This document shows, one piece after another, positions 1 to 64,000 of a DNA stretch of 64,000 bases. This stretch comes from Arachidicoccus soli (GTDB lineage Bacteria > Bacteroidota > Bacteroidia > Chitinophagales > Chitinophagaceae), in NCBI RefSeq assembly GCF_003600625.1, contig NZ_CP032489.1, positions 1,798,001 through 1,862,000 on the forward strand. Direction: 5' to 3'. Below the pieces are notes generated by a model. It was not told where the DNA came from and searched no databases. It saw only the letters and a list, made by a program, of their open reading frames with translations. The translations under genes and the position numbers were made by a program. Numbering within the stretch: the stretch's first letter is position 1; each line of letters begins with the position of its first letter.

Positions 1-1016
1 TAATCGCCTTTAATACCTGCCTGAAACTCCCACCCCCTCGGACCAAAATAAAACCAACGATTGGCGCCCACCAAGACAGTGCCGATAGGACTATCCATAA
101 AGCCATCTTTGTTTTCATCATTTCTTCTCCAGTCAGAACGACCATATAAAAACAAATTAGAGCTCAAGCCTTTTTTAAAATGATGGTTGTAAATCAAATT
201 GCCCTCTGAACGGCCTTGTGTACTTTGGTAGCCATTTAAAATTAGCTTATACTTATTAGCCATGTCGGGCATATCGGTCATAAAAGGTTTTATCAGTTCC
301 GTATTTATTTGTCCGGCCACCCCTTCATAACCATTCACAACACTTCCTGTACCCTTGCTTAATTGAATACCTTCAAGCCAAGTACCCGGTGTAAAACTAA
401 GCCCGATAATAGAAGCTAACCCTCTAACATCAGGGATATTTTCTCTGGTATAAGATGTATTGGTACCAGACAAGCCCAACATTTCTATTTGTTTGTACCC
501 CGTTACAGCATCCGTGTAACCCACATCCACCGACGGTGTTGTTTCAAAACTTTCGCTAAGATTACAACAAGCGGCGCGTAACAACTCGCCCTGACCAATT
601 TTCTCTGTTTTCATGGCTCCCATCAAACTAATAGAACTGCTGTTTTGTTTACTTTTTACAAGCACATCCTTTAAAGATGACATGGGCTTTAAATAAATAA
701 GGAGAGTAGCGCTATCTTTTGGGATATTACTTGTATCCGTCTTATAACCACTATAACTAGTAATGAGCTGCATCACATTCATTGTTAAATTGAAGGAGAA
801 TCTTCCCTCAGAACTAGCTATTTTACCCTTATTATGTTTACCGTATTTAATTGTTGCTCCACCCAAAGGTGCCCCACTAATTGCATCTAAAACAATTCCG
901 CTTACCTGATGGTTTGTTGTATCCTGCGCAGATACTTTGCAAACGGTAATAGAAATGATAAAGCAAAAAGTATAGACAAATTTTCTTAGAAAAGAGTCAT
1001 TGTTACTTATCTGCAC
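1..1016 (-). CDS. TonB-dependent receptor, N-terminal part (runs off window start)
   Basis: Outer-membrane TonB-dependent receptor; only the N-terminal ~338 residues are inside the window. The frame begins after a TAA at 1017-1019 with GTG at 1014-1016 (no in-frame ATG precedes the signal peptide), reads a hydrophobic signal ending SAQ, a CarboxypepD_reg-like domain (SGIVLDAISGAPLGGA) and a plug domain containing AACCNLSESFE and TPSVDVGYTDAV. The start overlaps the end of the upstream metal-binding protein gene by 14 nt, so the two are translationally linked. The plug sequence and the HYC_CC_PP and HMA partners are the arrangement seen in Bacteroidota for putative metal (copper-like) acquisition or response loci; the actual ligand is inferred, not shown. 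Confidence 0.85.
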   Translation of the reverse strand, partial: MQISNNDSFLRKFVYTFCFIISITVCKVSAQDTTNHQVSGIVLDAISGAPLGGATIKYGKHNKGKIASSEGRFSFNLTMNVMQLITSYSGYKTDTSNIPKDSATLLIYLKPMSSLKDVLVKSKQNSSSISLMGAMKTEKIGQGELLRAACCNLSESFETTPSVDVGYTDAVTGYKQIEMLGLSGTNTSYTRENIPDVRGLASIIGLSFTPGTWLEGIQLSKGTGSVVNGYEGVAGQINTELIKPFMTDMPDMANKYKLILNGYQSTQGRSEGNLIYNHHFKKGLSSNLFLYGRSDWRRNDENKDGFMDSPIGTVLVGANRWFYFGPRGWEFQAGIKGD

Positions 1017-1350
1017 TTAGTTCTTCTTTATAAGCGCAGCAATGAGGTAATTTTTTGTATTCTTCGTCTGTAGCCCTTATATTACCTGCATTGTGGCCTG
1101 CATGGGCAATACTATGCTCAATTTTATCAAGAGAAGTCTTCGGAGAATACACAACAATTAATTGTTTCGTTTGCACATTCCAAGCTGCATGTTTAACGCC
1201 TTTAATATAAGCCGCATTTTCAATACGCTTTTGGCATTGTTCACAAATGCCGTCTACATGAATGGTGTCAGAGGAAATGGTTTTCTTTTGTGCAAAAGAA
1301 TTTGTAGAAATAAATAATAGCAGCGCTATTGCGCTTATCAACTGTTTCAT
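1003..1350 (-). CDS. Secreted heavy-metal-associated (HMA-like) domain protein
   Basis: A 115-residue exported protein. Start chosen at the ATG 1348-1350 because it opens a clean signal peptide (MKQLISAIALLLF...SFAQ); the longer frame upstream lacks one. The mature part has the HMA fold pattern with GICEQCQKR (Cys36 and Cys39, a CxxC metal site) and a second Cys pair in the C-terminal LPHCCAY. It presumably binds a soft metal ion in the periplasm and hands it to or from the co-transcribed TonB receptor, whose GTG start lies inside its last codons. The preceding HYC_CC_PP gene ends 55 nt upstream. Metal identity is not visible in the sequence. Confidence 0.8.
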   Translation of the reverse strand: MKQLISAIALLLFISTNSFAQKKTISSDTIHVDGICEQCQKRIENAAYIKGVKHAAWNVQTKQLIVVYSPKTSLDKIEHSIAHAGHNAGNIRATDEEYKKLPHCCAYKEELSADK

Positions 1351-1405
1351 TATTTTATGAATTAAAAAATTAAATATTGCGTTTAAAAAAATCAAGCGCG
1401 ATATT

Positions 1406-1825
1406 TTATCCATAATAAGTGAAACGCTGGTGAAGTTTGTATAAAGGAATCTTTCGCCAGAGATTGGGTGGCCTATTGCAATAAAGATTGAATCCGTGAT
1501 CATTTTCACTAAGTAAATCATCGCGCTGAAAACAAGGATTAACCACTATTTGAAAGGGTATTTGCAAAAAGCTTTTAAAGTCGTTGACTACTAATTGCAA
1601 GTCTTTGGATACCTGGGGGCGAAAGCTTTTCTCAGTACAACAACCTTTGTGTTTAACAACTAATCCATCTTGACAGCAACAATTATTAATTGCCCCGTCA
1701 TCAATAATTTTAACAGATATATTCTGAAGATTATCACCACAATAATGCATATCTACCGTGGCTCCGGAGCTGGTAAATGCATAAAGCAAAAGAAAAAATA
1801 TGGAAACTACCTTTTTCAACAGCAC
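1406..1825 (-). CDS. HYC_CC_PP family protein
   Basis: A 139-residue exported protein of the Bacteroidota HYC_CC_PP family, named for three invariant features all present here: MHYCG near residue 26, clustered cysteines (NCCCQ and GCC in the middle) and a PP pair near the C-terminus (NRPPNLW). It opens with a hydrophobic signal (MLLKKVVSIFFLLLYAFTSSG). First gene of the minus-strand set followed by the HMA-like protein and a TonB receptor; the same trio recurs in related genomes. The function is unknown; Cys and His richness makes metal binding plausible. Confidence 0.8.
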   Translation of the reverse strand: MLLKKVVSIFFLLLYAFTSSGATVDMHYCGDNLQNISVKIIDDGAINNCCCQDGLVVKHKGCCTEKSFRPQVSKDLQLVVNDFKSFLQIPFQIVVNPCFQRDDLLSENDHGFNLYCNRPPNLWRKIPLYKLHQRFTYYG

Positions 1826-2048
1826 AAAAATAGAATGTTATTTGGGTAAAAAAAGTTAATTTCTCCATCTATTCTCCCATTCTGGATATTTGTTCAACTT
1901 ATTAACCCTTAACTAATAGTCAATAAAATAATGATAATAGAAATATATGCATTGATTACATTTATAATTAGTCTTTTATAATATATTTGGTAAGCATTTA
2001 GAAAAATAATTCACCCATTCAACGGAGCCCTTTACAAGGATCGGTTAA

Positions 2049-2125
2049 GTGAACTACCCATTCACGCAAAGCGATGAGTGGGCTTCTCAACCCATACGCA
2101 CAGCCTAATGGCTCACGTTAACGGT
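2049..2125 (-). ncRNA. Probable omega RNA / RE structure at the 3' end of tnpB
   Basis: TnpB nucleases use a guide RNA whose scaffold overlaps the 3' end of tnpB and the right end of the element. Here the minus strand after and across the tnpB stop has a hairpin (ATGGGTTGAGAAGCCCA-type arms) followed by the 2057-2082 palindrome. The same string is conserved at 12226-12300 although no tnpB is there, which argues for selection on or movement of the RNA/DNA structure rather than the protein frame. The guide would begin at 2048 and read leftwards. Boundaries at the 5' side are approximate. Confidence 0.5.
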
Positions 2126-3238
2126 TGAAGGCTTTATCCGAAGCCCGAATGTTTTAATATTCAAAGCGGCATTTTCATCTCTTTCGTGATGAGTGCCGCA
2201 TGATTGACAAGTCCAAGACCTGTCCTTCAAACTTAGTTCTTTGAAAATATGTCCGCAATGTGAACACAATTTGGACGATGGTTGAAACCTGCCGATGTAC
2301 AGGATATTCTTTCCGTACCATTCGGCTTTGTATTCCAGCATCGTTTTGAATTTGTGCCATCCTACTTCACCAATAGCAAGGGCAAGTTTTTCGTTTTGCA
2401 TCATGCCTTTGATGTTTAAATCTTCAAGGCAAATGCTGTTGTAAGAACGAATGATGTGCGTACTTGCTTTGTGTAAGTAGTCCTCACGTTGGTTTTTGAT
2501 GTGCTCGTGAAGTTTAGCAACTACCAGTTTTTGTTTCAGGAAGTTTTTGCTTTGCTCCTTCGCACCCCTTTTAAATCTACGGCTCAACTTTCTTTGTTCT
2601 ACCCGAAGCCTTCTAAGATTATTTCTTAGATGCTTTGGATTGTCAAAGGTTGTTCCGTCTGAAAGGGTAGCAAAAGTTTTCACGCCCATATCTATTCCAA
2701 CGGTTGTTTTCTGCATTACAGGTTTTTTCTTCGGCAACTGCTTTTGGTTCTCAACCAGTATGCTTACGAAGTATTTGCCTGTTGAAGTCCTGGAAACGGT
2801 TACTGTTTTAATCTCGCCTTTAAATTGGCGATGAAAAATACAGGTTACATTTTTCAGCTTCGGGAGGAAGATGATACTGTTCTCAAAGTCTGTTTTCACA
2901 CCTTGCGGAAACTGTATGGATTGTTTGCGATGCTTTGATTTAAACTTAGGGAAGCCGCCACCTTTAAAGAATTGGGTGTAGGCATTGTCTAAGTTTCTCA
3001 AACTCATTTGAAGCGTTTGTGAAGGGCACTCCTGCAACCATGTTGCTTCGGTGTCTTTCAGTTCCTTCATCTGGTTCGCAAGGTCTATACAGGTTAAATG
3101 CTTACGTGCGGTAGTCCATGCTTGCATTTTTGTTTCCAGTCCAAGATTGAAAACAAAACGACAGCTACCAAAGAACTTAGCCAGTTGTTGCTTTTGTTCT
3201 TCGGTAGGCAGGAGGCAATATTTGTAGGCTTTGAGCAT
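2105..3238 (-). CDS. tnpB: IS605 TnpB RNA-guided nuclease
   Basis: A 377-residue TnpB (OrfB) with all parts of the family: N-terminal OrfB helix-turn-helix (MLKAYKYCLLPTEEQ), RuvC-I GIDMGVK (Asp183), RuvC-II CLEDLN (Glu272), a four-Cys zinc ribbon (CSHC 325-328, CQSC 344-347) inserted before RuvC-III HERDENAALN (Asp354). All three RuvC acidic residues are present, so it should be catalytically competent as an omega-RNA-guided DNA endonuclease that favours element retention. It is transcribed away from tnpA from a shared 96-bp intergenic region. No frameshift or truncation. Confidence 0.95.
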   Translation of the reverse strand: MLKAYKYCLLPTEEQKQQLAKFFGSCRFVFNLGLETKMQAWTTARKHLTCIDLANQMKELKDTEATWLQECPSQTLQMSLRNLDNAYTQFFKGGGFPKFKSKHRKQSIQFPQGVKTDFENSIIFLPKLKNVTCIFHRQFKGEIKTVTVSRTSTGKYFVSILVENQKQLPKKKPVMQKTTVGIDMGVKTFATLSDGTTFDNPKHLRNNLRRLRVEQRKLSRRFKRGAKEQSKNFLKQKLVVAKLHEHIKNQREDYLHKASTHIIRSYNSICLEDLNIKGMMQNEKLALAIGEVGWHKFKTMLEYKAEWYGKNILYIGRFQPSSKLCSHCGHIFKELSLKDRSWTCQSCGTHHERDENAALNIKTFGLRIKPSTVNVSH

Positions 3239-3334
3239 TGATGTAAAGGTAATGATTTTTCTTACAAAACCAGATACGTTTTTGTAAACCCTTCCCTATT
3301 CAGGTAAAAAGGGATTTACAAAAACTACGCTACT

Positions 3335-3745
3335 ATGTCTCAAAAATCTAACTACCAGTCCACCAATCGTTCAAAGCACTACTTAAAACGCCATCTCATT
3401 TTTGTTTGTAAGTACCGTAAGGCAATGCTTGTCGGTCAGCTTAATGATGATGTTAAGCGTATCTTTCTCTCTATCGCTGAAAATTCAGATTTTGAAATTG
3501 AAGTGATGGAGACAGATACAGACCATGTACATTTCCTTATTCGCTACATTCCTCGCCTGTCTATTGTGCAAATTGTTCGCAGGTTAAAGCAGGAAAGCAC
3601 TCGTCAGTTGTGGTTGCTGCATGGCAAAATACTCCGTAAGCAATATTGGTATCAGAAATTACTTTGGTCGGATGGCTATTTCGTTTGTTCCATTGGTGAA
3701 GCATCACCTGAAACAGTCAGGCAATACATCCTTTCACAAGGTTAA
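3335..3745 (+). CDS. tnpA: IS200-type Y1 transposase TnpA
   Basis: A 136-residue HUH single-strand transposase. The metal-binding HUH motif is HVH at residues 64-66 and the nucleophilic tyrosine is Tyr131 in ETVRQYILSQG, the normal C-terminal position. It would cut and rejoin single-stranded DNA at the element's hairpin ends during lagging-strand synthesis. Divergent from tnpB, with the LE palindrome 45 bp beyond its stop codon. Complete and in family length range. Confidence 0.93.
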   Translation: MSQKSNYQSTNRSKHYLKRHLIFVCKYRKAMLVGQLNDDVKRIFLSIAENSDFEIEVMETDTDHVHFLIRYIPRLSIVQIVRRLKQESTRQLWLLHGKILRKQYWYQKLLWSDGYFVCSIGEASPETVRQYILSQG

Positions 3746-3870
3746 TCATTTTCAATCATTATGTAAGTGTAACGGAGTGTCGCTTACATCCCATCCACGT
3801 AAACGATGGACGGGTTTTACGCTCCATCATATAAAATCAAGCCTTATTAATATATTAAAAACCTATACAA

Positions 3871-4311
3871 ATGACCACAGTAAACATCTATCTGACTTTT
3901 AATGGTACTTGCAAACAAGCATTCGACTTTTATCAATCTGTATTTGGCGGGGAGTTTCCTTATGTGGGAACTTTTGGTGAAATGCCACCGCAAGAGGGAA
4001 TGCCCCCTATTTCAGAAGAAATGAAAGATAAAATTATGCATATTACTTTACCTATCAGCAAAGAAACCTGTATAATGGGAAGCGACGCAGTCGATGAATG
4101 GAGCAAGAATGTACAAGTAGGCAATAACTTTAGTATCTCCATCAACACCAATACGACAGAAGAGGCAGACAGAATTTTTAATGATTTATCAGCCGGAGGA
4201 AGGGTTACAATGCCTATGGCTAAAACCTTTTGGGGCGCATATTTTGGTATGTTTACCGATAAATTTGAAATTAACTGGATGATTAATTGCGACCTCCCTA
4301 CACAATCTTAA
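3871..4311 (+). CDS. VOC family protein (PhnB-like)
   Basis: A 146-residue vicinal-oxygen-chelate fold protein of the PhnB / 3-demethylubiquinone-methyltransferase-like group, recognised from TVNIYLTFNGTCKQAFDFYQSVFGGE at the start, KIMHITLPI and GSDA in the middle, and FWGAYFGMFTDKFEINWMINC at the end. These small proteins are usually homodimers with two beta-alpha-beta-beta-beta modules; the substrate is unknown. Starts 36 bp outside the IS605 end and is followed after 10 bp by the DinB gene, so the two are probably co-transcribed. Confidence 0.85.
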   Translation: MTTVNIYLTFNGTCKQAFDFYQSVFGGEFPYVGTFGEMPPQEGMPPISEEMKDKIMHITLPISKETCIMGSDAVDEWSKNVQVGNNFSISINTNTTEEADRIFNDLSAGGRVTMPMAKTFWGAYFGMFTDKFEINWMINCDLPTQS

Positions 4312-4321
4312 TTTCAAAAAA

Positions 4322-4849
4322 ATGGACTCAATCGCAAACCTCATCAAGCAATACCAACTTTTAACCGACTGGTATTTGTCTGTTCTTGAAGATATTGATG
4401 TCGCAGATGGTCGCAAAACCATTGCTGATAATACCAATAGTCTAGAATGGCTTGCAGGGCATTTAATTACCGGACGTTATAGAAATATCATTCGATTAGG
4501 TATAACAATTGAACCTTATGAATACATAGATAAATTTATCAATCCGGCCATTCCACCACCGAATGCTATTGAATTTAACAAGATGATTCAATATCCAAGT
4601 TTGAACGATTGTAAACAGCAATGGATAAGGTATGGAAAGCTATTTATGAACAGATTAAAAGAAATAAAAGTTGATACATTAAGGACTGAAATACCCTTTA
4701 CAGTAATGACAGGTGGCAATACTATTGAAGATGCATTGACATTTATTGCGCTACACGAAACTTTTCATATTGGACAAATGAGTATTATTAGAAAAGCACT
4801 CGGATATCCTGCCATGCAGTTATCACCAAGAAAGGTCCCTGTTATGTAA
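4322..4849 (+). CDS. DinB family protein
   Basis: A 175-residue four-helix-bundle protein of the DinB/YfiT superfamily. The putative metal triad is His47 (LAGHLI) with His145 and His149 (HETFHIGQM). In this superfamily members act as thiol-dependent transferases or have no known activity; nothing here identifies a substrate. Follows the VOC gene by 10 bp, suggesting a two-gene operon. About 390 bp without a gene follow. Confidence 0.85.
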   Translation: MDSIANLIKQYQLLTDWYLSVLEDIDVADGRKTIADNTNSLEWLAGHLITGRYRNIIRLGITIEPYEYIDKFINPAIPPPNAIEFNKMIQYPSLNDCKQQWIRYGKLFMNRLKEIKVDTLRTEIPFTVMTGGNTIEDALTFIALHETFHIGQMSIIRKALGYPAMQLSPRKVPVM

Positions 4850-5238
4850 TAACCTCGAGAAGCTAGTAATAACGGCGTTTATTGTAAGCATAACGAATCA
4901 ATCAGTTCTTTCTTAATTATTAAAGCTGAGAATATAGATCATGCAGAGATCGTTACAAAAAAATGCCCCCATTTTATCAATTAATGAAGGTGTTACAATA
5001 AAATCATTATGGATGATAGGTTCAATGCAAGGTCAATTATAATTAGACATGATCTCTTTTTAAACCATTTCATGTTAACATCGATTTTAGGTAATATTTT
5101 AAACTATTACTGTGTATTTAAGTCAGATCTTTCGCAGATTCAATTTTATCATTGCGATTTTGCATTCTATTATTAGTCTAATTATTATTTTTATAAAAAT
5201 ACGAATGGAACTCAATTAATTTTGGCTAAAACACTTCT
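4850..5238. other. Intergenic region, no gene seen
   Basis: AT-rich spacer between the DinB gene and the alginate-lyase gene. No coding frame with family resemblance and no strong terminator hairpin were seen. It must hold the promoter of the downstream lyase gene, but no clear TAnnTTTG element was picked out. Confidence 0.5.
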
Positions 5239-6336
5239 ATGAAAACAATCAACAAAACCTTTACTGTCTTATTTCTTGCCCTAACTAGCTTAATTACCTT
5301 ATCAGGATTTATGCCTAAAATAAACGGTAATAATCAGAAAGTTGTTCAACAAAATTTGCAGTTGAATAATCCACCTATTCTTATTACGCCAGAGAATATT
5401 GATAATTTAAAAAAACATCATAATGCCGTAAATGAGCTATTGAAAAGCCTTGATAAAAATATGGACTACATGTCTTCGCCTATGAAAGTAATGGCTCTGG
5501 AACCGTATTATAATAGTAAAGGCACTAATGAAAATGCGACAGCTAAACGTTTTCAAGACGATGCGCGAATGGCATATAAATTTGCTTTGGGTTACGCAGT
5601 TTCTCATAATGCTTCCTATGCACGGAAAGCGCAGGGAATTATTGATGCTTGGTCTAAAACTTTAAAAAGGGTTACGACAGATCAGTCAGAGGATGAAATA
5701 AACTTTAATGTTCCCTATATGGTGATCGGTGCATCATTAGTAAAAGATGAAGGAAATTGGGATACGCGTTCATTCAATAGGTTTCTGAAAGATATTGCGT
5801 TGCCGGCTAGCTCACAAGCAAACACAAATAATCATGGTTTATGGGGCATTTTTATGGAATCTACCATTTATGCATGGTTGGGTGATGAACAAGGAATGAA
5901 AAGAATCAGAAACAGATGGATGGATCATCTTCAACATTCTATAGATGATCATGGAGTAATGCCAAATGAGATCCAAAGAAGTGCTACTTCAAACTGGCAC
6001 GGCGGTCCGGATAAAGGAATTAAAGGTTTGGCTTATACGCATTATGCCTTATTACCTGCGACACTGGCTGCTGTAATTTTTAAGCAAAGTGGCATGCCTG
6101 TTTGGAATACGCCTTCAGGGCAAAGATTGGGAAAAGCCTTTGCACAGGCAGCAGCCTGGACTAGAAACCCAGAAACTTTTCCTTATTATAAAAGTAACCA
6201 CGGAAAACTCATTGGTGTAAATAATGATTCTTATTTTGTCATTCTCAACAAAATTTACCCAAATGCCGATGCAGATTGGCTTATGGAAAATACGAAACTA
6301 GGAATGGATGGCTTTCAGTTGCAGAATTTTTACTAG
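5239..6336 (+). CDS. Secreted alginate lyase family protein (PL5-like)
   Basis: A 365-residue exported protein: signal peptide (MKTINKTFTVLFLALTSLITLSG), then an all-alpha (alpha/alpha)-toroid Alginate_lyase domain (PF05426 type) beginning ILITPENIDNLKK. Candidate catalytic residues are the NNHG motif (Asn198, His199), Arg247 (EIQRS) and Tyr266 or Tyr269 with His268 (YTHYA), matching the Asn-His-Arg-Tyr pattern of PL5. The stretch between Arg247 and the tyrosines is longer than in classical PL5 enzymes, so the true substrate (alginate or another polyuronate) is uncertain. No SusC/SusD pair or other polysaccharide genes lie beside it; it stands alone, ending in a strong hairpin. Confidence 0.75.
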   Translation: MKTINKTFTVLFLALTSLITLSGFMPKINGNNQKVVQQNLQLNNPPILITPENIDNLKKHHNAVNELLKSLDKNMDYMSSPMKVMALEPYYNSKGTNENATAKRFQDDARMAYKFALGYAVSHNASYARKAQGIIDAWSKTLKRVTTDQSEDEINFNVPYMVIGASLVKDEGNWDTRSFNRFLKDIALPASSQANTNNHGLWGIFMESTIYAWLGDEQGMKRIRNRWMDHLQHSIDDHGVMPNEIQRSATSNWHGGPDKGIKGLAYTHYALLPATLAAVIFKQSGMPVWNTPSGQRLGKAFAQAAAWTRNPETFPYYKSNHGKLIGVNNDSYFVILNKIYPNADADWLMENTKLGMDGFQLQNFY

Positions 6337-6350
6337 AGTAATATTTCTAA

Positions 6351-6384
6351 AGAAAATGCAGACTGGTATGAGTCTGCATTTTCT
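6351..6384. terminator. Bidirectional hairpin terminator
   Basis: Perfect 14-bp inverted repeat (AGAAAATGCAGACT, 6-nt loop, AGTCTGCATTTTCT) 14 bp after the lyase stop codon and 53 bp before the end of the convergent SRPBCC gene. The TTTTCTT and AAAAGA arms give short U-rich tails both ways. Confidence 0.75.
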
Positions 6385-6437
6385 TGGTTGAATTGATAAC
6401 ACTTAATCGGAGCCATTTGGCTGTGATTGATTTTAAA

Positions 6438-6911
6438 TTATTGCCCATGATTGCTCAGTTCTTTTGGAAATTTATCGGCTATTAAGTTCAAATGAATATG
6501 ATATTCTAAAAATGCCTTTGCGCCATCTAACACCGTCGTCCACCCCCCCGTTGCATCTTTTATTTTTTCTAATAAATCATCTCCGGTTTCCTTAAACCCA
6601 TATTGTTTTACTGTAACATAGGTAAAACCGTCGCTGAGTGTTTTGAAATTAAACTCAATGGTAGTAGGTGCCGGAAACTCATCCAATACAATCCTTTGGT
6701 TATTGACAATTTCTTTTACATTTACCTTCCAGGTAATGCCATACATCTCCCATTCCCAAATAAACGTCTTTCCCTCTTCTAATATGCCGCTTGATTTTGT
6801 AAACCAAAATTGTGTCGTAATTGCAGGGTCAACAAATGCCTGGAAAACAGTTGCAATAGGTTTTCTAATCTTCATTTGAGCTTCCGCTGCCGGGGTTTTC
6901 AGTGTTGTCAT
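6438..6911 (-). CDS. SRPBCC / AHSA1-like (START fold) protein
   Basis: A 157-residue START/AHSA1-type protein, recognised from MKIRKPIATVFQAFVDPAITTQFWF (first helix and strand of the family) and the C-terminal GGWTTVLDGAKAFLEY helix that caps the hydrophobic cavity. Start set at the ATG at 6909-6911, which matches family length; an ATG at 6975-6977 would add 22 unrelated residues. Last gene of the minus-strand cluster with a FAD monooxygenase, DHFR-like reductase and DUF1801 protein. Ligand unknown. Confidence 0.82.
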   Translation of the reverse strand: MTTLKTPAAEAQMKIRKPIATVFQAFVDPAITTQFWFTKSSGILEEGKTFIWEWEMYGITWKVNVKEIVNNQRIVLDEFPAPTTIEFNFKTLSDGFTYVTVKQYGFKETGDDLLEKIKDATGGWTTVLDGAKAFLEYHIHLNLIADKFPKELSNHGQ

Positions 6912-7010
6912 TTTTCTTATGTTTGGATAGTTAATTAAGTTTTTTCTTTGAATGCCTTGATAACTGGCATTACCCATTTTATTTAGCCGGGGTTAGCACA
7001 AAATAAGCAC

Positions 7011-8225
7011 TTAATTATTGGCAACTGAATTTTCATAAGTTTTGAGCTTTAATTTATCATCCATAAATTGCTTGATAAATAGTTTTGAAATAAAGGGTAG
7101 AAACATAAGATTCATAAACATATTGCGCATCCAAATACCAAATTTGCTTTTAGGCACTAAGGATTTAGAGAAATTCTGTGCTATTCTCTGCTTATTGTCT
7201 ATAAATGGTTTGAAAATATTTTGATATTGTGTATAGGCCGTTTTATAATCTCCTTTTGCATCTTTCAACTCGCCTGCAAGAATATAAGCTGCAACCATCG
7301 CTAGTGTTGAGCCCTGGCCCGACAATAAAGAAGGGCAATCGCAAGCATCACCTACTAATGTTACACGCCCTTTAGACCACTGTTCCATTTTAATTTGACT
7401 TACGGTATCGAAATAAAAATCGAAGGAAGTTTCCATTTTATTCAGCAAGTCTGCACATTCCCAGCCTATGTCTCCAAATTCGTTTCGAAGAATTTGTTTC
7501 TGCGCTTCTATGTCATGATGTTTATAGGACAGCTTCTGCGAAGAAGCAAAAATGAAAAATGCTGATTTATTCTCGCCTGCTGTATAAACGGCGGCCTGTT
7601 TATTGGGCACATTATAAGTGAAAAAAGTTTTACCTGCATCTTCCGTATTCTTAAAGGTAAAAGAAGAGGTATAATAGCCATAGTACTTTTCAAACTGCTC
7701 TTCCTCTCCAAATATCAGATTGCGCACATTTGAATGCAATCCATCTGCGCCAACGACTAAATCAAAATTGCGCATCTTACCGGTTTTAAATGTTACGGAA
7801 ACATCTTCTTCACCTTGAAGGATTTGAGTAATAGTATCGCCAAAAATAATTTCAATGTCATTATCCAGGTGATTATAAATAGTTTTCGCTAAATCACTGC
7901 GAAGCAAGGTAAACGCTCGCCCTTTCATCAACTTTTTAATTTGTTTGTAATTCAAGCCGCTTTTTCTTTTATTATTTTCATCTACAAATAAAAGCTCCGC
8001 AATCCCAAGGTCAGCTTTCTCAAGATCAGGTACAATATTCATCTTTTCGGCTACATCAAATCCGGCACCCCAGAAATCAATCCCGTAGCCGCCTTCCCGC
8101 AATTTCGGTGAAACTTCTACAATCGTAGGATTGAATCCAAATTTTTTAAGCCAATAGGCCAACGCTGTACCTGCTATTCCTGCACCAGAGATAAGAATAT
8201 TTTTATTGGTCATCATCGTTGTCAT
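7011..8225 (-). CDS. FAD-dependent monooxygenase (aromatic hydroxylase / TetX-like)
   Basis: A 404-residue class A flavin monooxygenase. FAD-binding GAGIAG at residues 14-19 of a Rossmann fold, the DG motif VVGADGLHS (161-162) for FAD and NAD(P)H, and the GD motif LVGDACDCPS (292-293) contacting the FAD ribityl; the domain ends in a C-terminal helical region with hydrophobic segments. Start placed at 8225, one base after the stop of the upstream reductase gene; a longer start inside that gene is possible but adds no conserved residues. The family includes TetX and many antibiotic or aromatic hydroxylases; the substrate cannot be read from sequence. Confidence 0.87.
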   Translation of the reverse strand: MTTMMTNKNILISGAGIAGTALAYWLKKFGFNPTIVEVSPKLREGGYGIDFWGAGFDVAEKMNIVPDLEKADLGIAELLFVDENNKRKSGLNYKQIKKLMKGRAFTLLRSDLAKTIYNHLDNDIEIIFGDTITQILQGEEDVSVTFKTGKMRNFDLVVGADGLHSNVRNLIFGEEEQFEKYYGYYTSSFTFKNTEDAGKTFFTYNVPNKQAAVYTAGENKSAFFIFASSQKLSYKHHDIEAQKQILRNEFGDIGWECADLLNKMETSFDFYFDTVSQIKMEQWSKGRVTLVGDACDCPSLLSGQGSTLAMVAAYILAGELKDAKGDYKTAYTQYQNIFKPFIDNKQRIAQNFSKSLVPKSKFGIWMRNMFMNLMFLPFISKLFIKQFMDDKLKLKTYENSVANN

Positions 8226-8226
8226 C

Positions 8227-8793
8227 TTAGCGGTTTGCTGTTTTATCTTCTGCCGGCTCATAATAAAGCGTTATCGCACCACTATTCAATCTTTTTGTTT
8301 TTATGAGTTTAAGATCGATTCTATTGCCTATATCTTTAAATAACGGCAAACCCCTTCCTGACAACACAGGGTGAACACAGAACTGGAATTCATCAATCAA
8401 ATTAAGTTGCATAAGTTGTATAATTATACTTCTAGAGCCAACCAGAATATCTTTACCGGGTTGAGCTTTGAGTTCTAAAGTCTCAGTCTCAAGGTCCCGA
8501 TTCGCCAAGCTTGCACTTTCCCAGTCTACATTTTTAAGTGTATGAGAAAAAACAATTTTCGGTATCTTATTTATCACGACTGCAAAATCGTCCATTGACT
8601 TTTCACCTGAAGGCTTGTCTACCAGTGTTCGCCAAAACTCCATAAGTTGATAGGTTATCCTTCCGTATAAAATGCTACCTGCATTGCTTAGTAAGTCCGT
8701 GTAATGTTGGTGCAGTTCTACATCGGCATCAACTGCCGTATGGTCACAAAATCCATCAAGCGTCATATTGATTGCAGCAATTACTTTTCTCAT
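8227..8793 (-). CDS. Dihydrofolate reductase family protein (RibD C-terminal-like)
   Basis: A 188-residue protein of the RibD_C / DHFR-like reductase family: MRKVIAAINMTLDGF at the start, SILYGRITYQLMEFW (NADPH-binding region), KDILVGSRSIIIQLMQLNLIDEF and HPVLSGRGLPLF near the end, all family hallmarks. These are NADPH-dependent reductases of mostly unknown substrate, not true folate enzymes. It is 24 bp after the DUF1801 gene and directly abuts the monooxygenase gene, so it sits in the middle of a four-gene operon. Confidence 0.88.
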   Translation of the reverse strand: MRKVIAAINMTLDGFCDHTAVDADVELHQHYTDLLSNAGSILYGRITYQLMEFWRTLVDKPSGEKSMDDFAVVINKIPKIVFSHTLKNVDWESASLANRDLETETLELKAQPGKDILVGSRSIIIQLMQLNLIDEFQFCVHPVLSGRGLPLFKDIGNRIDLKLIKTKRLNSGAITLYYEPAEDKTANR

Positions 8794-8817
8794 GATTATC
8801 TTTTTACAGTATTGTGT

Positions 8818-9243
8818 TTATTTAGTCTGTTCAACACCATCTCGTATTGCCAATTCAAGTATATCCATGTGTATATCTTCCAATGTTTTGAACTTTATGC
8901 AATACCCTGTTATACTGGCTTTGCCTAATTTATCTCCGTAAGTCTTAGATAAATATGTCTTGTCCTGAATACCGATAATATAAACAGAAATCCCTATTGT
9001 ATTTGCGCTGATGCCAATTTGATAAAATTCTTTTGTTGCGCCATTCGCATATTTCATGGTCTGAAGCCCATATCCTATATTAGGATTGGTAACTGTTTTT
9101 CCATTATCGTCTTTACCATCTAAGAACCATAATCTGCATTTTGGGAATATATGCCGTATCCGATTGTGCAACGCTTCCATGTCTGCACGTTTTTGGTCGA
9201 CCTGAGAATCAATATACGCTTTGATTTCTGCTTTTATATTCAT
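8818..9243 (-). CDS. DUF1801 domain protein
   Basis: A 141-residue DUF1801 (YdhG-like) protein, recognised from FPKCRLWFLDGKDDNGKTVTNPNIGYG and the C-terminal GYCIKFKTLEDI. Start set at the ATG at 9241-9243 (MNIKAEIKAYIDSQ), the usual family N-terminus. First gene of the operon with the DHFR-like reductase, FAD monooxygenase and SRPBCC protein. The molecular function of the family is not established. Confidence 0.85.
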   Translation of the reverse strand: MNIKAEIKAYIDSQVDQKRADMEALHNRIRHIFPKCRLWFLDGKDDNGKTVTNPNIGYGLQTMKYANGATKEFYQIGISANTIGISVYIIGIQDKTYLSKTYGDKLGKASITGYCIKFKTLEDIHMDILELAIRDGVEQTK

Positions 9244-9559
9244 TTTGTCGGTCTTGTTTAAATGAGTCATTCTACAAGAATCAATAAAAGTCAAGGCATT
9301 GTGTAGTGGTGTAATTTAAGAATTCCTATTGAGTGCAAATAGCACCACCCTTCAAATTTAATAAAATATTTCATAAGAAACACTTTACCGCCATTATCTA
9401 AAACTTATATAATCTCTGGCCCCATTCTCCTTCCGAACTAGCCGAATAACCCGGATTTAATATAAACAAATTATACCTTATCAAAGCTTATACAGTCGTA
9501 AAGCTTTATCTAAGAAATTAAAATTAGGGGAATCGGCCTTTTAATTATTCCTTAATCAA

Positions 9560-9567
9560 TACTTTTG
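9560..9567 (+). promoter_or_regulatory. Bacteroidota -7 promoter element of proBA
   Basis: TACTTTTG, an exact match to TAnnTTTG, ends only 4 nt before the proB ATG. A T-rich TTTT about 20 bp upstream may serve as the -33 element. With this spacing transcription would start at or next to the ATG, giving a leaderless message. Confidence 0.55.
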
Positions 9568-9571
9568 CAAA

Positions 9572-10606
9572 ATGCAAAAACAGGTTATTGTCATCAAGCT
9601 GGGTACCGCATCCATAACAGACGAAAAAGGTATTATAAAGAAGTCGGTTATTAAAAAGGTAGCGGCATCTATTGCTGACCTTTCAAAATCATATAATGTG
9701 GTATTGGTGAGTAGTGGCGCGGTGGGTAGCGGCAAAGCGTTTATTCAACATTATAAAGGAACATTAAGCGAAAGAAAGGCTGCTGCGGCCATTGGCAATC
9801 CTATTTTAATACAACTGTATCAAAAATGTTTTGCTGCATATGAAATCCCGGTGGCGCAGGCTCTTTGCGAACGCCATCATTTTAGTAATCGCTCACAGTT
9901 TCTACAATTAAAAGAGACCTTTGAGGCTTTTTGGAACAATGGCATCGTCCCGGTTGTAAATGAAAACGACCTTGTAAGTAATGTTGAATTAAAATTTTCA
10001 GACAATGATGAACTGGCTACATTGATAGCCATCGGCTTCAACGCGCAGCAACTCATTATCTGTACATCGGTAGGCGGCTTTCTCAATGATAAAAAAGAAA
10101 TTATCCCTGTTATCGGGAAAATCGACAGCACAGTCATGGGTTATGTAAAAACGGAAAAAAGTAGCCTTGGCCTTGGTGGAATGGTTTCTAAACTCACTTT
10201 TGCCAGACTAGCCGTATCACTGGGTATTCAGGTAATTATCTGCGGATTGTCGGGCAATAATCCATTTGTAGATGCGCTTGCAGGAAACAATGGGAGTATT
10301 TTTACTGCACATCAAAGTAATTTAAAAGCAAGACAAAAATGGCTCGCAAGTGGCAGTATCACGCTTGGAAGCATTACTGTAGATAAAGGAGCAGTGAAAG
10401 CTTTGGAACAGCGTCGCAGTTTATTAACAGTTGGTGTTACAAATGTTCAGGGTAAATTTACATCCGGAGAAGTCGTACAGATTATGAATGAAGAAGATAA
10501 AATTATCGGAGTAGCAAAGGTAAAGATTGCCGCTGAACCGCTACGCCAAAGCCTGCTTATAAAACATGTGATGGCGGCACATGCAGATGATATTGTGCTT
10601 TTTTAA
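9572..10606 (+). CDS. proB: Glutamate 5-kinase
   Basis: Catalyses ATP-dependent phosphorylation of glutamate, first step of proline synthesis. 344 residues: amino-acid-kinase domain (VIVIKLGTASI, VVLVSSGAVGSGK, VPVVNENDLVS, FSDNDELATLIA, GLGGMVSKLTFARLA) followed by a C-terminal PUA domain (GSITVDKGAVKAL ... GEVVQI). Both domains complete. Fifty bp upstream of proA in the same direction, so the proBA operon is intact. The start codon lies 4 nt after a promoter-like TACTTTTG. Confidence 0.96.
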   Translation: MQKQVIVIKLGTASITDEKGIIKKSVIKKVAASIADLSKSYNVVLVSSGAVGSGKAFIQHYKGTLSERKAAAAIGNPILIQLYQKCFAAYEIPVAQALCERHHFSNRSQFLQLKETFEAFWNNGIVPVVNENDLVSNVELKFSDNDELATLIAIGFNAQQLIICTSVGGFLNDKKEIIPVIGKIDSTVMGYVKTEKSSLGLGGMVSKLTFARLAVSLGIQVIICGLSGNNPFVDALAGNNGSIFTAHQSNLKARQKWLASGSITLGSITVDKGAVKALEQRRSLLTVGVTNVQGKFTSGEVVQIMNEEDKIIGVAKVKIAAEPLRQSLLIKHVMAAHADDIVLF

Positions 10607-10656
10607 TTCATATTTTTATAAAAAAGAAACTAAATATTAGCATTAAAAAACAGACC

Positions 10657-11901
10657 ATGCAACCCGTTGAACCACTTATTATAAAAACATACAAGGCCGC
10701 TATAGAATTAAGGAACTGCACTGATAAACAGATAAAATCAGCTTTACAGTCAATAGCTGATGGACTTATTGAAAATATCAATACTTTATTGAAAGCGAAT
10801 GCTAGAGACCTGGCAAAGCAAGCTCCGGATAATCCGCGCAACGATCGTTTAATGTTAAATGAACAACGTATTAAAAACATTGCCAATAGCATTCGCAATA
10901 TTAGCAAACTGCCTAACCCATCAGGCATTCCATTACAGAAAAGGATATTACCCAACGGTTTGCAATTACAAAAAGTTTCTGTTCCAATGGGCGTGGTAGG
11001 CGCTGTATATGAATCAAGACCCAATGTAACTTTCGACATTGCCGCCCTGTGTCTGCGTAGCCAGAATGGTTGTCTGCTCAAAGGAAGCAGTGATGCGGAC
11101 GAAACGAATAAGGCTGCTATAAAAATCGTCAAAAATGCACTTCAGAAAAATGCTATCAACCCCAATTCTGTGACACTATTACCTTCTGAAAGAGAAGCAG
11201 TAAAAGAGTTATTTACGGCTACGCGTTATGTAGATGTGATTATCCCACGCGGTTCTGATGGGCTTATCCGATATGTGCGCGAAAACAGTCTTGTGCCGGT
11301 AATTGAAACAGGCGCAGGCGTTTGCCATATTTATGTAGAGAAAGAAGCGGATATAAAAAAAGCAGTGGATATAGTAGTAAATGCAAAAGTTTCTCGTCCT
11401 TCAGTCTGTAATGCAGTGGACGCTATTCTGGTAGATGAAAAAATTGCCCCCACATTCCTGGAAAAATTAAAACCGGGATTGGATAAATATCAGGTGGAAA
11501 TATTTGCAGATAAAAAAGCTTACCAATTATTAAAAGGTTATCCCAACTTGGTACCGGCAACGGCGGAGGATTTTGGTCGCGAGTTTTTAAGCCTTAGATG
11601 CGCCATCAAAATTGTGAAAGATATAGACGAAGCTTTGCTGCATATTCAAGAACATTCCACCAAACATTCAGAAGCCATTGTTTCAAAAAATAAAAAACAA
11701 TGCGCCCGGTTTTTAAAAGAAGTGGATGCAGCCGCCGTTTATGCCAATGCCTCTACCCGATTCACTGATGGCGAAGAATTTGGTCTTGGTGCAGAGATTG
11801 GTATCTCTACACAAAAGCTGCATGCGCGCGGTCCCTTTGCCTTGGAAAAACTGGTTACAGAAAAATGGCTGATAAAAGGAAATGGACAAATAAGAGGATA
11901 A
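10657..11901 (+). CDS. proA: Gamma-glutamyl phosphate reductase
   Basis: NADPH-dependent reduction of glutamyl-5-phosphate to glutamate-5-semialdehyde, second step of proline synthesis. 414 residues of the aldehyde-dehydrogenase superfamily: VPMGVVGAVYESRPNVT (coenzyme loop), CLLKGSSDA, and the catalytic Cys251 in RPSVCNAVDA. The ending EFGLGAEIGISTQKLHARGPF is typical. Follows proB and is closed by a strong terminator hairpin. Confidence 0.97.
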   Translation: MQPVEPLIIKTYKAAIELRNCTDKQIKSALQSIADGLIENINTLLKANARDLAKQAPDNPRNDRLMLNEQRIKNIANSIRNISKLPNPSGIPLQKRILPNGLQLQKVSVPMGVVGAVYESRPNVTFDIAALCLRSQNGCLLKGSSDADETNKAAIKIVKNALQKNAINPNSVTLLPSEREAVKELFTATRYVDVIIPRGSDGLIRYVRENSLVPVIETGAGVCHIYVEKEADIKKAVDIVVNAKVSRPSVCNAVDAILVDEKIAPTFLEKLKPGLDKYQVEIFADKKAYQLLKGYPNLVPATAEDFGREFLSLRCAIKIVKDIDEALLHIQEHSTKHSEAIVSKNKKQCARFLKEVDAAAVYANASTRFTDGEEFGLGAEIGISTQKLHARGPFALEKLVTEKWLIKGNGQIRG

Positions 11902-11956
11902 CGAATAATCATAGGATTCATGTAAATAAATATTAAATATAGAATTTTAGACATTT

Positions 11957-11999
11957 AATAAAGAAGCCCAGAGTTTATTAGACTTTGGGCTTCTTTATT
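11957..11999 (+). terminator. Terminator after proBA
   Basis: Inverted repeat with an 18-bp stem (one G-T pair): AATAAAGAAGCCCAGAGT, a 7-nt loop, then ACTTTGGGCTTCTTTATT. It lies 55 bp after proA. The arms are A- and T-rich so it could work in both directions. Confidence 0.75.
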
Positions 12000-12157
12000 A
12001 TGAATATACATTGAGGTATAAAAGCAGGTAGCTTATTTACTCCTGTGCCATACTTTCTACAGCCAGATGTTCTTGTTATATGTTGGTGCACTATCGCAAC
12101 ACTAACAACTTGAAAAAACAACAAACTAATGTATAACTTTCAGGTAATTGAGTGAAG

Positions 12158-12300
12158 TTTATATGTCGAACGTAAAAACAACCTAGCGCCTTTGCGTGGA
12201 TTGTATATAAGTGACACGTTGTTGCACTTAACCTAAGCCACTAGGCTGTGCGAATGGTTTGCAAAGTCCATTCATTACTTTGTGTTATTGGGTAGATCAC
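12158..12300 (+). mobile_element. Non-autonomous IS605-derived element (PATE/MITE-like)
   Basis: About 143 bp that aligns end to end with the two ends of the IS605 element at 2049-3835 but lacks both genes. 12158-12226 matches the LE (TTTATATG..., CGTAAAA, a degenerate LE hairpin with TTTGCGTGGAT, then TATAAGTGACAC.TTGTTGCACTTA). 12226-12300 matches the RE/omega-RNA region (TTAAC..AAGCCA.TAGGCTGTGCG.ATGG and the closing TTGGGTAGATCAC). By eye identity is roughly 70 percent, so it is an old or distinct subfamily. The last bases supply the TGA stop (12297-12299) of the convergent epimerase gene. Confidence 0.75.
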
Positions 12301-13157
12301 AAAATATCGAAATCGCGAGCCATATAATAACTTGATACCAGTGGCCTGAAGCCCGTTTTTTGCCGGAGTTTAGAAGTATCCAGAATGCCTTCAAATGGAT
12401 CATTCAGTGCGCCTTCCTCAGTACTAAAAGTTTCTTTTGCTTTTCCAACAGAATCTGCCAATTCATAAAGCGTAATAGGTGCATCATCCGCCACGTTGAA
12501 TATTTCCCCATCCAATCCATTGATATTCAGTAACAGTAACAAGGCTTGTGCCACGTCTAGGTGGTGTACCATGTGCATCCTAGAGCCAGAATGTCTATTT
12601 AGTTGTTTTAATAAAGGAATGATTTCTGCGATATGCGGATCCTTATCACCATAAACAAAAGCCAGACGTAATATACGCACATCGAAACCATTACTTTGAT
12701 GGAGAGAAAGCAATTGCTGCTCTGCCGCAATTTTGCTCGATGAATATGCTTTCGGATCGTTGATATTTACTTTTTCGTACTCTTTAGCAGGTCTTCGATA
12801 ACCTGAATCATAAACATTACCTGTGCTAGCAAAAACAAATCTTTTAACACCTGCTGCAAGGGATGCTTCTGCAAGAGCCATAGTGCCTTCTCTGTTCGTT
12901 TTAATGATGCCTTCGTCGTCGTTAAAAGTCCTGAAAAGAGCCGCAAGATGCACAACGGCATCCATGCCCTTTACTGCTGGAGGTAAAGTCTCCGGGTTAT
13001 ACAAATCACCTTTAATCATTTTTGCACCAAGCGTGGCTAATTCCGATACATTAGATGTCTCTCTTATAAGGATGGAAACATCATATCCCTTCGCTAACAG
13101 ACGAGGAACAAATCTACGACCTACTTTACCTGTAGCTCCTGTTACTAAGATTTTCAT
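12297..13157 (-). CDS. NAD-dependent epimerase/dehydratase (extended SDR)
   Basis: A 286-residue extended short-chain dehydrogenase: TGATGKVG (6-13) binds NAD(P), DAVVHLAAL follows, the Ser is in [11 protein letters not shown], and the catalytic YSSSK is at 138-142. [17 protein letters not shown] and the [12 protein letters not shown] ending are typical of sugar-nucleotide-epimerase-like SDRs. Its TGA lies in the terminal bases of the IS605-derived element, so the last residues (FDIL) may have been altered by that insertion. An AraC regulator gene lies 84 bp upstream on the same strand and may control it. Substrate unknown. Confidence 0.85.
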
Positions 13158-13241
13158 AGTTTTTATTATTAGTTTAATGATACAAAGTTGCGTCCGAAAT
13201 TCGGAAGCAATGATTTGTAATCAAACCAATAACTATAATTT

Positions 13242-14105
13242 TCAAACCTTTCTAAGAGAATTCGGTGTAGAACCTGTCAGTCGCTTAAAATAGTTATTGA
13301 AATAGGCTGTATACTCAAAACCCAGTGCATACGCAATATCAGCGACGCTCCAATCGGTATACTGAAGGAGGGCTTTTGCTTCAGCAATAATCCTTGCCGC
13401 GATGTGTGCAGATGTAGGCTTCCCCGTTACTTCCTTTACCGCACGATTCAGATAATTTACATGTATTGAAAGCTGCTCTGCAAAACCTTGCGGGGTCCGT
13501 AATTTGAGTGATTCATTTCTATGCTCAATAGGGAATTGCTTTTCAAGCAAGTCCGCAAACAAATGATACATTCTGGTAGCCCCATTTCGATGAGATGTAG
13601 CAGTTCGAGGAGGTTGTATCCTTAGGGCTTCATGAATAATAAGTTCTATGCAGCTTTTGATCATGTTGGCTTTATAAGAATAATCACCTGAATAAACGGA
13701 TAGCATTTTTTGGTAAATGCCACCCATGAACGCAGCTTGTTCATCATTGAGTTTGATCACAGGATTATCGCTGATGTTTAAGAGAGGAGAATCATGTAAT
13801 ATTCTATTATTGAAAAAATTTTCTGTGAATATACAGGCATAACCACCTGTTATTTTTAAACGACGAACAATAGAATGCGGTATTTTAGGATTGACAAAAA
13901 AAAGCACTTTTCCTTTTATTTCGAGCAGTTGTCCACCGTAGTCGATCGTCATATCACCATTGACTATTCCAATTTTATAAAAATCACGTCGGCCTGAAAT
14001 GACCGGTAGATCTGTCGTTGCTGCCAGTTGATGGATCTTAAATCCATTTAGCCGCAGTTCGGCCCTATTTAACCCCGGTATATCAGCGAATTCTTGAGAT
14101 GCCAT
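13242..14105 (-). CDS. AraC family transcriptional regulator
   Basis: A 287-residue regulator: N-terminal cupin-type sensing domain (about 20-150, DYGGQLLEIKGKVLFFVNPKIPHS) and C-terminal double helix-turn-helix (about 190-287, with TPQGFAEQLSIHVNYLNRAVKEVTG and WSVADIAYALGFEYTAYFNNYFKRLTGSTPNSLR). Same strand and just upstream of the epimerase gene, a common pairing in Bacteroidota where the regulator controls the adjacent oxidoreductase. Ligand unknown. Confidence 0.9.
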   Translation of the reverse strand: MASQEFADIPGLNRAELRLNGFKIHQLAATTDLPVISGRRDFYKIGIVNGDMTIDYGGQLLEIKGKVLFFVNPKIPHSIVRRLKITGGYACIFTENFFNNRILHDSPLLNISDNPVIKLNDEQAAFMGGIYQKMLSVYSGDYSYKANMIKSCIELIIHEALRIQPPRTATSHRNGATRMYHLFADLLEKQFPIEHRNESLKLRTPQGFAEQLSIHVNYLNRAVKEVTGKPTSAHIAARIIAEAKALLQYTDWSVADIAYALGFEYTAYFNNYFKRLTGSTPNSLRKV

Positions 14106-14187
14106 AAAGTAAAATCAAATATTAGAATGGCGACTTAATAGTTAAAGTTTGTAACGCTAAATATATCCAATATCCGCGAGTTAAAGC

Positions 14188-14631
14188 CTAACGGTTTTCT
14201 TTTTTCTTTTTATTATCAAGGATTGCTCCTACTCCATAACCAGCGCCTGCACCGCCGACACCACCGATAACAGCACCGGCTGCACGATGTTTCCTATCCA
14301 CGATAGCTCCTGTTACAGCACCCACACCGGCACCTATTACAGCTCCTTTGGCTTTATTACTCCAGCCTTTTTTTCTTGGAGCATCGGCACTTTGTGTTGA
14401 CTGTGTATTTGTTTGCCCACTTTGTGCATTACTCACTACCGCTTCATGATGCCTTATAGCTTTTATTGAATCATTTATGGTTTTCATTGAATCAATAGTT
14501 TTTTGCTGTGCAATGACCTGCGTCAAGGAATCTTTGGTATGTTGCAGTTGAAGTGCTGCAGCCTCTTTGCCTGGTTGATTACAGGACATCAATAAAATCA
14601 CCGTACTAAAAATTAAAATTAGTTGTTTCAT
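14188..14631 (-). CDS. Glycine-zipper lipoprotein (YMGG-like)
   Basis: A 147-residue lipoprotein with lipobox LLMSC (Cys17), a coiled, Ser/Thr/Gln-rich linker (about 25-85), and a C-terminal glycine zipper (GAVIGAGVGAVTGAIVDRKHRAAGAVIGGVGGAGAGYGVGAIL) ending in a basic tail KKKKENR. Glycine-zipper modules insert in or associate with membranes; the role is presumably envelope structure or stress. No operon partner is obvious. Confidence 0.82.
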   Translation of the reverse strand: MKQLILIFSTVILLMSCNQPGKEAAALQLQHTKDSLTQVIAQQKTIDSMKTINDSIKAIRHHEAVVSNAQSGQTNTQSTQSADAPRKKGWSNKAKGAVIGAGVGAVTGAIVDRKHRAAGAVIGGVGGAGAGYGVGAILDNKKKKENR

Positions 14632-15084
14632 AAAGCCTTTTTTTAATATTAAATAAACTTTTTAATAAGCATTGAGTTAAACAAAGACGCTAATCTAAAC
14701 ACTGAAATAAAAAATGAAAATTCCGGCAAAACTAAATTAAGTCAGTTGAATTAGGTATAATTGTCTCAAGGCATTTCATTCTTATCGGTACATTACCAAA
14801 AACATACCAAACTTGTAGTTATTATATAATTGAGAAGAAAACGATTGGTTTACCTTAGCCAGATAGGTTCAATGTATATTCAGTATATTCAGCATTTTTT
14901 GCGAAATTAGTTCAAGAAATATCGTTTTGATAATAGAAATTATGCAGATAATTGACTTAGCTTATATAGCTATTTCTGCAATAATTTATAGCGCTTCAAA
15001 CAAGTGATAATTAATATTTGCCAATATGGAGATAGTATTTTTAAGGATTGTTAGAGTCCCCACTTACTGATTAAAGAGTTGATT
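14632..15084. other. Intergenic region, no gene seen
   Basis: AT-rich spacer between the glycine-zipper lipoprotein gene and the NAD(P)H oxidoreductase gene. No coding frame, tRNA or strong hairpin was recognised. Confidence 0.5.
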
Positions 15085-15675
15085 TTAGTTCTTAGGGATT
15101 TTTATTTCAATGGCCTGACATATTTGCTGTTTCCAGAAATTTATAGTTCCCTCTTCCACTTTATCAGCTTTATCAAAAAAGAAATGCTTATTGATTTTAA
15201 GCCCGCAATAAGTAAAAACCCCTACATCTGAAGTTAGGGAAAGTGCCTTATCCATCCCGGAACTTTTATATTCGGCATGCGATTTTCCATGTGTATTGAT
15301 AATGATGGTCTGTTTACCAGTAAGCAAGCCTTTTTGCTTACCCTGATCATATTGATAAGCAAAACCATAGCTGAAGACTCTGTCTATGTATCCTTTCAAT
15401 AATGCAGGCATTCCTGTCCACCAAATTGGGTAAATAAAAATGATCTGCTCTGCCCATACAATATATTCCTGTTCTCGTTTTACATCTTCAGCAACTTCAC
15501 CTATTCGTTGCCCTTTCATATCTGCCAATGAAAGCACCGGGTTAAAGTTGAGCCGATACAAATCCCGAACCTCAATTTGATGATTTAGATTTTGTAAGCT
15601 TTTCAAAGTGGTTTGCATTAATTGATGGTTGAGGCTTCCAGCAATGGGATGCGCTAAAATTACTAAGTCTTTCAT
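15085..15675 (-). CDS. NAD(P)H-dependent oxidoreductase (flavodoxin-like quinone reductase)
   Basis: A 196-residue flavodoxin-fold reductase of the NQO1/KefF/MdaB type. LVILAHPIAGSLNHQL forms the FMN/FAD phosphate-binding loop, FIYPIWWTGMPALLKGYIDRVFSYGFAY is the family signature, and INTHGKSHAEY follows. Likely a two-electron quinone or xenobiotic reductase. An AraC-type regulator gene lies 78 bp upstream on the same strand and may control it. Confidence 0.88.
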   Translation of the reverse strand: MKDLVILAHPIAGSLNHQLMQTTLKSLQNLNHQIEVRDLYRLNFNPVLSLADMKGQRIGEVAEDVKREQEYIVWAEQIIFIYPIWWTGMPALLKGYIDRVFSYGFAYQYDQGKQKGLLTGKQTIIINTHGKSHAEYKSSGMDKALSLTSDVGVFTYCGLKINKHFFFDKADKVEEGTINFWKQQICQAIEIKIPKN

Positions 15676-15753
15676 TTTCCTATTTTTAAATTTTCAATAG
15701 GACAAAATTAAAATAGTGTGTTCTGCTTAAATTGTAAGAAAGCGAAAACAAAT

Positions 15754-16515
15754 TTATTTAGCGTTCGCAAAGCAAATATCTTTTTGAAATTTAAGATATT
15801 TTGTTGGGCTCATATGGATGTAGAAATTAAAGTCGTGTATGAGTTGACTCTGGTCATAATAGCCACATTGGGCAATAATTTCAAACCAATCAATTTTTGA
15901 ATTTACGGTCGCGATGTTTTGGACGAATGCGATTGCTTTCAGGAAACGCTGGTATCTAATAATTTCTTTAGAGGTATACCCTAAATATTTTTTATGGATT
16001 AGTTGTATATTTCTTATTGATTGTTCTTGTTGAGCGGCTAAATATTTAATGGGGTTAAAGGCTTTATCATGAAAGTTAGTCAATTTTTCGGCAATCATCT
16101 TTCTTTCTAATAAATAGGGTTTGCAGAATTCCAGAATATAATTCACCCGATCTTGGATCGTATCGATCTGATTAAGGTCTTCCCATAAATCGGTAAAACA
16201 GTTTGCACCTAATAGTTCATCTGGGTGGGAGGCCGACTGCCCAGCGACCGATGCCCTTTTAAAGAATCTGTAAAAAGCGTCATCTTTAAAATTGGCCACT
16301 AAAATCCCACAACCTGGCAGCAACGAATAATCAAATGCTCGTTTTACCGGCCCCAATACCAGGCATTTTTCCATTTTTATTTCTGTATTATTTTTGGAAC
16401 GCAGCAAGGCTTTAGCACCAAAATTAAAAACCAAAATTGTTTGAAATGAGGGCATCAAAGTTTTGGTCAGGAGTTTGTCGGTTCTATTCTCAGCGAAATA
16501 AAAATGCGAAAACAC
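15754..16515 (-). CDS. AraC-type transcriptional regulator
   Basis: A 253-residue regulator: N-terminal domain (DUF6597-like, ISHFYF..LMPSFQTILVFNFGAKALL then GPVKRAFDYSLLPGCGILVANFKDDAFYRFF) and C-terminal AraC helix-turn-helix (KYLGYTSKEIIRYQRFLKAIAFVQ ... YYDQSQLIHDFNFYIHMSPTKYLKFQ). The only usual start is GTG at 16513-16515; the frame stays open upstream to a TAA near 16574 with plausible extra residues (IPVPRQFEE) but no ATG, so the true start is uncertain. Probably regulates the oxidoreductase gene just downstream. Confidence 0.82.
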   Translation of the reverse strand: MFSHFYFAENRTDKLLTKTLMPSFQTILVFNFGAKALLRSKNNTEIKMEKCLVLGPVKRAFDYSLLPGCGILVANFKDDAFYRFFKRASVAGQSASHPDELLGANCFTDLWEDLNQIDTIQDRVNYILEFCKPYLLERKMIAEKLTNFHDKAFNPIKYLAAQQEQSIRNIQLIHKKYLGYTSKEIIRYQRFLKAIAFVQNIATVNSKIDWFEIIAQCGYYDQSQLIHDFNFYIHMSPTKYLKFQKDICFANAK

Positions 16516-16684
16516 TTCTTCAAACTGTCTGGGGACCGGTATTTTTAAACTTTTATATTTATTATCGATGATGTTTTATTTATCAGTTAGCAAAATATAT
16601 TAGGGAGATTGTTGAGAAGAAGCATGCAGGTTTTATTTGATATTTAACAAAAATATTCAAGGCCAACCTTAGTATATTCTATTA

Positions 16685-17164
16685 TCAAGCATCTTCCAAA
16701 ACATCTGTTGTGGTCTGATTACTCAGTTGCTCAGCCAATCCAATAAGCAACCCTTCTACTCCACGAATATAACAGAGTCGGTATATATCTTCATATTGAA
16801 CAACTTCTCCAACAAGTTCGGCGCCATGCTTTGTAAGTCGAGGTAGCAACTCGTCAATATTATCAACTCTGAACATAATGCGTAAATAACCAAGAGAGTT
16901 AACAGGAGTCGTTCTGTGATCTGAGATTGTTGTTGGCTTTATAAATCTTGAAAGCTCCAAACGGCTGTGCCCATCGGGTGTAACCATCATCGCCACTTCT
17001 ACCGACTGATTTCCAAGACCCGTTACGCGCCCCGCCCATTCACCTTCAATCATGCCTCTTCCTTCCAGCGTCAGCCCTATTTCAGAAAAAAAAGAAATTG
17101 CCTTATCGAGGGATTCGACAACAATACCAACATTGTTCATTTCCAACAATTTGCTTTTTGTCAT
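16685..17164 (-). CDS. VOC family protein (glyoxalase-like)
   Basis: A 159-residue VOC protein: LLEMNNVGIVVESLDKAISFFSEIGLTLEG opens the first beta-alpha-beta module, and LGYLRIMFRVDNIDELLPRLTKHGAELVGEV plus YRLCYIRGVEGLLIGLAEQL form the second. Start set at the ATG 17162-17164 because the upstream extension (MVKYTCLKNKR) is not family-like. Enzymatic role unknown; members include glyoxalases and resistance proteins. Confidence 0.85.
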   Translation of the reverse strand: MTKSKLLEMNNVGIVVESLDKAISFFSEIGLTLEGRGMIEGEWAGRVTGLGNQSVEVAMMVTPDGHSRLELSRFIKPTTISDHRTTPVNSLGYLRIMFRVDNIDELLPRLTKHGAELVGEVVQYEDIYRLCYIRGVEGLLIGLAEQLSNQTTTDVLEDA

Positions 17165-17388
17165 ACGCTTGTTTTTTAAGCATGTATATTTAACCACTTT
17201 CTACATCTAAATTAAAGATTGTTAGCGAAAACACCAATAATGCAAAAATCAATAATTCTGCAAACCCGGTTTGGGTTTAATAGTAATTTACCCAACTTAC
17301 ATTAGATATCCTTTATGGCGTTCGGATATTTTCAATGCATTACTAACCTTAGGATTAGAACTAAAATTAATTATTGCGGACAGTTTTG

Positions 17389-18183
17389 TCATTTTAGCGA
17401 AATAATTATTAGAGCTATCCCAATGACTATTAGCCCCCAATAAACATATTTAAAAAATGATCGGTTATTTAATTTATGGTTCAAAAATCGTCCGATAAAT
17501 ATTGCAGGAATGGCTGTTATTAAAGAAATAAGAAAATATTCATTTACTTCTACCGTCACCAAACCTTTGAGATAATAGCCGATAAACCCCAAAAAACTTA
17601 CCGGCAGAAAATAAGCTTGCAAAGTAGCGCGAAACTGTTTTGCCGTCCATTTCCTAAAATTACCGTAAGCCGCTAAAGGAGGCCCATTTAGCCCGTAAGC
17701 ACCGCCCAGAATACCCGATAAAAACCCGCAAATAAAAAGCCACCATTTGTCGTCTTTCCTGATTGTAATTGTCAATCTATCCATTAATGAAAAAAGTGAA
17801 TAGATAATTATCAAAGATCCCAAGCCAATCTTTACAAGTTTTGCATCTACGTAGGTAAGAAGAAATAACCCTATTGGAATGCCTAATATTGCATAGATAA
17901 TTAGCCATTTTGCACTTTTAAAAAGAATCTTTGAATGATCTTGAATTACGATAACTAAAGCAATGACAATAGACAACATTACAGATAGAGGTACTGCTGT
18001 TTCAACAGGTAGAAAAAAAAGAAAAAGTGGTACTGCTATCAATGATTCCCCGAAACCCAAAGTCGATCTAACAAGTGAAGCAATAAAGCTAATAATGAGG
18101 ATTAGAATAATTGTCAAAGTCATATAGTTATTGTCATTCTCTATTATTTTATGTTCAGGTAAAATAGTGATGGACGTTTTCAT
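17389..18183 (-). CDS. TauE/SafE family sulfite-exporter-like permease
   Basis: A 264-residue integral membrane protein with about eight hydrophobic segments and the two-repeat TauE/SafE organisation: FIASLVRSTLGFGESLIAVPLF in the first repeat and GFLSGILGGAYGLNGPPLAAYGNFRKWTAKQFRATLQAYF in the second. Family members export sulfite or organosulfonates or move other small anions. Start uncertain: the ATG at 18121-18123 (MTLTIILILII) begins directly at the first membrane helix and may be the real one. Monocistronic by context. Confidence 0.87.
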   Translation of the reverse strand: MKTSITILPEHKIIENDNNYMTLTIILILIISFIASLVRSTLGFGESLIAVPLFLFFLPVETAVPLSVMLSIVIALVIVIQDHSKILFKSAKWLIIYAILGIPIGLFLLTYVDAKLVKIGLGSLIIIYSLFSLMDRLTITIRKDDKWWLFICGFLSGILGGAYGLNGPPLAAYGNFRKWTAKQFRATLQAYFLPVSFLGFIGYYLKGLVTVEVNEYFLISLITAIPAIFIGRFLNHKLNNRSFFKYVYWGLIVIGIALIIISLK

Positions 18184-18795
18184 CAGTCTTTATAATCCGT
18201 TAATAACCATTCCTAAATCTCCAATAGGGGCCTCAAATTTATTGATTTGTTTTTGAATTCTTTTTATCAATCCGATTTCTTTTTGAGACGAAGAAGAAGA
18301 GATAAGTAGTTAGCCGGATGAAGAACATTGTTTGACCACAATATCCCAAATAGTAACTGTAGGCTTTCGGACGCACTTCACTTCACAAGAGCTCTTCCCT
18401 TTCAATAACCAGCATTCAAAACCAGGCTGTAAAAAAGCCTTCCATTCACGACCGGTACATTGATAAGGATAGAATTGTATGGCAGTCAGGAGCTTCCGGG
18501 ATTTTATTTATGGAGTAACCCGATTATTTCTGTTGCGTAAAGCAAGAGGCAAGAGATTTTATGCGCATTTCTCAAAAGCAATACCCAGTATCTCTTCTTA
18601 TATATTTGTTTATAGACCTTGAAAAAGACGAAGCTCTCGCTTGCTTAGCAGGAAAAGGAGTATATAAGATAACTCCCTGTTGCGAAGGCTACCAAAGATT
18701 CCGTCCAACAGCAGTTAATCTTACTTAAATTATATTTTTTAAAAGAAAATGAAGATAGAAACAGAATAACAGAAAAATTAAATAGTTAACCTCCT
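18184..18795. other. Gene-poor 0.6-kb region with decayed coding remnants
   Basis: No intact gene. On the minus strand about 18310-18491 reads an open, Cys- and Trp-containing stretch (QFYPYQCTGREWKAFLQPGF ... KCVRKPTVTIWDIVVKQC) without an ATG, looking like a gene remnant that I cannot assign. About 18622-18722 resembles 23535-23640 (see repeat). AGGCT-GTAAAAA-AGCCT near 18425 can form a weak hairpin. Confidence 0.45.
18622..18722 (-). repeat. Degenerate dispersed repeat, copy 1
   Basis: On the minus strand this stretch reads CTGTTGGACGGAATCTTTGG, then GGAGTTATCTTATATA; copy 2 at 23535-23640 reads CTGTTGAACGGAAGCTTTGG and GGAGTTATCGTATATA in the same order with similar spacing. Translations also align (LLDGIFGSLRNRELSYILL and LLNGSFGHHSLYGVIVYILL), suggesting a decayed common coding or mobile sequence. 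Confidence 0.5.
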
Positions 18796-19302
18796 CTAGT
18801 TTAATTTTATTTCAAAGTAACAAACATCGGCATTATGATAGTGTGCAGGTAAACCCAAAGCATTGTCTAATTTTTTTATCCCCAAAAATTCAAATCCGCA
18901 GTTCTTGTAATGTTGAATCAACTTTTGGTTTTCTCCACAGGTATCCATCCTGATATGTTTTTTATTTTCCGTAAATTCCTTTGCCCAATCAACGATTAGT
19001 TTCACATAATTATTCCCTCTGAAGTTTGGATTGGTCGCTATTCTATGAATATACACTGAAGAATGACCATCATCATCATTCCAAATCTGTGGGTCACTAT
19101 ATGTAATTGCCCAAATGCAAGCAATTTTGTCATCAATCAACAATTTGTATTGTCGTTTTTCAATAATCTCTTTGGTTATTAATTCTTTATCAAATTCTGG
19201 CCATTGATTTTCAGGGAATTTTAATTTTTGAAAATCAGTTGCCAATTTATACAACCTAAAGATTTCCTGGATGTCATTTTCGTTGCTATTTGTTATTTGC
19301 AT
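18796..19302 (-). CDS. GNAT family N-acetyltransferase
   Basis: A 168-residue acetyltransferase: MQITNSNENDIQEIFRLYKLATDFQ opens the fold, acetyl-CoA motif A is YIHRIATNPNFRGNNYVKLIVDWAKEF (RGNNYV in place of the usual Q/RxxGxG/A), and YKNCGFEFLGIKKL is motif B. Likely acetylates a small amine or protein N-terminus; substrate unknown. Stands alone between the gene-poor region and the MEVHHH cluster. Confidence 0.88.
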   Translation of the reverse strand: MQITNSNENDIQEIFRLYKLATDFQKLKFPENQWPEFDKELITKEIIEKRQYKLLIDDKIACIWAITYSDPQIWNDDDGHSSVYIHRIATNPNFRGNNYVKLIVDWAKEFTENKKHIRMDTCGENQKLIQHYKNCGFEFLGIKKLDNALGLPAHYHNADVCYFEIKLN

Positions 19303-19450
19303 TTTTTCAGTTTATTCTATTTTTTATGCGTTAATTGATGTTTATCTTTCCGTCTTTGGTCTTAGCGCAGCGGAGACCAGCTACTCTGGTAAGAAAAATT
19401 TTATTCCCTATTATGAGTAAAAACCTTACTATCGTGTGAATCAAACATAG

Positions 19451-19588
19451 CTTTCGCGCGTAAACTTCTTTTGCTTGATTATATTATTCTCAATTCAAAA
19501 ATAATAGTTTCATTTTTATTTCAAAGATATTTATTTGGCGCCAGAAGCCTACACATATATCCGCGGCTTATTCTTGTCCAAGTTGGGT
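19451..19588 (-). repeat. Long direct repeat flanking the MEVHHH cluster, copy 1
   Basis: Shares about 140 bp with 22260-22397, best in the core (GCGTAAACTTCTTTTGCTTG, then TTTTATTTCAAAGATATT). The two copies are in the same orientation and bracket the three paralogous MEVHHH genes, as expected if the block arose by unequal duplication. Confidence 0.7.
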
Positions 19589-19604
19589 GATGATGTACCT
19601 CCAT
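19521..19604 (-). pseudogene. Decayed 5' end of a MEVHHH family gene
   Basis: Opens with ATG GAG GTA CAT CAT CAC CCA (MEVHHHP, identical to the starts of the three intact paralogs), then diverges and stops after 27 residues. Downstream of the third intact gene on the same strand. Best explained as the remains of a further paralog. Confidence 0.5.
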
Positions 19605-19633
19605 ATTAAAGCCTGATTTAGAATTTTTATTTT

Positions 19634-20398
19634 TTACTTATATTCATTCTGCAATTCCCGTAGCACTATATTAGCCTGCTTTAATAATGAATCTGAATAA
19701 GCAACATTATAAATTCGTATAAACCTTGACCGTACCAATTCAGCATACTCATTAAACAGCGTTTTATCATAACTTAATAAAGGCGGGTTGGTATTGATGA
19801 AAGAATCAATTCTTGCCTGGTTAGGGGAAAAACCGTTCTTTTGTGCTATATCATTCGCCATTTCATTATACTTAAATTCAAATATCTGTGCCCTGGTTTT
19901 ACGAACATCTGTATAAACGTCGCGGTTCATATCATCAATGGCTAGCAATGAACGGCATAGCCTATCGTATTTTTCTACGTTGGTTGCAATTTCCGGTTTA
20001 TAAAAAGACAGGGAGCCAGAGCTTTTCATTTGCTGAAACGTAGCATCATCCGGAATAAAAATATGCCGCGCACCGCCCCATAATCCATACCAATATAATT
20101 TACCTGTTGGAATATTTTTGAGATCATTTGCAGTAACCAAATTCATAAAGGAATCTATGTTATCTGAAGCTATAGTATAATATTTATTGTAGCTTATAAT
20201 TTGTGATGTATCAGCTTTAAGATCATCTATCATAGATGCTGCAAAGCTCTTTGCACGCTGATGTTGGGATATATCTTCACGGATATTTTCTGCAATGAAT
20301 CCCATGATTACCGCCAGAAATATCATTATAAATTCCAAAAAATATTCTTTGAAATTTTTCTTCTTATGATGAAGATCGGGATGATGATGGACTTCCAT
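19634..20398 (-). CDS. MEVHHH family single-pass membrane protein (paralog C)
   Basis: A 254-residue protein of unknown function. A His-rich cytosolic N-terminus (MEVHHHPDLHHKKK) leads into one membrane helix (FKEYFLEFIMIFLAVIMGFIAENI) and a helical, charged ~210-residue domain (DDLKADTSQIISYNKYY...). The first ~50 residues are near-identical in the two neighbouring paralogs, while the remainder has diverged strongly. Third gene of the tandem array, 11 bp after paralog B. The family is common in Bacteroidota with no assigned activity; the His cluster suggests metal binding, which is inference. Confidence 0.8.
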   Translation of the reverse strand: MEVHHHPDLHHKKKNFKEYFLEFIMIFLAVIMGFIAENIREDISQHQRAKSFAASMIDDLKADTSQIISYNKYYTIASDNIDSFMNLVTANDLKNIPTGKLYWYGLWGGARHIFIPDDATFQQMKSSGSLSFYKPEIATNVEKYDRLCRSLLAIDDMNRDVYTDVRKTRAQIFEFKYNEMANDIAQKNGFSPNQARIDSFINTNPPLLSYDKTLFNEYAELVRSRFIRIYNVAYSDSLLKQANIVLRELQNEYK

Positions 20399-20409
20399 TA
20401 GATATGAAT

Positions 20410-21198
20410 TTATTCATTACTTAAATGATATTCTTTATTGATGACTTGTATGAGCGAAGCCGCAGCTTTTTTCTGTTCCTGCAATATTCCAGCTTCGCCA
20501 ATAAAAGTGGACTTTCGTTCGTGCAAATAAAATATCAGCAGATTAATTTTGTCCGGATCATGATTTCTTAATTGCGGATTACCTGCCGGTTTTATGAGAT
20601 TTGAAAATATGGAAGCGGAAGTATCTACTGAAAAATCTGAACTGCCGATTTTAACCATGGTGTTAAAAACTGAAGCATCAAAAAGATTACCGAGCAAAGG
20701 ATAGTAAAGATCGGCTTCATGCATGTCAACCGGCGTTAGCGCTTCGTAACTACCAATAATTTTCTCAAACTTTATTAACCCATCAATTACTTTTCTATTG
20801 GTTATCAGCCTTAGATTTCCTGAATGTTCCAGCTCTGTTATAGTGGTGTTGGTTGGTTCAAACAATCTTACTCTTGTTGAACTTCTTGCTAAATAATAAA
20901 GGCCGCTTCCGTTGGAAGCTAGTCCTGGCTTTTGCAACATAGAGATCAATGAATCAAATTGATTGATGCGAAAAAATAAAGTAGGTATAAAATCATTGAT
21001 TGCTAACGTATCTGCAACAAGATCTTTTTTTATGTTGATAACATATTCTTTTCCTTTTGACCTGTCACTCAAATTTTCACGAATATTCTCTGCAATAAAA
21101 CCAAGAAACACAGCAAGAAATATCATGATGAATTCCAAAAAATATTCTTTCCATTTTTTGGGTTGGTGGTGCAGGTCGGGATGATGATGTACTTCCAT
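20410..21198 (-). CDS. MEVHHH family single-pass membrane protein (paralog B)
   Basis: A 262-residue paralog: MEVHHHPDLHHQPKKWKEYF, membrane helix LEFIMIFLAVFLGFIAENI, then a charged helical domain (KEYVINIKKDLVADTLAINDFIPTLFFRI ... TTITELEHSGNLRLITNRKVIDGLIKFEKIIGSYEAL). The motif 'L..SGN(L/W)RLI.N..V...I..Y' occurs in paralog A as well (NTGEWRLIRNKQVNDSILEYY) and in C as SSGSLSFYKPEIATNVEKYD, showing that all three share the full domain. Middle gene of the array. Function unknown. Confidence 0.8.
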   Translation of the reverse strand: MEVHHHPDLHHQPKKWKEYFLEFIMIFLAVFLGFIAENIRENLSDRSKGKEYVINIKKDLVADTLAINDFIPTLFFRINQFDSLISMLQKPGLASNGSGLYYLARSSTRVRLFEPTNTTITELEHSGNLRLITNRKVIDGLIKFEKIIGSYEALTPVDMHEADLYYPLLGNLFDASVFNTMVKIGSSDFSVDTSASIFSNLIKPAGNPQLRNHDPDKINLLIFYLHERKSTFIGEAGILQEQKKAAASLIQVINKEYHLSNE

Positions 21199-21285
21199 TT
21201 TTTTTTATTTCTGATGTTGTGATGCCTTTTGATTGATTTTAATTTCCTCATTCACAATTCACTTGTTTTTCATTCTTCGCTTTTG

Positions 21286-21354
21286 TCAAAGTCTGCAATT
21301 ACATTCTTTGCGTTTGCCAATCGTATCGCTGTGTCGGTGATGATGTACTTCCAT
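21286..21354 (-). pseudogene. Decayed 5' end of a MEVHHH family gene
   Basis: Between paralogs A and B the minus strand reads ATG GAA GTA CAT CAT CAC (MEVHHH) and then RHSDTIGKRKECNCRL before a stop. The first 18 bases are those of the intact paralogs. It is a broken fourth copy or the start of a failed duplication. Confidence 0.5.
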
Positions 21355-21378
21355 GTTTTGTTTATAAGCTGAATTTTT

Positions 21379-22134
21379 TTATTGCTTAACACGGTAATGT
21401 TGAGCAATTAGTTTTTTGAGCCTCGTCGCTTCGTTCCGCAAATCAATCACTTGGTTTTTAAAGCCTTTGTGTATTCCTTTTATATCGCTTATTTCCAGGA
21501 GACAGTTGTTTATTACATCCGGGTTTACCGATTTAAGATACAGGTTATCATGCGGATGAATGATGTTATCCGAATTTTTTTCTGTCACTTTATCCCAGTC
21601 ATCACTTTTAAGAAGCGGAGCATACAAATCCCTAAGCTTTCCTTTTTGCATCAAAGAATATTCCTGCAATGCCGCAATCGTTTCTACATTCTTGTAATAT
21701 TCTAAAATACTGTCATTTACCTGTTTGTTGCGTATCAGTCTCCATTCGCCTGTATTCCGCAATTGAAAAATAGTTCTTTGGTTTACAAAATTTTTAATCC
21801 CCAACTGGCGAATTAAAAAGCGGAAGTCAACATAAATGTCATTTGCTTTTGTTTTTAGCGTAACATTTTTCAGTAGTAGCTTTAACGAATCAGATACATT
21901 TATATCCATCTGAATCCAGTCTGATAATGCCGGCAAATTCTTTTGATCCTGGCTCAGGTCTTCATAAAAAGATTGTATATACACTTTTTCATGGTTGTGC
22001 TCAACAAAACTTTCTCTTATTTGCTCGGCAAAAAATCCCATCGTTACCGCCAGAAATATCATTAAAAATTCCAGAAAATATTCTTTCCACTTTTTGGGTT
22101 GGTGGTGCAGGTCGGGATGATGATGTACTTCCAT
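21379..22134 (-). CDS. MEVHHH family single-pass membrane protein (paralog A)
   Basis: A 251-residue paralog and first gene of the array: MEVHHHPDLHHQPKKWKEYF, membrane helix LEFLMIFLAVTMGFFAEQI, then the charged helical domain (ESFVEHNHEKVYIQSFYEDLSQDQKNLPALSDWIQMDINV ... NTGEWRLIRNKQVNDSILEYYKNVETI). The C-terminal part carries coiled-coil-like heptads (NEATRLKKLIAQHY). Shares almost identical first 60 bp with paralogs B and C. Function unknown. Confidence 0.8.
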   Translation of the reverse strand: MEVHHHPDLHHQPKKWKEYFLEFLMIFLAVTMGFFAEQIRESFVEHNHEKVYIQSFYEDLSQDQKNLPALSDWIQMDINVSDSLKLLLKNVTLKTKANDIYVDFRFLIRQLGIKNFVNQRTIFQLRNTGEWRLIRNKQVNDSILEYYKNVETIAALQEYSLMQKGKLRDLYAPLLKSDDWDKVTEKNSDNIIHPHDNLYLKSVNPDVINNCLLEISDIKGIHKGFKNQVIDLRNEATRLKKLIAQHYRVKQ

Positions 22135-22517
22135 TTATTTTTTTAAAATTTATATGCTTTTGTGTTACCTGAATAGTTTCCAGTAAACGCACAAATAAGT
22201 CGAATTCCTATTTTTTAAATTCCGTTTGTCTGCCCTTACTGGCAAGAATGGAGCATGGCCTTTGTGCGTAAACTTCTTTTGCTTGATTATATTATACTCA
22301 ATCTCAGAAATAGTAGTTTTATTTTTATTTCAAAGATATTCATTTAGCACAAGAAACTCACGCAGATTTCTGCGCCTCATTATTGCTCCAGTTGGGGGCT
22401 AGAAATAGAACACTTAAGCAAGTGCTTTTACTTTGTTTCGATTCCTGCGAACACGAACCGAGGCAGTAAAATAAAAAGCCTGTAACCCTTACTTCAAAAG
22501 GCCTAATGGTTCCCATC
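22135..22517. other. Intergenic region with long repeat copy 2
   Basis: Upstream of the MEVHHH array. Contains the second copy of the long repeat (22260-22397) and a small palindrome ACACTTAAGCAAGTGC around 22412, and ends at the 3' boundary of the group II intron fragment. No gene seen. Confidence 0.5.
22260..22397 (-). repeat. Long direct repeat flanking the MEVHHH cluster, copy 2
   Basis: Partner of 19451-19588 in the same orientation. Unlike copy 1, it does not retain the MEVHHH start codon stretch at its high-coordinate end (there it reads AACTGGAGCAATAATGAGGC), so the two have decayed independently. Confidence 0.7.
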
Positions 22518-23476
22518 GGTAGGAAGGTAGCGATTATTTCGCTACCTGACCTCCCACACCACCGTACGTACGGTTCCGTATAGGGCGGTTCTATTAACTT
22601 TTACGTTGGAGAACTACTTTCCTGAGAAGCTGTGTAGACTTTATAGGCATCTACGAGGCTAAAAAGTCGTAGCTCATCAAAATATTTCTTAGGAAATGCG
22701 AGATTCATGTGTGAGGCACCGGAGTTGAACCACGGTCCACGCTGATTAAAGGCAGAGCGAACTGCATGCTCCTCGGATAGCCCACCTTTACGGAGTTTCA
22801 AGAATCTTGTCCAATTGCGTTTCCATTGTCGCCAAAGGATGTTGCGTAAGCGGTGTCGAATCCATTCGTCCAAATCACGGGTGAGGGATTTCATATCTGC
22901 TGGGCGGTAATAGTTAAACCAACCTCGTATAACGGGATTAAGATCGTTGTGGATAAATCCAGGTAAACTACGCCCACGGCCTTGATGGAATAGGTCTCTA
23001 AGTGTATCCTTTAAACGAGTAACGCTTTTAGGAGCAACTCGAATACCCATTTGTTTTCCCTTCTTATAATAGAAGGAGAAACCGAGAAACTTCCGTTTTA
23101 CCGGTCTGTCGACCTTACTCTTTTCCTTGTTTACTTTCAGTTTCATCTTTTTCTCGACAAAATTCTGAATGGAGGCGGCAGCCCTATCACCTGCTCTTTT
23201 CGTCTTCACATACACATTAACATCATCAGCATAACGGCAAAATCGATGGCCGCGTTTTTCCAATTCTTTGTCTAGTTCATCGAGCACGATATTAGACAAG
23301 AGTGGACTACAAGGGGACCCTTGTGGAGAGCCCTTTGATCGATCTTCAATTAGTCCATCTTTCATCATTCCGGCAGTTAAATATCCATGGATGAGTTTGT
23401 GAATTTCTCGTTCTCCCGGCGTTTTTAGCATGATTTTGCTCATTAGTCTATCGTGAGGAATGGCTAATTGTTCCCC
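22518..23476 (-). mobile_element. Group II intron, 5'-truncated
   Basis: Downstream of the reverse-transcriptase frame lies a canonical domain V (about 22550-22591 on the minus strand: GAACCGCCCTATACGGAACC then GTACGTACGGTGG) and a domain VI hairpin (22527-22547, GGTAGCG...CGCTACC). The 3' splice boundary is near 22518. The intron-encoded protein starts only at its middle and the 5' ribozyme domains are missing or scrambled, although AGTAAGGGGAAC just upstream of the frame looks like a leftover domain piece. It should be unable to splice or move on its own. Confidence 0.75.
22601..23443 (-). pseudogene. ltrA: Group II intron reverse transcriptase/maturase, N-terminally truncated
   Basis: Remaining 280 residues of an intron-encoded protein of normally ~420. 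Present: RT blocks 4-7 with RGSPQGSP-like KGSPQGSPCSPLLSNI, the catalytic YADD (71-74), KVNKEKSKVDRPVKRKFLGF, and the maturase X domain (GWFNYYRPADM, WIRHRLRNILWRQWKR). Missing: RT blocks 0-3, including the first catalytic aspartate. The frame continues upstream only to IPHDRL before a TAA at 23477-23479, so the break is exactly where the earlier RT blocks should join. Non-functional as a polymerase. Confidence 0.85.
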
Positions 23477-23534
23477 TTACTGGGCCAATAGGGATCTTTC
23501 ATCCCCTAGAAATGCACCATGCCAGGCGCACTAC

Positions 23535-23640
23535 AGAAAAAGCAGGCGTTCTGCCTGCCCTCTCATCAATAAAATATATACGATAACTCCATAAAGCGAA
23601 TGGTGACCAAAGCTTCCGTTCAACAGGGATTTCATTTCTT
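23535..23640 (-). repeat. Degenerate dispersed repeat, copy 2
   Basis: Partner of 18622-18722 (shared CTGTTGrACGGAAkCTTTGG and GGAGTTATCkTATATA on the minus strand). Contains a GCAGGC-GTTCT-GCCTGC hairpin at 23541-23557. It lies between the intron remnant and the RloB gene. Confidence 0.5.
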
Positions 23641-23686
23641 GCCCGTTGGGTAAAACGAATCTTAGTTATTATATGCCGTTTTTTTA

Positions 23687-24346
23687 CTATTCAGCATCCT
23701 CTTTTTTTAGCTTTTCAATCAGTTTATAGATGTGAGAACCTAATTTGGTTGGATAATTTTCTTGTGGTTGGTCAAGATTTTTCGCTCTTGACACAGCATT
23801 GTCAATATGAGGTAGAAAATCCTCTGTTTTAAGATTTGTCTTATTATAGGAGCCAACAATTTCGACAATTTTTGTTTCTGTGTAATTTCGGTTGCCTGTT
23901 TTCTTATTTTTAAAAAGTAACTCCAATACTTCCTCATTATATTCTTGAATATCTTTGATGTGTAGAAGTAGCCAAAACTCAAAACACGGATTGCTTACCG
24001 CAACAAACATATTTTCCAAGGCATTGCAGGCTTCAATTATTTTTGGAATATTTTTCCATCTATCGGTATCGATAATCATCCAAAGTTCATCTTCTTTCTT
24101 AAAATTGAACTCGTCTTTTGCCTCTTTCTTTAACTTACTAAATACGTGATTGGGTGCACTATTAGTGTCATCCATCTCACGTTTTAATAAATGTAAGTAA
24201 ATCAATTCGTCTTTAAATTTGTTTGAGTTCTTAAATTCGGAAAAGTATTTTTCTTCGGTTATGTTGCCCTCAAAAGCCAATACAAATATTTTCTCCCTTT
24301 CGGTAGTGTTACTTTCTCTGAAAAATTCTTCTCTTTCTCGTGGCAT
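23687..24346 (-). CDS. rloB: RloB family TOPRIM-like protein
   Basis: A 219-residue RloB protein (PF13707 type). It has a TOPRIM-like signature: FVLAFEGNITEEKYFSEF with acidic Glu26, then the DxD motif IIDTDRW (Asp93, Asp95), and the RloB-specific AVSNPCFEFWLLLHI (about 116-130). RloB partners with the ATPase RloA, and the pair matches the AbiL-type abortive infection/defence arrangement of an ATPase with a TOPRIM nuclease. Its start lies 10 nt after the rloA stop, so the two form an operon. Nuclease activity is inferred from the TOPRIM residues. Confidence 0.88.
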   Translation of the reverse strand: MPREREEFFRESNTTEREKIFVLAFEGNITEEKYFSEFKNSNKFKDELIYLHLLKREMDDTNSAPNHVFSKLKKEAKDEFNFKKEDELWMIIDTDRWKNIPKIIEACNALENMFVAVSNPCFEFWLLLHIKDIQEYNEEVLELLFKNKKTGNRNYTETKIVEIVGSYNKTNLKTEDFLPHIDNAVSRAKNLDQPQENYPTKLGSHIYKLIEKLKKEDAE

Positions 24347-24356
24347 AGCAAAAATT

Positions 24357-25727
24357 TTACTTGTTAATTACTGTAAGCTTATTTCTGTTGCCAATTCGTG
24401 GTATAGCTTTAAATCTTCCCAATAGGTAGTCTTTCCGAATTTCTTTATCAAATCGCACATTGTACTCTTCGAGAGAATGAAGACGTGAAGCTCCGTAATT
24501 ATCCTTGACAGCAAACCAAATTTCATCTTTTCTCAATAGTTTTTGAGTTAATAACGATGATTCGTGGCTTGCTAAAATCAATTGACTATTTATTCCTGTT
24601 GATTTTGATAAAAACAAATCTAATAAGTCATAAATCAAATTCGGATGCAAACTTCTTTCCATTTCATCTATGATGAAAACATTATCTCCTTTCAACAAGT
24701 CCATTAATAATGGAATGAAGTCCATTATTCTATTTGTGCCGTCTGACTCATTACTTGTGTCAAATTTTTCAGGGTTGTTAGCATTTTTCACTTTGTGCTT
24801 TGTCATAAATTTTTCAGTTACAATATCATTATTCTTAACTGACAAAAAGTATGTGGTATTCCCTTTTGAGATTATAGAAGCTCTAATGTTTTCAGATTTT
24901 TTACTTAATAAATCTTCCCTTATTTTCTCCAATAAAGGTTTAGGAATATCTATATTTTCAGAATCAACCTTTTCAAGACAAACACCATCAATTCCTGTGT
25001 CAAAGTAGGATAAAAATTCTTCAAAAGTGGTAAGCAATTCTACGTCCTGCTTTAATTCGAACTTTAATCCCTCGTTATATTTATCATCAGGAAATATTAC
25101 TTTTAATGAGTTTTGAAACCAATCAATAACATTAAGTAAGTCGTCAATTTTAGATACGTTCTCTCTAACTTTTCTTGTTCTGATTTCTGTTAAAAAAAGT
25201 TGGTTGTTAGGCGTTCCTTTTGCTATAAAACGAAGAAATTGTTTTTCCTCCTCTTTTTTTAGTTTTTGTAAAATATAGTTTAGGTCAAATAATTCCTTAT
25301 TTGAAAAATTTCTCTCAAAAATTTTAATCTCTTTTTTTGCTCCAATTTCATAAAGCCATTCTTCTTTAATTAGCTCGTTATTGAATATGAAACCATAAGC
25401 ATAATTTTTGCCTTTATGCTGTATTTCATATTCAATCCTCGAATCATTTATATTAGACTGTTTGTCAAGTCTAAACTTTTGATAGTCTATTGGTTTTTCA
25501 GGCTTATTTCCTCTTAAAACCATTTTTTTACCAAAATCAATAGCCTTAATTAAATTGGATTTGCCCGAAGCGTTTGCACCAAATAGAACAGCCGTTTTCA
25601 AAACAGAAATACCATTAAGTTTCGAAGTCTTATGGTCTGCCTTTAAACTGCCTTTACCTGGTAGCATAGAAAATTTTTGCCTATCGCTAAATGACAAAAA
25701 ATTCTCAACTGAAAATCTTATTAGCAT
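24357..25727 (-). CDS. rloA: RloA-like AAA/ABC-type ATPase
   Basis: A 456-residue ABC-type (SMC/OLD-like) ATPase. FSVENFLSFSDRQKFSM is the typical N-terminal strand, Walker A is FGANASGKSN (50-57), the signature-like SNESDGTNRIMDFIPLL follows the central coiled region, Walker B is NVFIIDEMERSLHP and a D-loop/switch His is in LILASHESSLL. Such ATPases sense phage or DNA cues and license the linked nuclease RloB, which follows 10 nt downstream. The upstream region keeps a good Bacteroidota promoter although an ISNCY-like element inserted about 250 bp upstream. Confidence 0.88.
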   Translation of the reverse strand: MLIRFSVENFLSFSDRQKFSMLPGKGSLKADHKTSKLNGISVLKTAVLFGANASGKSNLIKAIDFGKKMVLRGNKPEKPIDYQKFRLDKQSNINDSRIEYEIQHKGKNYAYGFIFNNELIKEEWLYEIGAKKEIKIFERNFSNKELFDLNYILQKLKKEEEKQFLRFIAKGTPNNQLFLTEIRTRKVRENVSKIDDLLNVIDWFQNSLKVIFPDDKYNEGLKFELKQDVELLTTFEEFLSYFDTGIDGVCLEKVDSENIDIPKPLLEKIREDLLSKKSENIRASIISKGNTTYFLSVKNNDIVTEKFMTKHKVKNANNPEKFDTSNESDGTNRIMDFIPLLMDLLKGDNVFIIDEMERSLHPNLIYDLLDLFLSKSTGINSQLILASHESSLLTQKLLRKDEIWFAVKDNYGASRLHSLEEYNVRFDKEIRKDYLLGRFKAIPRIGNRNKLTVINK

Positions 25728-26072
25728 AACTTTTGTGCTTTAACGGCACGAATGTAGTGATTTTTTCACAACTTGCAAGCCTTTTGAATGTTAAAGTAAT
25801 ACGGCTTTGAGGTGATAGTTTAAAAAAGAATTCCACCATCCTAAAGTTCTTCTTTAGTAAAGTTGTCTTGCAAGGATAGTCACTCTTTAAAATGGCATAT
25901 AAGGGCAGTCTGTGAAAAAAATACCCACAAACTTTTCCAAATATAAATGAAATTTTGTATCTTCATGTTATAACTAGTGTCTGCCCGAAAACTCCACAAT
26001 CCTTATACTGCCATAGTTGCAGCTGAAAATAAGTGTCGAATAATTTCTCAGAGATGTTGATTCTATTGGGGT
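25728..26072. other. rloA upstream region and left end of the IS
   Basis: Contains the rloAB promoter (25749-25778), about 200 bp of host spacer, and from 25975 the left end of the ISNCY-like element. The IS sits upstream of the promoter, so rloAB transcription should be intact. Confidence 0.5.
25749..25778 (-). promoter_or_regulatory. Promoter of rloAB
   Basis: On the minus strand TTG, a 19-bp spacer, then TACATTCG: close to the Bacteroidota TTG-N19-TAnnTTTG form, ending 21 bp before the rloA ATG. The spacer holds a small palindrome (GTGAAAAAATCAC) and the -33 region overlaps CTTGCAAG, either of which could be an operator. Confidence 0.55.
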
Positions 26073-26594
26073 TTGGGCATAATATTTGCCGGATATTCGC
26101 TACAAAAACGATACATTTTGCGTCAAAGATTTGAACAACAATTAGACTTTCGCATCACGGCAATTAGCGAGATTAAAATATCTACCAAAAGCCGGGACGA
26201 ACTACCACCAACGCTAAGAGCTTTGCAATATATTTTTGTAACGCCTGCCATAAACGAAAAAATATTTTTGCTATTGGAACAAAAAATTTGCGCGGGGAAA
26301 AAGAAAATCGGCAGGCCGGGGATGGATTTGTGGCATGTGCTGGTATTGGCTGTAATCCGCCATGCACTTGACACCAACTGGGATAGGCTAACCCATATTT
26401 CCAACTACGATATACTCGTTCGCAACATTTTAGGTGTGCTACCGACCCTAGAGGAAAATGAATTTGAGTACCAAAATATATTGGACAATGTGAGCCAAAT
26501 AGATGATGAAATGTTGCAAAAAATAAACGACATAGTCGTAGAGGCAGGGCAGCAATTAGTAAAAAAAAGGAAACAAAAGAACCCTTACATTTAA
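26073..26594 (+). pseudogene. ISNCY-like transposase, N-terminal fragment
   Basis: N-terminal ~170 residues: RFEQQLDFRIT, SRDELPPTLRALQYIFVTPAINEKIF, then GRPGMDLWHVLVLAVIRHALDTNWDRLTHISNYDILVRNILGV, the conserved DNA-binding front end of the family. Start is a TTG at 26073 or, more likely, 26118. The frame ends after KKRKQKNPYI; the expected continuation (KEPLHLKTDSYALETNVHFP) lies in the -1 frame immediately after a run of eight A at 26561-26568, a possible slippery site. Confidence 0.75.
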
Positions 26595-26611
26595 AAACAG
26601 ATAGCTACGCT

Positions 26612-26872
26612 TTGGAAACCAATGTACACTTTCCAACCGATTTAAATTTACTTTGGGATAGCTGTCGTAAAAGTATTGATACCGTGTCAAAGTTGCATCA
26701 ATACACCGTTATATCAGGATGGAGGAAAATAAAAGGCATTCGCAAAACCATAAAATCGCAATTTAGAGCTACTTCACATCAAGTATTTAAAGGCAAAAAT
26801 GAAGCTCAGAAAAAGGCGATTGTAAAACAATATCTGCAACAAGCAAAACAAGTAGAACAAAAATGCGATTAG
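26612..26872 (+). pseudogene. ISNCY-like transposase, middle fragment
   Basis: About 86 residues with ETNVHFPTDLNLLWDSCRKSIDTV, the catalytic-core segment that carries the first DDE aspartate region. Its frame is open upstream of 26612 back to the A8 run, so it is not an independent gene. It stops at KQVEQKCD*, where the next fragment's ATG overlaps by 10 nt, again in the -1 frame. Confidence 0.7.
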
Positions 26873-27540
26873 CAGATTTAAAATACTACAACGACTGCAT
26901 TAAACTATTTTCAAATCAGATAGAACGCAGAATCCTCAAGCGCGAAGCGATACCATCCGATGAAAAGATATACTCTATTTTTGAACCCCACAGCAATTGG
27001 ATAAGCAAAGGCAAAGCACACAAAAAAGTAGAGATAGGCGAGTTGATATTAATCACTACTGATCAATATCAATACATTGTAGATTACAAAATAATGTTTG
27101 GGCAAAAGGATGCAACGCAGATACCCTCGCTATTGCAGCGAATAGAAGAAAAATATGAATACCGGGAAATATACAGCCATAGTTTTGACAAAGGCTATTG
27201 GAGCAAGCATAATTGGACATTATTGGAAACCGGTAAAATACAAAATCCGGTATTGCCCAAGCGGGGCAAACCCAATAAGGCAGAAGTAGAACGTGAAGCC
27301 GGCAAAGGCTTTAAGCAGCTTCGCAATAAACACAGTGCGGTAGAAAGCAACATCAATATGCTGGAGCATCACGGATTAAACCGATGCAGAGATAAAGGCA
27401 TCACAGGCTTCAAACGCTGTGTGGGATTGAGTATTTTGGCCTACAACCTGCATATAATGGGCAACCAACTACAGGCCATTGAAAAAGCAAAAGCAAAAGC
27501 AAAAAAGAAGCTGCTGCTCTTACGGGGAGTAGCCGCCTAA
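26863..27540 (+). pseudogene. ISNCY-like transposase, C-terminal fragment
   Basis: 225 residues with EKIYSIFEPHSNWISKGKAHKKVEIGELILITTDQY, HSFDKGYWSKHN and VEREAGKGFKQLRNKHSAVESNINMLEHHGLNRCRDKG, the DDE catalytic end of the family. The tail is Lys/Ala-rich (EKAKAKAKKK) from a short AAAGC-like repeat. Whether the three frames are joined by programmed -1 frameshifts or are mutations cannot be told here; two shifts make decay likelier. Confidence 0.75.
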
Positions 27541-27850
27541 AATACAATTCCACAAAGGATACCAATGGGATAGCTATGTCCTGTTCATAAAAATTCAGCC
27601 CAAAATTCACTAAAAAAATTCCGTTAATCATTTTATGGAACGAAAACGGTTTTTATGAATTAAAATATTCCACATATATCTAATATTATTTTCAAAATAA
27701 AGCGTTTTCTTGCAGACACTATATAATATTGGTATAGCAAACTATATGGGGGTTTTACTTCAGCAATATTTTAAAGATAAATCATAAATTGGTTTGCAGG
27801 TACTGTGGCAATGAAGGAAGCCGCTTAAAGATGAAAGCAATCATTCATGC
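27541..27850. other. Spacer at the right end of the ISNCY-like element
   Basis: 310 bp between the transposase C-terminal fragment and the permease gene. 27541-27721 is IS-internal and ends with the right inverted repeat; 27722-27850 is host DNA without a recognised gene. Confidence 0.5.
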
Positions 27851-29251
27851 TTATTTATTCATTCTCTTGAAAAAATAATAAAAAGGTATGCTTGTTAACA
27901 TTAACCCCAAACCTATAAAGGAGAGTTTTGGCTGATTGATAAATGTACTGATTAATAACCCAATCGAGAATAAGATAAATATTATTGGCGCCCAAGGATA
28001 ACAGGCTACTATCTCTTTTATGGCTCCATTTCTCTTCATTTTTATAAGTCCAACAGCTAGCAACGCATAAAAAAGAAAACCGGAAAAAATAGCCATATCG
28101 GTAAGCTTATCGAAGGTGCCAGAAACAACGAGTATCATTCCCCATACCATGGAATAGATTAAAGCCATATAAGGCGTTCTGTAAACAGGATGCACTTTTG
28201 CGGCTGATTTAAAGAAGGCTTTTTCTTGCGCCATCCTAAAATAAAGTCGTGCATAGAAAATGATCACCACATTTAAAGTACCTAAAGAACTAAGCATAAT
28301 TAAAAACGAAATCAAAGTTTTACCACCATTACCCAATATGCTGCTTGCCATAGCAGTTGCAGCAATATTGTTTTCACTTAACCCGGCTATCTGTTTCAAT
28401 CCAAGTGTTTTAATATAGGCATAATTCACCAACAAGTAAAGGACAATAACAATACTCACCCCTGTAATAATTGCCATTGCCACATTGCGCTTAGGGTTTT
28501 TAATTTCGCCTGTTACAAATCCAACATTGGCAAAACCATCATAAGCCCAAAAGGCACTCAACATAGCACCGAAGAAAATGCTAATTGTTCCTGTTTTTTC
28601 GGATACAACCAACTGCATTGTATTGTTGGGTTCTAAACGACCAAAAAAGAATAGACCTAAGACGATTAAAAAAAGTATTCCCAATATTTTAGTACCGGTA
28701 ACAATATTGTTCAATAGGGTTCCTTTTTTTACACCTCGGTAATTGAGCCAAGTCAAAAGAGCGATAGCGGCAAGTGCCAAGATTTTTATTCCTGAATCAG
28801 CAAATGGGAAAATAAAATCGCCGATAGAAAGGTCTTTAAAATGAGCCAAAGGATTGGGAAGTGGAATAATACTATTAACTGATTGGGCAAAAATAAAGGC
28901 AATCGCTGCCATAGAACCACTACAGAAAATGGTAAATCCCGTCCAACCTAAAAAGAATGCGGAGAAATTGCCAAAACATAAGCGCATGTATTCATACATC
29001 CCCCCTGAAACAGTGGTAAGCTTTGATAAGCCGGCTATCGTAAAAGCACCTAAAAGCGTAATAATACCGGCAAGAATCCAGGCAGCTATAATATACCATT
29101 CATTCAACCCGGTTTGTGCCATCGGCACTATCTTTTTAAAAACGCCGGTTCCAATGATATTTCCTGCAACCAACAAGATAGCAGTTGTAAGGCCAATTGC
29201 ACGATTGAGCGGTATCTTGGTTTGGTCGGTTATTTCCGGCATTTCATTCAT
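27851..29251 (-). CDS. APC-family amino acid permease
   Basis: A 466-residue, 12-helix transporter of the amino acid-polyamine-organocation superfamily, nearest in style to the LAT/SteT exchangers: NRAIGLTTAILLVAGNIIGTGVFKKI (unwound TM1 with GxG), GGMYEYMRLCFG (TM3 region), and AYDGFANVGFVTGEIKNPKRNVAMAI (TM6 region). Start placed at the ATG 29249-29251 (MNEMPEITDQTK) because the upstream extension is not family-like. Substrate uncertain. A single gene with ~310 bp of IS-derived spacer after it. Confidence 0.88.
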   Translation of the reverse strand: MNEMPEITDQTKIPLNRAIGLTTAILLVAGNIIGTGVFKKIVPMAQTGLNEWYIIAAWILAGIITLLGAFTIAGLSKLTTVSGGMYEYMRLCFGNFSAFFLGWTGFTIFCSGSMAAIAFIFAQSVNSIIPLPNPLAHFKDLSIGDFIFPFADSGIKILALAAIALLTWLNYRGVKKGTLLNNIVTGTKILGILFLIVLGLFFFGRLEPNNTMQLVVSEKTGTISIFFGAMLSAFWAYDGFANVGFVTGEIKNPKRNVAMAIITGVSIVIVLYLLVNYAYIKTLGLKQIAGLSENNIAATAMASSILGNGGKTLISFLIMLSSLGTLNVVIIFYARLYFRMAQEKAFFKSAAKVHPVYRTPYMALIYSMVWGMILVVSGTFDKLTDMAIFSGFLFYALLAVGLIKMKRNGAIKEIVACYPWAPIIFILFSIGLLISTFINQPKLSFIGLGLMLTSIPFYYFFKRMNK

Positions 29252-29544
29252 AAGTATAGTTTTGAATTTATAAGTTGGTAAAGAATACCTTGAGAAATTG
29301 AGGTTATAATTACTACCAGCCGCAAACATTGCTCAATTTATAATAAAATCTGGAGTTTCCCCAAAATTTCCTCGATTATTTCTACACCTTAGTGTCGGCG
29401 GAGGTTTAGGCGGGATTAGAAGTGTAAGCATATTATTTTTCAAGCATTTGGTTTGTCTGCCAATTTTTGTGTTGAAAAAAGATTCCTCAAAAAAATGCAT
29501 CCACTTTCGTATAATGCAGTATCAATAAACATTTAACTACGATT
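29252..29544. other. Spacer between permease and transposase-HTH chimera
   Basis: About 290 bp between divergent genes. The last part just upstream of the chimera presumably is the left end of the donor IS, but no inverted repeat partner exists because the right side of that IS is gone. No gene seen. Confidence 0.4.
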
Positions 29545-30132
29545 ATGGATGCAAACTCTTCTGCTATCAGCCGTTTCAAGGCACAAGCTAATAAATTTTC
29601 GGGAATCTTGAGCAAGGGCTTAGGCAAAACTACCGGTAGGCTTATCAAAGAGCTTATTTACGGCATACAGGCTTGCAAAGACATTAAAATATCCAACATA
29701 GCCCGAAGCCTGCAAGAGGATATTAAACTGATAAAAACGGAGGATAGGCTGTGCCGGAATTTGGCAGCCGAAGATTTTAGTAATCATATCAACGAACAAA
29801 TCATCCGCCTTGGCGATGATAAAATTACTGATGAAATGGTAATAGCCATTGATTTAAGCGATCCCAACTTTGACGTAGAAATGATTTGTAGAAAAATAGC
29901 AATGAGCCATACTGCGCTTTACAAAAAGGTAAAATCTATCACTGGACTTACTATTAACGAAATTGTCAAAAACGTTCGGTTAAAAAGGGCGGCAGCTTTG
30001 TTGGCAGAAAACAATTATACTGTTTACGAAGTCGCTGATATGGTGGGCTATAATGACAGTAAGTACTTTAGCCGAGAATTTAAAAAGAAGTTTGGCATTT
30101 CTCCAAAGGATTCAAAAAAACGACCCGATTAG
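29545..30132 (+). CDS. Chimera: IS transposase N-terminus fused to an AraC-type HTH
   Basis: A 195-residue frame joining two unrelated parts. Residues 1-105 (MDANSSAISRFKAQANKFSGILSKG, KTTGRLIKELIYGIQACKDIKISNIARSLQEDIKLIKTEDRLCRNLA, DDKITDEMVIAIDLSD) match the start of a DDE IS transposase up to its first catalytic-aspartate strand. Residues ~106-195 (NFDVEMICRKIAMSHTALYKKVKSITGLTINEIVKNVRLKRAAALLAE, YEVADMVGYNDSKYFSREFKKKFGISPK) are a complete double-HTH AraC domain like the C-terminus of a hybrid two-component system. The join is in frame at DLSDP. May be a non-functional recombination product or a new regulator. Confidence 0.75.
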   Translation: MDANSSAISRFKAQANKFSGILSKGLGKTTGRLIKELIYGIQACKDIKISNIARSLQEDIKLIKTEDRLCRNLAAEDFSNHINEQIIRLGDDKITDEMVIAIDLSDPNFDVEMICRKIAMSHTALYKKVKSITGLTINEIVKNVRLKRAAALLAENNYTVYEVADMVGYNDSKYFSREFKKKFGISPKDSKKRPD

Positions 30133-30180
30133 CCCTATCTATTAATTGTTTAAAGGGATGAATTCCAGCAAAAAATTAGC

Positions 30181-30188
30181 TACTTTTG
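30181..30188 (+). promoter_or_regulatory. -7 promoter element of aguB
   Basis: TACTTTTG, exact TAnnTTTG, 22 bp before the aguB ATG. No convincing -33 TTG at the usual distance. Confidence 0.45.
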
Positions 30189-30210
30189 CAGCACTTAAAA
30201 TGTTGAAATA

Positions 30211-31086
30211 ATGGCGAAAGTAAATGTAGGTCTTGTGCAGATGTCTTGCACCGGCAGCAAAGAAGCAAATCTGCAAAAAGCAATTGAAAAAACAAGAGAA
30301 GCTGCGGCCAAAGGAGCACAGATAGTGTGCTTACAAGAACTTTTTACTTCTTTATATTTTTGTGATGTAGAAGACTACGAAAATTTTAAACTGGCAGAAT
30401 CTATTCCCGGAGCATCTACCGATGCATTAAGCGAAGTTGCTAAAGAATTAGGGGTGGTAATCATCGCTTCACTCTTTGAAAAAAGAGCACAAGGGCTTTA
30501 TCATAATACTACGGCCGTTTTAGATGCTGATGGAAAATATTTGGGCAAATACCGCAAGATGCATATTCCTGACGATCCGGCATTTTACGAAAAGTTTTAT
30601 TTTACACCGGGGGATTTAGGCTATAAGGTATTTGAAACAAAGTTTGCCAAAATTGGTGTGCTTATCTGCTGGGATCAATGGTACCCGGAAGCAGCACGTA
30701 TAACGGCTTTGATGGGTGCAGAGATCCTGTTTTATCCTACCGCCATTGGCTGGGCAACTACTCAGGATGAAGCGACTAATAAAGAACAGTACGAAGGTTG
30801 GCAAACGATTCAACGTAGCCATGCTGTAGCGAATGGTCTACACGTAGTGAGTGTAAACCGCGTAGGATTTGAACAAGATGGTTTGATGAAATTTTGGGGC
30901 GGTTCTTTTGTAGCGAACCCTTTTGGTGCATTACTGTATAAAGCCTCTCACGAAGAAGAAGAAACAACGGTTGTGGAATTGGATTTGGCTAAATCCGACC
31001 ATTACCGGACACATTGGCCTTTTATGCGTGATAGAAGAATTGATAGCTATGCTCCTATTGTGAAGCGATTTATTGATGAGGATTAG
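30211..31086 (+). CDS. aguB: N-carbamoylputrescine amidase
   Basis: Hydrolyses N-carbamoylputrescine to putrescine, CO2 and ammonia. 291 residues of the nitrilase superfamily with the catalytic triad Glu43 (LQELF), Lys116 (YRKMHIP) and Cys153 (LICWDQWYPE); the DPAFYEKFYFTPGD and HWPFMRDRRIDSY stretches are characteristic of AguB. Directly upstream of agmatine deiminase, with which it completes the arginine-decarboxylation route to putrescine. Confidence 0.95.
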   Translation: MAKVNVGLVQMSCTGSKEANLQKAIEKTREAAAKGAQIVCLQELFTSLYFCDVEDYENFKLAESIPGASTDALSEVAKELGVVIIASLFEKRAQGLYHNTTAVLDADGKYLGKYRKMHIPDDPAFYEKFYFTPGDLGYKVFETKFAKIGVLICWDQWYPEAARITALMGAEILFYPTAIGWATTQDEATNKEQYEGWQTIQRSHAVANGLHVVSVNRVGFEQDGLMKFWGGSFVANPFGALLYKASHEEEETTVVELDLAKSDHYRTHWPFMRDRRIDSYAPIVKRFIDED

Positions 31087-31120
31087 AAGACAGGAATACT
31101 GAATTTAGGAATTAGTATAG

Positions 31121-31157
31121 ATTGCCAGGTCGTCGTCCCTCCTTCTCGCAATGACGG
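31121..31157. repeat. REP-like intergenic palindrome fragment
   Basis: Between aguB and aguA, ATTGCCAGGTCGTCGTCCC then TTCTCGCAATGACGG carries the CGTCATTGCGAG motif (complement) widely repeated in intergenic DNA of Bacteroidota. A single copy was seen in this window. Confidence 0.4.
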
Positions 31158-31266
31158 AGCCCTAGGTTTAGGTCATTTCTACCCAGACGAGAATCATACA
31201 AAATAAAAAATACCTGCAAGATTTTCATTATTCGTAATAGATATAAAATATTAAAATAAAACGACA

Positions 31267-32382
31267 TTGGATAATAAAAACACAGCTTTTAATAACCCTT
31301 CGGACGCTCTTACGAAAGACTTATCGTCTCCCCTACTTACGGACTTACGCCCCAAATCCCTCGGCTATTATTTTCCTGCTGAGTTTGAAAAGCATGATGC
31401 TACTTGGCTGAGCTGGCCGCATAAAGAAGCTTCTTGGCCTGAAAAGCTGGATGCTGTTTATCCTTTTTATAGTCAGTTTGTAAAACAATTGACAAAGAGT
31501 GAAGCGGTGCGCATCAACGTAAATAACGAATCGATGAAAGCCTTTGCTATCAGCCATTTAGAGAAAGCAGATGCGGATCTGTCTAAAATAGAATTTTATT
31601 TAAACCCTACGAATGATGCTTGGTGCAGAGACCACGGTCCCGCATTCCTAATCAATCCGAAAGCAGCGATAAAAAAAGTAATCGTCGATTGGAATTACAA
31701 TGCCTGGGGCAATAAATATCCGCCATATGATTTAGACGATATCGTACCTACTTTGATTGGAAAAGCATTGGATATTCCTGTTTTTCATCCCGGGATCGTC
31801 ATGGAAGGCGGCTCGGTAGAATTTAATGGCAAAGGAACCATACTCACCTCCTCTTCTTGCTTGCTGAATCCTAACAGAAATCCGCATTTAAATCAGCAAC
31901 AGATTGAAGAATATCTCTATAATTATTATGGAGCAGAACAAGTTTTGTGGGTGGCGGATGGCATCGTGGGGGATGATACTGACGGGCATATCGATGATAC
32001 TATTCGTTTTGTAAATGAAGATACGGTGTTGACTGTGGTGGAAAAAAATAAATCGGATGAAAACTATGAATTGCTGCAACATAATTTAAAGCAACTGCAC
32101 TCCATGCGTTTGCTCAATGGAAAGCAATTGAATATTGCAGAACTGCCCATGCCGAATCCTGTAGTTTGGAATGGACAAAGGTTGCCGGCTTCTTATGCCA
32201 ATTTTTATATTGCGAATAAACATGTAATTGTACCCACCTATCGCTGCACGCAAGACGAAGCAGCTTTACAAATTATTCAAGCAGCTTTTCCTGCACGTGA
32301 AGTCGTAGGCATAGATTCAACAGAAATTATTTGGGGATTGGGAAGCTTTCATTGCCTGAGCCAGCAAGAGCCGAGTGTGTAA
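31267..32382 (+). CDS. aguA: Agmatine deiminase
   Basis: Converts agmatine to N-carbamoylputrescine. 371 residues of the guanidino-group-modifying fold: FPAEFEKHDATWLSWPHKEASWP at the N-terminus, NDAWCRDHGPAFLI, EGGSVEFNGKGTIL, GDDTDGHIDDTIRF and the nucleophilic Cys363 in GLGSFHCLSQQEP. The start is a TTG at 31267 (no in-frame ATG before the conserved region); a short N-terminal extension relative to other AguA is present. Follows aguB after 180 bp that contain a REP-like sequence, so it may have its own promoter. Closed by a strong terminator. Confidence 0.95.
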   Translation: MDNKNTAFNNPSDALTKDLSSPLLTDLRPKSLGYYFPAEFEKHDATWLSWPHKEASWPEKLDAVYPFYSQFVKQLTKSEAVRINVNNESMKAFAISHLEKADADLSKIEFYLNPTNDAWCRDHGPAFLINPKAAIKKVIVDWNYNAWGNKYPPYDLDDIVPTLIGKALDIPVFHPGIVMEGGSVEFNGKGTILTSSSCLLNPNRNPHLNQQQIEEYLYNYYGAEQVLWVADGIVGDDTDGHIDDTIRFVNEDTVLTVVEKNKSDENYELLQHNLKQLHSMRLLNGKQLNIAELPMPNPVVWNGQRLPASYANFYIANKHVIVPTYRCTQDEAALQIIQAAFPAREVVGIDSTEIIWGLGSFHCLSQQEPSV

Positions 32383-32420
32383 TTCGAAAACTATTTTCCT
32401 TATAAAGTTCCTGAAGTACT

Positions 32421-32465
32421 AAATAATTAAAAGACCTTTCAAAGCGAATGGTCTTTTAATTATTT
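32421..32465. terminator. Bidirectional terminator between aguA and TonB receptor
   Basis: Perfect 16-bp inverted repeat AAATAATTAAAAGACC ... GGTCTTTTAATTATTT with a 13-nt loop, placed between the convergent aguA and TonB receptor genes. Confidence 0.8.
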
Positions 32466-32477
32466 ATAATCTAACTG

Positions 32478-34886
32478 TTATAATTGAATATTCACGCCAA
32501 TCATATAGTTTGTCCCCGCCATTGGAAAGAAATAATTGTAATTATTGAGTTTGCCATTATCGTATTCCGGATAAGTAGCCCCATTGGTATTGTAGAAATG
32601 ATTAAACACATTATATACTTGTCCAATAATATTCCATTCTTTAAAAAACTTATTCTTTAGTGTAAAGATTACGCGTGCATCTTGATTGTAATAAGCTTTC
32701 AACATACGTGTATCATTTCCTGTATTGTCTAAATATTGGTGGCCTACATATTTGCTGATTAAACTAATCTGAACATTTTTACATGGCAAGACATTTAAAC
32801 TTCCAGCTCCTACAATGTCAGGTGAAAAAGCGATATCGGTATTATGATAAGTGGTTGATTGTTGTGGCAACTCATTCCAATCGGCATCATAAGCATTGTA
32901 ATAAGCCGTGTAATTCTTTATTTTATTTTTACTAAAAGATAAGTTGGCAGTAGCATTCAACCAATTGGTGAAAACATATCCACCTTGCAATTCAATACCG
33001 GCTCTGTAACTATTCGGAGCATTCGTACGCGTAGCACTTCCTACATCATTCAATTGTCCGGTAAGGACCAATTGATTTTTGTATAGCATATAATACAAAT
33101 TAATTCCCCAATTATAGTTTTCATCTTTTTTATTGGCGCCCAATTCAAAGTCATTTAACCTTTCTGCTTTTGGTTGATTTTCCAAACCGGCTTCGAAATC
33201 ATCTCTATTAGGTTCTTTGTTTGCTAAAGCATAACTCAGATAAGCATTATAACCATCTTTCAAATATGAAATACCTATCTTAGGATTTAGGAAATTAAAA
33301 TTACGTTTTACCGTTAGGCTGGGAATATCTTGAAACCCGTACATGTGATGCCATACATTTCGGTATTGCATATCCGCAAATAAATTCCAATAATCGTTAA
33401 AATTATGAAGCCATTTCAGGTAAACATTTTTATCGTACTTATAAGCAGGTAAATTGTAATACTTCGCATCTTTATCAATACCACCATTTTCTGCCCAAAT
33501 AACTTTTCCATAATGCCAGCCATCATAGTTTGTCCAACTGCCGCCTAAAGTCAACTCATCTGCTTTCCCTTTATATTGAACGGAGAAAGTTTGTCCATAA
33601 AATTTATTATCTAAATATTGCTGGCGAATTAAATCGGTAGAGAATAGGGTATCTGTTGCGAACGGCACAGGATAAGCAATTCCATAATTGGCATAATCTT
33701 GACTATTTTTATATTCTTCATAATAACCGATGCCGGTACTTAAAAAAGAAGCAACTGCCAAAGAGAATTTGGGACTGAATTGATGTGTAACAAATAATTG
33801 ATAATGGTTCTGATTATAATTATCCGTTTCATTGTTGTAATATGTACCGGTTTTAGCAATATAACCTAACTCATTATAAGTTCTATTTACTTTTATTGAG
33901 TCTTCAGGTACACCATCCCAAGCTTGATAAGTCTTTTCTTTGCCAACAATCAGATTAAAACGCACCGTCGTTTTTCGGCCAATATAAGCTGTAGAAAAAA
34001 GTAGCGACTGCAATTTACTCGAAGCCCTATCAATATATCCGTCGCTGGAGATATTGCTTAAACGTAGATCAGCTGTAAACTTTCCATCAATCAGGCCACT
34101 ACCTGCCATCACTGTATTCTTCCAAGTGTTAAAGGAACCAAAGCTATTATTAAGCTCCCCATAAGCACTATCGTGAACCTCGTTGGTGCTTAAATTAATT
34201 GTCGCACCAAATGCACCCGCACCATTAGAAGAAGTACCCACACCTCTTTGAATTTGGATAGAACCCACAGAAGAAACGACATCGGGTATATCTACAAAAT
34301 AACTTCCTGAACTTTCAGCATCGTTGTATGGGATACCGTTAAGCGTAACATTGGTTCGGGTACCATCAGAGCCACGAATGTGGATGCCCGTGTAACCAAC
34401 ACCATTTCCTGCGTCAGAGTTAATGACCACATTTGGTGTTTGCGCAAGCATATACGGCAAATCTCTTCCTAAATTATTTTTCTCAATATCTGCTTTAGTA
34501 ATATTTGTTTTGGAGAATGGTGCTTTATCCCCAGCACGTACAGCACGCACTTCCAGGGGCTCTAGAGATGCCACATTTTCCCCTAATTGCACATTTATAT
34601 GCTTGTCATAATCTGCCAATGTTACCTTTGATTCAAAAGGTGTTTTACCCGCATAGAAAACATGTAAAATCCATTGTGAGTTGTTAGGCAGGCTTTTAAA
34701 AAGGAAATGTCCTTCTTCATCCGTTTTTTCGCGTAAGGTTTTCTTGTTATTTATGTTTTTCAAAACCACCGTCGCATCGGTCAAATATTGACTTTGCTCG
34801 TTTGTCACATTGCCGGTTAAGGATAGTTGGGCATTTGTACTAATTGCAAGCAGCAACCAAGCCATTACCAAAGAAATTTGTTTCAT
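32478..34886 (-). CDS. TonB-dependent receptor, predicted thiamine uptake
   Basis: An 802-residue outer-membrane receptor: signal peptide (MKQISLVMAWLLLAISTNAQ), CarboxypepD_reg-like domain (LTGNVTNEQSQYLTDATVVLKN), plug (NLGRDLPYMLAQTPNVVINSDAGNGVGYTGIHIRGSDGTRTNVTLNGIPYNDAESSGSYFVDIPDVVSSVGSIQIQRGVGTSSNGAGAFGATINLST) and a 22-strand barrel ending in the expected aromatic/hydrophobic strand (GVNIQL). Start set at 34884-34886. A TPP riboswitch lies directly upstream, which links it to thiamine or thiamine-precursor import, as in other Bacteroidota thiamine receptors. Ligand inferred from the riboswitch. Confidence 0.93.
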   Translation of the reverse strand: MKQISLVMAWLLLAISTNAQLSLTGNVTNEQSQYLTDATVVLKNINNKKTLREKTDEEGHFLFKSLPNNSQWILHVFYAGKTPFESKVTLADYDKHINVQLGENVASLEPLEVRAVRAGDKAPFSKTNITKADIEKNNLGRDLPYMLAQTPNVVINSDAGNGVGYTGIHIRGSDGTRTNVTLNGIPYNDAESSGSYFVDIPDVVSSVGSIQIQRGVGTSSNGAGAFGATINLSTNEVHDSAYGELNNSFGSFNTWKNTVMAGSGLIDGKFTADLRLSNISSDGYIDRASSKLQSLLFSTAYIGRKTTVRFNLIVGKEKTYQAWDGVPEDSIKVNRTYNELGYIAKTGTYYNNETDNYNQNHYQLFVTHQFSPKFSLAVASFLSTGIGYYEEYKNSQDYANYGIAYPVPFATDTLFSTDLIRQQYLDNKFYGQTFSVQYKGKADELTLGGSWTNYDGWHYGKVIWAENGGIDKDAKYYNLPAYKYDKNVYLKWLHNFNDYWNLFADMQYRNVWHHMYGFQDIPSLTVKRNFNFLNPKIGISYLKDGYNAYLSYALANKEPNRDDFEAGLENQPKAERLNDFELGANKKDENYNWGINLYYMLYKNQLVLTGQLNDVGSATRTNAPNSYRAGIELQGGYVFTNWLNATANLSFSKNKIKNYTAYYNAYDADWNELPQQSTTYHNTDIAFSPDIVGAGSLNVLPCKNVQISLISKYVGHQYLDNTGNDTRMLKAYYNQDARVIFTLKNKFFKEWNIIGQVYNVFNHFYNTNGATYPEYDNGKLNNYNYFFPMAGTNYMIGVNIQL

Positions 34887-34939
34887 AATTTTTAAAAAAA
34901 TTAAGAACAAGAATGCAGGAGGAAGTAATTCTACAAAGC

Positions 34940-35040
34940 TGTCGAAATGCTTTGCAGCCTTCCCTTCGCAGGCATTACCCTGTTCAGGTTATACGGGTTT
35001 ATTCTCAGCCTTCAAAACAAGAAAGCACCCCGAGGAATCG
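34940..35040 (-). promoter_or_regulatory. TPP (THI element) riboswitch
   Basis: On the minus strand it reads CTCGGGGTGCTT, GGCTGAGAATAAACCC, ACCTGAACAGGGTAATGCCT then GCGAAGGGAAGG, the conserved cores of the thiamine pyrophosphate riboswitch in the right order. It begins about 150 bp and ends about 50 bp before the start of the TonB receptor gene. High TPP should switch the receptor off. Confidence 0.93.
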
Positions 35041-35152
35041 AGTTTACGGGCGCAAAGGTAAGTGTTTATTTTTTATTTAAAAATTTGATAGAAGGATAAT
35101 AAATATTGCTCTTACATTTATTGTACCTTGCTTAAGATTAAAACACCCCTAT

Positions 35153-37108
35153 ATGAAGCCGGCACAAATGGTTCCTTATGAAGAGCAATATTTTGTAGAT
35201 AGCAGTAAGCCTGTGTGGAACTATTCATTGTTTACAGATGACGACATTCGGTCTTACCAATATGGTACACATTGCAAATTATATGAACTTTTTGGCAATA
35301 AAGAAATCAATGTAACGGGTAAAAATGGCACCTACTTTTCTGTGTGGGCACCTAGTGCTAAACGTGTTTCTGTAATCGGTGATTTCAATGATTGGAATAC
35401 GAATGCACATATACTTTATGCGCGTCAAGACTCTTCCGGGATCTGGGAGGGCTTCATTCCAAATGTCTCTGCAGGCGAATTGTATAAATATAATATTATC
35501 ACACAGAAAGATGAAAGTATCGACAAAGGAGATCCCTATGCGAACTACTGGGAGAAGCGCCCTAAGACAGCTTCAATCACCTCTAGCCTTGATTATCAAT
35601 GGCAGGATAAAGCTTGGATGAAAAAGCGAAAGAAATTCAATGCTTTGGATGCGCCTATGTCGGTATACGAAGTACATCCGGCAAGCTGGATGCGCCCCAA
35701 TAAAGATGATGAGGAATCTTATAATAGTTATTTATTGATGATTGAGCTATTGGTGCCTTATGTTAAAGAAATGGGCTTTACACATATAGAATTGATGCCC
35801 ATCATGGAACATCCTTTTGATGGAAGCTGGGGTTATCAGGGTACCGGATATTTTGCGCCTACAAGTCGCTTTGGCACACCACAAGATTTTATGAAATTGG
35901 TGGATGCTTTTCATAACGAAAATATTGGTGTAATACTCGATTGGGTACCTTCTCATTTTCCGCATGACGCACATGGTCTTTATCGTTTTGATGGCGAACA
36001 TACCTATGAATATGCGGATACCCGCAAGGGCTTTCATCCTGACTGGAACTCTTATATTTTTAATTATTCACGTGGAGAAGTGCGTAGTTTTTTATTAAGC
36101 AGTGCACATTTCTGGTGCGACATTTTTCATGCCGATGGCATACGGGTAGATGCGGTGAGCTCTATATTAAGACTGGATTACAGCCGGGAAGAAGGACAAT
36201 GGGAACGCAACGAACACGGTGGGAATGGTAATATTGAAGCTATTGCATTTGTGAAACTATTGAATGAGACTTTGTACAATGAATTTCCGGACATCCAAAT
36301 GATTGCGGAAGAGTCTACTGATTGGCCAAAAATAAGCAGACCCACTTTTGAAGAAGGAATGGGCTTTGGCATGAAATGGATGATGGGCTGGATGCATGAT
36401 ACACTTAAATATTTCAAACACGAACCTGTTTTCAGAAAGTATCATCAGAACGATTTTACATTTAGCATGGCTTACTTTTACAACGAGAATTTTATGCTTC
36501 CGCTTAGCCATGACGAAGTGGTACATGGAAAAAGCCCTATGCTGTATAAGATGCCGGGAGATGACTGGCAGAAATTTGCAAACTTAAGGTTACTATATAG
36601 CTACATGTTTTTACATCCGGGTGCAAAATTACTTTTCATGGGTAATGAATTTGCAGCAACACAAGAATGGAATTATAAAAGTGAATTACAGTGGGATTTG
36701 CTGATGTGGCCTAGTCATAATGGCATGAAACAATGTGTGATGCAACTTAACAAATTATATCAAGCAGAAAATGCTTTATATGAGAAACAGTTTGAAAAGG
36801 ACGGTTTTGAATGGATAAACCTCAATCATGAGAATGAATGCGTAGTCGTCTTTAAAAGAAAAGGAATTAAGGCAAAAGATGACCTATTGATCATTCTTAA
36901 CCTCACCCCTGAAGTACGATTGCATTGGGAGATTAATGTATTTGGGAAAACGAAATGGGTAGAGGTTTTCAATAGTAACCATAAAGATTTCTGGGGTACC
37001 GGTGACGTAAATAACCCGGATATTTTCGTCAAAGAGATTGATAAAAAAGCAAAATACTATTCTATTAAAGTAAACTTACCGGCGCTTTCAGCCGTTGTAT
37101 TGAAATAA
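35153..37108 (+). CDS. glgB: 1,4-alpha-glucan branching enzyme
   Basis: Introduces alpha-1,6 branches in glycogen. 651 residues: CBM48 (about 55-150, TYFSVWAPSAKRVSVIGDFNDWN), then a GH13 barrel with ELMPIMEHPFDGSWGYQ, LDWVPSHF, nucleophile Asp333 (GIRVDAVSSIL), acid Glu386 (MIAEEST) and LPLSHDEVVHG (His453-Asp454), then an all-beta C-terminal domain. Complete and typical in length. Its stop codon is 6 bp before the cyclophilin gene. No other glycogen genes are in the window. Confidence 0.96.
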   Translation: MKPAQMVPYEEQYFVDSSKPVWNYSLFTDDDIRSYQYGTHCKLYELFGNKEINVTGKNGTYFSVWAPSAKRVSVIGDFNDWNTNAHILYARQDSSGIWEGFIPNVSAGELYKYNIITQKDESIDKGDPYANYWEKRPKTASITSSLDYQWQDKAWMKKRKKFNALDAPMSVYEVHPASWMRPNKDDEESYNSYLLMIELLVPYVKEMGFTHIELMPIMEHPFDGSWGYQGTGYFAPTSRFGTPQDFMKLVDAFHNENIGVILDWVPSHFPHDAHGLYRFDGEHTYEYADTRKGFHPDWNSYIFNYSRGEVRSFLLSSAHFWCDIFHADGIRVDAVSSILRLDYSREEGQWERNEHGGNGNIEAIAFVKLLNETLYNEFPDIQMIAEESTDWPKISRPTFEEGMGFGMKWMMGWMHDTLKYFKHEPVFRKYHQNDFTFSMAYFYNENFMLPLSHDEVVHGKSPMLYKMPGDDWQKFANLRLLYSYMFLHPGAKLLFMGNEFAATQEWNYKSELQWDLLMWPSHNGMKQCVMQLNKLYQAENALYEKQFEKDGFEWINLNHENECVVVFKRKGIKAKDDLLIILNLTPEVRLHWEINVFGKTKWVEVFNSNHKDFWGTGDVNNPDIFVKEIDKKAKYYSIKVNLPALSAVVLK

Positions 37109-37114
37109 AAAAGA

Positions 37115-37702
37115 ATGAAAAGAATATTCGCGATTATAACGATTTTTATATTATTGCAAAGTTGTGGTTCAAAAAAATACGCAAACCCGCATGTCGTCAT
37201 CACTACAAAAGTAGGCGATATTGAATTAGAATTATATCCAAAGCAAGCACCCAAAACGGTAGCAGCTTTCCTCAGTTATATAAAAGAAGGCTTGTATGAT
37301 GATGCGAGTTTTTATAGGGTATTAAATGCCAACAATCAAGCATCCGACGTGCCAAAAGCAAGATTAATCCAGGGAGGAATATGGCAGACAAATCCGGATA
37401 AATTAGCGACACTTAAAGGCATTCCTCATGAAAATACGCAGCATACAGGCATTAAACATTTAAACGGTACGATTTCTTTAGCAAGAGAAGCACCGGGAAC
37501 TGCAAATTCTGAATTTTTCATTTGTGTTGGAGACCAACCTGGCTATGATTCCGGAGGCGCAAATAATCCTGATAAGCAAGGTTACGCGGCTTTTGGGCGC
37601 GTGGTAAACGGAATGGATATCGTGATTAAGATTTATAATATGAACGAGAATAGCCAGTCTTTCGATCCGCCAATTCCTATTTATGGCATTAAAGAATTAT
37701 GA
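37115..37702 (+). CDS. Cyclophilin-type peptidyl-prolyl isomerase lipoprotein
   Basis: A 195-residue exported cyclophilin: lipobox LLQSC (Cys17), then VVITTKVGDIELELYPKQAPKTVAAFLSYI, FYRV (catalytic Arg region), GTISLAREAPGTANSEFFICVGDQPGYD and AFGRVVNGMDIVIKI. Likely tethered to the periplasmic face, where it helps fold envelope proteins. Six bp after glgB in the same direction; convergent with ogt, whose stop is only 7 bp away. Confidence 0.92.
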   Translation: MKRIFAIITIFILLQSCGSKKYANPHVVITTKVGDIELELYPKQAPKTVAAFLSYIKEGLYDDASFYRVLNANNQASDVPKARLIQGGIWQTNPDKLATLKGIPHENTQHTGIKHLNGTISLAREAPGTANSEFFICVGDQPGYDSGGANNPDKQGYAAFGRVVNGMDIVIKIYNMNENSQSFDPPIPIYGIKEL

Positions 37703-37709
37703 TGGCAGA

Positions 37710-38186
37710 CTAATCAAATAGTTTAGTTTGCTTTATAACGCCTTCGTGTTGAAGTAACCATTCTTTTCGCCATAAGCCCCAGGCATATCCCGTAAGTCCA
37801 CCATTTGCTGCAATAACACGGTGGCAGGGTATCACAATTGCAAACCTATTTTTGCCATTTGCTGCGCCTACTGCACGTACGCTACCGGCATTATTTAATT
37901 GTTTGGAAACATGCAAATAAGTAGCCGTCTTACCAAAAGGGATTCCTTCTACATGCTCCCATACACTTTGCTGGAATGCTGAACCATCAATTGCCAAAGG
38001 GATATTAAAAGACTTTCTTTTTTTATCAAAATACTCATTCAATTGTTTTGCAGCCATTTTTGTCAGAGAACTTTCTTCAATATCATCCTCTTTTTCATCA
38101 ACAAATAATATAGAAGTAGTAGCAACTTCATTAGCCTCAATTTGCATTAGACCAACCGGCGTTTCTATGTATGAATAATAAAGCAT
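37710..38186 (-). CDS. ogt: Methylated-DNA-[protein]-cysteine S-methyltransferase
   Basis: Direct repair of O6-alkylguanine. 158 residues with the acceptor Cys121 in IPCHRVIAANGGLTGYAWG and the DNA-binding helix VRAVGAANGKN. Start set at the ATG 38184-38186 (MLYYSYIETPVG), which matches Ogt lengths; an extended upstream frame to 38273 is not family-like. Stands alone. Confidence 0.93.
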   Translation of the reverse strand: MLYYSYIETPVGLMQIEANEVATTSILFVDEKEDDIEESSLTKMAAKQLNEYFDKKRKSFNIPLAIDGSAFQQSVWEHVEGIPFGKTATYLHVSKQLNNAGSVRAVGAANGKNRFAIVIPCHRVIAANGGLTGYAWGLWRKEWLLQHEGVIKQTKLFD

Positions 38187-38368
38187 TGTATCTTTGGTAA
38201 AGGTAATGTAGTATCTGGATATACTTGATTTTTTTGAAAAGGCAATATTGCTTTGTTTCCTTCTAAAAATCATTGCCCTCTACTACCTGCAAGGCCGTTA
38301 AACCTTTATTAAATTATAACCCAAAGCGGCTGATAAATTTCCCCTCAATCACTCACATATTATAATCA

Positions 38369-39694
38369 TTATACCGTTTTCTTTAAGTCCCAATTTTCTA
38401 TTTCTCTCCCCACTTCACTCAAAAAGGTAGAGCCTAAAGCGCCGTCAACAATACGATGGTCATAGCTTAAAGAAAGTATCATCATACTGCGAATCCCGAT
38501 TGTATCGCCTTGTGCAGTTTCAATAACGACCGGGCGCTTTTTAATAGTGCCAATAGCAAGAATTGCCACTTGGGGCTGGTTTATAATGGGGGTGCCAGTC
38601 AGGCTACCAAAGCTGCCTACATTGGTAACGGTAAAAGTACCCTCCTGTGTATCAGAGGGTTTCAGATTGTTTGTGCGTGCATTTTGTGCAGTTGTGTTTA
38701 CTGCTTTACATAAGCCGACAAGGTTTAAATGGTCAGCATTTTTTATAACCGGAACGATTAAATTTCCGCTTGGCAACGCAGTTGCCATACCTATATTAAT
38801 ATCTTTCTTAACAATAATTCTATCCCCGTCAACGGAACTATTAATGAGAGGATGCCTTTTTATTACACGTGCTATACATTCGATAAACATGGGCGTAAAT
38901 GTAATTTTAGTATGCTCACGCTTTTCAAAATCTACTTTTATTTTATTGCGCCATTCTACCATATTGGTAACATCCACTTCCACAAAACTGGTAACAGTAG
39001 CACTCGTATTTTGACTCTCTTTCATGTGATGGGCAATCAACTTGCGCATTCTATCCATCTCAATTATTTCAACGTTTTCACCACTATAATTTTTAGGTGT
39101 TGTAGGTGTTGGTGTTGGTATAGCCGAGGCTGGCTTTTCTTCAACCAGTTTCTGTGTGGCAGAAACAGGTTTCGTTCTATTTTCCAGATAAGCCAAAATA
39201 TCCTTTTTGGATAATCGACCTTCATTTCCTGTACCCGGGATGCTTGCTAACTCATCCGCCTTAATGCCTTCTTGCTTGGCAATACTTAAGACTAGTGGAG
39301 AATAAAATCCATTATTATTTTCGGAAGTAATATTTTTTTCAGCAACAGGGGTTTCAGAAGGAAGATAAGGTATATCTTCTGTTTCTTCTTTATTGGATAT
39401 TTGTATTTGCTTGTCAGATACTTCCTGATGTTCTGCATTTGTCTGATTCTCGCCTTCTGTTTCAATAATTGCAATAACTGCACCTACAGGAGCTACATCA
39501 TTTTCTTTAAAACGTAATTCTTTGATAATGCCATTAGCAGTTGATGGCACTTCACTATCCACTTTATCTGTCGCTATATCTAAAACGGCTTCATCTTCTT
39601 GCACCAAATCACCTACGGACTTAAGCCATTTTAATACTGTCGCTTCTATAATTCCTTCGCCCAATGCGGGCATTGTTAATTCAATTAAAGCCAT
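38369..39694 (-). CDS. 2-oxo acid dehydrogenase E2 (dihydrolipoyl acyltransferase)
   Basis: A 441-residue E2 core protein: N-terminal lipoyl domain with lipoylated Lys44 (ATDKVDSE), a Pro/Thr-rich linker (about 85-130 and again 185-205), a peripheral-subunit-binding domain (FYSPLVLSIAKQEGIKADELASIPGTGNEGRLSKKDILAYLE), and the CoA acyltransferase domain ending with catalytic HRIVDGA (His413, Asp417). Either pyruvate or branched-chain/2-oxoglutarate type; a single lipoyl domain and the sequence suggest BCKDH- or OADH-like. E1 and E3 genes are not adjacent. Confidence 0.92.
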   Translation of the reverse strand: MALIELTMPALGEGIIEATVLKWLKSVGDLVQEDEAVLDIATDKVDSEVPSTANGIIKELRFKENDVAPVGAVIAIIETEGENQTNAEHQEVSDKQIQISNKEETEDIPYLPSETPVAEKNITSENNNGFYSPLVLSIAKQEGIKADELASIPGTGNEGRLSKKDILAYLENRTKPVSATQKLVEEKPASAIPTPTPTTPKNYSGENVEIIEMDRMRKLIAHHMKESQNTSATVTSFVEVDVTNMVEWRNKIKVDFEKREHTKITFTPMFIECIARVIKRHPLINSSVDGDRIIVKKDINIGMATALPSGNLIVPVIKNADHLNLVGLCKAVNTTAQNARTNNLKPSDTQEGTFTVTNVGSFGSLTGTPIINQPQVAILAIGTIKKRPVVIETAQGDTIGIRSMMILSLSYDHRIVDGALGSTFLSEVGREIENWDLKKTV

Positions 39695-39778
39695 AGTTTG
39701 TTTTTATGCGTCGTTAATTTTACAAAATGAACTGCGGAAAAGTACGATTTAGTTTCCAAATGTAAAAATATTGCAGTT

Positions 39779-41026
39779 TTAGCTTACTTCTTTAATTAAT
39801 AAATGCAGGAGGTTAAATGCATTGTTGGCAGTTGCCTCCATATTCTTTTCTCGGTTGTATCTAAAAGAAAATTTCTGTGTTTTTATCGCTGATTTATTCG
39901 CTACAGCAACCCATACAGTTCCTACCGGCTTTTCTGCAGTTCCGCCTTCAGGTCCTAAAATGCCCGAAACAGCAATGGAATAATCTACATGCATTATGTC
40001 CAGAATATTATTGGCCATTTCTATCACTACTTCTTCGCTAACTGCGCTATACTTTTCAAGCGTTTCTTTTTTAACGTTTAAAACATTTTCTTTGATGGTA
40101 TTATCATAACTTACCACAGAGCCATAGAAATATTTGGAAGCCCCGGGAATAGCTGTTAGTAAATGTGCTATGTAGCCGCCGGTGCAGCTTTCTGCGGTTG
40201 CAATAGTTTTATTTTTTTGCAATAATAATTCTGCGATAGCTTCAGCAATACTTATATCCTTGTTGGTGATAATGATCTCCGGAATCAGTCTTTGTAATTG
40301 CATAAAATATGCATCTATTTTCGACTGATTATTTTCGTATAGTTGCTCAGTCAAACGAAGGCGTACAATAGTGGCACCGGGAAGATAGGCCAGCTTTATA
40401 TTTTGAGGTAAAGACGATTCAAAGTCTTTTATTCTTTCGGCCAGAAAAGACTCTCCTAACCCGCATGTAGTCATTGTTCGATGAAGGATGGGCGATAAAG
40501 TAAACCGTTTTTTCAATTCAGGTAAAATATAGGTTTCCATCATCCCTTGCATTTCATAAGGCACTCCAGGCAAGCTATAAAATAGTTTTCCATCCTGCTC
40601 AAATTGCATACCTGGTGCAGTACCTCTGGCATTCTGAATTACAGTACAAGTATCAGGGACTTCAGCTTGCTTGTAGTTGCTCTCCAACATCGGGCGATTG
40701 TAACGCGAAAAGATCTGCTGAACATTTTGCAATGCCGCTTCGTCAGTGACTAAATTCCCTTTAAAATATTTATTCAACAAAGGTTTTGTGATATCATCTG
40801 CAGTTGGACCTAAACCTCCGGTAATAATAATGATATCTGCTATTTTTTGTTCTTCTTCTAATGCATTCCAGATATCATCCCATTTATCACCAACCGCTAT
40901 TCGGTGTTTAACCCAGACGCCAATATTATTTAATGCCTTTCCAACCCAAGCACTATTGGTGTCAATAACCTGTCCAATCAATAATTCGTCGCCAATGGTA
41001 ATAACAGATGCAGAAATATGATTCAT
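39779..41026 (-). CDS. cinA: CinA family protein (NMN deamidase-related)
   Basis: 415 residues: N-terminal molybdopterin-binding (MoCF/COG1058) domain (SASVITIGDELLIGQVIDTNSAWVGK, ITGGLGPTADDITK, ARGTAPGMQF, LPGVPYEMQGMM) and C-terminal CinA/PncC amidohydrolase domain (IATAESCTGGYIAHLLTAIPGASKYFYGSVVSYDN, SGILGPEGGTAEKPVGTVW). Cleaves the amide of NMN (NAD salvage) and may repair ADP-ribose species. Same strand as the MFS gene, which ends 28 bp upstream of its start. Confidence 0.94.
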   Translation of the reverse strand: MNHISASVITIGDELLIGQVIDTNSAWVGKALNNIGVWVKHRIAVGDKWDDIWNALEEEQKIADIIIITGGLGPTADDITKPLLNKYFKGNLVTDEAALQNVQQIFSRYNRPMLESNYKQAEVPDTCTVIQNARGTAPGMQFEQDGKLFYSLPGVPYEMQGMMETYILPELKKRFTLSPILHRTMTTCGLGESFLAERIKDFESSLPQNIKLAYLPGATIVRLRLTEQLYENNQSKIDAYFMQLQRLIPEIIITNKDISIAEAIAELLLQKNKTIATAESCTGGYIAHLLTAIPGASKYFYGSVVSYDNTIKENVLNVKKETLEKYSAVSEEVVIEMANNILDIMHVDYSIAVSGILGPEGGTAEKPVGTVWVAVANKSAIKTQKFSFRYNREKNMEATANNAFNLLHLLIKEVS

Positions 41027-41054
41027 TTATTTTGTTAGTTTATTAAAATCCAGA

Positions 41055-42299
41055 TTACAAAGACACGATATCCTCTTCTATATAATTCAAGTCTTTACTA
41101 AAAGTTTCTTTTAGTTTACTTAAAGAAAAAAGTGCAATGATTGTAAGTAAAAACAACATGATATATGCCGAAGTAATAATATTATGTGTCCGAATAATAA
41201 AAAAATCGAAAAGCCATGTGATGGGAATGAGTGAAGCTCTTACAAAATTTGGGACCGTTGTAGTCACCGTTGCGCGAATATTTGTACCAAATTGTTCGGC
41301 TGCAATGGTAACAAAATTGGCCCAATAACCTACGCCAATGCCGATGGTAAAAGCCAGCCAATTCATCTTCGTTGGTGTAATACCTTTGTAACTTAGATAA
41401 TAAGAACAAGTACCCAGGGTAATAAGACAGAATAGTAAAATAACTTTTCGTCGAGACTTTAATATTTGCGCTAAAAAGCCGGCAAAGATATCGCCTACCG
41501 AAATGCCAATATAAGCAAACATAATTACAGAACCTGCACTCAATGTTTGGGGAGCACCAAGAGCCGCCCCTATTTCCGGAGATTGTGCCAATAAAATACC
41601 TACTACAAACCAAAGGGGCATCCCTATAAGAATGCAATGCATATATTTCCAAAAGCGTTTCTTGTTGGAGAAGAGCATGGAGAGATTACCTTTTTTTGTT
41701 TTGCTTTCTGCCATTTTGTTGTACATGCCCGATTCAAAAATACCCAAACGCAATAGCAATAATAAGATTCCCAATATACCACCAACGACATAAGCGTTGC
41801 GCCAACTAAAATGTTGAGCCACTTCTTTAGCAGCAATTACACCCAATAATCCAATAGCGGCAACAATCATTGTTCCATAACCACGTTTATCCTTGTGCAT
41901 ACTTTCCGATACCAAAGTGATGCCTGCCCCCAGTTCGCCTGCTAATCCAATACCAGCAATAAAACGAACAAAAGCATATGTATTAGCATCATGTACAAAA
42001 CTGTTACAAATATTAGCCAGGGAATATAATAAGATAGAACCAAATAGCACTTTAATTCGGCCATACCGATCGCCCATTACCCCCCAAACGATGCCGCCCA
42101 ACAATAAACCTGCCATTTGCATATTAAGAATATATTCACCGGTCTGACGCAAGTCAATAGCTGGAATGCCAATATCAGTAAGGCTTTTAACGCGAACAAT
42201 AGAAAAAATCAATAGGTCGTAAATATCTACAAAATAACCCAGTGAAGCAACGATAATGAGTAAGATAATGTTCCTTTTGCTAGAAGAGTTTTGATTCAT
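41055..42299 (-). CDS. MFS transporter
   Basis: A 414-residue, 12-helix major-facilitator transporter. Loop 2-3 motif GDRYGRIKVLFGS, the TM4/5 region FVRFIAGIGLAGELGAGITLVSESM and TM7-8 GISVGDIFAGFLAQILKSRRKV place it near the metabolite/aromatic-acid:H+ symporter (MHS/AAHS) branch. Substrate unknown. Followed by cinA and divergent from rocD, whose promoter region it shares. Confidence 0.88.
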   Translation of the reverse strand: MNQNSSSKRNIILLIIVASLGYFVDIYDLLIFSIVRVKSLTDIGIPAIDLRQTGEYILNMQMAGLLLGGIVWGVMGDRYGRIKVLFGSILLYSLANICNSFVHDANTYAFVRFIAGIGLAGELGAGITLVSESMHKDKRGYGTMIVAAIGLLGVIAAKEVAQHFSWRNAYVVGGILGILLLLLRLGIFESGMYNKMAESKTKKGNLSMLFSNKKRFWKYMHCILIGMPLWFVVGILLAQSPEIGAALGAPQTLSAGSVIMFAYIGISVGDIFAGFLAQILKSRRKVILLFCLITLGTCSYYLSYKGITPTKMNWLAFTIGIGVGYWANFVTIAAEQFGTNIRATVTTTVPNFVRASLIPITWLFDFFIIRTHNIITSAYIMLFLLTIIALFSLSKLKETFSKDLNYIEEDIVSL

Positions 42300-42629
42300 T
42301 GTTTCTATTTGAATTGATTTCTATTACTAAAGTACAACAGTGTATTGTAATATCTATTAATAACCCCAATTTTTGTTTTAGAGGTCTTCGTATAAAAATT
42401 ATCAGCGGATTAAAAATGATTCTTTGCAATAAGTTTCATCATCTTTTTTTATCATTCTACAATTATTGCCTACCTTGCAGCCATGCTAAACATATTTCTA
42501 CATAGCAACCTCGATTATCTCAACCATCCCGTTGGGTAATTTTATATTTCTTCTACAACAACGATAGCAAGGTTATAATTTCCTTGCAAGATTTCATTAA
42601 TTTATTTTCAAAAGATTAAAAAAATTATT
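42300..42629. other. Divergent intergenic region upstream of rocD
   Basis: 330 bp between the MFS gene and rocD. TACCTTGC at about 42470 lies just before a 19-codon frame (42483-42539, MLNIFLHSNLDYLNHPVG) that may or may not be translated. A 6-bp hairpin (GCAAGG/CCTTGC) follows at about 42570-42590. No other gene seen. Confidence 0.45.
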
Positions 42630-43859
42630 ATGTCTGATATACAATTATCCGATCAAGCAAATTATTATTTAGCACAAGAAGAAAAATATGGGGCACATAA
42701 TTATCATCCCCTACCTGTAGTTTTAGAAAAAGGCGAAGGTGTATTTGTTTGGGATGTAGATGGGAAAAAATATTTCGATTTTCTAAGCGGTTATTCTGCA
42801 TTAAATCAAGGCCATCGGCATCCACGCATTATGCAGGCATTGACCGAACAAGCGCAGAGGCTGACATTAACATCGCGTGCTTTCTACAATAATAAATTAG
42901 GAGAATTTGAAGAATTCATTACAAAACTCTTTGGCTTTGATAAAGTATTACCGATGAATACCGGGGCTGAAGCCGTCGAAACGGCATTGAAACTTGCGCG
43001 CAAATGGGCTTATAAAGTAAAGGGAATTAAAGAAAATGAAGCCCAAATAATTACCGTTTCTGAAAATTTTCACGGAAGGACTATTTCTATTATTTCTTTC
43101 AGCAAAGACCCTTCTTCTAAAAGAGGTTTTGGTCCTTTTACGCCCGGATTCATAACTATTGAATATGATAATCTAGAAGCTTTAGAAACCGCTTTACAAG
43201 ACAAAAATGTGGCGGCTTTTCTCGTAGAACCTATACAAGGTGAAGCGGGGGTTGTCGTACCCAGAGAGGGCTATTTATCTAAGGCAAAAGCTTTGTGTAA
43301 GAAACACAATGTACTATTTATTGCCGATGAGATACAAACAGGATTAGCGCGTACCGGCAAGATGCTGGCTTGTGATCACGAGCATGTAAAACCCGATATA
43401 TTGATTTTAGGAAAAGCATTGAGTGGCGGTGTGTTACCAGTCAGTGCAGTATTGGCCGATGATGAAGTGATGCTCACTATTTTACCGGGAGAACATGGTT
43501 CTACATATGGGGGCAATCCTTTGGCTTGCGCGGTTGCCATTGAATCATTAAAAGTTTTGCAAGACGAAAACTTAGCCGAAAATGCCGAGAAGAGGGGTAA
43601 TCTCTTTCGCCATGAAATGCAAAAAATAAATAGTCCATTGATAAAAGAAATACGCGGAAAAGGCTTGCTGAATGCCATTGTAATTAATCACGCAGACGAA
43701 AGCGCTGCATGGGACATTTGCATGAGACTTAGAGATAATGGACTTTTGGCAAAACCTACCCACGGGGATAAAATACGTTTTGCGCCTCCATTAATCATCA
43801 ATGAAGCAGAGATAAGAGCCTGTATAGCCATAATTGACAAATCATTAGCATCATTTTAA
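42630..43859 (+). CDS. rocD: Ornithine aminotransferase
   Basis: PLP-dependent transfer of the delta-amino group of ornithine to 2-oxoglutarate, giving glutamate semialdehyde that links to proline. 409 residues, class III aminotransferase: [43 protein letters not shown], Asp233 ([13 protein letters not shown]), PLP-lysine Lys262 ([15 protein letters not shown]), [15 protein letters not shown]. Monocistronic, closed by the hairpin at 43891. proB/proA and proline dehydrogenase elsewhere in the window complete the proline-ornithine connection. Confidence 0.95.
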
Positions 43860-43890
43860 TGGTATATATTAAGCTGATATTGATCTTTAC

Positions 43891-43924
43891 AAGGCAAGAA
43901 AAAATATGATTTTTTTCTTGCCTT
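43891..43924. terminator. Bidirectional terminator between rocD and pcm
   Basis: Perfect 14-bp stem AAGGCAAGAAAAAA / TTTTTTCTTGCCTT with a 6-nt loop; the right arm runs into the pcm stop codon. T runs serve both convergent genes. Confidence 0.8.
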
Positions 43925-44585
43925 ATTTACTTTCCCCACCCAGCATCGGCACAAAAGAAAAGTTGTCAAACACCTCTTCCTCCCAGGTTCCATCATCATT
44001 TTTAGTAATGCGCATCATCGTTTGTACATCGTCAATGTTTTGAACGGGAATAACCATTTTGCCGCCAATTTTTAGTTGAGCCATCAGTTTTTCAGGGATG
44101 TACGGCGCGGCTGCGGTAATCAATATTTTATCAAAAGGTGCATAGTCGTGCAAGCCTTGATAGCCATCTCCATAAAAGAAATGTATATTGGGATATTTAT
44201 CTTTTAAAGGAAAATCTTTTTGTGCTTCAAATAATTTCTTTTGCCTTTCAATAGTAAAAATATCGGCACCCATTTCTGCTAAAACACTGGCCTGATAAAT
44301 ACTACCTGTTCCAATCTCTAAAATAGTATCTGTTTTCTTTACCTGCAACAGTTGTGACTGGTAAGCCACCGTATAAGGTTGTGAGATGGTTTGCCCCTCA
44401 CCTATGGGGAAAGCACGATCTTCATAAGCAATTCGATCGAATGCAGAATCTAGAAAAAAGTGACGCGGCACATTATTCATTGCGTGCAAAACGGCTTCAT
44501 CGGTTATTTTTCTTTCATAGCGCAATGTGTCTATCAGCTGCTTTCTAAGGCCTTTGTGTAAATAAGTGTCTTCGTACTTTCTCAT
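43923..44585 (-). CDS. pcm: Protein-L-isoaspartate O-methyltransferase
   Basis: SAM-dependent repair of isoaspartyl residues. About 220 residues: VLHAMNNVPRHFFLDSAFDRIAYEDRAFPIGEGQTISQPYTVAYQSQLL, SAM motif I ILEIGTGSIYQASVLAEMG, then FYGDGYQGL and APFDKILITAAAPYIPEKLMAQLKIGGKMVIPV. Motif I normally reads GTGSGYQ; here the second Gly is Ile, a notable substitution in the SAM-binding loop. Start set at the second Met (44583-44585) by family length; an ATG 12 nt upstream is also possible. Confidence 0.93.
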   Translation of the reverse strand: MRKYEDTYLHKGLRKQLIDTLRYERKITDEAVLHAMNNVPRHFFLDSAFDRIAYEDRAFPIGEGQTISQPYTVAYQSQLLQVKKTDTILEIGTGSIYQASVLAEMGADIFTIERQKKLFEAQKDFPLKDKYPNIHFFYGDGYQGLHDYAPFDKILITAAAPYIPEKLMAQLKIGGKMVIPVQNIDDVQTMMRITKNDDGTWEEEVFDNFSFVPMLGGESK

Positions 44586-44788
44586 AACGAGGCGCAAGAT
44601 AATAAAACTTAAAATTTAAAATATAGAATAATGACAATACATTGAAGAAAACGGGAATTGTTATACAATTACAAGGAAAATAAATTCCATTTGCCAATAT
44701 CCCTAAAAGAAAACCTAAATCCTCTACTCATCTATCAATAATAAGCTAAGTTTTAAACTTTATTAAGTATTAATTGTCTTTAAATAAG

Positions 44789-44796
44789 TAATTTTG
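44789..44796 (+). promoter_or_regulatory. -7 promoter element of the DsbD_N-like gene
   Basis: TAATTTTG matches TAnnTTTG, 31 bp before the ATG at 44828. -33 element not clear. Confidence 0.4.
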
Positions 44797-44827
44797 AAAG
44801 ACACAATGTAATTCTCTTAATAAAATA

Positions 44828-45280
44828 ATGATGAAAAAATTAGTTACACTTTTCGCACTTGTATTTATTGCTATTAGTTCCTTTGCTCAACAGTCACCCG
44901 TAAAATGGACAAGCAAAGCTGTGAAAGAAAACGGGAACACCTACAAAGTAATTATCTCTGCAAATTTCGCAGCCCCTTGGCACATTTATTCGCAATATAC
45001 ACCAGATGGAGGACCGGTGCCTACAAGTTTTAGTTTTGCAAAGAACCCATTAATATCCTTGCAGGGCAAAACAATGGAAAAAGGAAAATTAAGTGTTACC
45101 CACGATAAAAACTTTGGTGTTGATGTTAAGTATTATTCAAATCATGTAGATTTTATACAAACGGTTAAAGTAAAAGGCAATATCAAAACCAATATTTCTG
45201 GAAAAGTCAATTTTATGGTGTGTAATGATCACGAATGTTTACCCCCTTCAGATCAATCATTTTCAGTAAAACTGCAATAG
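44828..45280 (+). CDS. Secreted DsbD N-terminal-like domain protein
   Basis: 150 residues: signal peptide (MMKKLVTLFALVFIAISSFAQQ) followed by a single DsbD_N-type immunoglobulin-like domain (VKWTSKAVKENGNTYKVIISANFAAPWHIYSQYTPDGGPVPTSFSF). The two cysteines in VNFMVCNDHECLPPSD (CxxxxC) correspond to the reactive pair of DsbD alpha domains. It precedes the full DsbD by 100 bp but is separated by a terminator-like hairpin. Likely accepts electrons from DsbD or its partner in the periplasm. Confidence 0.85.
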   Translation: MMKKLVTLFALVFIAISSFAQQSPVKWTSKAVKENGNTYKVIISANFAAPWHIYSQYTPDGGPVPTSFSFAKNPLISLQGKTMEKGKLSVTHDKNFGVDVKYYSNHVDFIQTVKVKGNIKTNISGKVNFMVCNDHECLPPSDQSFSVKLQ

Positions 45281-45300
45281 TTTTTAAATTAAAATATAGC

Positions 45301-45335
45301 AAAGGTTTGTTCATTTATCACTTGAACAAACCTTT
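45301..45335 (+). terminator. Terminator before dsbD
   Basis: Perfect 13-bp stem AAAGGTTTGTTCA / TGAACAAACCTTT with a 9-nt loop, ending in TTTT, 20 bp after the DsbD_N-like gene. Confidence 0.75.
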
Positions 45336-45380
45336 TAGATTTGTACCTTTACCCCTACAAACAAATAAATCTGTGTTCAT

Positions 45381-47363
45381 ATGCGCAAAAGCTCGCTGTT
45401 TTTGATATTCTTTTTTTTTGTAGGCATTCTGAATGTTACTGCACAAAACACATCAATCAATTTCTCCTCTTCCGTTGAGCGGTTAAATGATTCAACAGCA
45501 CAGTTAAATATCCACGCAATCATGAGCAAAGGCGTGGAACTTTTTAGCACAAAAAAAACAAATCCAGATGATGCATTTATTTCAACCTTTGCGATAGATA
45601 GTTCATTAAAGAAATACACCCGCGTTACGGACAGCATTACGGAGAGCGGAAAACTTCAAACGCTTTCAGATACGGCATTACAAGCAACACTTCATTTTTT
45701 TACAGATAGCGTTACCTTTAAAATTCCCTTGCACATTCCTGTCACTGAAGAAGCCACTATCCAAGGAAAACTTACCTGGTTAGCAAAAATGGGTAATGAC
45801 TATCCTTCAGGAGAAAAAAACATTATAGAGCCTTTAAAAAAAGGTACACCCACAACGGCCATTCAGTCTGCTTCTAAAACAGCTAGCGGGACTTCATTGT
45901 GGGGTATTTTCATTGGTGGATTATTAGCCGGATTAATTGCTGTGTTTACTCCTTGTGTTTTTCCTTTAATTCCGGTAACGGTAAGCTTCTTTTTAAAAAG
46001 GAGTAAAAACAGAATAGAGGGTATCCGCAATGCCATGGTCTACTCACTTTCTATTATCTTTATTTATACAATTCCAACATTTATTCTTACGAAGCTTTTT
46101 GGCCCTCAGATAATGTATAAGATAGCCACCAGTGTAACAGCGAACTTGTTATTCTTTGCCATCTTCATCATCTTTGCCCTTTCTTTCTTTGGCGCATTTG
46201 AATTGACCTTACCCAGCAGCTGGGCAAACAAAACAGATAAACAAGCTGGCAAAGGCGGCGTGATCGGAACTTTCTTCATGGCATTAACCCTGGTTATTGT
46301 CTCTTTTTCCTGTACGGGGCCTTTTGTAGGGACTGCCTTGGGTCAATTGAGTAGCACCGGCGAGGTTTTGCCACCGGTCATTGGCATTTTAGGCTTAAGC
46401 GCGGGTCTGGCTATTCCATTTACTTTATTTGCCGTTTTCCCTTCGATGTTGCACTCATTACCCAAAAGTGGTGGTTGGCTAAACAGTGTGAAAGTGGTAT
46501 TTGGTTTTATTGAGTTAGCGCTGGCTTTCAAATTCCTTTCGATGGTTGATTTAATTTATGGTTGGCATTTACTCGATCGGGAAATATTCTTAGCCATATG
46601 GATTGTATTGGCTGTGTTGATGGGTTTTTATATTTTAGGAAAGATAAAACTCTCTCACGATAGTGAGGTAAAATATGTAAGTATCCCGCGCCTGTTTTTT
46701 GCGATCATAGCCTTTACTTTTGCCATTTATTTACTTCCCGGGATGTGGGGTGCTCCATTAAAAGCCATGAGTGGATTACTTCCCCCACCCTCTACCCAAG
46801 ATTTTGATTTGAATCAATTGCAATACAAAATCGAAAACATTTCCAGTGCTGGATCAGTAAATAATGCAGGCACTTCAAAAGCAATACCTCCCAAATTATA
46901 TACGGATAAACTGCACATGCCCCTAGGTCTCACCGGCTATTTTGATTTTAATGAAGGCATGGCTGCTGCCAAAGCTTTGAACAAACCCGTAATGTTGGAT
47001 TTTACCGGACACTCATGCGCCAATTGCAGAAAAATGGAGAATGAAGTATGGAGTAACCCGGATGTGTTAAAGATGTTGAAAAACGATTTTGTGATTATCA
47101 GCCTGTATGTAGATGAACCTTCTACTTTACCCGTAAGCCAACAATACAAAACAGCAAACGGTAAATACATTTCTACATTAGGTGACAAAAATCTGGATTA
47201 TGAACAAACAAAGTTTGGCTTAAATTCTCAACCGCTTTATATGTTTCTTGACTTAAAAGGTAACCCTTTAAGTGATGTACGTTATGGCTACGATTCGAAT
47301 ATTCAGAAGTTCATCCAACACCTCAATGATGTAAAACAAAAGTTTGAAGCAGAAAAAAATTAA
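45381..47363 (+). CDS. dsbD: Thiol:disulfide interchange protein DsbD
   Basis: Moves electrons from cytosolic thioredoxin to periplasmic proteins. 660 residues: signal peptide, an N-terminal DsbD_N-like domain (about 24-160; its cysteine pair is not obvious), a membrane domain of about eight helices with Cys192 (FTPCVFPLIPV) and Cys311 (FSCTGPFVGTALG), and a C-terminal thioredoxin-like domain with CANC (Cys546, Cys549, FTGHSCANCRKMENEVW). Its missing N-terminal cysteine pair may be supplied by the separate DsbD_N-like protein encoded just upstream. Confidence 0.93.
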   Translation: MRKSSLFLIFFFFVGILNVTAQNTSINFSSSVERLNDSTAQLNIHAIMSKGVELFSTKKTNPDDAFISTFAIDSSLKKYTRVTDSITESGKLQTLSDTALQATLHFFTDSVTFKIPLHIPVTEEATIQGKLTWLAKMGNDYPSGEKNIIEPLKKGTPTTAIQSASKTASGTSLWGIFIGGLLAGLIAVFTPCVFPLIPVTVSFFLKRSKNRIEGIRNAMVYSLSIIFIYTIPTFILTKLFGPQIMYKIATSVTANLLFFAIFIIFALSFFGAFELTLPSSWANKTDKQAGKGGVIGTFFMALTLVIVSFSCTGPFVGTALGQLSSTGEVLPPVIGILGLSAGLAIPFTLFAVFPSMLHSLPKSGGWLNSVKVVFGFIELALAFKFLSMVDLIYGWHLLDREIFLAIWIVLAVLMGFYILGKIKLSHDSEVKYVSIPRLFFAIIAFTFAIYLLPGMWGAPLKAMSGLLPPPSTQDFDLNQLQYKIENISSAGSVNNAGTSKAIPPKLYTDKLHMPLGLTGYFDFNEGMAAAKALNKPVMLDFTGHSCANCRKMENEVWSNPDVLKMLKNDFVIISLYVDEPSTLPVSQQYKTANGKYISTLGDKNLDYEQTKFGLNSQPLYMFLDLKGNPLSDVRYGYDSNIQKFIQHLNDVKQKFEAEKN

Positions 47364-47367
47364 AGAA

Positions 47368-48183
47368 TTAATACCTTGAAATTTCTTTATCAAGTGTTAT
47401 CTGCTTTTTAAGCTCTAAGAATAACTCTTGATAATCTTCGGGAGTGTAGACGACCCTGCTGTTTCTGTCAAGGATTATATGAGTAGGAAATGTATTAATC
47501 TGAATGATATCGTACATATATTTACTCATATCCGGAACCACTGCATAATTAAATTTATTCTTTGACAAAAAGGACTTCAATTGCGCTGCATTATCCAAGG
47601 CGAGACTCACAAAAACAATGTCTTTTCTGTCTTTATATTTCAGTACCAGTTTATTCAACTGCGGCATTTCTTGCAGACAGGAAGCACAATGAATAAACCA
47701 AAAGTTAAGTACAACAATTTTCCCTTTGCAAGTTTCAGCATCATAAATTTCCCCATTCAAATCTACAAAATGAAAATCCGGTAATACCTGGCCCTGCATC
47801 TGAAAGAGATGATTATAAACCATCGTGAGATCTACAATAGTGCTAGGAATATCTTTATTGATAGAAGTGTCTAATTTATATAGTTTATAATAAGGTGAAT
47901 CATTATTATTTGCTTGCAGTCTCAATGGCAAATATTTACCGGATAATAATTTTGTTAGAAATTTTTCTTTGGTAATGATAATATTATTCGTGTCCAAAGC
48001 TATAAATCTTTCTGACAACCTTACCGTATCACTCCAATAATTCCAGAAATCGTTGAAACTATACAAAATATTAGCAGCAGGTTCTACGGGTTGGAAAACA
48101 ATATTTTTTCTATTTGTGTAATGATTGTTTGCACATCCTAAAAGCAGTAACAATGAAAAAATGGAACAAAAAAAGGACTTCAT
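47368..48183 (-). CDS. TlpA-like thioredoxin-fold lipoprotein
   Basis: 271 residues: lipobox LLLGC (Cys17), a Bacteroidota-specific N-terminal region, then a thioredoxin-like domain (FVDLNGEIYDAETCKGKIVVLNFWFIHCASCLQEMPQLNKLVLKYKDRKDIVFVSLALDN) with the redox CASC motif. Convergent with dsbD, whose stop is 4 bp away; as a redox lipoprotein it is a plausible DsbD client in the periplasm. Confidence 0.9.
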   Translation of the reverse strand: MKSFFCSIFSLLLLLGCANNHYTNRKNIVFQPVEPAANILYSFNDFWNYWSDTVRLSERFIALDTNNIIITKEKFLTKLLSGKYLPLRLQANNNDSPYYKLYKLDTSINKDIPSTIVDLTMVYNHLFQMQGQVLPDFHFVDLNGEIYDAETCKGKIVVLNFWFIHCASCLQEMPQLNKLVLKYKDRKDIVFVSLALDNAAQLKSFLSKNKFNYAVVPDMSKYMYDIIQINTFPTHIILDRNSRVVYTPEDYQELFLELKKQITLDKEISRY

Positions 48184-48223
48184 TATTTTGTAGATAGATT
48201 AGCATAAATGTAGCAATAATCTA

Positions 48224-48880
48224 TTAAAATTGCATTTCCGGTACACTGCCGGGTACAATTAATTTACCTGCAGTCTTTTGTTGTATTTCTTCAACACTCA
48301 CGCCGGGCGCACGTTCCAATAATAAGAAACCATCCTTGGTAATTTCCATTACAGCCAAATCAGAAACTATTTTTTTTACACATGCCACACCTGTTAACGG
48401 CAGTGTACATGTCGGCAATAATTTGCTTTCGCCTTCCCTATTGGTATGTTGCATGGCTACAATAATATTGTCGCAACTGGCCACCAAATCCATCGCCCCG
48501 CCCATACCTTTAACCATTTTCCCGGGTATTTTCCAATTGGCAATATCTCCATTTTCGCTTACTTCCATAGCCCCCAATACAGTCAAATTTATTTTTCCGG
48601 CGCGTATCATGCCGAAACTTTCAGCGCTATCGAAGAATGCGCCACCATCAATAATTGTCACAGTTTCCTTTCCCGCGTTAATTAAATCGGCATCTACATT
48701 TTCCGGAGTAGGATAAGGGCCGATGCCTAGCATTCCATTTTCGCTTTGTAATACAATGGTCATTCCATCAGGGATATAATTGGCCACCAATGTTGGAATA
48801 CCAATTCCGAGATTAACGTACATACCATCTTTTAATTCTTGTGCTATCCGTCGGGCAATTTGATTTTTATCGAGTGCCAT
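48224..48880 (-). CDS. scoB: 3-oxoacid CoA-transferase subunit B
   Basis: Beta subunit of the succinyl-CoA:3-ketoacid CoA-transferase type. 218 residues with the catalytic Glu47 in [13 protein letters not shown], plus GMVGGAMDLV-like [21 protein letters not shown]. It accepts CoA from succinyl-CoA during ketone-body-like acetoacetate use. Immediately after scoA, 1 bp apart. Confidence 0.94.
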
Positions 48881-48881
48881 T

Positions 48882-49577
48882 TTAATTATTTTTTACTGTT
48901 ACTTTCTCAATTCTTTTTAGATAATTTTCCCCTTGAAATATTCGATGTACATAGACACCAGCTACATGAATCTGATCTGGATCCAGTTCGCCTGGTTGGA
49001 CCAAATGCTCTACCTCCGCAATGGTAATATCGGCTGCCTTCGCCATCGACGTAGAATAATTTCTGGTTGTTTTTCTAAAAACTAAATTTCCCATGGTATC
49101 TCCTTTCCATGCTTTCACTAAAGCAAATTTGGCGTGTAATGCCAGTTCCATCAAATAATCCTTACCATTAAAGCTCCTTATCTCTTTTCCTGCAGCGACT
49201 TCCGTTCCAATACCGGCGCGTGTAAAAAAAGCCGGAATGCCCATGCCCGCCATTTGAATACGGGTAACCAATGTGCCTTGTGGCACTAGGTCTACTTCTA
49301 ATTCACCTGCAAGTAATTGGCGTTCAAACTCCGCATTTTCACCGACATAGCTACTCATCATTTTTTTTACTTGCTTCGACTTCAAAAGCAAGCCTAAACC
49401 AAAATCATCCACGCCTGCGTTATTGGAAATACATGTCAAATTTTTAATGCCCCTTTTCACCAATGCATTAATGCTATTTTCAGGGATCCCGCACAGGCCG
49501 AAGCCTCCGAGCATAATTGTTTCGCCATCTTGAATATCATGAATTGCTTCCTCAGCATTTTTAAATGTTTTATTCAT
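48882..49577 (-). CDS. scoA: 3-oxoacid CoA-transferase subunit A
   Basis: Alpha subunit, 231 residues: [48 protein letters not shown] (CoA-site loop), [49 protein letters not shown]. Forms the heterodimer with scoB, whose start follows by 1 bp, so the pair is an operon. Divergent from the lipoprotein gene at 49776. Confidence 0.94.
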
Positions 49578-49775
49578 TGTTTTTTAATTATTTTCTAATT
49601 ATCATAAAGATAACAATTGTTAGTATAAAACAAAGGTATTGAATCATAAATAAAAGCAATTTTAAAAAATAAACAGATGTTAGAAGTTTAACTAAAACAA
49701 TAGGTTTAGAACACAGCAAAGACACTTAATACTTTATCTTCGTAAAGCTTAAAACAAAAAATAAAAAATCTTTGC

Positions 49776-50390
49776 ATGCAAAAAGCTTTATGTTTATTTC
49801 TATTGGGTAGTTTTTTTGCAACTACGTTTATATCTTGTATGAGTTCTCAGCAAATGATGGACAGGTTAAACGGTCATTTTTATAAATATACTTTTGCCAT
49901 AAGAGAAGCGACTACACGAAAAAAGAGTACAACTTATAATAATAACGCATTTACCATAACTTTCGATCCGGAGTATTCAAGAGTGAACTTCAAAATTGCA
50001 AATCACACCAGCTCATCTATAAAAATCATTTGGAATGAAACATACATTAAAGTTCAGGATGATTCTTCCAAAGTTATTCACGCAAATATTCCTTATTCCA
50101 CAAAAAATAATACTTTGCAGCCATCTGAAATAGAGGCTGGCAGCTCATTGCAGGATATTATTATTCCTGTTGATTATATTAAAAATGAAAATGGGAAATG
50201 GGTAGAAAGAAATTTTTACCCTGAAACTGATCAATCCAATTCCCAAAACACCGATTGGATCATGGGATTACTTGGTGTTGATGTTTTTAAATTGTATTTA
50301 CCCATTCAAATAAATGAACAGACACAAGTTTATACTTTTACATTTTATCCGATTGAAATGGAGAAAGGTGCAAAATCGTTTAAGCATTAA
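49776..50390 (+). CDS. Lipoprotein of unknown function
   Basis: 204 residues: lipobox FISC (Cys21), then a beta-rich domain (AFTITFDPEYSRVNFKIANHTSSSIKIIWNETYIKV) and conserved-looking FYPETDQSNSQNTDWIMGLLGVDVFKLYLPIQINEQTQVYTFTFYPIE. I do not recognise a named family. Its ATG follows a TTTG, one base after a -7-like box, so it may be leaderless. Convergent with and overlapping by 4 bp the outer-membrane-protein gene. Confidence 0.6.
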   Translation: MQKALCLFLLGSFFATTFISCMSSQQMMDRLNGHFYKYTFAIREATTRKKSTTYNNNAFTITFDPEYSRVNFKIANHTSSSIKIIWNETYIKVQDDSSKVIHANIPYSTKNNTLQPSEIEAGSSLQDIIIPVDYIKNENGKWVERNFYPETDQSNSQNTDWIMGLLGVDVFKLYLPIQINEQTQVYTFTFYPIEMEKGAKSFKH

Positions 50391-51160
50391 TAAAATATAT
50401 ATACTTTCTTACGATTTATTTGTTTATTTAGTGGTTGCTGTTTTCTTGTTTTTAAAGTTAGCTTGTACACGAATCCAAAAGAAATATAGTGTTGATATTT
50501 GAATTTTGAAGATGGATTTAAAATAAAAAAATCTGGTTGGTAGCTCGCGTCAAAATAAAAAGATTTCCCCAAACAATATTGTGCCGAGAAACTCAACCCT
50601 AGCAGTGTATTTCTGATAGACTGATTTAAATTAATAGAATCCGTCACAATTTTATTATGCCATTCTATTTGGGATGCGTTTAGGCCATAACCTAAACTAA
50701 ACTTTCCCAAAATTAAATTGTTTTTAAGATTTACGTAAAATATACTAGCTGTGGTATCATAGCCGTAGTATTTTTTATTAGGTAATCCGGCGCTTGTAGC
50801 GCCGCCCGCGTTTAATGAAATATAATGGTTGTCTTTATAGAAAAAATCTATGCCTGCTTTGGCACCCAGAAACCCGACTGCCTTAAAAGCTTCATCTGGA
50901 AATTGAAAATTAAACAAATTTACATAAGGCAGAGACAAAGAAAATCTAAGGGAACCCTGAGCCGTTTTTAAATGCATTATATTAACCTGAGTCTTCAAAA
51001 GAGTGTCAGGTCTAATTGTACTTGACTCAACAGTATCGGATGTATAAAGAGCCAACTGTTCAGTAGAAGAAAATCTTTTTTCAACTGAATGCGCTCTAAC
51101 TGTAGAACAAAATAGCAATAAAAATGAATGAGTCAATAAGAGAATAACTGACATCTTCAT
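50387..51160 (-). CDS. Putative outer-membrane beta-barrel protein
   Basis: 257 residues: signal peptide (MKMSVILLLTHSFLLLFCSTVRA), then alternating hydrophobic strands (GSLRFSLSLPYVNLFNFQF, AVGFLGAKAGIDFFYKDNHYISLNAGG, LILGKFSLGYGLNA, LLGLSFSAQYCLGKSFYFDASYQPDF, HYISFGFVYKLTLK) suggesting an ~8-10-strand barrel. No family name can be given. Ends in a basic tail; overlaps the convergent lipoprotein gene by 4 bp. Confidence 0.65.
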   Translation of the reverse strand: MKMSVILLLTHSFLLLFCSTVRAHSVEKRFSSTEQLALYTSDTVESSTIRPDTLLKTQVNIMHLKTAQGSLRFSLSLPYVNLFNFQFPDEAFKAVGFLGAKAGIDFFYKDNHYISLNAGGATSAGLPNKKYYGYDTTASIFYVNLKNNLILGKFSLGYGLNASQIEWHNKIVTDSINLNQSIRNTLLGLSFSAQYCLGKSFYFDASYQPDFFILNPSSKFKYQHYISFGFVYKLTLKTRKQQPLNKQINRKKVYIFY

Positions 51161-51187
51161 AAGCAGAGTTTGCCTAAAGGTAAAGAT

Positions 51188-54100
51188 TTAATTCAAACTC
51201 CTAAAATCTACCGGCACCAATTTACTTACACCTGCTTCCTGCATAGTAACACCATAAATAACATCCACCGCACTCATCGTTTGTTTATTGTGTGTAACAA
51301 TGATGAATTGAGAATTTTGCGAAAACTTCTGAATCATTTGTGTAAACTTGCCTACATTGGCGTCATCCAACGGCGCATCTACCTCGTCTAGGATACAGAA
51401 GGGTGCAGGTTTAATCAAATAAATCGCAAATAATAAAGCTGTTGCAGTTAATGTTTTCTCCCCCCCACTCAATTGAGAAATGGAAGAAGGGCGTTTGCCT
51501 TTCGGCTTCGCCATTATATCAATACCCGTTTCTGCCAAGTTTTCCGGATTTGCCAAGACCATATCAGCAGTATCTTCTTCGCTAAACAAGGCTTTAAATA
51601 CTTTCTGAAAATTTTCTCTTACTTGATTAAAGGTTGTTAAAAACTGTTGATTGGCAGTGGCTTCTACTTCTTGAATCGTTTGCAACAAACTTTCTTTAGC
51701 CGTGACTAAGTCATTCTTTTGTTCCAAAATAAATTCATAACGTTTTTTCATTTCAGTAAAAGCTTCTATAGCAGTTGGATTTACTTCACCCATGTTTTCC
51801 AAGCGTTTTTTCATACGCTCAGTGCTAATTTGCAAGTCTTCTAAAGGCGTATTTGTCTTGCGCGCTTCGTCTAATATCTGATCTAAATCTACTTTAAATT
51901 CAACACTTAAACGTTCCTTCATTCCTGCCAATTGCAATTTCAACTCATTGAGCTTATCTTTCATTTCATTAAGAATATGATCAATATTCTCCCGTTGTTT
52001 TGATTTCAGTTTTAAGGCTTCTTCTTTCTCAGATAATAATTTACGAATGCCGTAGTAACTGCTATCAGCAATTCTTAAAGCTTCTTCATCTTTTATCTTT
52101 TGTTGTGATAGTGCTTCAAAAAGCTGCGTACTCTCTACTAAAAATTGTTCGGCTTCTGTAATCTCAACTGAAGAGTTTTTTAGTTGATTAGCGTTATTTT
52201 CTATTTGTTGTTGTAAATCTTTTAACTGATTTTCTTTAAAAACCAGTTCCTGCTTTAAAGCAGCCATCTTACTTTGCTGCCGGGTGGATTGCAAGTTAAA
52301 ATCGTTGAAAGCAGCTGTCGCAAAATTAAATTCTTGCTCTGCCTGATAATAGTCTCTTTGTATAATTTGAATTTCTTCCGAAAGCTGCTTTAGCTGTTCG
52401 TCAAAGGCTGTCAGGTCCTCGCGCGTAGCAGCAATTGCTTCTTTTTCTTCGGCAATTTTCTCTTCTATTTCATCCAGTTTTTGGATGGCATTTTGTTGCG
52501 AAAGCTGTAAGTTCTCTATCTTATTTTTTGTGGCGAACACCTGATTGGTTAATTGATTCGTATCATTTTCCCTTTCCCGAATTTCTTTATCTTTCAATTG
52601 TTCATTAAAGTGCAATACATCACTTTGTTTCTTCTGAATCTGCGTTTTCAATGCATTTACAACTGCATCCTGCAAAACAATTTCATCATTCAGTTTTTCC
52701 AGGTTTTTTGCACGGCCAATCTTCTTTCCTTCAAATAAACCAACACTTCCCCCTGATAAAGTATAATTTCCTTTGACAAATTTTCCACTTTTCTCTAATA
52801 AAATTACCGAAGCAACATTTGCATTATCAATGGACTGTTCATTTTCTGCAATGAAAACATTACCTAAAAGGTATTGGGCCAATTTATGATAAGGTTCATC
52901 CACCTCAATCACGTCCATTGCACAGGTAGCATTTGGTATATGGCGGGTTTCCGTTACAAAATTTTCAATTTTGTCTAACAAAAAGAAATTAGCTTTTCCC
53001 TTTTTATTATTGTCCAACAAATGAATGGCTTGCAATCCCTGCTCCAGGTTTTTTACAACATAGTAATTTAGATAAGGCTCCAACACATTTTCCAATGCAG
53101 CCCTATAATCTTCTTCCACATAAATAATATCCGAAAGAATAGGAGCTTCATGATGCCAGTCTTTATTCTTGTGTAAAAATTTAATGCTTTCGGGGTAGCC
53201 TTCCATTGAGTCAATTAAACTTTTCAGAAGCGCTTGTTCATTACGTTTTGAATCAAGGGTGCGGCTTTCTTCAGCCAATTCACTACGCATCGCCTCCAAC
53301 TCTTCTTGTGCCGAGAAAATAGATGCTTTGGCTGTTTCGTGTTGTTCGCGCAAATTGAGTAACTCCGCTCTCCCATTTTCTAACAGAGCTTCTTTTTCTT
53401 CCAGCTGGGTTTGTAAGGATTGCAATTCCGATTTTCTATGTTCGGTTTCGCTCATCAATTGCGCTTGAGAACGTGTCAAATTTTGAATAGATGTATCCGC
53501 AACCGCTACTTTTTTTTCTGCATCAAATTGATTTCTTTGTGCCGCCAAATGACCACTACGTAAAGATTCTGCATTCGTTCTTTTTTCTTCAAATACAATG
53601 CGCTTCTCTTCAATTTGCTCTTTGGCTATTTCTAACTTCTCAATTAACTCAGCTTGTAAAACCTCTTCATCTCCTATTTGTTCCTGAGTAAACTCAATTG
53701 ATTCTTTTAAATTACCCAACTGACCTTCAGCTTTTTGTAAAAAGCTGTGCAAACCCGTTTCTTTCTCACGTAGATATTGTAATTTCTGCGCAGCAAGATT
53801 CTTTTCATTCTCTTTAGAACGCAGATTTTGTTGCAGTTCATTAAAAGAGCTTTTCATCTCTGATAAAGCCTCTTCCTGATCTATATACTTTGCCTTTTCA
53901 TTTTGCAATGCTTCTTCTTCGGCTTCAATTTCTTGTTCAAGTTGATTTTTTTTATCTGCTTCTAAGCTCGTTTTTTCCTGTAATTCCCTGTACGAAAGAT
54001 TAAAACCTTCCAAGGCAGCTTTAGCTAATTCAATTGATATTTCTTTGTAATCTTTTTTAATTTCGAAATATTTCTCTGCTTTCTTTGCCTGATTCTCTAA

Positions 54101-54712
54101 TGTTTTTAATTGATTATTTATTTCAAATAATAAATCTTCAATACGATTCAGATCTTGCTCAGTTGCGTCTAATTTCTGCTTTGCTTCTTTTTTTCTTGTT
54201 TTATATACCGTAACACCGGCAGCCTGTTCCAGCATCCTGCGGCGGCTATTTTCCTTATCTTTAATAATATCATCCACCATTCCCAGTTCGATAATTGCAT
54301 AACTATCGGTGCTGATACCCGTATCCATAAAAAGATTCTGGATATCCTTCAGGCGACAAGAAATATCATTGAGACGATATTCACTATCGCCGTTTTTATA
54401 AAAACGTCTGGTAATAGTAACAGTTGAAAATTCAACAGGTAAAAGGTTACGGGTGTTTTCAAAAGTAAGGCTTACTTCTGCCAGACCACTCGCACTTCGG
54501 CTTTTACTACCGTTAAACACCAACGCTTCTAAATTTTCACTTCTGAGTGCAGAGATTTTTTGTTCACCGATTACCCAGCGAATACTGTCTATAATATTGC
54601 TTTTACCGCATCCATTCGGGCCAATGATGCCAGTTATACCTTCGTCAAAATTCACAATGGTTTTATCTGCAAAACTCTTAAATCCTTTTACTTCTAATTG
54701 TTTTAATCGCAC
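51188..54712 (-). CDS. smc: Chromosome segregation protein SMC
   Basis: 1174-residue SMC ATPase: Walker A GPNGCGKSN (31-38), long antiparallel coiled coils with a hinge at about 510-680, C-terminal signature QLSGGEKTLTATALLFAIY and Walker B CILDEVDAPLDDANV. With ScpA/ScpB it forms the condensin-like complex that organises and resolves chromosomes. Complete and of normal length; ScpAB genes are not adjacent. The J-domain gene lies upstream on the other strand. Confidence 0.96.
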   Translation of the reverse strand: MRLKQLEVKGFKSFADKTIVNFDEGITGIIGPNGCGKSNIIDSIRWVIGEQKISALRSENLEALVFNGSKSRSASGLAEVSLTFENTRNLLPVEFSTVTITRRFYKNGDSEYRLNDISCRLKDIQNLFMDTGISTDSYAIIELGMVDDIIKDKENSRRRMLEQAAGVTVYKTRKKEAKQKLDATEQDLNRIEDLLFEINNQLKTLENQAKKAEKYFEIKKDYKEISIELAKAALEGFNLSYRELQEKTSLEADKKNQLEQEIEAEEEALQNEKAKYIDQEEALSEMKSSFNELQQNLRSKENEKNLAAQKLQYLREKETGLHSFLQKAEGQLGNLKESIEFTQEQIGDEEVLQAELIEKLEIAKEQIEEKRIVFEEKRTNAESLRSGHLAAQRNQFDAEKKVAVADTSIQNLTRSQAQLMSETEHRKSELQSLQTQLEEKEALLENGRAELLNLREQHETAKASIFSAQEELEAMRSELAEESRTLDSKRNEQALLKSLIDSMEGYPESIKFLHKNKDWHHEAPILSDIIYVEEDYRAALENVLEPYLNYYVVKNLEQGLQAIHLLDNNKKGKANFFLLDKIENFVTETRHIPNATCAMDVIEVDEPYHKLAQYLLGNVFIAENEQSIDNANVASVILLEKSGKFVKGNYTLSGGSVGLFEGKKIGRAKNLEKLNDEIVLQDAVVNALKTQIQKKQSDVLHFNEQLKDKEIRERENDTNQLTNQVFATKNKIENLQLSQQNAIQKLDEIEEKIAEEKEAIAATREDLTAFDEQLKQLSEEIQIIQRDYYQAEQEFNFATAAFNDFNLQSTRQQSKMAALKQELVFKENQLKDLQQQIENNANQLKNSSVEITEAEQFLVESTQLFEALSQQKIKDEEALRIADSSYYGIRKLLSEKEEALKLKSKQRENIDHILNEMKDKLNELKLQLAGMKERLSVEFKVDLDQILDEARKTNTPLEDLQISTERMKKRLENMGEVNPTAIEAFTEMKKRYEFILEQKNDLVTAKESLLQTIQEVEATANQQFLTTFNQVRENFQKVFKALFSEEDTADMVLANPENLAETGIDIMAKPKGKRPSSISQLSGGEKTLTATALLFAIYLIKPAPFCILDEVDAPLDDANVGKFTQMIQKFSQNSQFIIVTHNKQTMSAVDVIYGVTMQEAGVSKLVPVDFRSLN

Positions 54713-54904
54713 TTGTTCTTCCTATTTTATCAATTGCGAACTTACGTTAAAACCTTTAATATTCTTGACAAAATTGAAGGACTAATATTAATAGTGGATA
54801 ATTATTGGTTTATGTGGAAAATAATACATATGTTAGATTTCAAAATCAGTGCTTTTTAATATGATCAGCTGTTAAATAGTTTCAAGATTCCACCATATTC
54901 CTAT

Positions 54905-54912
54905 TAAATTTG
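54905..54912 (+). promoter_or_regulatory. -7 promoter element of the J-domain gene
   Basis: TAAATTTG, exact TAnnTTTG, 4 nt before the GTG start; TTTC at 54880-54883 with a 21-bp spacer could be the -33 box. As at proB, this predicts an essentially leaderless transcript. Confidence 0.5.
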
Positions 54913-54916
54913 CCTG

Positions 54917-55558
54917 GTGGAATTAAAAAATTACTATCATATTTTAGGCGTATTGCCAACAGCGAGCAATTTCGAAATAAAATTGGCTTATCGAAAATTA
55001 GCTCAACTTTATCATCCGGATAAAAATATAAACGACAAAATTGCAGAGAATATATTTAAAGAAATAAATGAAGCTTATGCTGTTTTATCTGACAAAGAAA
55101 AAAGACAAATTTATCATCAGAAGCATTTTGTTGGAACAAGTCTAAAGAGCACTTCATTATTTGAAACAGTTACAGCCTCTTTTATTTATGAGAAGCTTAT
55201 TGCAATTCGAAAAAGTTTAGAACAGATAGATCCATATAGAATGAATAAGCATTCTTTGGTTTTTGAACTCAGGCAATTATTTTCTACTGTTCACCTAGGC
55301 ATATTAACAAAAGAAAACAATGTCCCGATTAACAATCGTATTGTTGAAGAAACGCTGACCATCACTGCATTATTATCTATTGATGATCAAAAAAAAATAA
55401 TTGCACTCATTGAAAACATTCCTCATGAAAGAGCCGGAAAAATAATTTCATTTTTGAAAAAACAACAACATATTTCATTTTGGAAAAAATATGAAATATT
55501 GTTTGTGCTGCTTTTTAGCCTAATTCTTTGCCTCCTATTATATTATACAATGCGGTAA
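54917..55558 (+). CDS. Membrane-anchored J-domain protein
   Basis: 213 residues: an N-terminal DnaJ J domain (1-70: [32 protein letters not shown] with HPD at 33-35, [21 protein letters not shown]), a helical middle, and a C-terminal membrane helix ([22 protein letters not shown]). No zinc-finger or substrate-binding CTD, so it is a specialised Hsp70 co-chaperone tethered to the membrane. Start is GTG at 54917-54919. Function of the middle domain unknown. Confidence 0.85.
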
Positions 55559-55577
55559 ATAGTTTTTTCAAGACTTT

Positions 55578-56108
55578 TCAATATTCATTCTCCAAAACAA
55601 CCTTATCTTCCCCATCGTTTTCCTTCCAAAACACTTTTACTTTCTGGTTATGATAGGTATCTATTGCGCGCCCGACATAATCAGGCTGAATAGGTAACTC
55701 CCTGCTAAAACGGCGGTCAATCAATACACATAACTCCACATTGGATGGACGACCAAAATCAAGCAAAGCATCCAGGGCAGCGCGAATCGTTCTCCCTGTC
55801 CACAATACATCATCAATTAATATCACTGATTTTTTTTCAATGCTAAATGTGATATCTGTTTCATTGGCTACGTGTAAATTTTTGCGAATATCATCCCGGT
55901 AAAAAGTAATATCTAGTTTACCATAAGCAATTTTCTCAATAGGAAGTATCTGCTTTAATTCATCAATTATTCTGTTACTTACATAAATACCTCTCGGCTG
56001 TAAGCCAACAAGCACGGTATTTTCAAGTTGTAGATGATTTTCCACAATTTGCCTTGCTAATCGCTTTATGGTAAGGTTTACTTGTTGTGGTGTTAATAGT
56101 GATTTCAT
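55578..56108 (-). CDS. pyrR: Bifunctional pyrimidine regulator / uracil phosphoribosyltransferase
   Basis: About 176 residues, type I PRTase fold: GLQPRGIYVSNRI, then PRPP motif VILIDDVLWTGRTIRAALDAL, and LIDRRFSRELPIQPDYVGRAIDT, characteristic of PyrR. In Firmicutes PyrR attenuates the pyr operon; in Bacteroidota the UPRTase activity is the safer assumption. Start set at the ATG 56106-56108. No pyr genes adjacent. Confidence 0.9.
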   Translation of the reverse strand: MKSLLTPQQVNLTIKRLARQIVENHLQLENTVLVGLQPRGIYVSNRIIDELKQILPIEKIAYGKLDITFYRDDIRKNLHVANETDITFSIEKKSVILIDDVLWTGRTIRAALDALLDFGRPSNVELCVLIDRRFSRELPIQPDYVGRAIDTYHNQKVKVFWKENDGEDKVVLENEY

Positions 56109-56219
56109 TCTTACAAATTTTAGCAGCAACTTTCAATTTCTGCGCTGTCGAATTAACTATGAATTACAAAAATAGTTGAACCAAATCAATTACTTTCGCC
56201 TTTCTTAATTTTAATTTAT

Positions 56220-56939
56220 ATGAAGAAAATTACTTTCGTAATTACGTTATGGACGCTTTCTGCCAGCTTGCAAGCGCAAACGCAAAAAAAACAAATATCA
56301 ACAAAAATCGCTACACATAGGACTGCCCCTATTTTGCAATTAAAAAACTACACAGACACGTTGAGTTATGCTTTAGGCATAAGCATGGCTAAGTTTTACC
56401 AACATCAAGGTGCCAAAGATATCAATACAACTGCATTAAGTAGTGCCGTTAAGTCGGTATTAAAAGGAAATAAGACCTTACTTACCGAAGAACAGGTGAA
56501 CGACATACTTATGAATGCGGAGCAAAAATTTGCGCAAGAAAAATCTGCTGCTGGAAAAGAAGCGGGGAAAGCTTTCTTATTAAAAAATAAAACGAAACCG
56601 GGCATAATCACTTTACCCGATGGCATTCAATATGAAATATTGCAAAAAGGTGACGGGCCTTTACCGGTCGACAGCAATAATGTAAAAGTAAATTATTTAG
56701 GTGCCTTGCTCAATGGAGAAGAATTTGACAATTCTTATAAGCGCAATGAACCTTTAGATATAGATGTGACAGGGGTAATTAAAGGATGGACAGAAGTTTT
56801 AGAGAAAATGCCTGTTGGAAGTAAATGGCGCATTTGGATTCCTTCTGATTTAGCTTACGGTGATCGAGGTGCCGGAAATGCCATCCCTCCGGGTTCTACT
56901 TTAATGTTCGAAATTGAATTATTGGGAATTAATCATTAA
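56220..56939 (+). CDS. FKBP-type peptidyl-prolyl isomerase
   Basis: 239 residues: signal peptide (MKKITFVITLWTLSASLQAQ), a FKBP_N dimerisation region (about 35-130, LSYALGISMAKFYQHQGAKDINTTALSSAVKSVL), then the FKBP domain (about 145-239, VKVNYLGALLNGEEFDNSYKRNEPLDIDVTGVIKGWTEVLEKMPVGSKWRIWIPSDLAYGDRGAGNAIPPGSTLMFEIELLGI) with the usual ligand-pocket residues. Periplasmic folding helper (MIP/FkpA-like). Confidence 0.94.
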   Translation: MKKITFVITLWTLSASLQAQTQKKQISTKIATHRTAPILQLKNYTDTLSYALGISMAKFYQHQGAKDINTTALSSAVKSVLKGNKTLLTEEQVNDILMNAEQKFAQEKSAAGKEAGKAFLLKNKTKPGIITLPDGIQYEILQKGDGPLPVDSNNVKVNYLGALLNGEEFDNSYKRNEPLDIDVTGVIKGWTEVLEKMPVGSKWRIWIPSDLAYGDRGAGNAIPPGSTLMFEIELLGINH

Positions 56940-57091
56940 TCGGTCAGTTTAAAAAAATAAAGCCATGCAACCCATTCAACTTTGCACTGCTTTTTATCAA
57001 TAAGTTAAAATATTTGAACTTAACGTACATTAAAATAAGTTAGTCCTTTATTTTAGACCTTTATGCTATTGAAAATTAAAATTTTACTATA

Positions 57092-57532
57092 ATGGCAAAG
57101 AGAATAAACATCAACGCATTAGAACCCCAAGCTTATAAAGGAATGATGGCTTTAGAAAATTATCTAGCCACAGCAAAACTTTCAAAAATACAAAAGGAGT
57201 TGTTGAAAATCAGAGCTTCTCAAATCAATGGATGTGCTTATTGTTTAAATATGCATACGACAGATGCCCTTAAATATGGCGAAACAAATCAACGGATTTT
57301 CTTACTGAATGCATGGCGAGAAACCGATTTATTCACCGAAGAAGAAAAGGTGATTTTAGCTATGACAGAAGAGATAACCTTGATTCATAAGCATGGATTA
57401 TCTGAAGAAACATATAAAAAGGCAACACAATTTTTTGACAAAAACCAAATAGCTCAAATCATCATGGCAATTGTAACAATCAATGCATGGAATAGAATCG
57501 CTATTAGTACAGAAATGGAAGTTGGCGAATAA
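57092..57532 (+). CDS. Carboxymuconolactone decarboxylase / AhpD-like protein
   Basis: 146 residues with the AhpD redox motif SQINGCAYCLNMHTTDA (Cys48, Cys51, His55) and the helical frame LSKIQKELLKIRAS, TEEEKVILAMTEEITLI. Members reduce AhpC or have other disulfide-reductase roles; this one is probably an alkylhydroperoxidase-type thiol enzyme. Monocistronic or with the downstream gene (82 bp apart). Confidence 0.88.
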   Translation: MAKRININALEPQAYKGMMALENYLATAKLSKIQKELLKIRASQINGCAYCLNMHTTDALKYGETNQRIFLLNAWRETDLFTEEEKVILAMTEEITLIHKHGLSEETYKKATQFFDKNQIAQIIMAIVTINAWNRIAISTEMEVGE

Positions 57533-57614
57533 CTTATTCTAGCTGCTGAATGCAGAGATTACTTCAGTTTTTTAATAGTTTAGCATTGGTTTTCTACTGT
57601 AAAACAATTACGCT

Positions 57615-58193
57615 ATGAACCCAAAAGTTGATTGGTATTTTGATAAAGAAGGTAAATGGCAAGACGCTGTAAAGCAATTGAGGAAGGTTATTCTCGATTG
57701 TGGATTAACTGAAGAATTAAAATGGGGTTGTCCTTGTTATACGTTTCAAAACAAGAATATTGTTTTGATTCATGATTTTAAGGAGTATTGTGCATTGTTG
57801 TTTTTTAAAGGTTCCTTGTTAAAGGATAGCGACAATATACTTATTCAACAAACGGAAAATGTGCAGGCAGGAAGACAAATTCGATTTACCAATATGCAGG
57901 AAATATTGAAAAAAGTATCTATACTAAAAGCCTATATTTTTGAAGCTATAGAAGTAGAAAAATCCGGATTAAAAGTACCTCATAAAAAAACATCAGCCTA
58001 TACAATCCCTGAAGAATTTCAGCATAAATTGAATGAAAACAAAGTTTTGAAAACAGCATTCAAAGCATTAACGCCCGGTAGACAAAGAGGATATATTCTT
58101 TATTTCTCTGCCCCCAAACAATCAAAAACGAGGGCAGCAAGAATTGAAAAATATACCCCCACTATTCTCAATGGAAAAGGGCTAAATGATTAA
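57615..58193 (+). CDS. YdeI/DUF1801-like protein
   Basis: 192 residues: MNPKVDWYFDKEGKWQDAVKQLRKVILDCGLTEELKWGCPCYTFQNKNIVLIHDFKEYCALLFFKGSLL is the DUF1801 fold, and the C-terminal half (PEEFQHKLNENKVLKTAFKALTPGRQRGYILYFSAPKQSKTRAARIEK) is the YdeI/OmpD-associated domain. Function unknown; some members affect stress or antimicrobial-peptide resistance. Convergent with the purine phosphorylase gene. Confidence 0.87.
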   Translation: MNPKVDWYFDKEGKWQDAVKQLRKVILDCGLTEELKWGCPCYTFQNKNIVLIHDFKEYCALLFFKGSLLKDSDNILIQQTENVQAGRQIRFTNMQEILKKVSILKAYIFEAIEVEKSGLKVPHKKTSAYTIPEEFQHKLNENKVLKTAFKALTPGRQRGYILYFSAPKQSKTRAARIEKYTPTILNGKGLND

Positions 58194-58202
58194 ATCATTT
58201 CG

Positions 58203-59024
58203 TTACAAAGTCAGTACTAATTCTTTAAACAATTGTGTTAACTTAGGTTCAGCAGCTTTTGCAGCCTGCAAAACTTCTTCATGGGTGATTATATCATCGG
58301 ATTCACGTATACCTAAATCTGTCACGACACTGATCGCGAAAACTTTCATTCCTGCATGTACCGCAGCAATTGTTTCCTGTACTGTACTCATACCAACAAC
58401 ATCACCGCCAACTACTTTAATAAGTTTATATTCTGCACGGGTTTCAAAAGTGGGCCCGGTAACCCCCGTGTAAACACCTTCTTTTAATTGATAACTGTAC
58501 TTCTCTCCTATTTCTCTTGCAGAAGCAATCAATTTTTTATCATAAGGTTCACTCATGTCCGGGAATCGAACTCCAATAGACTCTTCATTTTTTCCCAGTA
58601 AAGGATTTTCTGTAAAGAAACTAATATGGTCATTAATGATTACCAAATCACCTACTTTATAATCAGGATTAACACTTCCAGCTGCATTTGACAGTAACAA
58701 TGTTTGTATGCCCAATAGTTTCATAACCCGAATAGGATATACTACTTGTGCGGGAGTATAACCTTCATAAAAATGAAATCGCCCTGACATTGCCAAAACC
58801 GCAACTCCATTCAATTTTCCAAAAAGCAATTTCCCGGAATGCCCCGCGACAGTGCTGACAGGAAAATGAGGAATCTCTGCGTATGGAATTTCCCTTTCGA
58901 CAACAATTTCGGTGGCTAAATTACCCAATCCACTACCTAATACAATACCTATATTTGGTTTTTGTGTGCACTTATTTTGAATAAATTTTACTGTCTCATT
59001 CAGTTTATCAATTAACTCAGACAT
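58203..59024 (-). CDS. punA: Purine-nucleoside phosphorylase (PNP-II type)
   Basis: Phosphorolyses purine nucleosides for base salvage. 273 residues of the trimeric (mammalian-like) class: NIGIVLGSGLGNLATEI, phosphate loop and VSTVAGHSGKLLFGKLNGVAVLAMSGRFHFYEGY, SNAAGSVNPDYKVGDLVIINDHISFF, GVYTGVTGPTFETRAEYKLIKVVGGDVVGMSTVQE. Purine-binding Glu in TFETRAE present. Stands alone. Confidence 0.94.
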   Translation of the reverse strand: MSELIDKLNETVKFIQNKCTQKPNIGIVLGSGLGNLATEIVVEREIPYAEIPHFPVSTVAGHSGKLLFGKLNGVAVLAMSGRFHFYEGYTPAQVVYPIRVMKLLGIQTLLLSNAAGSVNPDYKVGDLVIINDHISFFTENPLLGKNEESIGVRFPDMSEPYDKKLIASAREIGEKYSYQLKEGVYTGVTGPTFETRAEYKLIKVVGGDVVGMSTVQETIAAVHAGMKVFAISVVTDLGIRESDDIITHEEVLQAAKAAEPKLTQLFKELVLTL

Positions 59025-59091
59025 ATACTTTTATTTATTTAGCGGCAAATGTATATAATTTGTGCTTCTAAAACACCATATTGCCCTTAAC

Positions 59092-59122
59092 AAAAAAAGG
59101 TTGGTGAAATAAATCACCAACC
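59092..59122 (-). terminator. Intrinsic terminator of the outer-membrane protein gene
   Basis: On the minus strand a 9-bp stem GGTTGGTGA / TCACCAACC followed directly by seven T, a textbook rho-independent terminator 29 bp after the stop codon. Confidence 0.85.
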
Positions 59123-59150
59123 ATTGTAAATAAAAGTAAATTACTGAAGA

Positions 59151-59711
59151 TTAATCTATAGTAAAACCCAGTCTCAAGGCTAAAGAACCTAATGTTCTTT
59201 GATCTCCGTTAGACTTATTGAATCCTGTTGATATCGCTTCATATCTAAATCCAATATCAAAGTTTCTATTAACCATTACGCCTACTTGACCCGCATAAGT
59301 TAGAGAGCTACTACTTTTAGTAATTCTATCATTTTCCGAATTAGTGGAAATAGCTACACCAATTTGTGGTTCCGCATAAAATTGCCCTGCACTAAAACGA
59401 ACACCGGCTTTGATCGGCACAAAACCTTGTGCTTTAGGTGTAAATTCCACACCCGCTACTGTAGTCTTTTTACCCCAGAAATTATTGTATCCTGCAGACA
59501 ATGTCAACGCAATAGACTCATCAAAATTATAGGCATATTTTAAATCTCCACCAAGTCCAAATGAATAAGCATTACTAAAATCACCCACTGGTAACATTGG
59601 ACTAATACCAATACTTAATTCTGAACCGAGCGGCCTTTCATAAGTTTGCGCTTTAGTGGAAGTCGTAATTACGAATAAACCCCCAACCAATAATAATAAT
59701 ACTTTTTTCAT
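59151..59711 (-). CDS. Outer-membrane beta-barrel protein
   Basis: 186 residues: signal peptide (MKKVLLLLVGGLFVITTSTKAQ) then an ~8-stranded barrel of the OMP_b-brl type (LSIGISPMLPVGDFSNAYSFGLGGDLKYAYNFDESIALTLSAGYNNFWG, PIKAGVRFSAGQFYAEPQIGVAIS, FDIGFRYEAIS) ending in an aromatic-rich last strand (LALRLGFTID). Porin-like or structural; function not assignable. Confidence 0.88.
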   Translation of the reverse strand: MKKVLLLLVGGLFVITTSTKAQTYERPLGSELSIGISPMLPVGDFSNAYSFGLGGDLKYAYNFDESIALTLSAGYNNFWGKKTTVAGVEFTPKAQGFVPIKAGVRFSAGQFYAEPQIGVAISTNSENDRITKSSSSLTYAGQVGVMVNRNFDIGFRYEAISTGFNKSNGDQRTLGSLALRLGFTID

Positions 59712-59788
59712 AATTTAAAAGTTTTGTTTAGCAGAGTATAACCAAATTAATGCCAAACTATTTTTCAAATGAAATTAAACTTTAAAAA

Positions 59789-60178
59789 TTAGAATGGCAA
59801 ATCGTCCACAACGTCTCCCGGATCAGCATCTGGGACAAAATCCTGTTTAGTGCTGGATGTGTTTTGTTGCATATTTTGAGCCAAGCTTCCTGCCTGTTCA
59901 AGACGCCAAGCGTCTAAATTGGTAATGTAGTTTTCGCGACCATCTTTACTCCACTTTGAGCCTTTTAGATTGAAAGAAACTTTTAATTCGTCGCCAATGT
60001 TAAATTTGTCGGGAAGAGCCGTCTTGTCCTGAACACATTGAAATTTAATGTAATTTGTTATGATTCTTCCACCAATATCGTCTGATTTTTCAATAACAAA
60101 TTCTCTTGTTTTAAAAGTTTCTGAACGTTGCATGGTATCATACTTTGCGACTAATTTTCCTATTACTTCGTAGGCCAT
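59789..60178 (-). CDS. DUF3127 domain protein
   Basis: 129 residues of DUF3127: YEVIGKLVAKYDTMQRSETFKTREFVIE, FQCVQDKTALPDKFNIGDELKVSFNLKGSKWSKDGRENYITNLDAWRLEQ, then an acidic tail (FVPDADPGDVVDDLPF) like the acidic C-terminal tip of SSB proteins. The fold resembles an OB domain, so a DNA- or protein-binding role is likely (inference). Shares strand with the neighbouring proline dehydrogenase. Confidence 0.9.
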   Translation of the reverse strand: MAYEVIGKLVAKYDTMQRSETFKTREFVIEKSDDIGGRIITNYIKFQCVQDKTALPDKFNIGDELKVSFNLKGSKWSKDGRENYITNLDAWRLEQAGSLAQNMQQNTSSTKQDFVPDADPGDVVDDLPF

Positions 60179-60233
60179 TTTTTTATTTTAGATTATTTGA
60201 TAAATTAAAAACCAATGATAAACTTATTCTTTT

Positions 60234-61436
60234 TTAAGCTATTTCTTTGATAGCATTTTTTCTTCTTGAGATTTCTTTATTAATCAAAGAAAGTTCACGG
60301 CTTGTTTGGCCTTTCACGCTACTATTTTCTTGTGCACGCCGCATTAAATATGGAATTACTTCACGAATTGGACCAAACGGCAAATATTTACTTACAGAAA
60401 ACCCATCTTTTGCCAGATTAAATGTCATATTATCACTCATACCATATAACTGTGAAAAATGTACATGAGGATGATTGTGGGCTAATCCTTTTTCTTGCAA
60501 TTGCTCTGCAGCTTTTAATGCGCTCAATTCATTATGTGTAGCTACAATGTAAGAAATGCTTTCTCTATTCTCAAAACAATATTTTACGGCTAAATTGTAA
60601 TCCAAATCTGTCGCTTCCTTATCTTTTTGTATAGGAGAAGGATAGCCCTGTTCATTTGCTCTGGTCCGTTCTTTTTCCATATAAGCACCTCGTACCAACT
60701 TTACTCCTAATATAAAGTTTTGTGCAACGGAAATGTCATGCGACATTTTCAAAAAATGTAGTCTATCGTGTCTGTATAATTGGATGGTATTAAAAACCAA
60801 ACATTTTTCTTTATTATAGATTTCCATCATTTCCATCGTAATGCGGTCAATAGGATCTTGAATCCAGCTTTCTTCAGCATCTACCAATACGCCGATATTT
60901 ACTTCTTTGGCTACATCACAAATGCGCATTAAACGTTGGCGAACTTTGGCCCATTCCGCTTCCTGTTCTTCGTTGTCGTGAACACCGCTGCGCAAACGTG
61001 GGGCTTCATTTAATTTTTCTAAAAGCTTAAATCTTGCCAAACCGGTGATTTTGATCGCAATAAAAGGAATATTTTTTTGGGTTGCAGCAAAGCGCAACAC
61101 TTTCATGAACTCTTCTGTCGCATGTTCAAAATTTTCTTCTGATTCTTTACCTTCCACTCCATAATCTAATATAGCATCTACCTGATACTCCTTAAGCATG
61201 TTGCAAACACCGGCAGTTTCTTCCAAGGTCTCCCCCCCAACAAACTGCTTGAAAATAGTCTTTCGAATAAGTCCATGAATAGGTAAACCTGTTTTTACTA
61301 AAAAAGGTGTAAATCTTGTCCCTAAGGCAGATAACAATGAATAGCTCATTGTTGAGAACAGACTCTTAGCAGATTTTAAATCTTTGTCCGACTTGTACGC
61401 AAATGCAATTTCTGTATTATCGAAAGAAATACTCAT
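60234..61436 (-). CDS. Proline dehydrogenase
   Basis: FAD-dependent oxidation of proline to P5C. About 400 residues of the eukaryote-like/one-domain PRODH: KFVGGETLEETAGVCNMLKEY, KITGLARFKLLEKLNEA, VLVDAEESWIQDPIDRIT, LVRGAYMEKERTRANEQGYPSPIQ, IVATHNELSALKAAEQL, FSQLYGMSDNMTFNLA, KYLPFGPIREVIPYLMRRAQEN. Start set at the ATG 61434-61436 (MSISFDNTEIAF). The P5C dehydrogenase partner is not in the window; with rocD and proBA it connects proline, ornithine and glutamate. Confidence 0.94.
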   Translation of the reverse strand: MSISFDNTEIAFAYKSDKDLKSAKSLFSTMSYSLLSALGTRFTPFLVKTGLPIHGLIRKTIFKQFVGGETLEETAGVCNMLKEYQVDAILDYGVEGKESEENFEHATEEFMKVLRFAATQKNIPFIAIKITGLARFKLLEKLNEAPRLRSGVHDNEEQEAEWAKVRQRLMRICDVAKEVNIGVLVDAEESWIQDPIDRITMEMMEIYNKEKCLVFNTIQLYRHDRLHFLKMSHDISVAQNFILGVKLVRGAYMEKERTRANEQGYPSPIQKDKEATDLDYNLAVKYCFENRESISYIVATHNELSALKAAEQLQEKGLAHNHPHVHFSQLYGMSDNMTFNLAKDGFSVSKYLPFGPIREVIPYLMRRAQENSSVKGQTSRELSLINKEISRRKNAIKEIA

Positions 61437-61535
61437 ATGGAAATGATATTTGTGCGCAAATATCGAACAAAAGATTTTAAAATTCAAAAGTAAAAGCTAA
61501 AGTCCTAACCGGATAAATAATTAAAAAACGAGACG

Positions 61536-61543
61536 TACCTTTG
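61536..61543 (+). promoter_or_regulatory. -7 promoter element of the ABC exporter gene
   Basis: TACCTTTG, exact TAnnTTTG, 9 nt before the ATG at 61553, predicting a very short leader. It overlaps the TTG that would be an alternative start. Confidence 0.5.
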
Positions 61544-61552
61544 CTTTCACAA

Positions 61553-63367
61553 ATGAGCAAAAAAACTAAGAAAAAAAAGTTTGATTTATCCTTGCTGCGA
61601 AAAGTATTTACTTATGTAAAGCCTTATCGTTTGCAATTTATAAGCAGCCTTTTATTGGCTATTATTTTAGCCATCTTTACACCAATTCGGCCATATCTAA
61701 TTCAATTGACAATTGATAAAGCTATTAGCAAAACCGGTTCAATTCCAACATGGCTGCACATTTTTATCTCAGGCGATAACTTAAATGATGTTACACGCTT
61801 TATCGTCTCTGTAACCGTTTTTCAAATAATATTTCTATTAATAGAAACACTTACTCGATTCACCTTTACATTTCTTACTTCCTGGCTGGGGCAGGCTGTT
61901 GTCAAAGATTTGCGTGTCAATGTATTTAACAAGATTAGTCATTTACATCTAAGACAATTTGATCGTACACCGATTGGCACCCTTACAACCCGTACGATTA
62001 ATGATATAGAGAGTATCAACGATATTTTCTCAGACGGCTTCATCCCAATCATTGCGGACCTGCTTTCCATAATATTTACTTTAGCAACGATGTTTTTCCT
62101 CAACTGGAAATTAACTTTAATTAGCCTTATACCCTTCCCCATTCTGATATTAGCGACTTATTATTTTAAGGAAACTGTCAATAAAAGTTATAAAAGAGTC
62201 AGGAATGCTATTGCTGCATTAAATGCCTTTGTGCAAGAACATATTTCAGGGATGGCTATAGTGCAAGCTTTTGCAGCTGAAGATAGGGAAAGGAAAAAAT
62301 TTGACATCATCAATAAGCAACACAGAGATGCCAATATTTCTGCAATTTTTGCTTATTCTGTATTCTTTCCTGTAGTGGAGATTATCCTTGCCTTAAGCCT
62401 GGGGATTCTTATTTGGTACATTGCAGATAGAAAAATTGATGCAGGATTATTGGTTTCTTTTATACTTTATCTAAATCAAATCTTTAGGCCTCTGCGCGTA
62501 ATTGCAGATAAATTCAATGTGTTGCAAATGGGTATGATTGCGGCAGAAAGAGTTTTTACCGTCTTGGAAAATCAAGATATCCTTCCCCCTTCTAAGCCTG
62601 ATGCATATAATCCATCAACTGTAGCTGGCCGTGTACATTTCGATAAGGTAAGCTTTGCCTATAATTCAACACATTATGTTCTAAAAAATATTAATTTTAA
62701 AATAGAAGAAGGGGAAACTGTTGCAATCGTCGGACATACAGGAAGTGGGAAAACTTCTATTATAAGTTTGCTCAATAGGTTGTACGAAATACAAGAAGGT
62801 GAAATATTAATTGACGATGTAAACATAAAATCTTATAATTTAGACACGCTGAGGAGTAATATCGGTGTGGTTTTACAGGATGTGTTTTTATTCTCAGGCA
62901 CCATACTGGACAATATTACCTTACGTAATCCAGCCATTACAGAGGCGGAAGTGATTGAAACTTCCAAAATGATTGGTGTACATGATTTCATTATGCAGCT
63001 ACCCAATGGCTATCATTTCAATGTGATGGAACGCGGTAATTCCCTTAGTTTGGGCCAAAGACAATTGATCTCCTTTATTCGTGCTTTATTGTACAATCCA
63101 TCCATTTTAGTTCTAGATGAAGCAACATCATCCATCGATTCCGAAAGTGAAATGCTGGTGCAAAAAGCAATTGACAAGCTTATTTCCGGAAGAACATCTA
63201 TTGTTATAGCACATCGTTTATCTACCATTCGTAAAGCACATAAGATAATTGTTTTAGATAAAGGTGAAATAAAAGAAATAGGTAATCACCAAGAGCTCCT
63301 TGAAAAGAATGGTTTTTATGCTAAATTGCATCAAATGCAATTTGCAGAAGAACAAATATCTGCGTAA
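61553..63367 (+). CDS. ABC exporter, ATPase fused to permease
   Basis: About 604 residues, half-transporter (MsbA/MDR-like): a six-helix TMD (about 20-330) and an NBD (about 355-600) with Walker A VGHTGSGKTS, Q-loop VVLQDVFLF, signature SLSLGQRQLISFIRALL, Walker B ILVLDEATSS and H-loop IAHRLSTI. The signature reads LSLGQ instead of LSGGQ. It works as a homodimer exporting a lipid, drug or peptide; substrate unknown. Start set at ATG 61553 (MSKKTKKKKFD). Followed after 17 bp by the Opp/Dpp ATPase gene. Confidence 0.92.
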   Translation: MSKKTKKKKFDLSLLRKVFTYVKPYRLQFISSLLLAIILAIFTPIRPYLIQLTIDKAISKTGSIPTWLHIFISGDNLNDVTRFIVSVTVFQIIFLLIETLTRFTFTFLTSWLGQAVVKDLRVNVFNKISHLHLRQFDRTPIGTLTTRTINDIESINDIFSDGFIPIIADLLSIIFTLATMFFLNWKLTLISLIPFPILILATYYFKETVNKSYKRVRNAIAALNAFVQEHISGMAIVQAFAAEDRERKKFDIINKQHRDANISAIFAYSVFFPVVEIILALSLGILIWYIADRKIDAGLLVSFILYLNQIFRPLRVIADKFNVLQMGMIAAERVFTVLENQDILPPSKPDAYNPSTVAGRVHFDKVSFAYNSTHYVLKNINFKIEEGETVAIVGHTGSGKTSIISLLNRLYEIQEGEILIDDVNIKSYNLDTLRSNIGVVLQDVFLFSGTILDNITLRNPAITEAEVIETSKMIGVHDFIMQLPNGYHFNVMERGNSLSLGQRQLISFIRALLYNPSILVLDEATSSIDSESEMLVQKAIDKLISGRTSIVIAHRLSTIRKAHKIIVLDKGEIKEIGNHQELLEKNGFYAKLHQMQFAEEQISA

Positions 63368-63384
63368 AAAACTGCATTGTAAAA

Positions 63385-64000
63385 ATGCAAGAACAATTAT
63401 TAGCAATTGACAGGCTATCTGTAAGCTTCCAGCAAGAAAAAGCTGTTAGCGATATTTCCTTCTCCATAAAAAAAGGAGAGGTGCTGGCTGTAGTTGGTGA
63501 ATCTGGATCCGGTAAATCAGTGACTTCTTTATCTATTTTACAATTACTACCCATAAAAGCCTCCATACGAGGGAGTATTCTTTTCAAAGATGAAAACAAA
63601 AATATAAACCTTGTAGCCCTTTCAGCAAAGGGCCTCCAGCAAATACGAGGCAATAAAATTTCCATGGTGTTTCAGGAACCGATGTCTTCACTCAATCCGG
63701 TAAAAAATTGTGGCAGTCAAGTTCTGGAAGCCATTCTTTTACACAAAAAAATAAACAAACAAGCAGCAAAACAAGCAGTCATTGAATTATTCCAACAAGT
63801 ACAGTTACCCAACCCGGGAAATATATTCTATCGTTATCCGCACGAAATTAGCGGCGGACAAAAGCAAAGGGTAATGATTGCGATGGCTATGTGCTGCCAA
63901 CCACAGTTACTTATTTGTGATGAGCCCACTACTGCATTAGATGTAATGGTGCAAAAAGAGATTTTATTATTAATAAAACAATTGCAGCTAACCAACAATA
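63385..64000 (+). CDS. Opp/Dpp-type peptide ABC transporter ATPase (partial)
   Basis: The first ~205 residues, truncated by the window end: [40 protein letters not shown] (Walker A), Q-loop [13 protein letters not shown], signature [15 protein letters not shown] and Walker [13 protein letters not shown]. These motifs, with EPMSSLNP, mark the oligo/dipeptide importer ATPases (OppD/DppD); Bacteroidota often fuse two of them, so the full protein may carry a second domain. Starts at ATG 63385-63387, 17 bp after the ABC exporter, with which it may be co-transcribed. Confidence 0.9.

What the first reader, a model, noticed from the sequence alone, without database searches (positions are those of the whole stretch)
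29545..30132. In-frame fusion of an IS transposase N-terminus to an AraC DNA-binding domain
Residues 1-105 are a transposase front end stopping right at its first catalytic-aspartate strand (VIAIDLSD); the rest is a full AraC double HTH like that at the end of hybrid two-component regulators. The join falls at DLSDP, a residue string natural to both parents (transposase ..IDLSD.. and AraC ..LSDPNFD..), suggesting recombination at microhomology. The product keeps a promoter-proximal start from the IS and an intact DNA-binding domain, so it could be a newborn regulator without a sensor.
Basis: partly seen in the sequence, partly recalled or inferred. Interest (0 to 1): 0.6.

Follow-up and report, generated by a model that had tools for sequence, protein, structure and literature searches.

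The report
Broken transposon fused to regulator tail
A damaged jumping gene has been joined in frame to the tail end of a broken sugar-sensing regulator, most likely by a single recent deletion; it looks like genomic debris, and nothing found here shows that it is a working new regulator.

Summary
The in-frame chimera is real. Window 29350-29853 is the left 504 bp of a 1501-bp insertion sequence (IS) with four intact copies in the same genome, each with a 7-9 bp target duplication. It is joined in frame at 29853/29854 to the last 92 codons of a hybrid two-component regulator (HTCS); the nearest relative found is a 1371-aa HTCS, 66% identical. No remnant of the missing IS part or of a close parent HTCS was found in this genome, which fits one deletion.

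Intact IS copies read VIAIDPGD, not VIAIDLSD; likely homology at the join is 0-2 bases. The DNA-binding domain is incomplete: the lead segment, strongly conserved in 29 HTCS relatives, is replaced by transposase residues.

The fusion is young: two private changes in 504 bp, the only coding one silent. An open frame is therefore likely without selection (P 0.59-0.93). The join was found in none of the other genomes searched. Ordinary IS-associated debris; a function is possible but unsupported.

The parts
29350..29853 (+). Left-end fragment (504 bp) of a 1501-bp IS, with its intact left inverted end
   Evidence: 99% identical to the left ends of four intact copies; element length, ends and 7-9 bp target duplications; two private changes
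29545..29853 (+). Codons 1-103 of the fusion: transposase N-terminus
   Evidence: 103 of 103 residues identical to four intact copies; one silent change, codon 84
29853..29854 (+). Fusion join
   Evidence: Identity with the intact IS ends after 29853; no sister strain to confirm
29854..30132 (+). Last 92 codons and stop of an HTCS-type regulator: AraC-type HTH tail without the lead segment of the domain
   Evidence: HTH_18; nearest relative 66-67% identical; lead segment absent
29545..30132 (+). Chimeric ORF, 195 aa

Best explanation
A 1501-bp IS lay upstream of, and in the same direction as, an HTCS gene. One deletion with little or no shared sequence at its ends ran from inside the transposase gene to just inside the HTCS DNA-binding domain. 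It removed the right 997 bp of the IS and the HTCS upstream of that point (about 3.8 kb, judged from the relative's length). By chance, about one in three, the ends joined in frame. The 195-aa ORF keeps the IS's own start codon and 195 bp of upstream IS sequence, so it may be expressed at a low level. It has no sensor, kinase, receiver or lead segment of the DNA-binding domain and is most likely non-functional debris evolving neutrally. Shown: both parts, the in-frame join, the four intact IS copies, and that no remnant of the lost IS part or of a close parent HTCS was found in this genome. Inferred: a single deletion, the original order, the size lost on the HTCS side, weak expression, and absence of function.
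For: IS part and intact copies. HTCS part. No loose right-end IS piece in the own genome: four full copies, this fragment and one 39-bp match at 85%. No close HTCS in the own genome: among the 40 rows none exceeds 37% identity except this fragment at 65%. Lead segment of the DNA-binding domain lost. Youth and neutral survival of the frame. Join not found elsewhere.
Against: The tail shows no sign of decay: the frame is open, the HTH_18 match is near full length and the end branch in the tree is short, 0.11. AlphaFold2 still models the tail as an AraC-type domain. Relatives do not show an HTCS at this place, so the parent locus is not demonstrated. No second copy of the target duplication was found.
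Confidence: 0.78

Rival explanations
1. Newborn functional regulator: made from IS signals, the receiver-free AraC tail binds the lost HTCS's old sites without a signal, and the transposase N-terminus serves as a tether or dimeriser.
For: Open frame with an IS start codon; HTH_18 near complete; the AlphaFold2 tail aligns to AraC-type domains (best 3oio, Z 13.4, rmsd 1.9, 98 aligned). In Bacteroides HTCSs the receiver domain restrains DNA binding, and AraC domains placed side by side by a fused dimerisation domain activate transcription (PMC11253607, abstract and passages).
Against: Lead segment lost: invariant F and L/I replaced by D and K. Not found elsewhere. Frame integrity expected by chance. 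N-terminal half not confidently folded, mostly pLDDT under 50. No expression data; crude promoter scans showed no plus-strand site in the IS part before the ATG.
Confidence: 0.12
2. Trans-acting inhibitor of the IS: the transposase N-terminus without its catalytic part competes at IS ends or poisons transposase.
For: 103 residues identical to the transposase of four intact copies. Inhibition by truncated transposases is recalled from IS50/Tn5, not from a call.
Against: What the N-terminus does was not tested: the transposase model failed (mean pLDDT 32.6) and no solved relative was found at E 1. No conservation.
Confidence: 0.05
3. Assembly error that joins an IS copy to an HTCS fragment.
For: The IS is a near-identical repeat at four other places, a usual cause of misjoins.
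Against: One contig of 4.10 Mb, completeness 100. The break lies inside the IS, not at its end. The fragment has two private changes absent from all four intact copies.
Confidence: 0.04

Closest known systems
Hybrid two-component system (HTCS) regulators of Bacteroidota
   Same: The tail is the C-terminal AraC-type part of such a protein
   Different: No sensor, kinase, receiver or lead segment of the DNA-binding domain
IS4/IS701-type DDE insertion sequences
   Same: Left end and transposase N-terminus of an element with weak similarity to these families
   Different: Right 997 bp and nearly all of the catalytic part are missing; family assignment is below the curated cut-offs
Host-transposase fusions described in eukaryotes (recalled; listings)
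   Same: A transposase N-terminal part fused in frame to part of a regulatory protein
   Different: No splicing, no conservation found, no evidence of function; here it arises by deletion
Truncated or chimeric pseudogenes left by IS-linked deletions (recalled)
   Same: Partial IS joined to a partial host gene, young, not found elsewhere
   Different: The join happens to be in frame

Membership tests
HTCS regulator | Sensor, histidine kinase and receiver domains in the same protein | tested here: not met
   Only AraC/HTH-type families match above their cut-offs in the 195-aa ORF; the relative has all of these domains
HTCS regulator | C-terminal AraC-type HTH pair related to HTCS tails | tested here: met
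AraC-type DNA-binding domain | Two HTH units | tested here: met
   HTH_18 positions 1-79 of 80
AraC-type DNA-binding domain | Conserved lead segment (helix) before the first HTH | tested here: not met
   Replaced by transposase residues; alignment to 12aw starts at 175 instead of 161
AraC-type DNA-binding domain | Specific DNA binding | not testable with these tools
   needs purified protein
IS4/IS701-type IS (parent element) | Inverted ends, target duplication, DDE transposase | tested here: inconclusive
   Ends and 7-9 bp duplications met; DDE_Tnp_1 21.9 bits against a cut-off of 23; NCBIfam matches all below cut-off
Functional host-transposase fusion | Conservation of the fusion across related genomes | tested here: not met
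   Join in 1 of 6 genus genomes, its own; an intact IS N-terminus in 1 of 394 family genomes, its own. Other strains of the same species were not available
Functional host-transposase fusion | Expression and activity | not testable with these tools
   no transcript or protein data

The most novel reading that the evidence does not exclude
A bacterial host-transposase fusion caught at birth: the transposase N-terminus binds or dimerises at IS ends (four intact elements plus its own), while the receiver-free AraC tail binds the lost regulator's sites constitutively, so that IS copies and the old target genes become linked in one regulon, or the fusion restrains the IS in trans.
Probability: 0.04. 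Interest if true: 0.6.

Novelty: new member of a known kind. Interest (0 to 1): 0.18.

Why it matters
It is a clean, recent example of how a deletion next to an IS can create an in-frame chimeric ORF that gene callers may annotate as an AraC-family regulator. It shows that an open frame in so young a fusion says little about function, and that a near-complete short profile match can hide the loss of a domain's lead segment. If it were functional it would be a rare bacterial counterpart of host-transposase fusions.

Tried and rejected
Microhomology DLSDP: rejected, since the intact IS reads IDPGD. Relatives' DNA at the join shares 2 bases in 18, 1 in 1 and 0 in 10 of 29. The parent's own DNA is lost, so 0-2 bases is an estimate.

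A conserved stand-alone transposase N-terminus: a Ferruginibacter MAG (L100) has a 106-aa ORF matching residues 1-102. It is a decayed IS copy, the match running on through stop codons, with another ORF starting directly after it, so it is not a parallel fusion. A nearly complete relative, L099, is a 427-aa frame, 81% identical.

Reciprocal product of an exchange: not found. Ancestral locus: four relatives' aguB regions of 18-19 kb had no ORF matching the fusion at E 1e-10. Twelve permease-homologue loci from other genomes, with only about 1.5 kb of flank and one at a contig end, showed no HTCS by eye from ORF starts (no profile search). Second copy of the target duplication: the 8 bases left of the IS occur once in 29301-31300.

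Structure: the transposase model, from three sequences, was useless (mean pLDDT 32.6), so the role of the N-terminus was not tested. In the fusion model the N-terminal half is mostly under pLDDT 50; its matches to unrelated helical proteins were set aside. Three rows (SoxS and two transcription complexes) align from model residues 46-47, i.e. they use a transposase helix in place of the lead helix; I did not rely on this.

One listed row (genome G014, 26% identity over residues 8-190, 353-aa frame) spans both halves. G014 has no match to the IS N-terminus, so I read it as an ordinary AraC protein without further test. The match list was cut. (plasmids): 859 records matched, all under 60% identity, 11 of them with one place covering 80% or more of the query; 15 rows were seen, with labels of AraC or two-component regulators, no label or no annotation; the rest were not looked at. 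One search warns that records of the window's own genome may be left out. No dN/dS was computed: one silent change in the IS coding part gives no power. Literature: searches were seen as listings only and one search returned nothing; the one paper opened is PMC11253607 (abstract, section list and 12 passages). I make no claim that such fusions are absent from print.

Full report
What is there. The window lies in a single-contig 4.10-Mb genome with completeness 100. The ORF at 29545-30132 is 195 aa. Its first 103 residues are identical to the N-terminus of a transposase that occurs intact four times in this genome, read as 428 aa. At the DNA level, 29350-29853 aligns to the left end of that element. 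The element is 1501 bp with ends CTGGAG...CTCCAG and target duplications of 8, 8, 9 and 7 bp in its four intact copies. The copies fall into two pairs, identical within a pair and differing at 10 positions between pairs. The fragment has the pair-B base at 29411 and two private changes, 29472 and 29796; the second is silent, codon 84. The family of the element is uncertain: DDE_Tnp_1 at 21.9 bits against a cut-off of 23, and IS701 and IS4 models well below their cut-offs.

The tail. Residues 104-195 match HTH_18 (positions 1-79 of 80, E 2.6e-19). In 394 family genomes 94, its own included, have a match at E 1e-20 or better. The best outside its own genome is G161, 67% over 85 aa (66%). That protein is 1371 aa with propeller repeats, Y_Y_Y, HisKA, HATPase, receiver and HTH_18. 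In a tree of 56 tails the fusion pairs with it (99/98), end branch 0.11 against 0.35. The tree has few columns and many unresolved forks. I gave it the hits among L006-L020, L025-L039 and L047-L075, after dropping short, stop-bearing or repeated ones.

The join. The intact transposase continues IDPGDITKPYAKA where the fusion reads IDLSDPNFDVEM. The residue before the join is H, N, Y or F in the 29 relatives and D in none, so D103 is the transposase's. Bases shared with the IS just before the join in the 29 HTCS-type relatives: 2 in 18, 1 in 1, 0 in 10.

What is missing from the DNA-binding domain. Just before the join the relatives have F in 29 of 29 (position -12), L or I in 29 of 29 (-11), and hydrophobic residues in 28, 29 and 28 of 29 (-8, -5, -4). 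In the fusion these are D, K, D, V and I: three of five are lost, two kept by chance. The intact relative aligns to the solved HTCS chain 12aw from its residue 161, the fusion only from 175. From recalled knowledge of AraC-type domains this segment is the lead helix. AlphaFold2 still folds the tail, block pLDDT 52-91 over residues 101-190, and it aligns to AraC-type domains, mostly from model residues 97-100 on. Folding is possible but not shown.

How it arose. A search of its own genome with the whole IS finds four full copies, this left fragment and one 39-bp match at 85%: no loose right-end piece. A search with the G161 HTCS gives 40 rows, none above 37% identity except this fragment at 65%: no close parent or loose front half. 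One deletion covering the right part of the IS and the front of the HTCS is the simplest account. Four relatives' aguB regions and twelve permease-homologue loci show no HTCS there (limits under Tried and rejected), so the parent locus remains inferred. An HTCS already truncated before the IS arrived is not excluded.

Is it conserved or selected? The junction DNA is found whole in 1 of 6 genus genomes, its own. The IS N-terminus is found in 2 of 394 family genomes: its own, and G214 with two stop-bearing copies. The full transposase is found in 1 of 395 phylum genomes, its own. A scan of genome contigs gave six loci, none matched across the join. These collections hold one genome per species, so other strains of this species were not tested. 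With 2 changes in 504 bp, a 588-bp frame stays open in 93, 74 or 59% of neutral simulations, with 0, 10 or 20% indels. With 3 changes the figures are 89, 63 and 45%. The open frame is thus weak evidence of selection at best.

Possible activity. In Bacteroides HTCSs the receiver domain restrains the DNA-binding domain, and breaking that contact raises DNA binding without phosphorylation (PMC11253607, abstract and passages). A receiver-free tail could bind constitutively if it folds. Against this stand the lost lead segment and the lack of any expression, target or conservation evidence. A crude sigma-70-type scan lists no plus-strand site in the IS part before the ATG, and a recalled Bacteroidota motif gave nothing convincing there. 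Both are weak tests.

Verdict. A real, young, in-frame chimeric ORF, most likely made by a deletion next to or within an IS, and most likely debris.

Noticed in passing
window 26073-27540: A second, broken IS: three ORFs match successive parts (positions 2-132, 140-225 and 245-443 of 444) of one ISNCY-family transposase model, so the gene is split by frame breaks.
   Followed up: partly
window 2105-3745: IS200/IS605-type pair: TnpB-like RNA-guided nuclease on the minus strand and a TnpA transposase on the plus strand.
   Followed up: no
window 19634-22134: Three neighbouring ORFs with near-identical starts (MEVHHHPDLHH...), a tandem family of 251-262 aa with no NCBIfam match at E 0.001.
   Followed up: no
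window 30211-32382: Carbon-nitrogen hydrolase and agmatine-deiminase-like gene (PAD_porph) side by side, kept close together in four relatives; the fusion ends 78 bp before this pair.
   Followed up: partly
L100:8001-9336: Decayed copy of a related IS in a Ferruginibacter MAG, followed directly by another ORF that reads like a transposase of another kind (by eye).
   Followed up: yes
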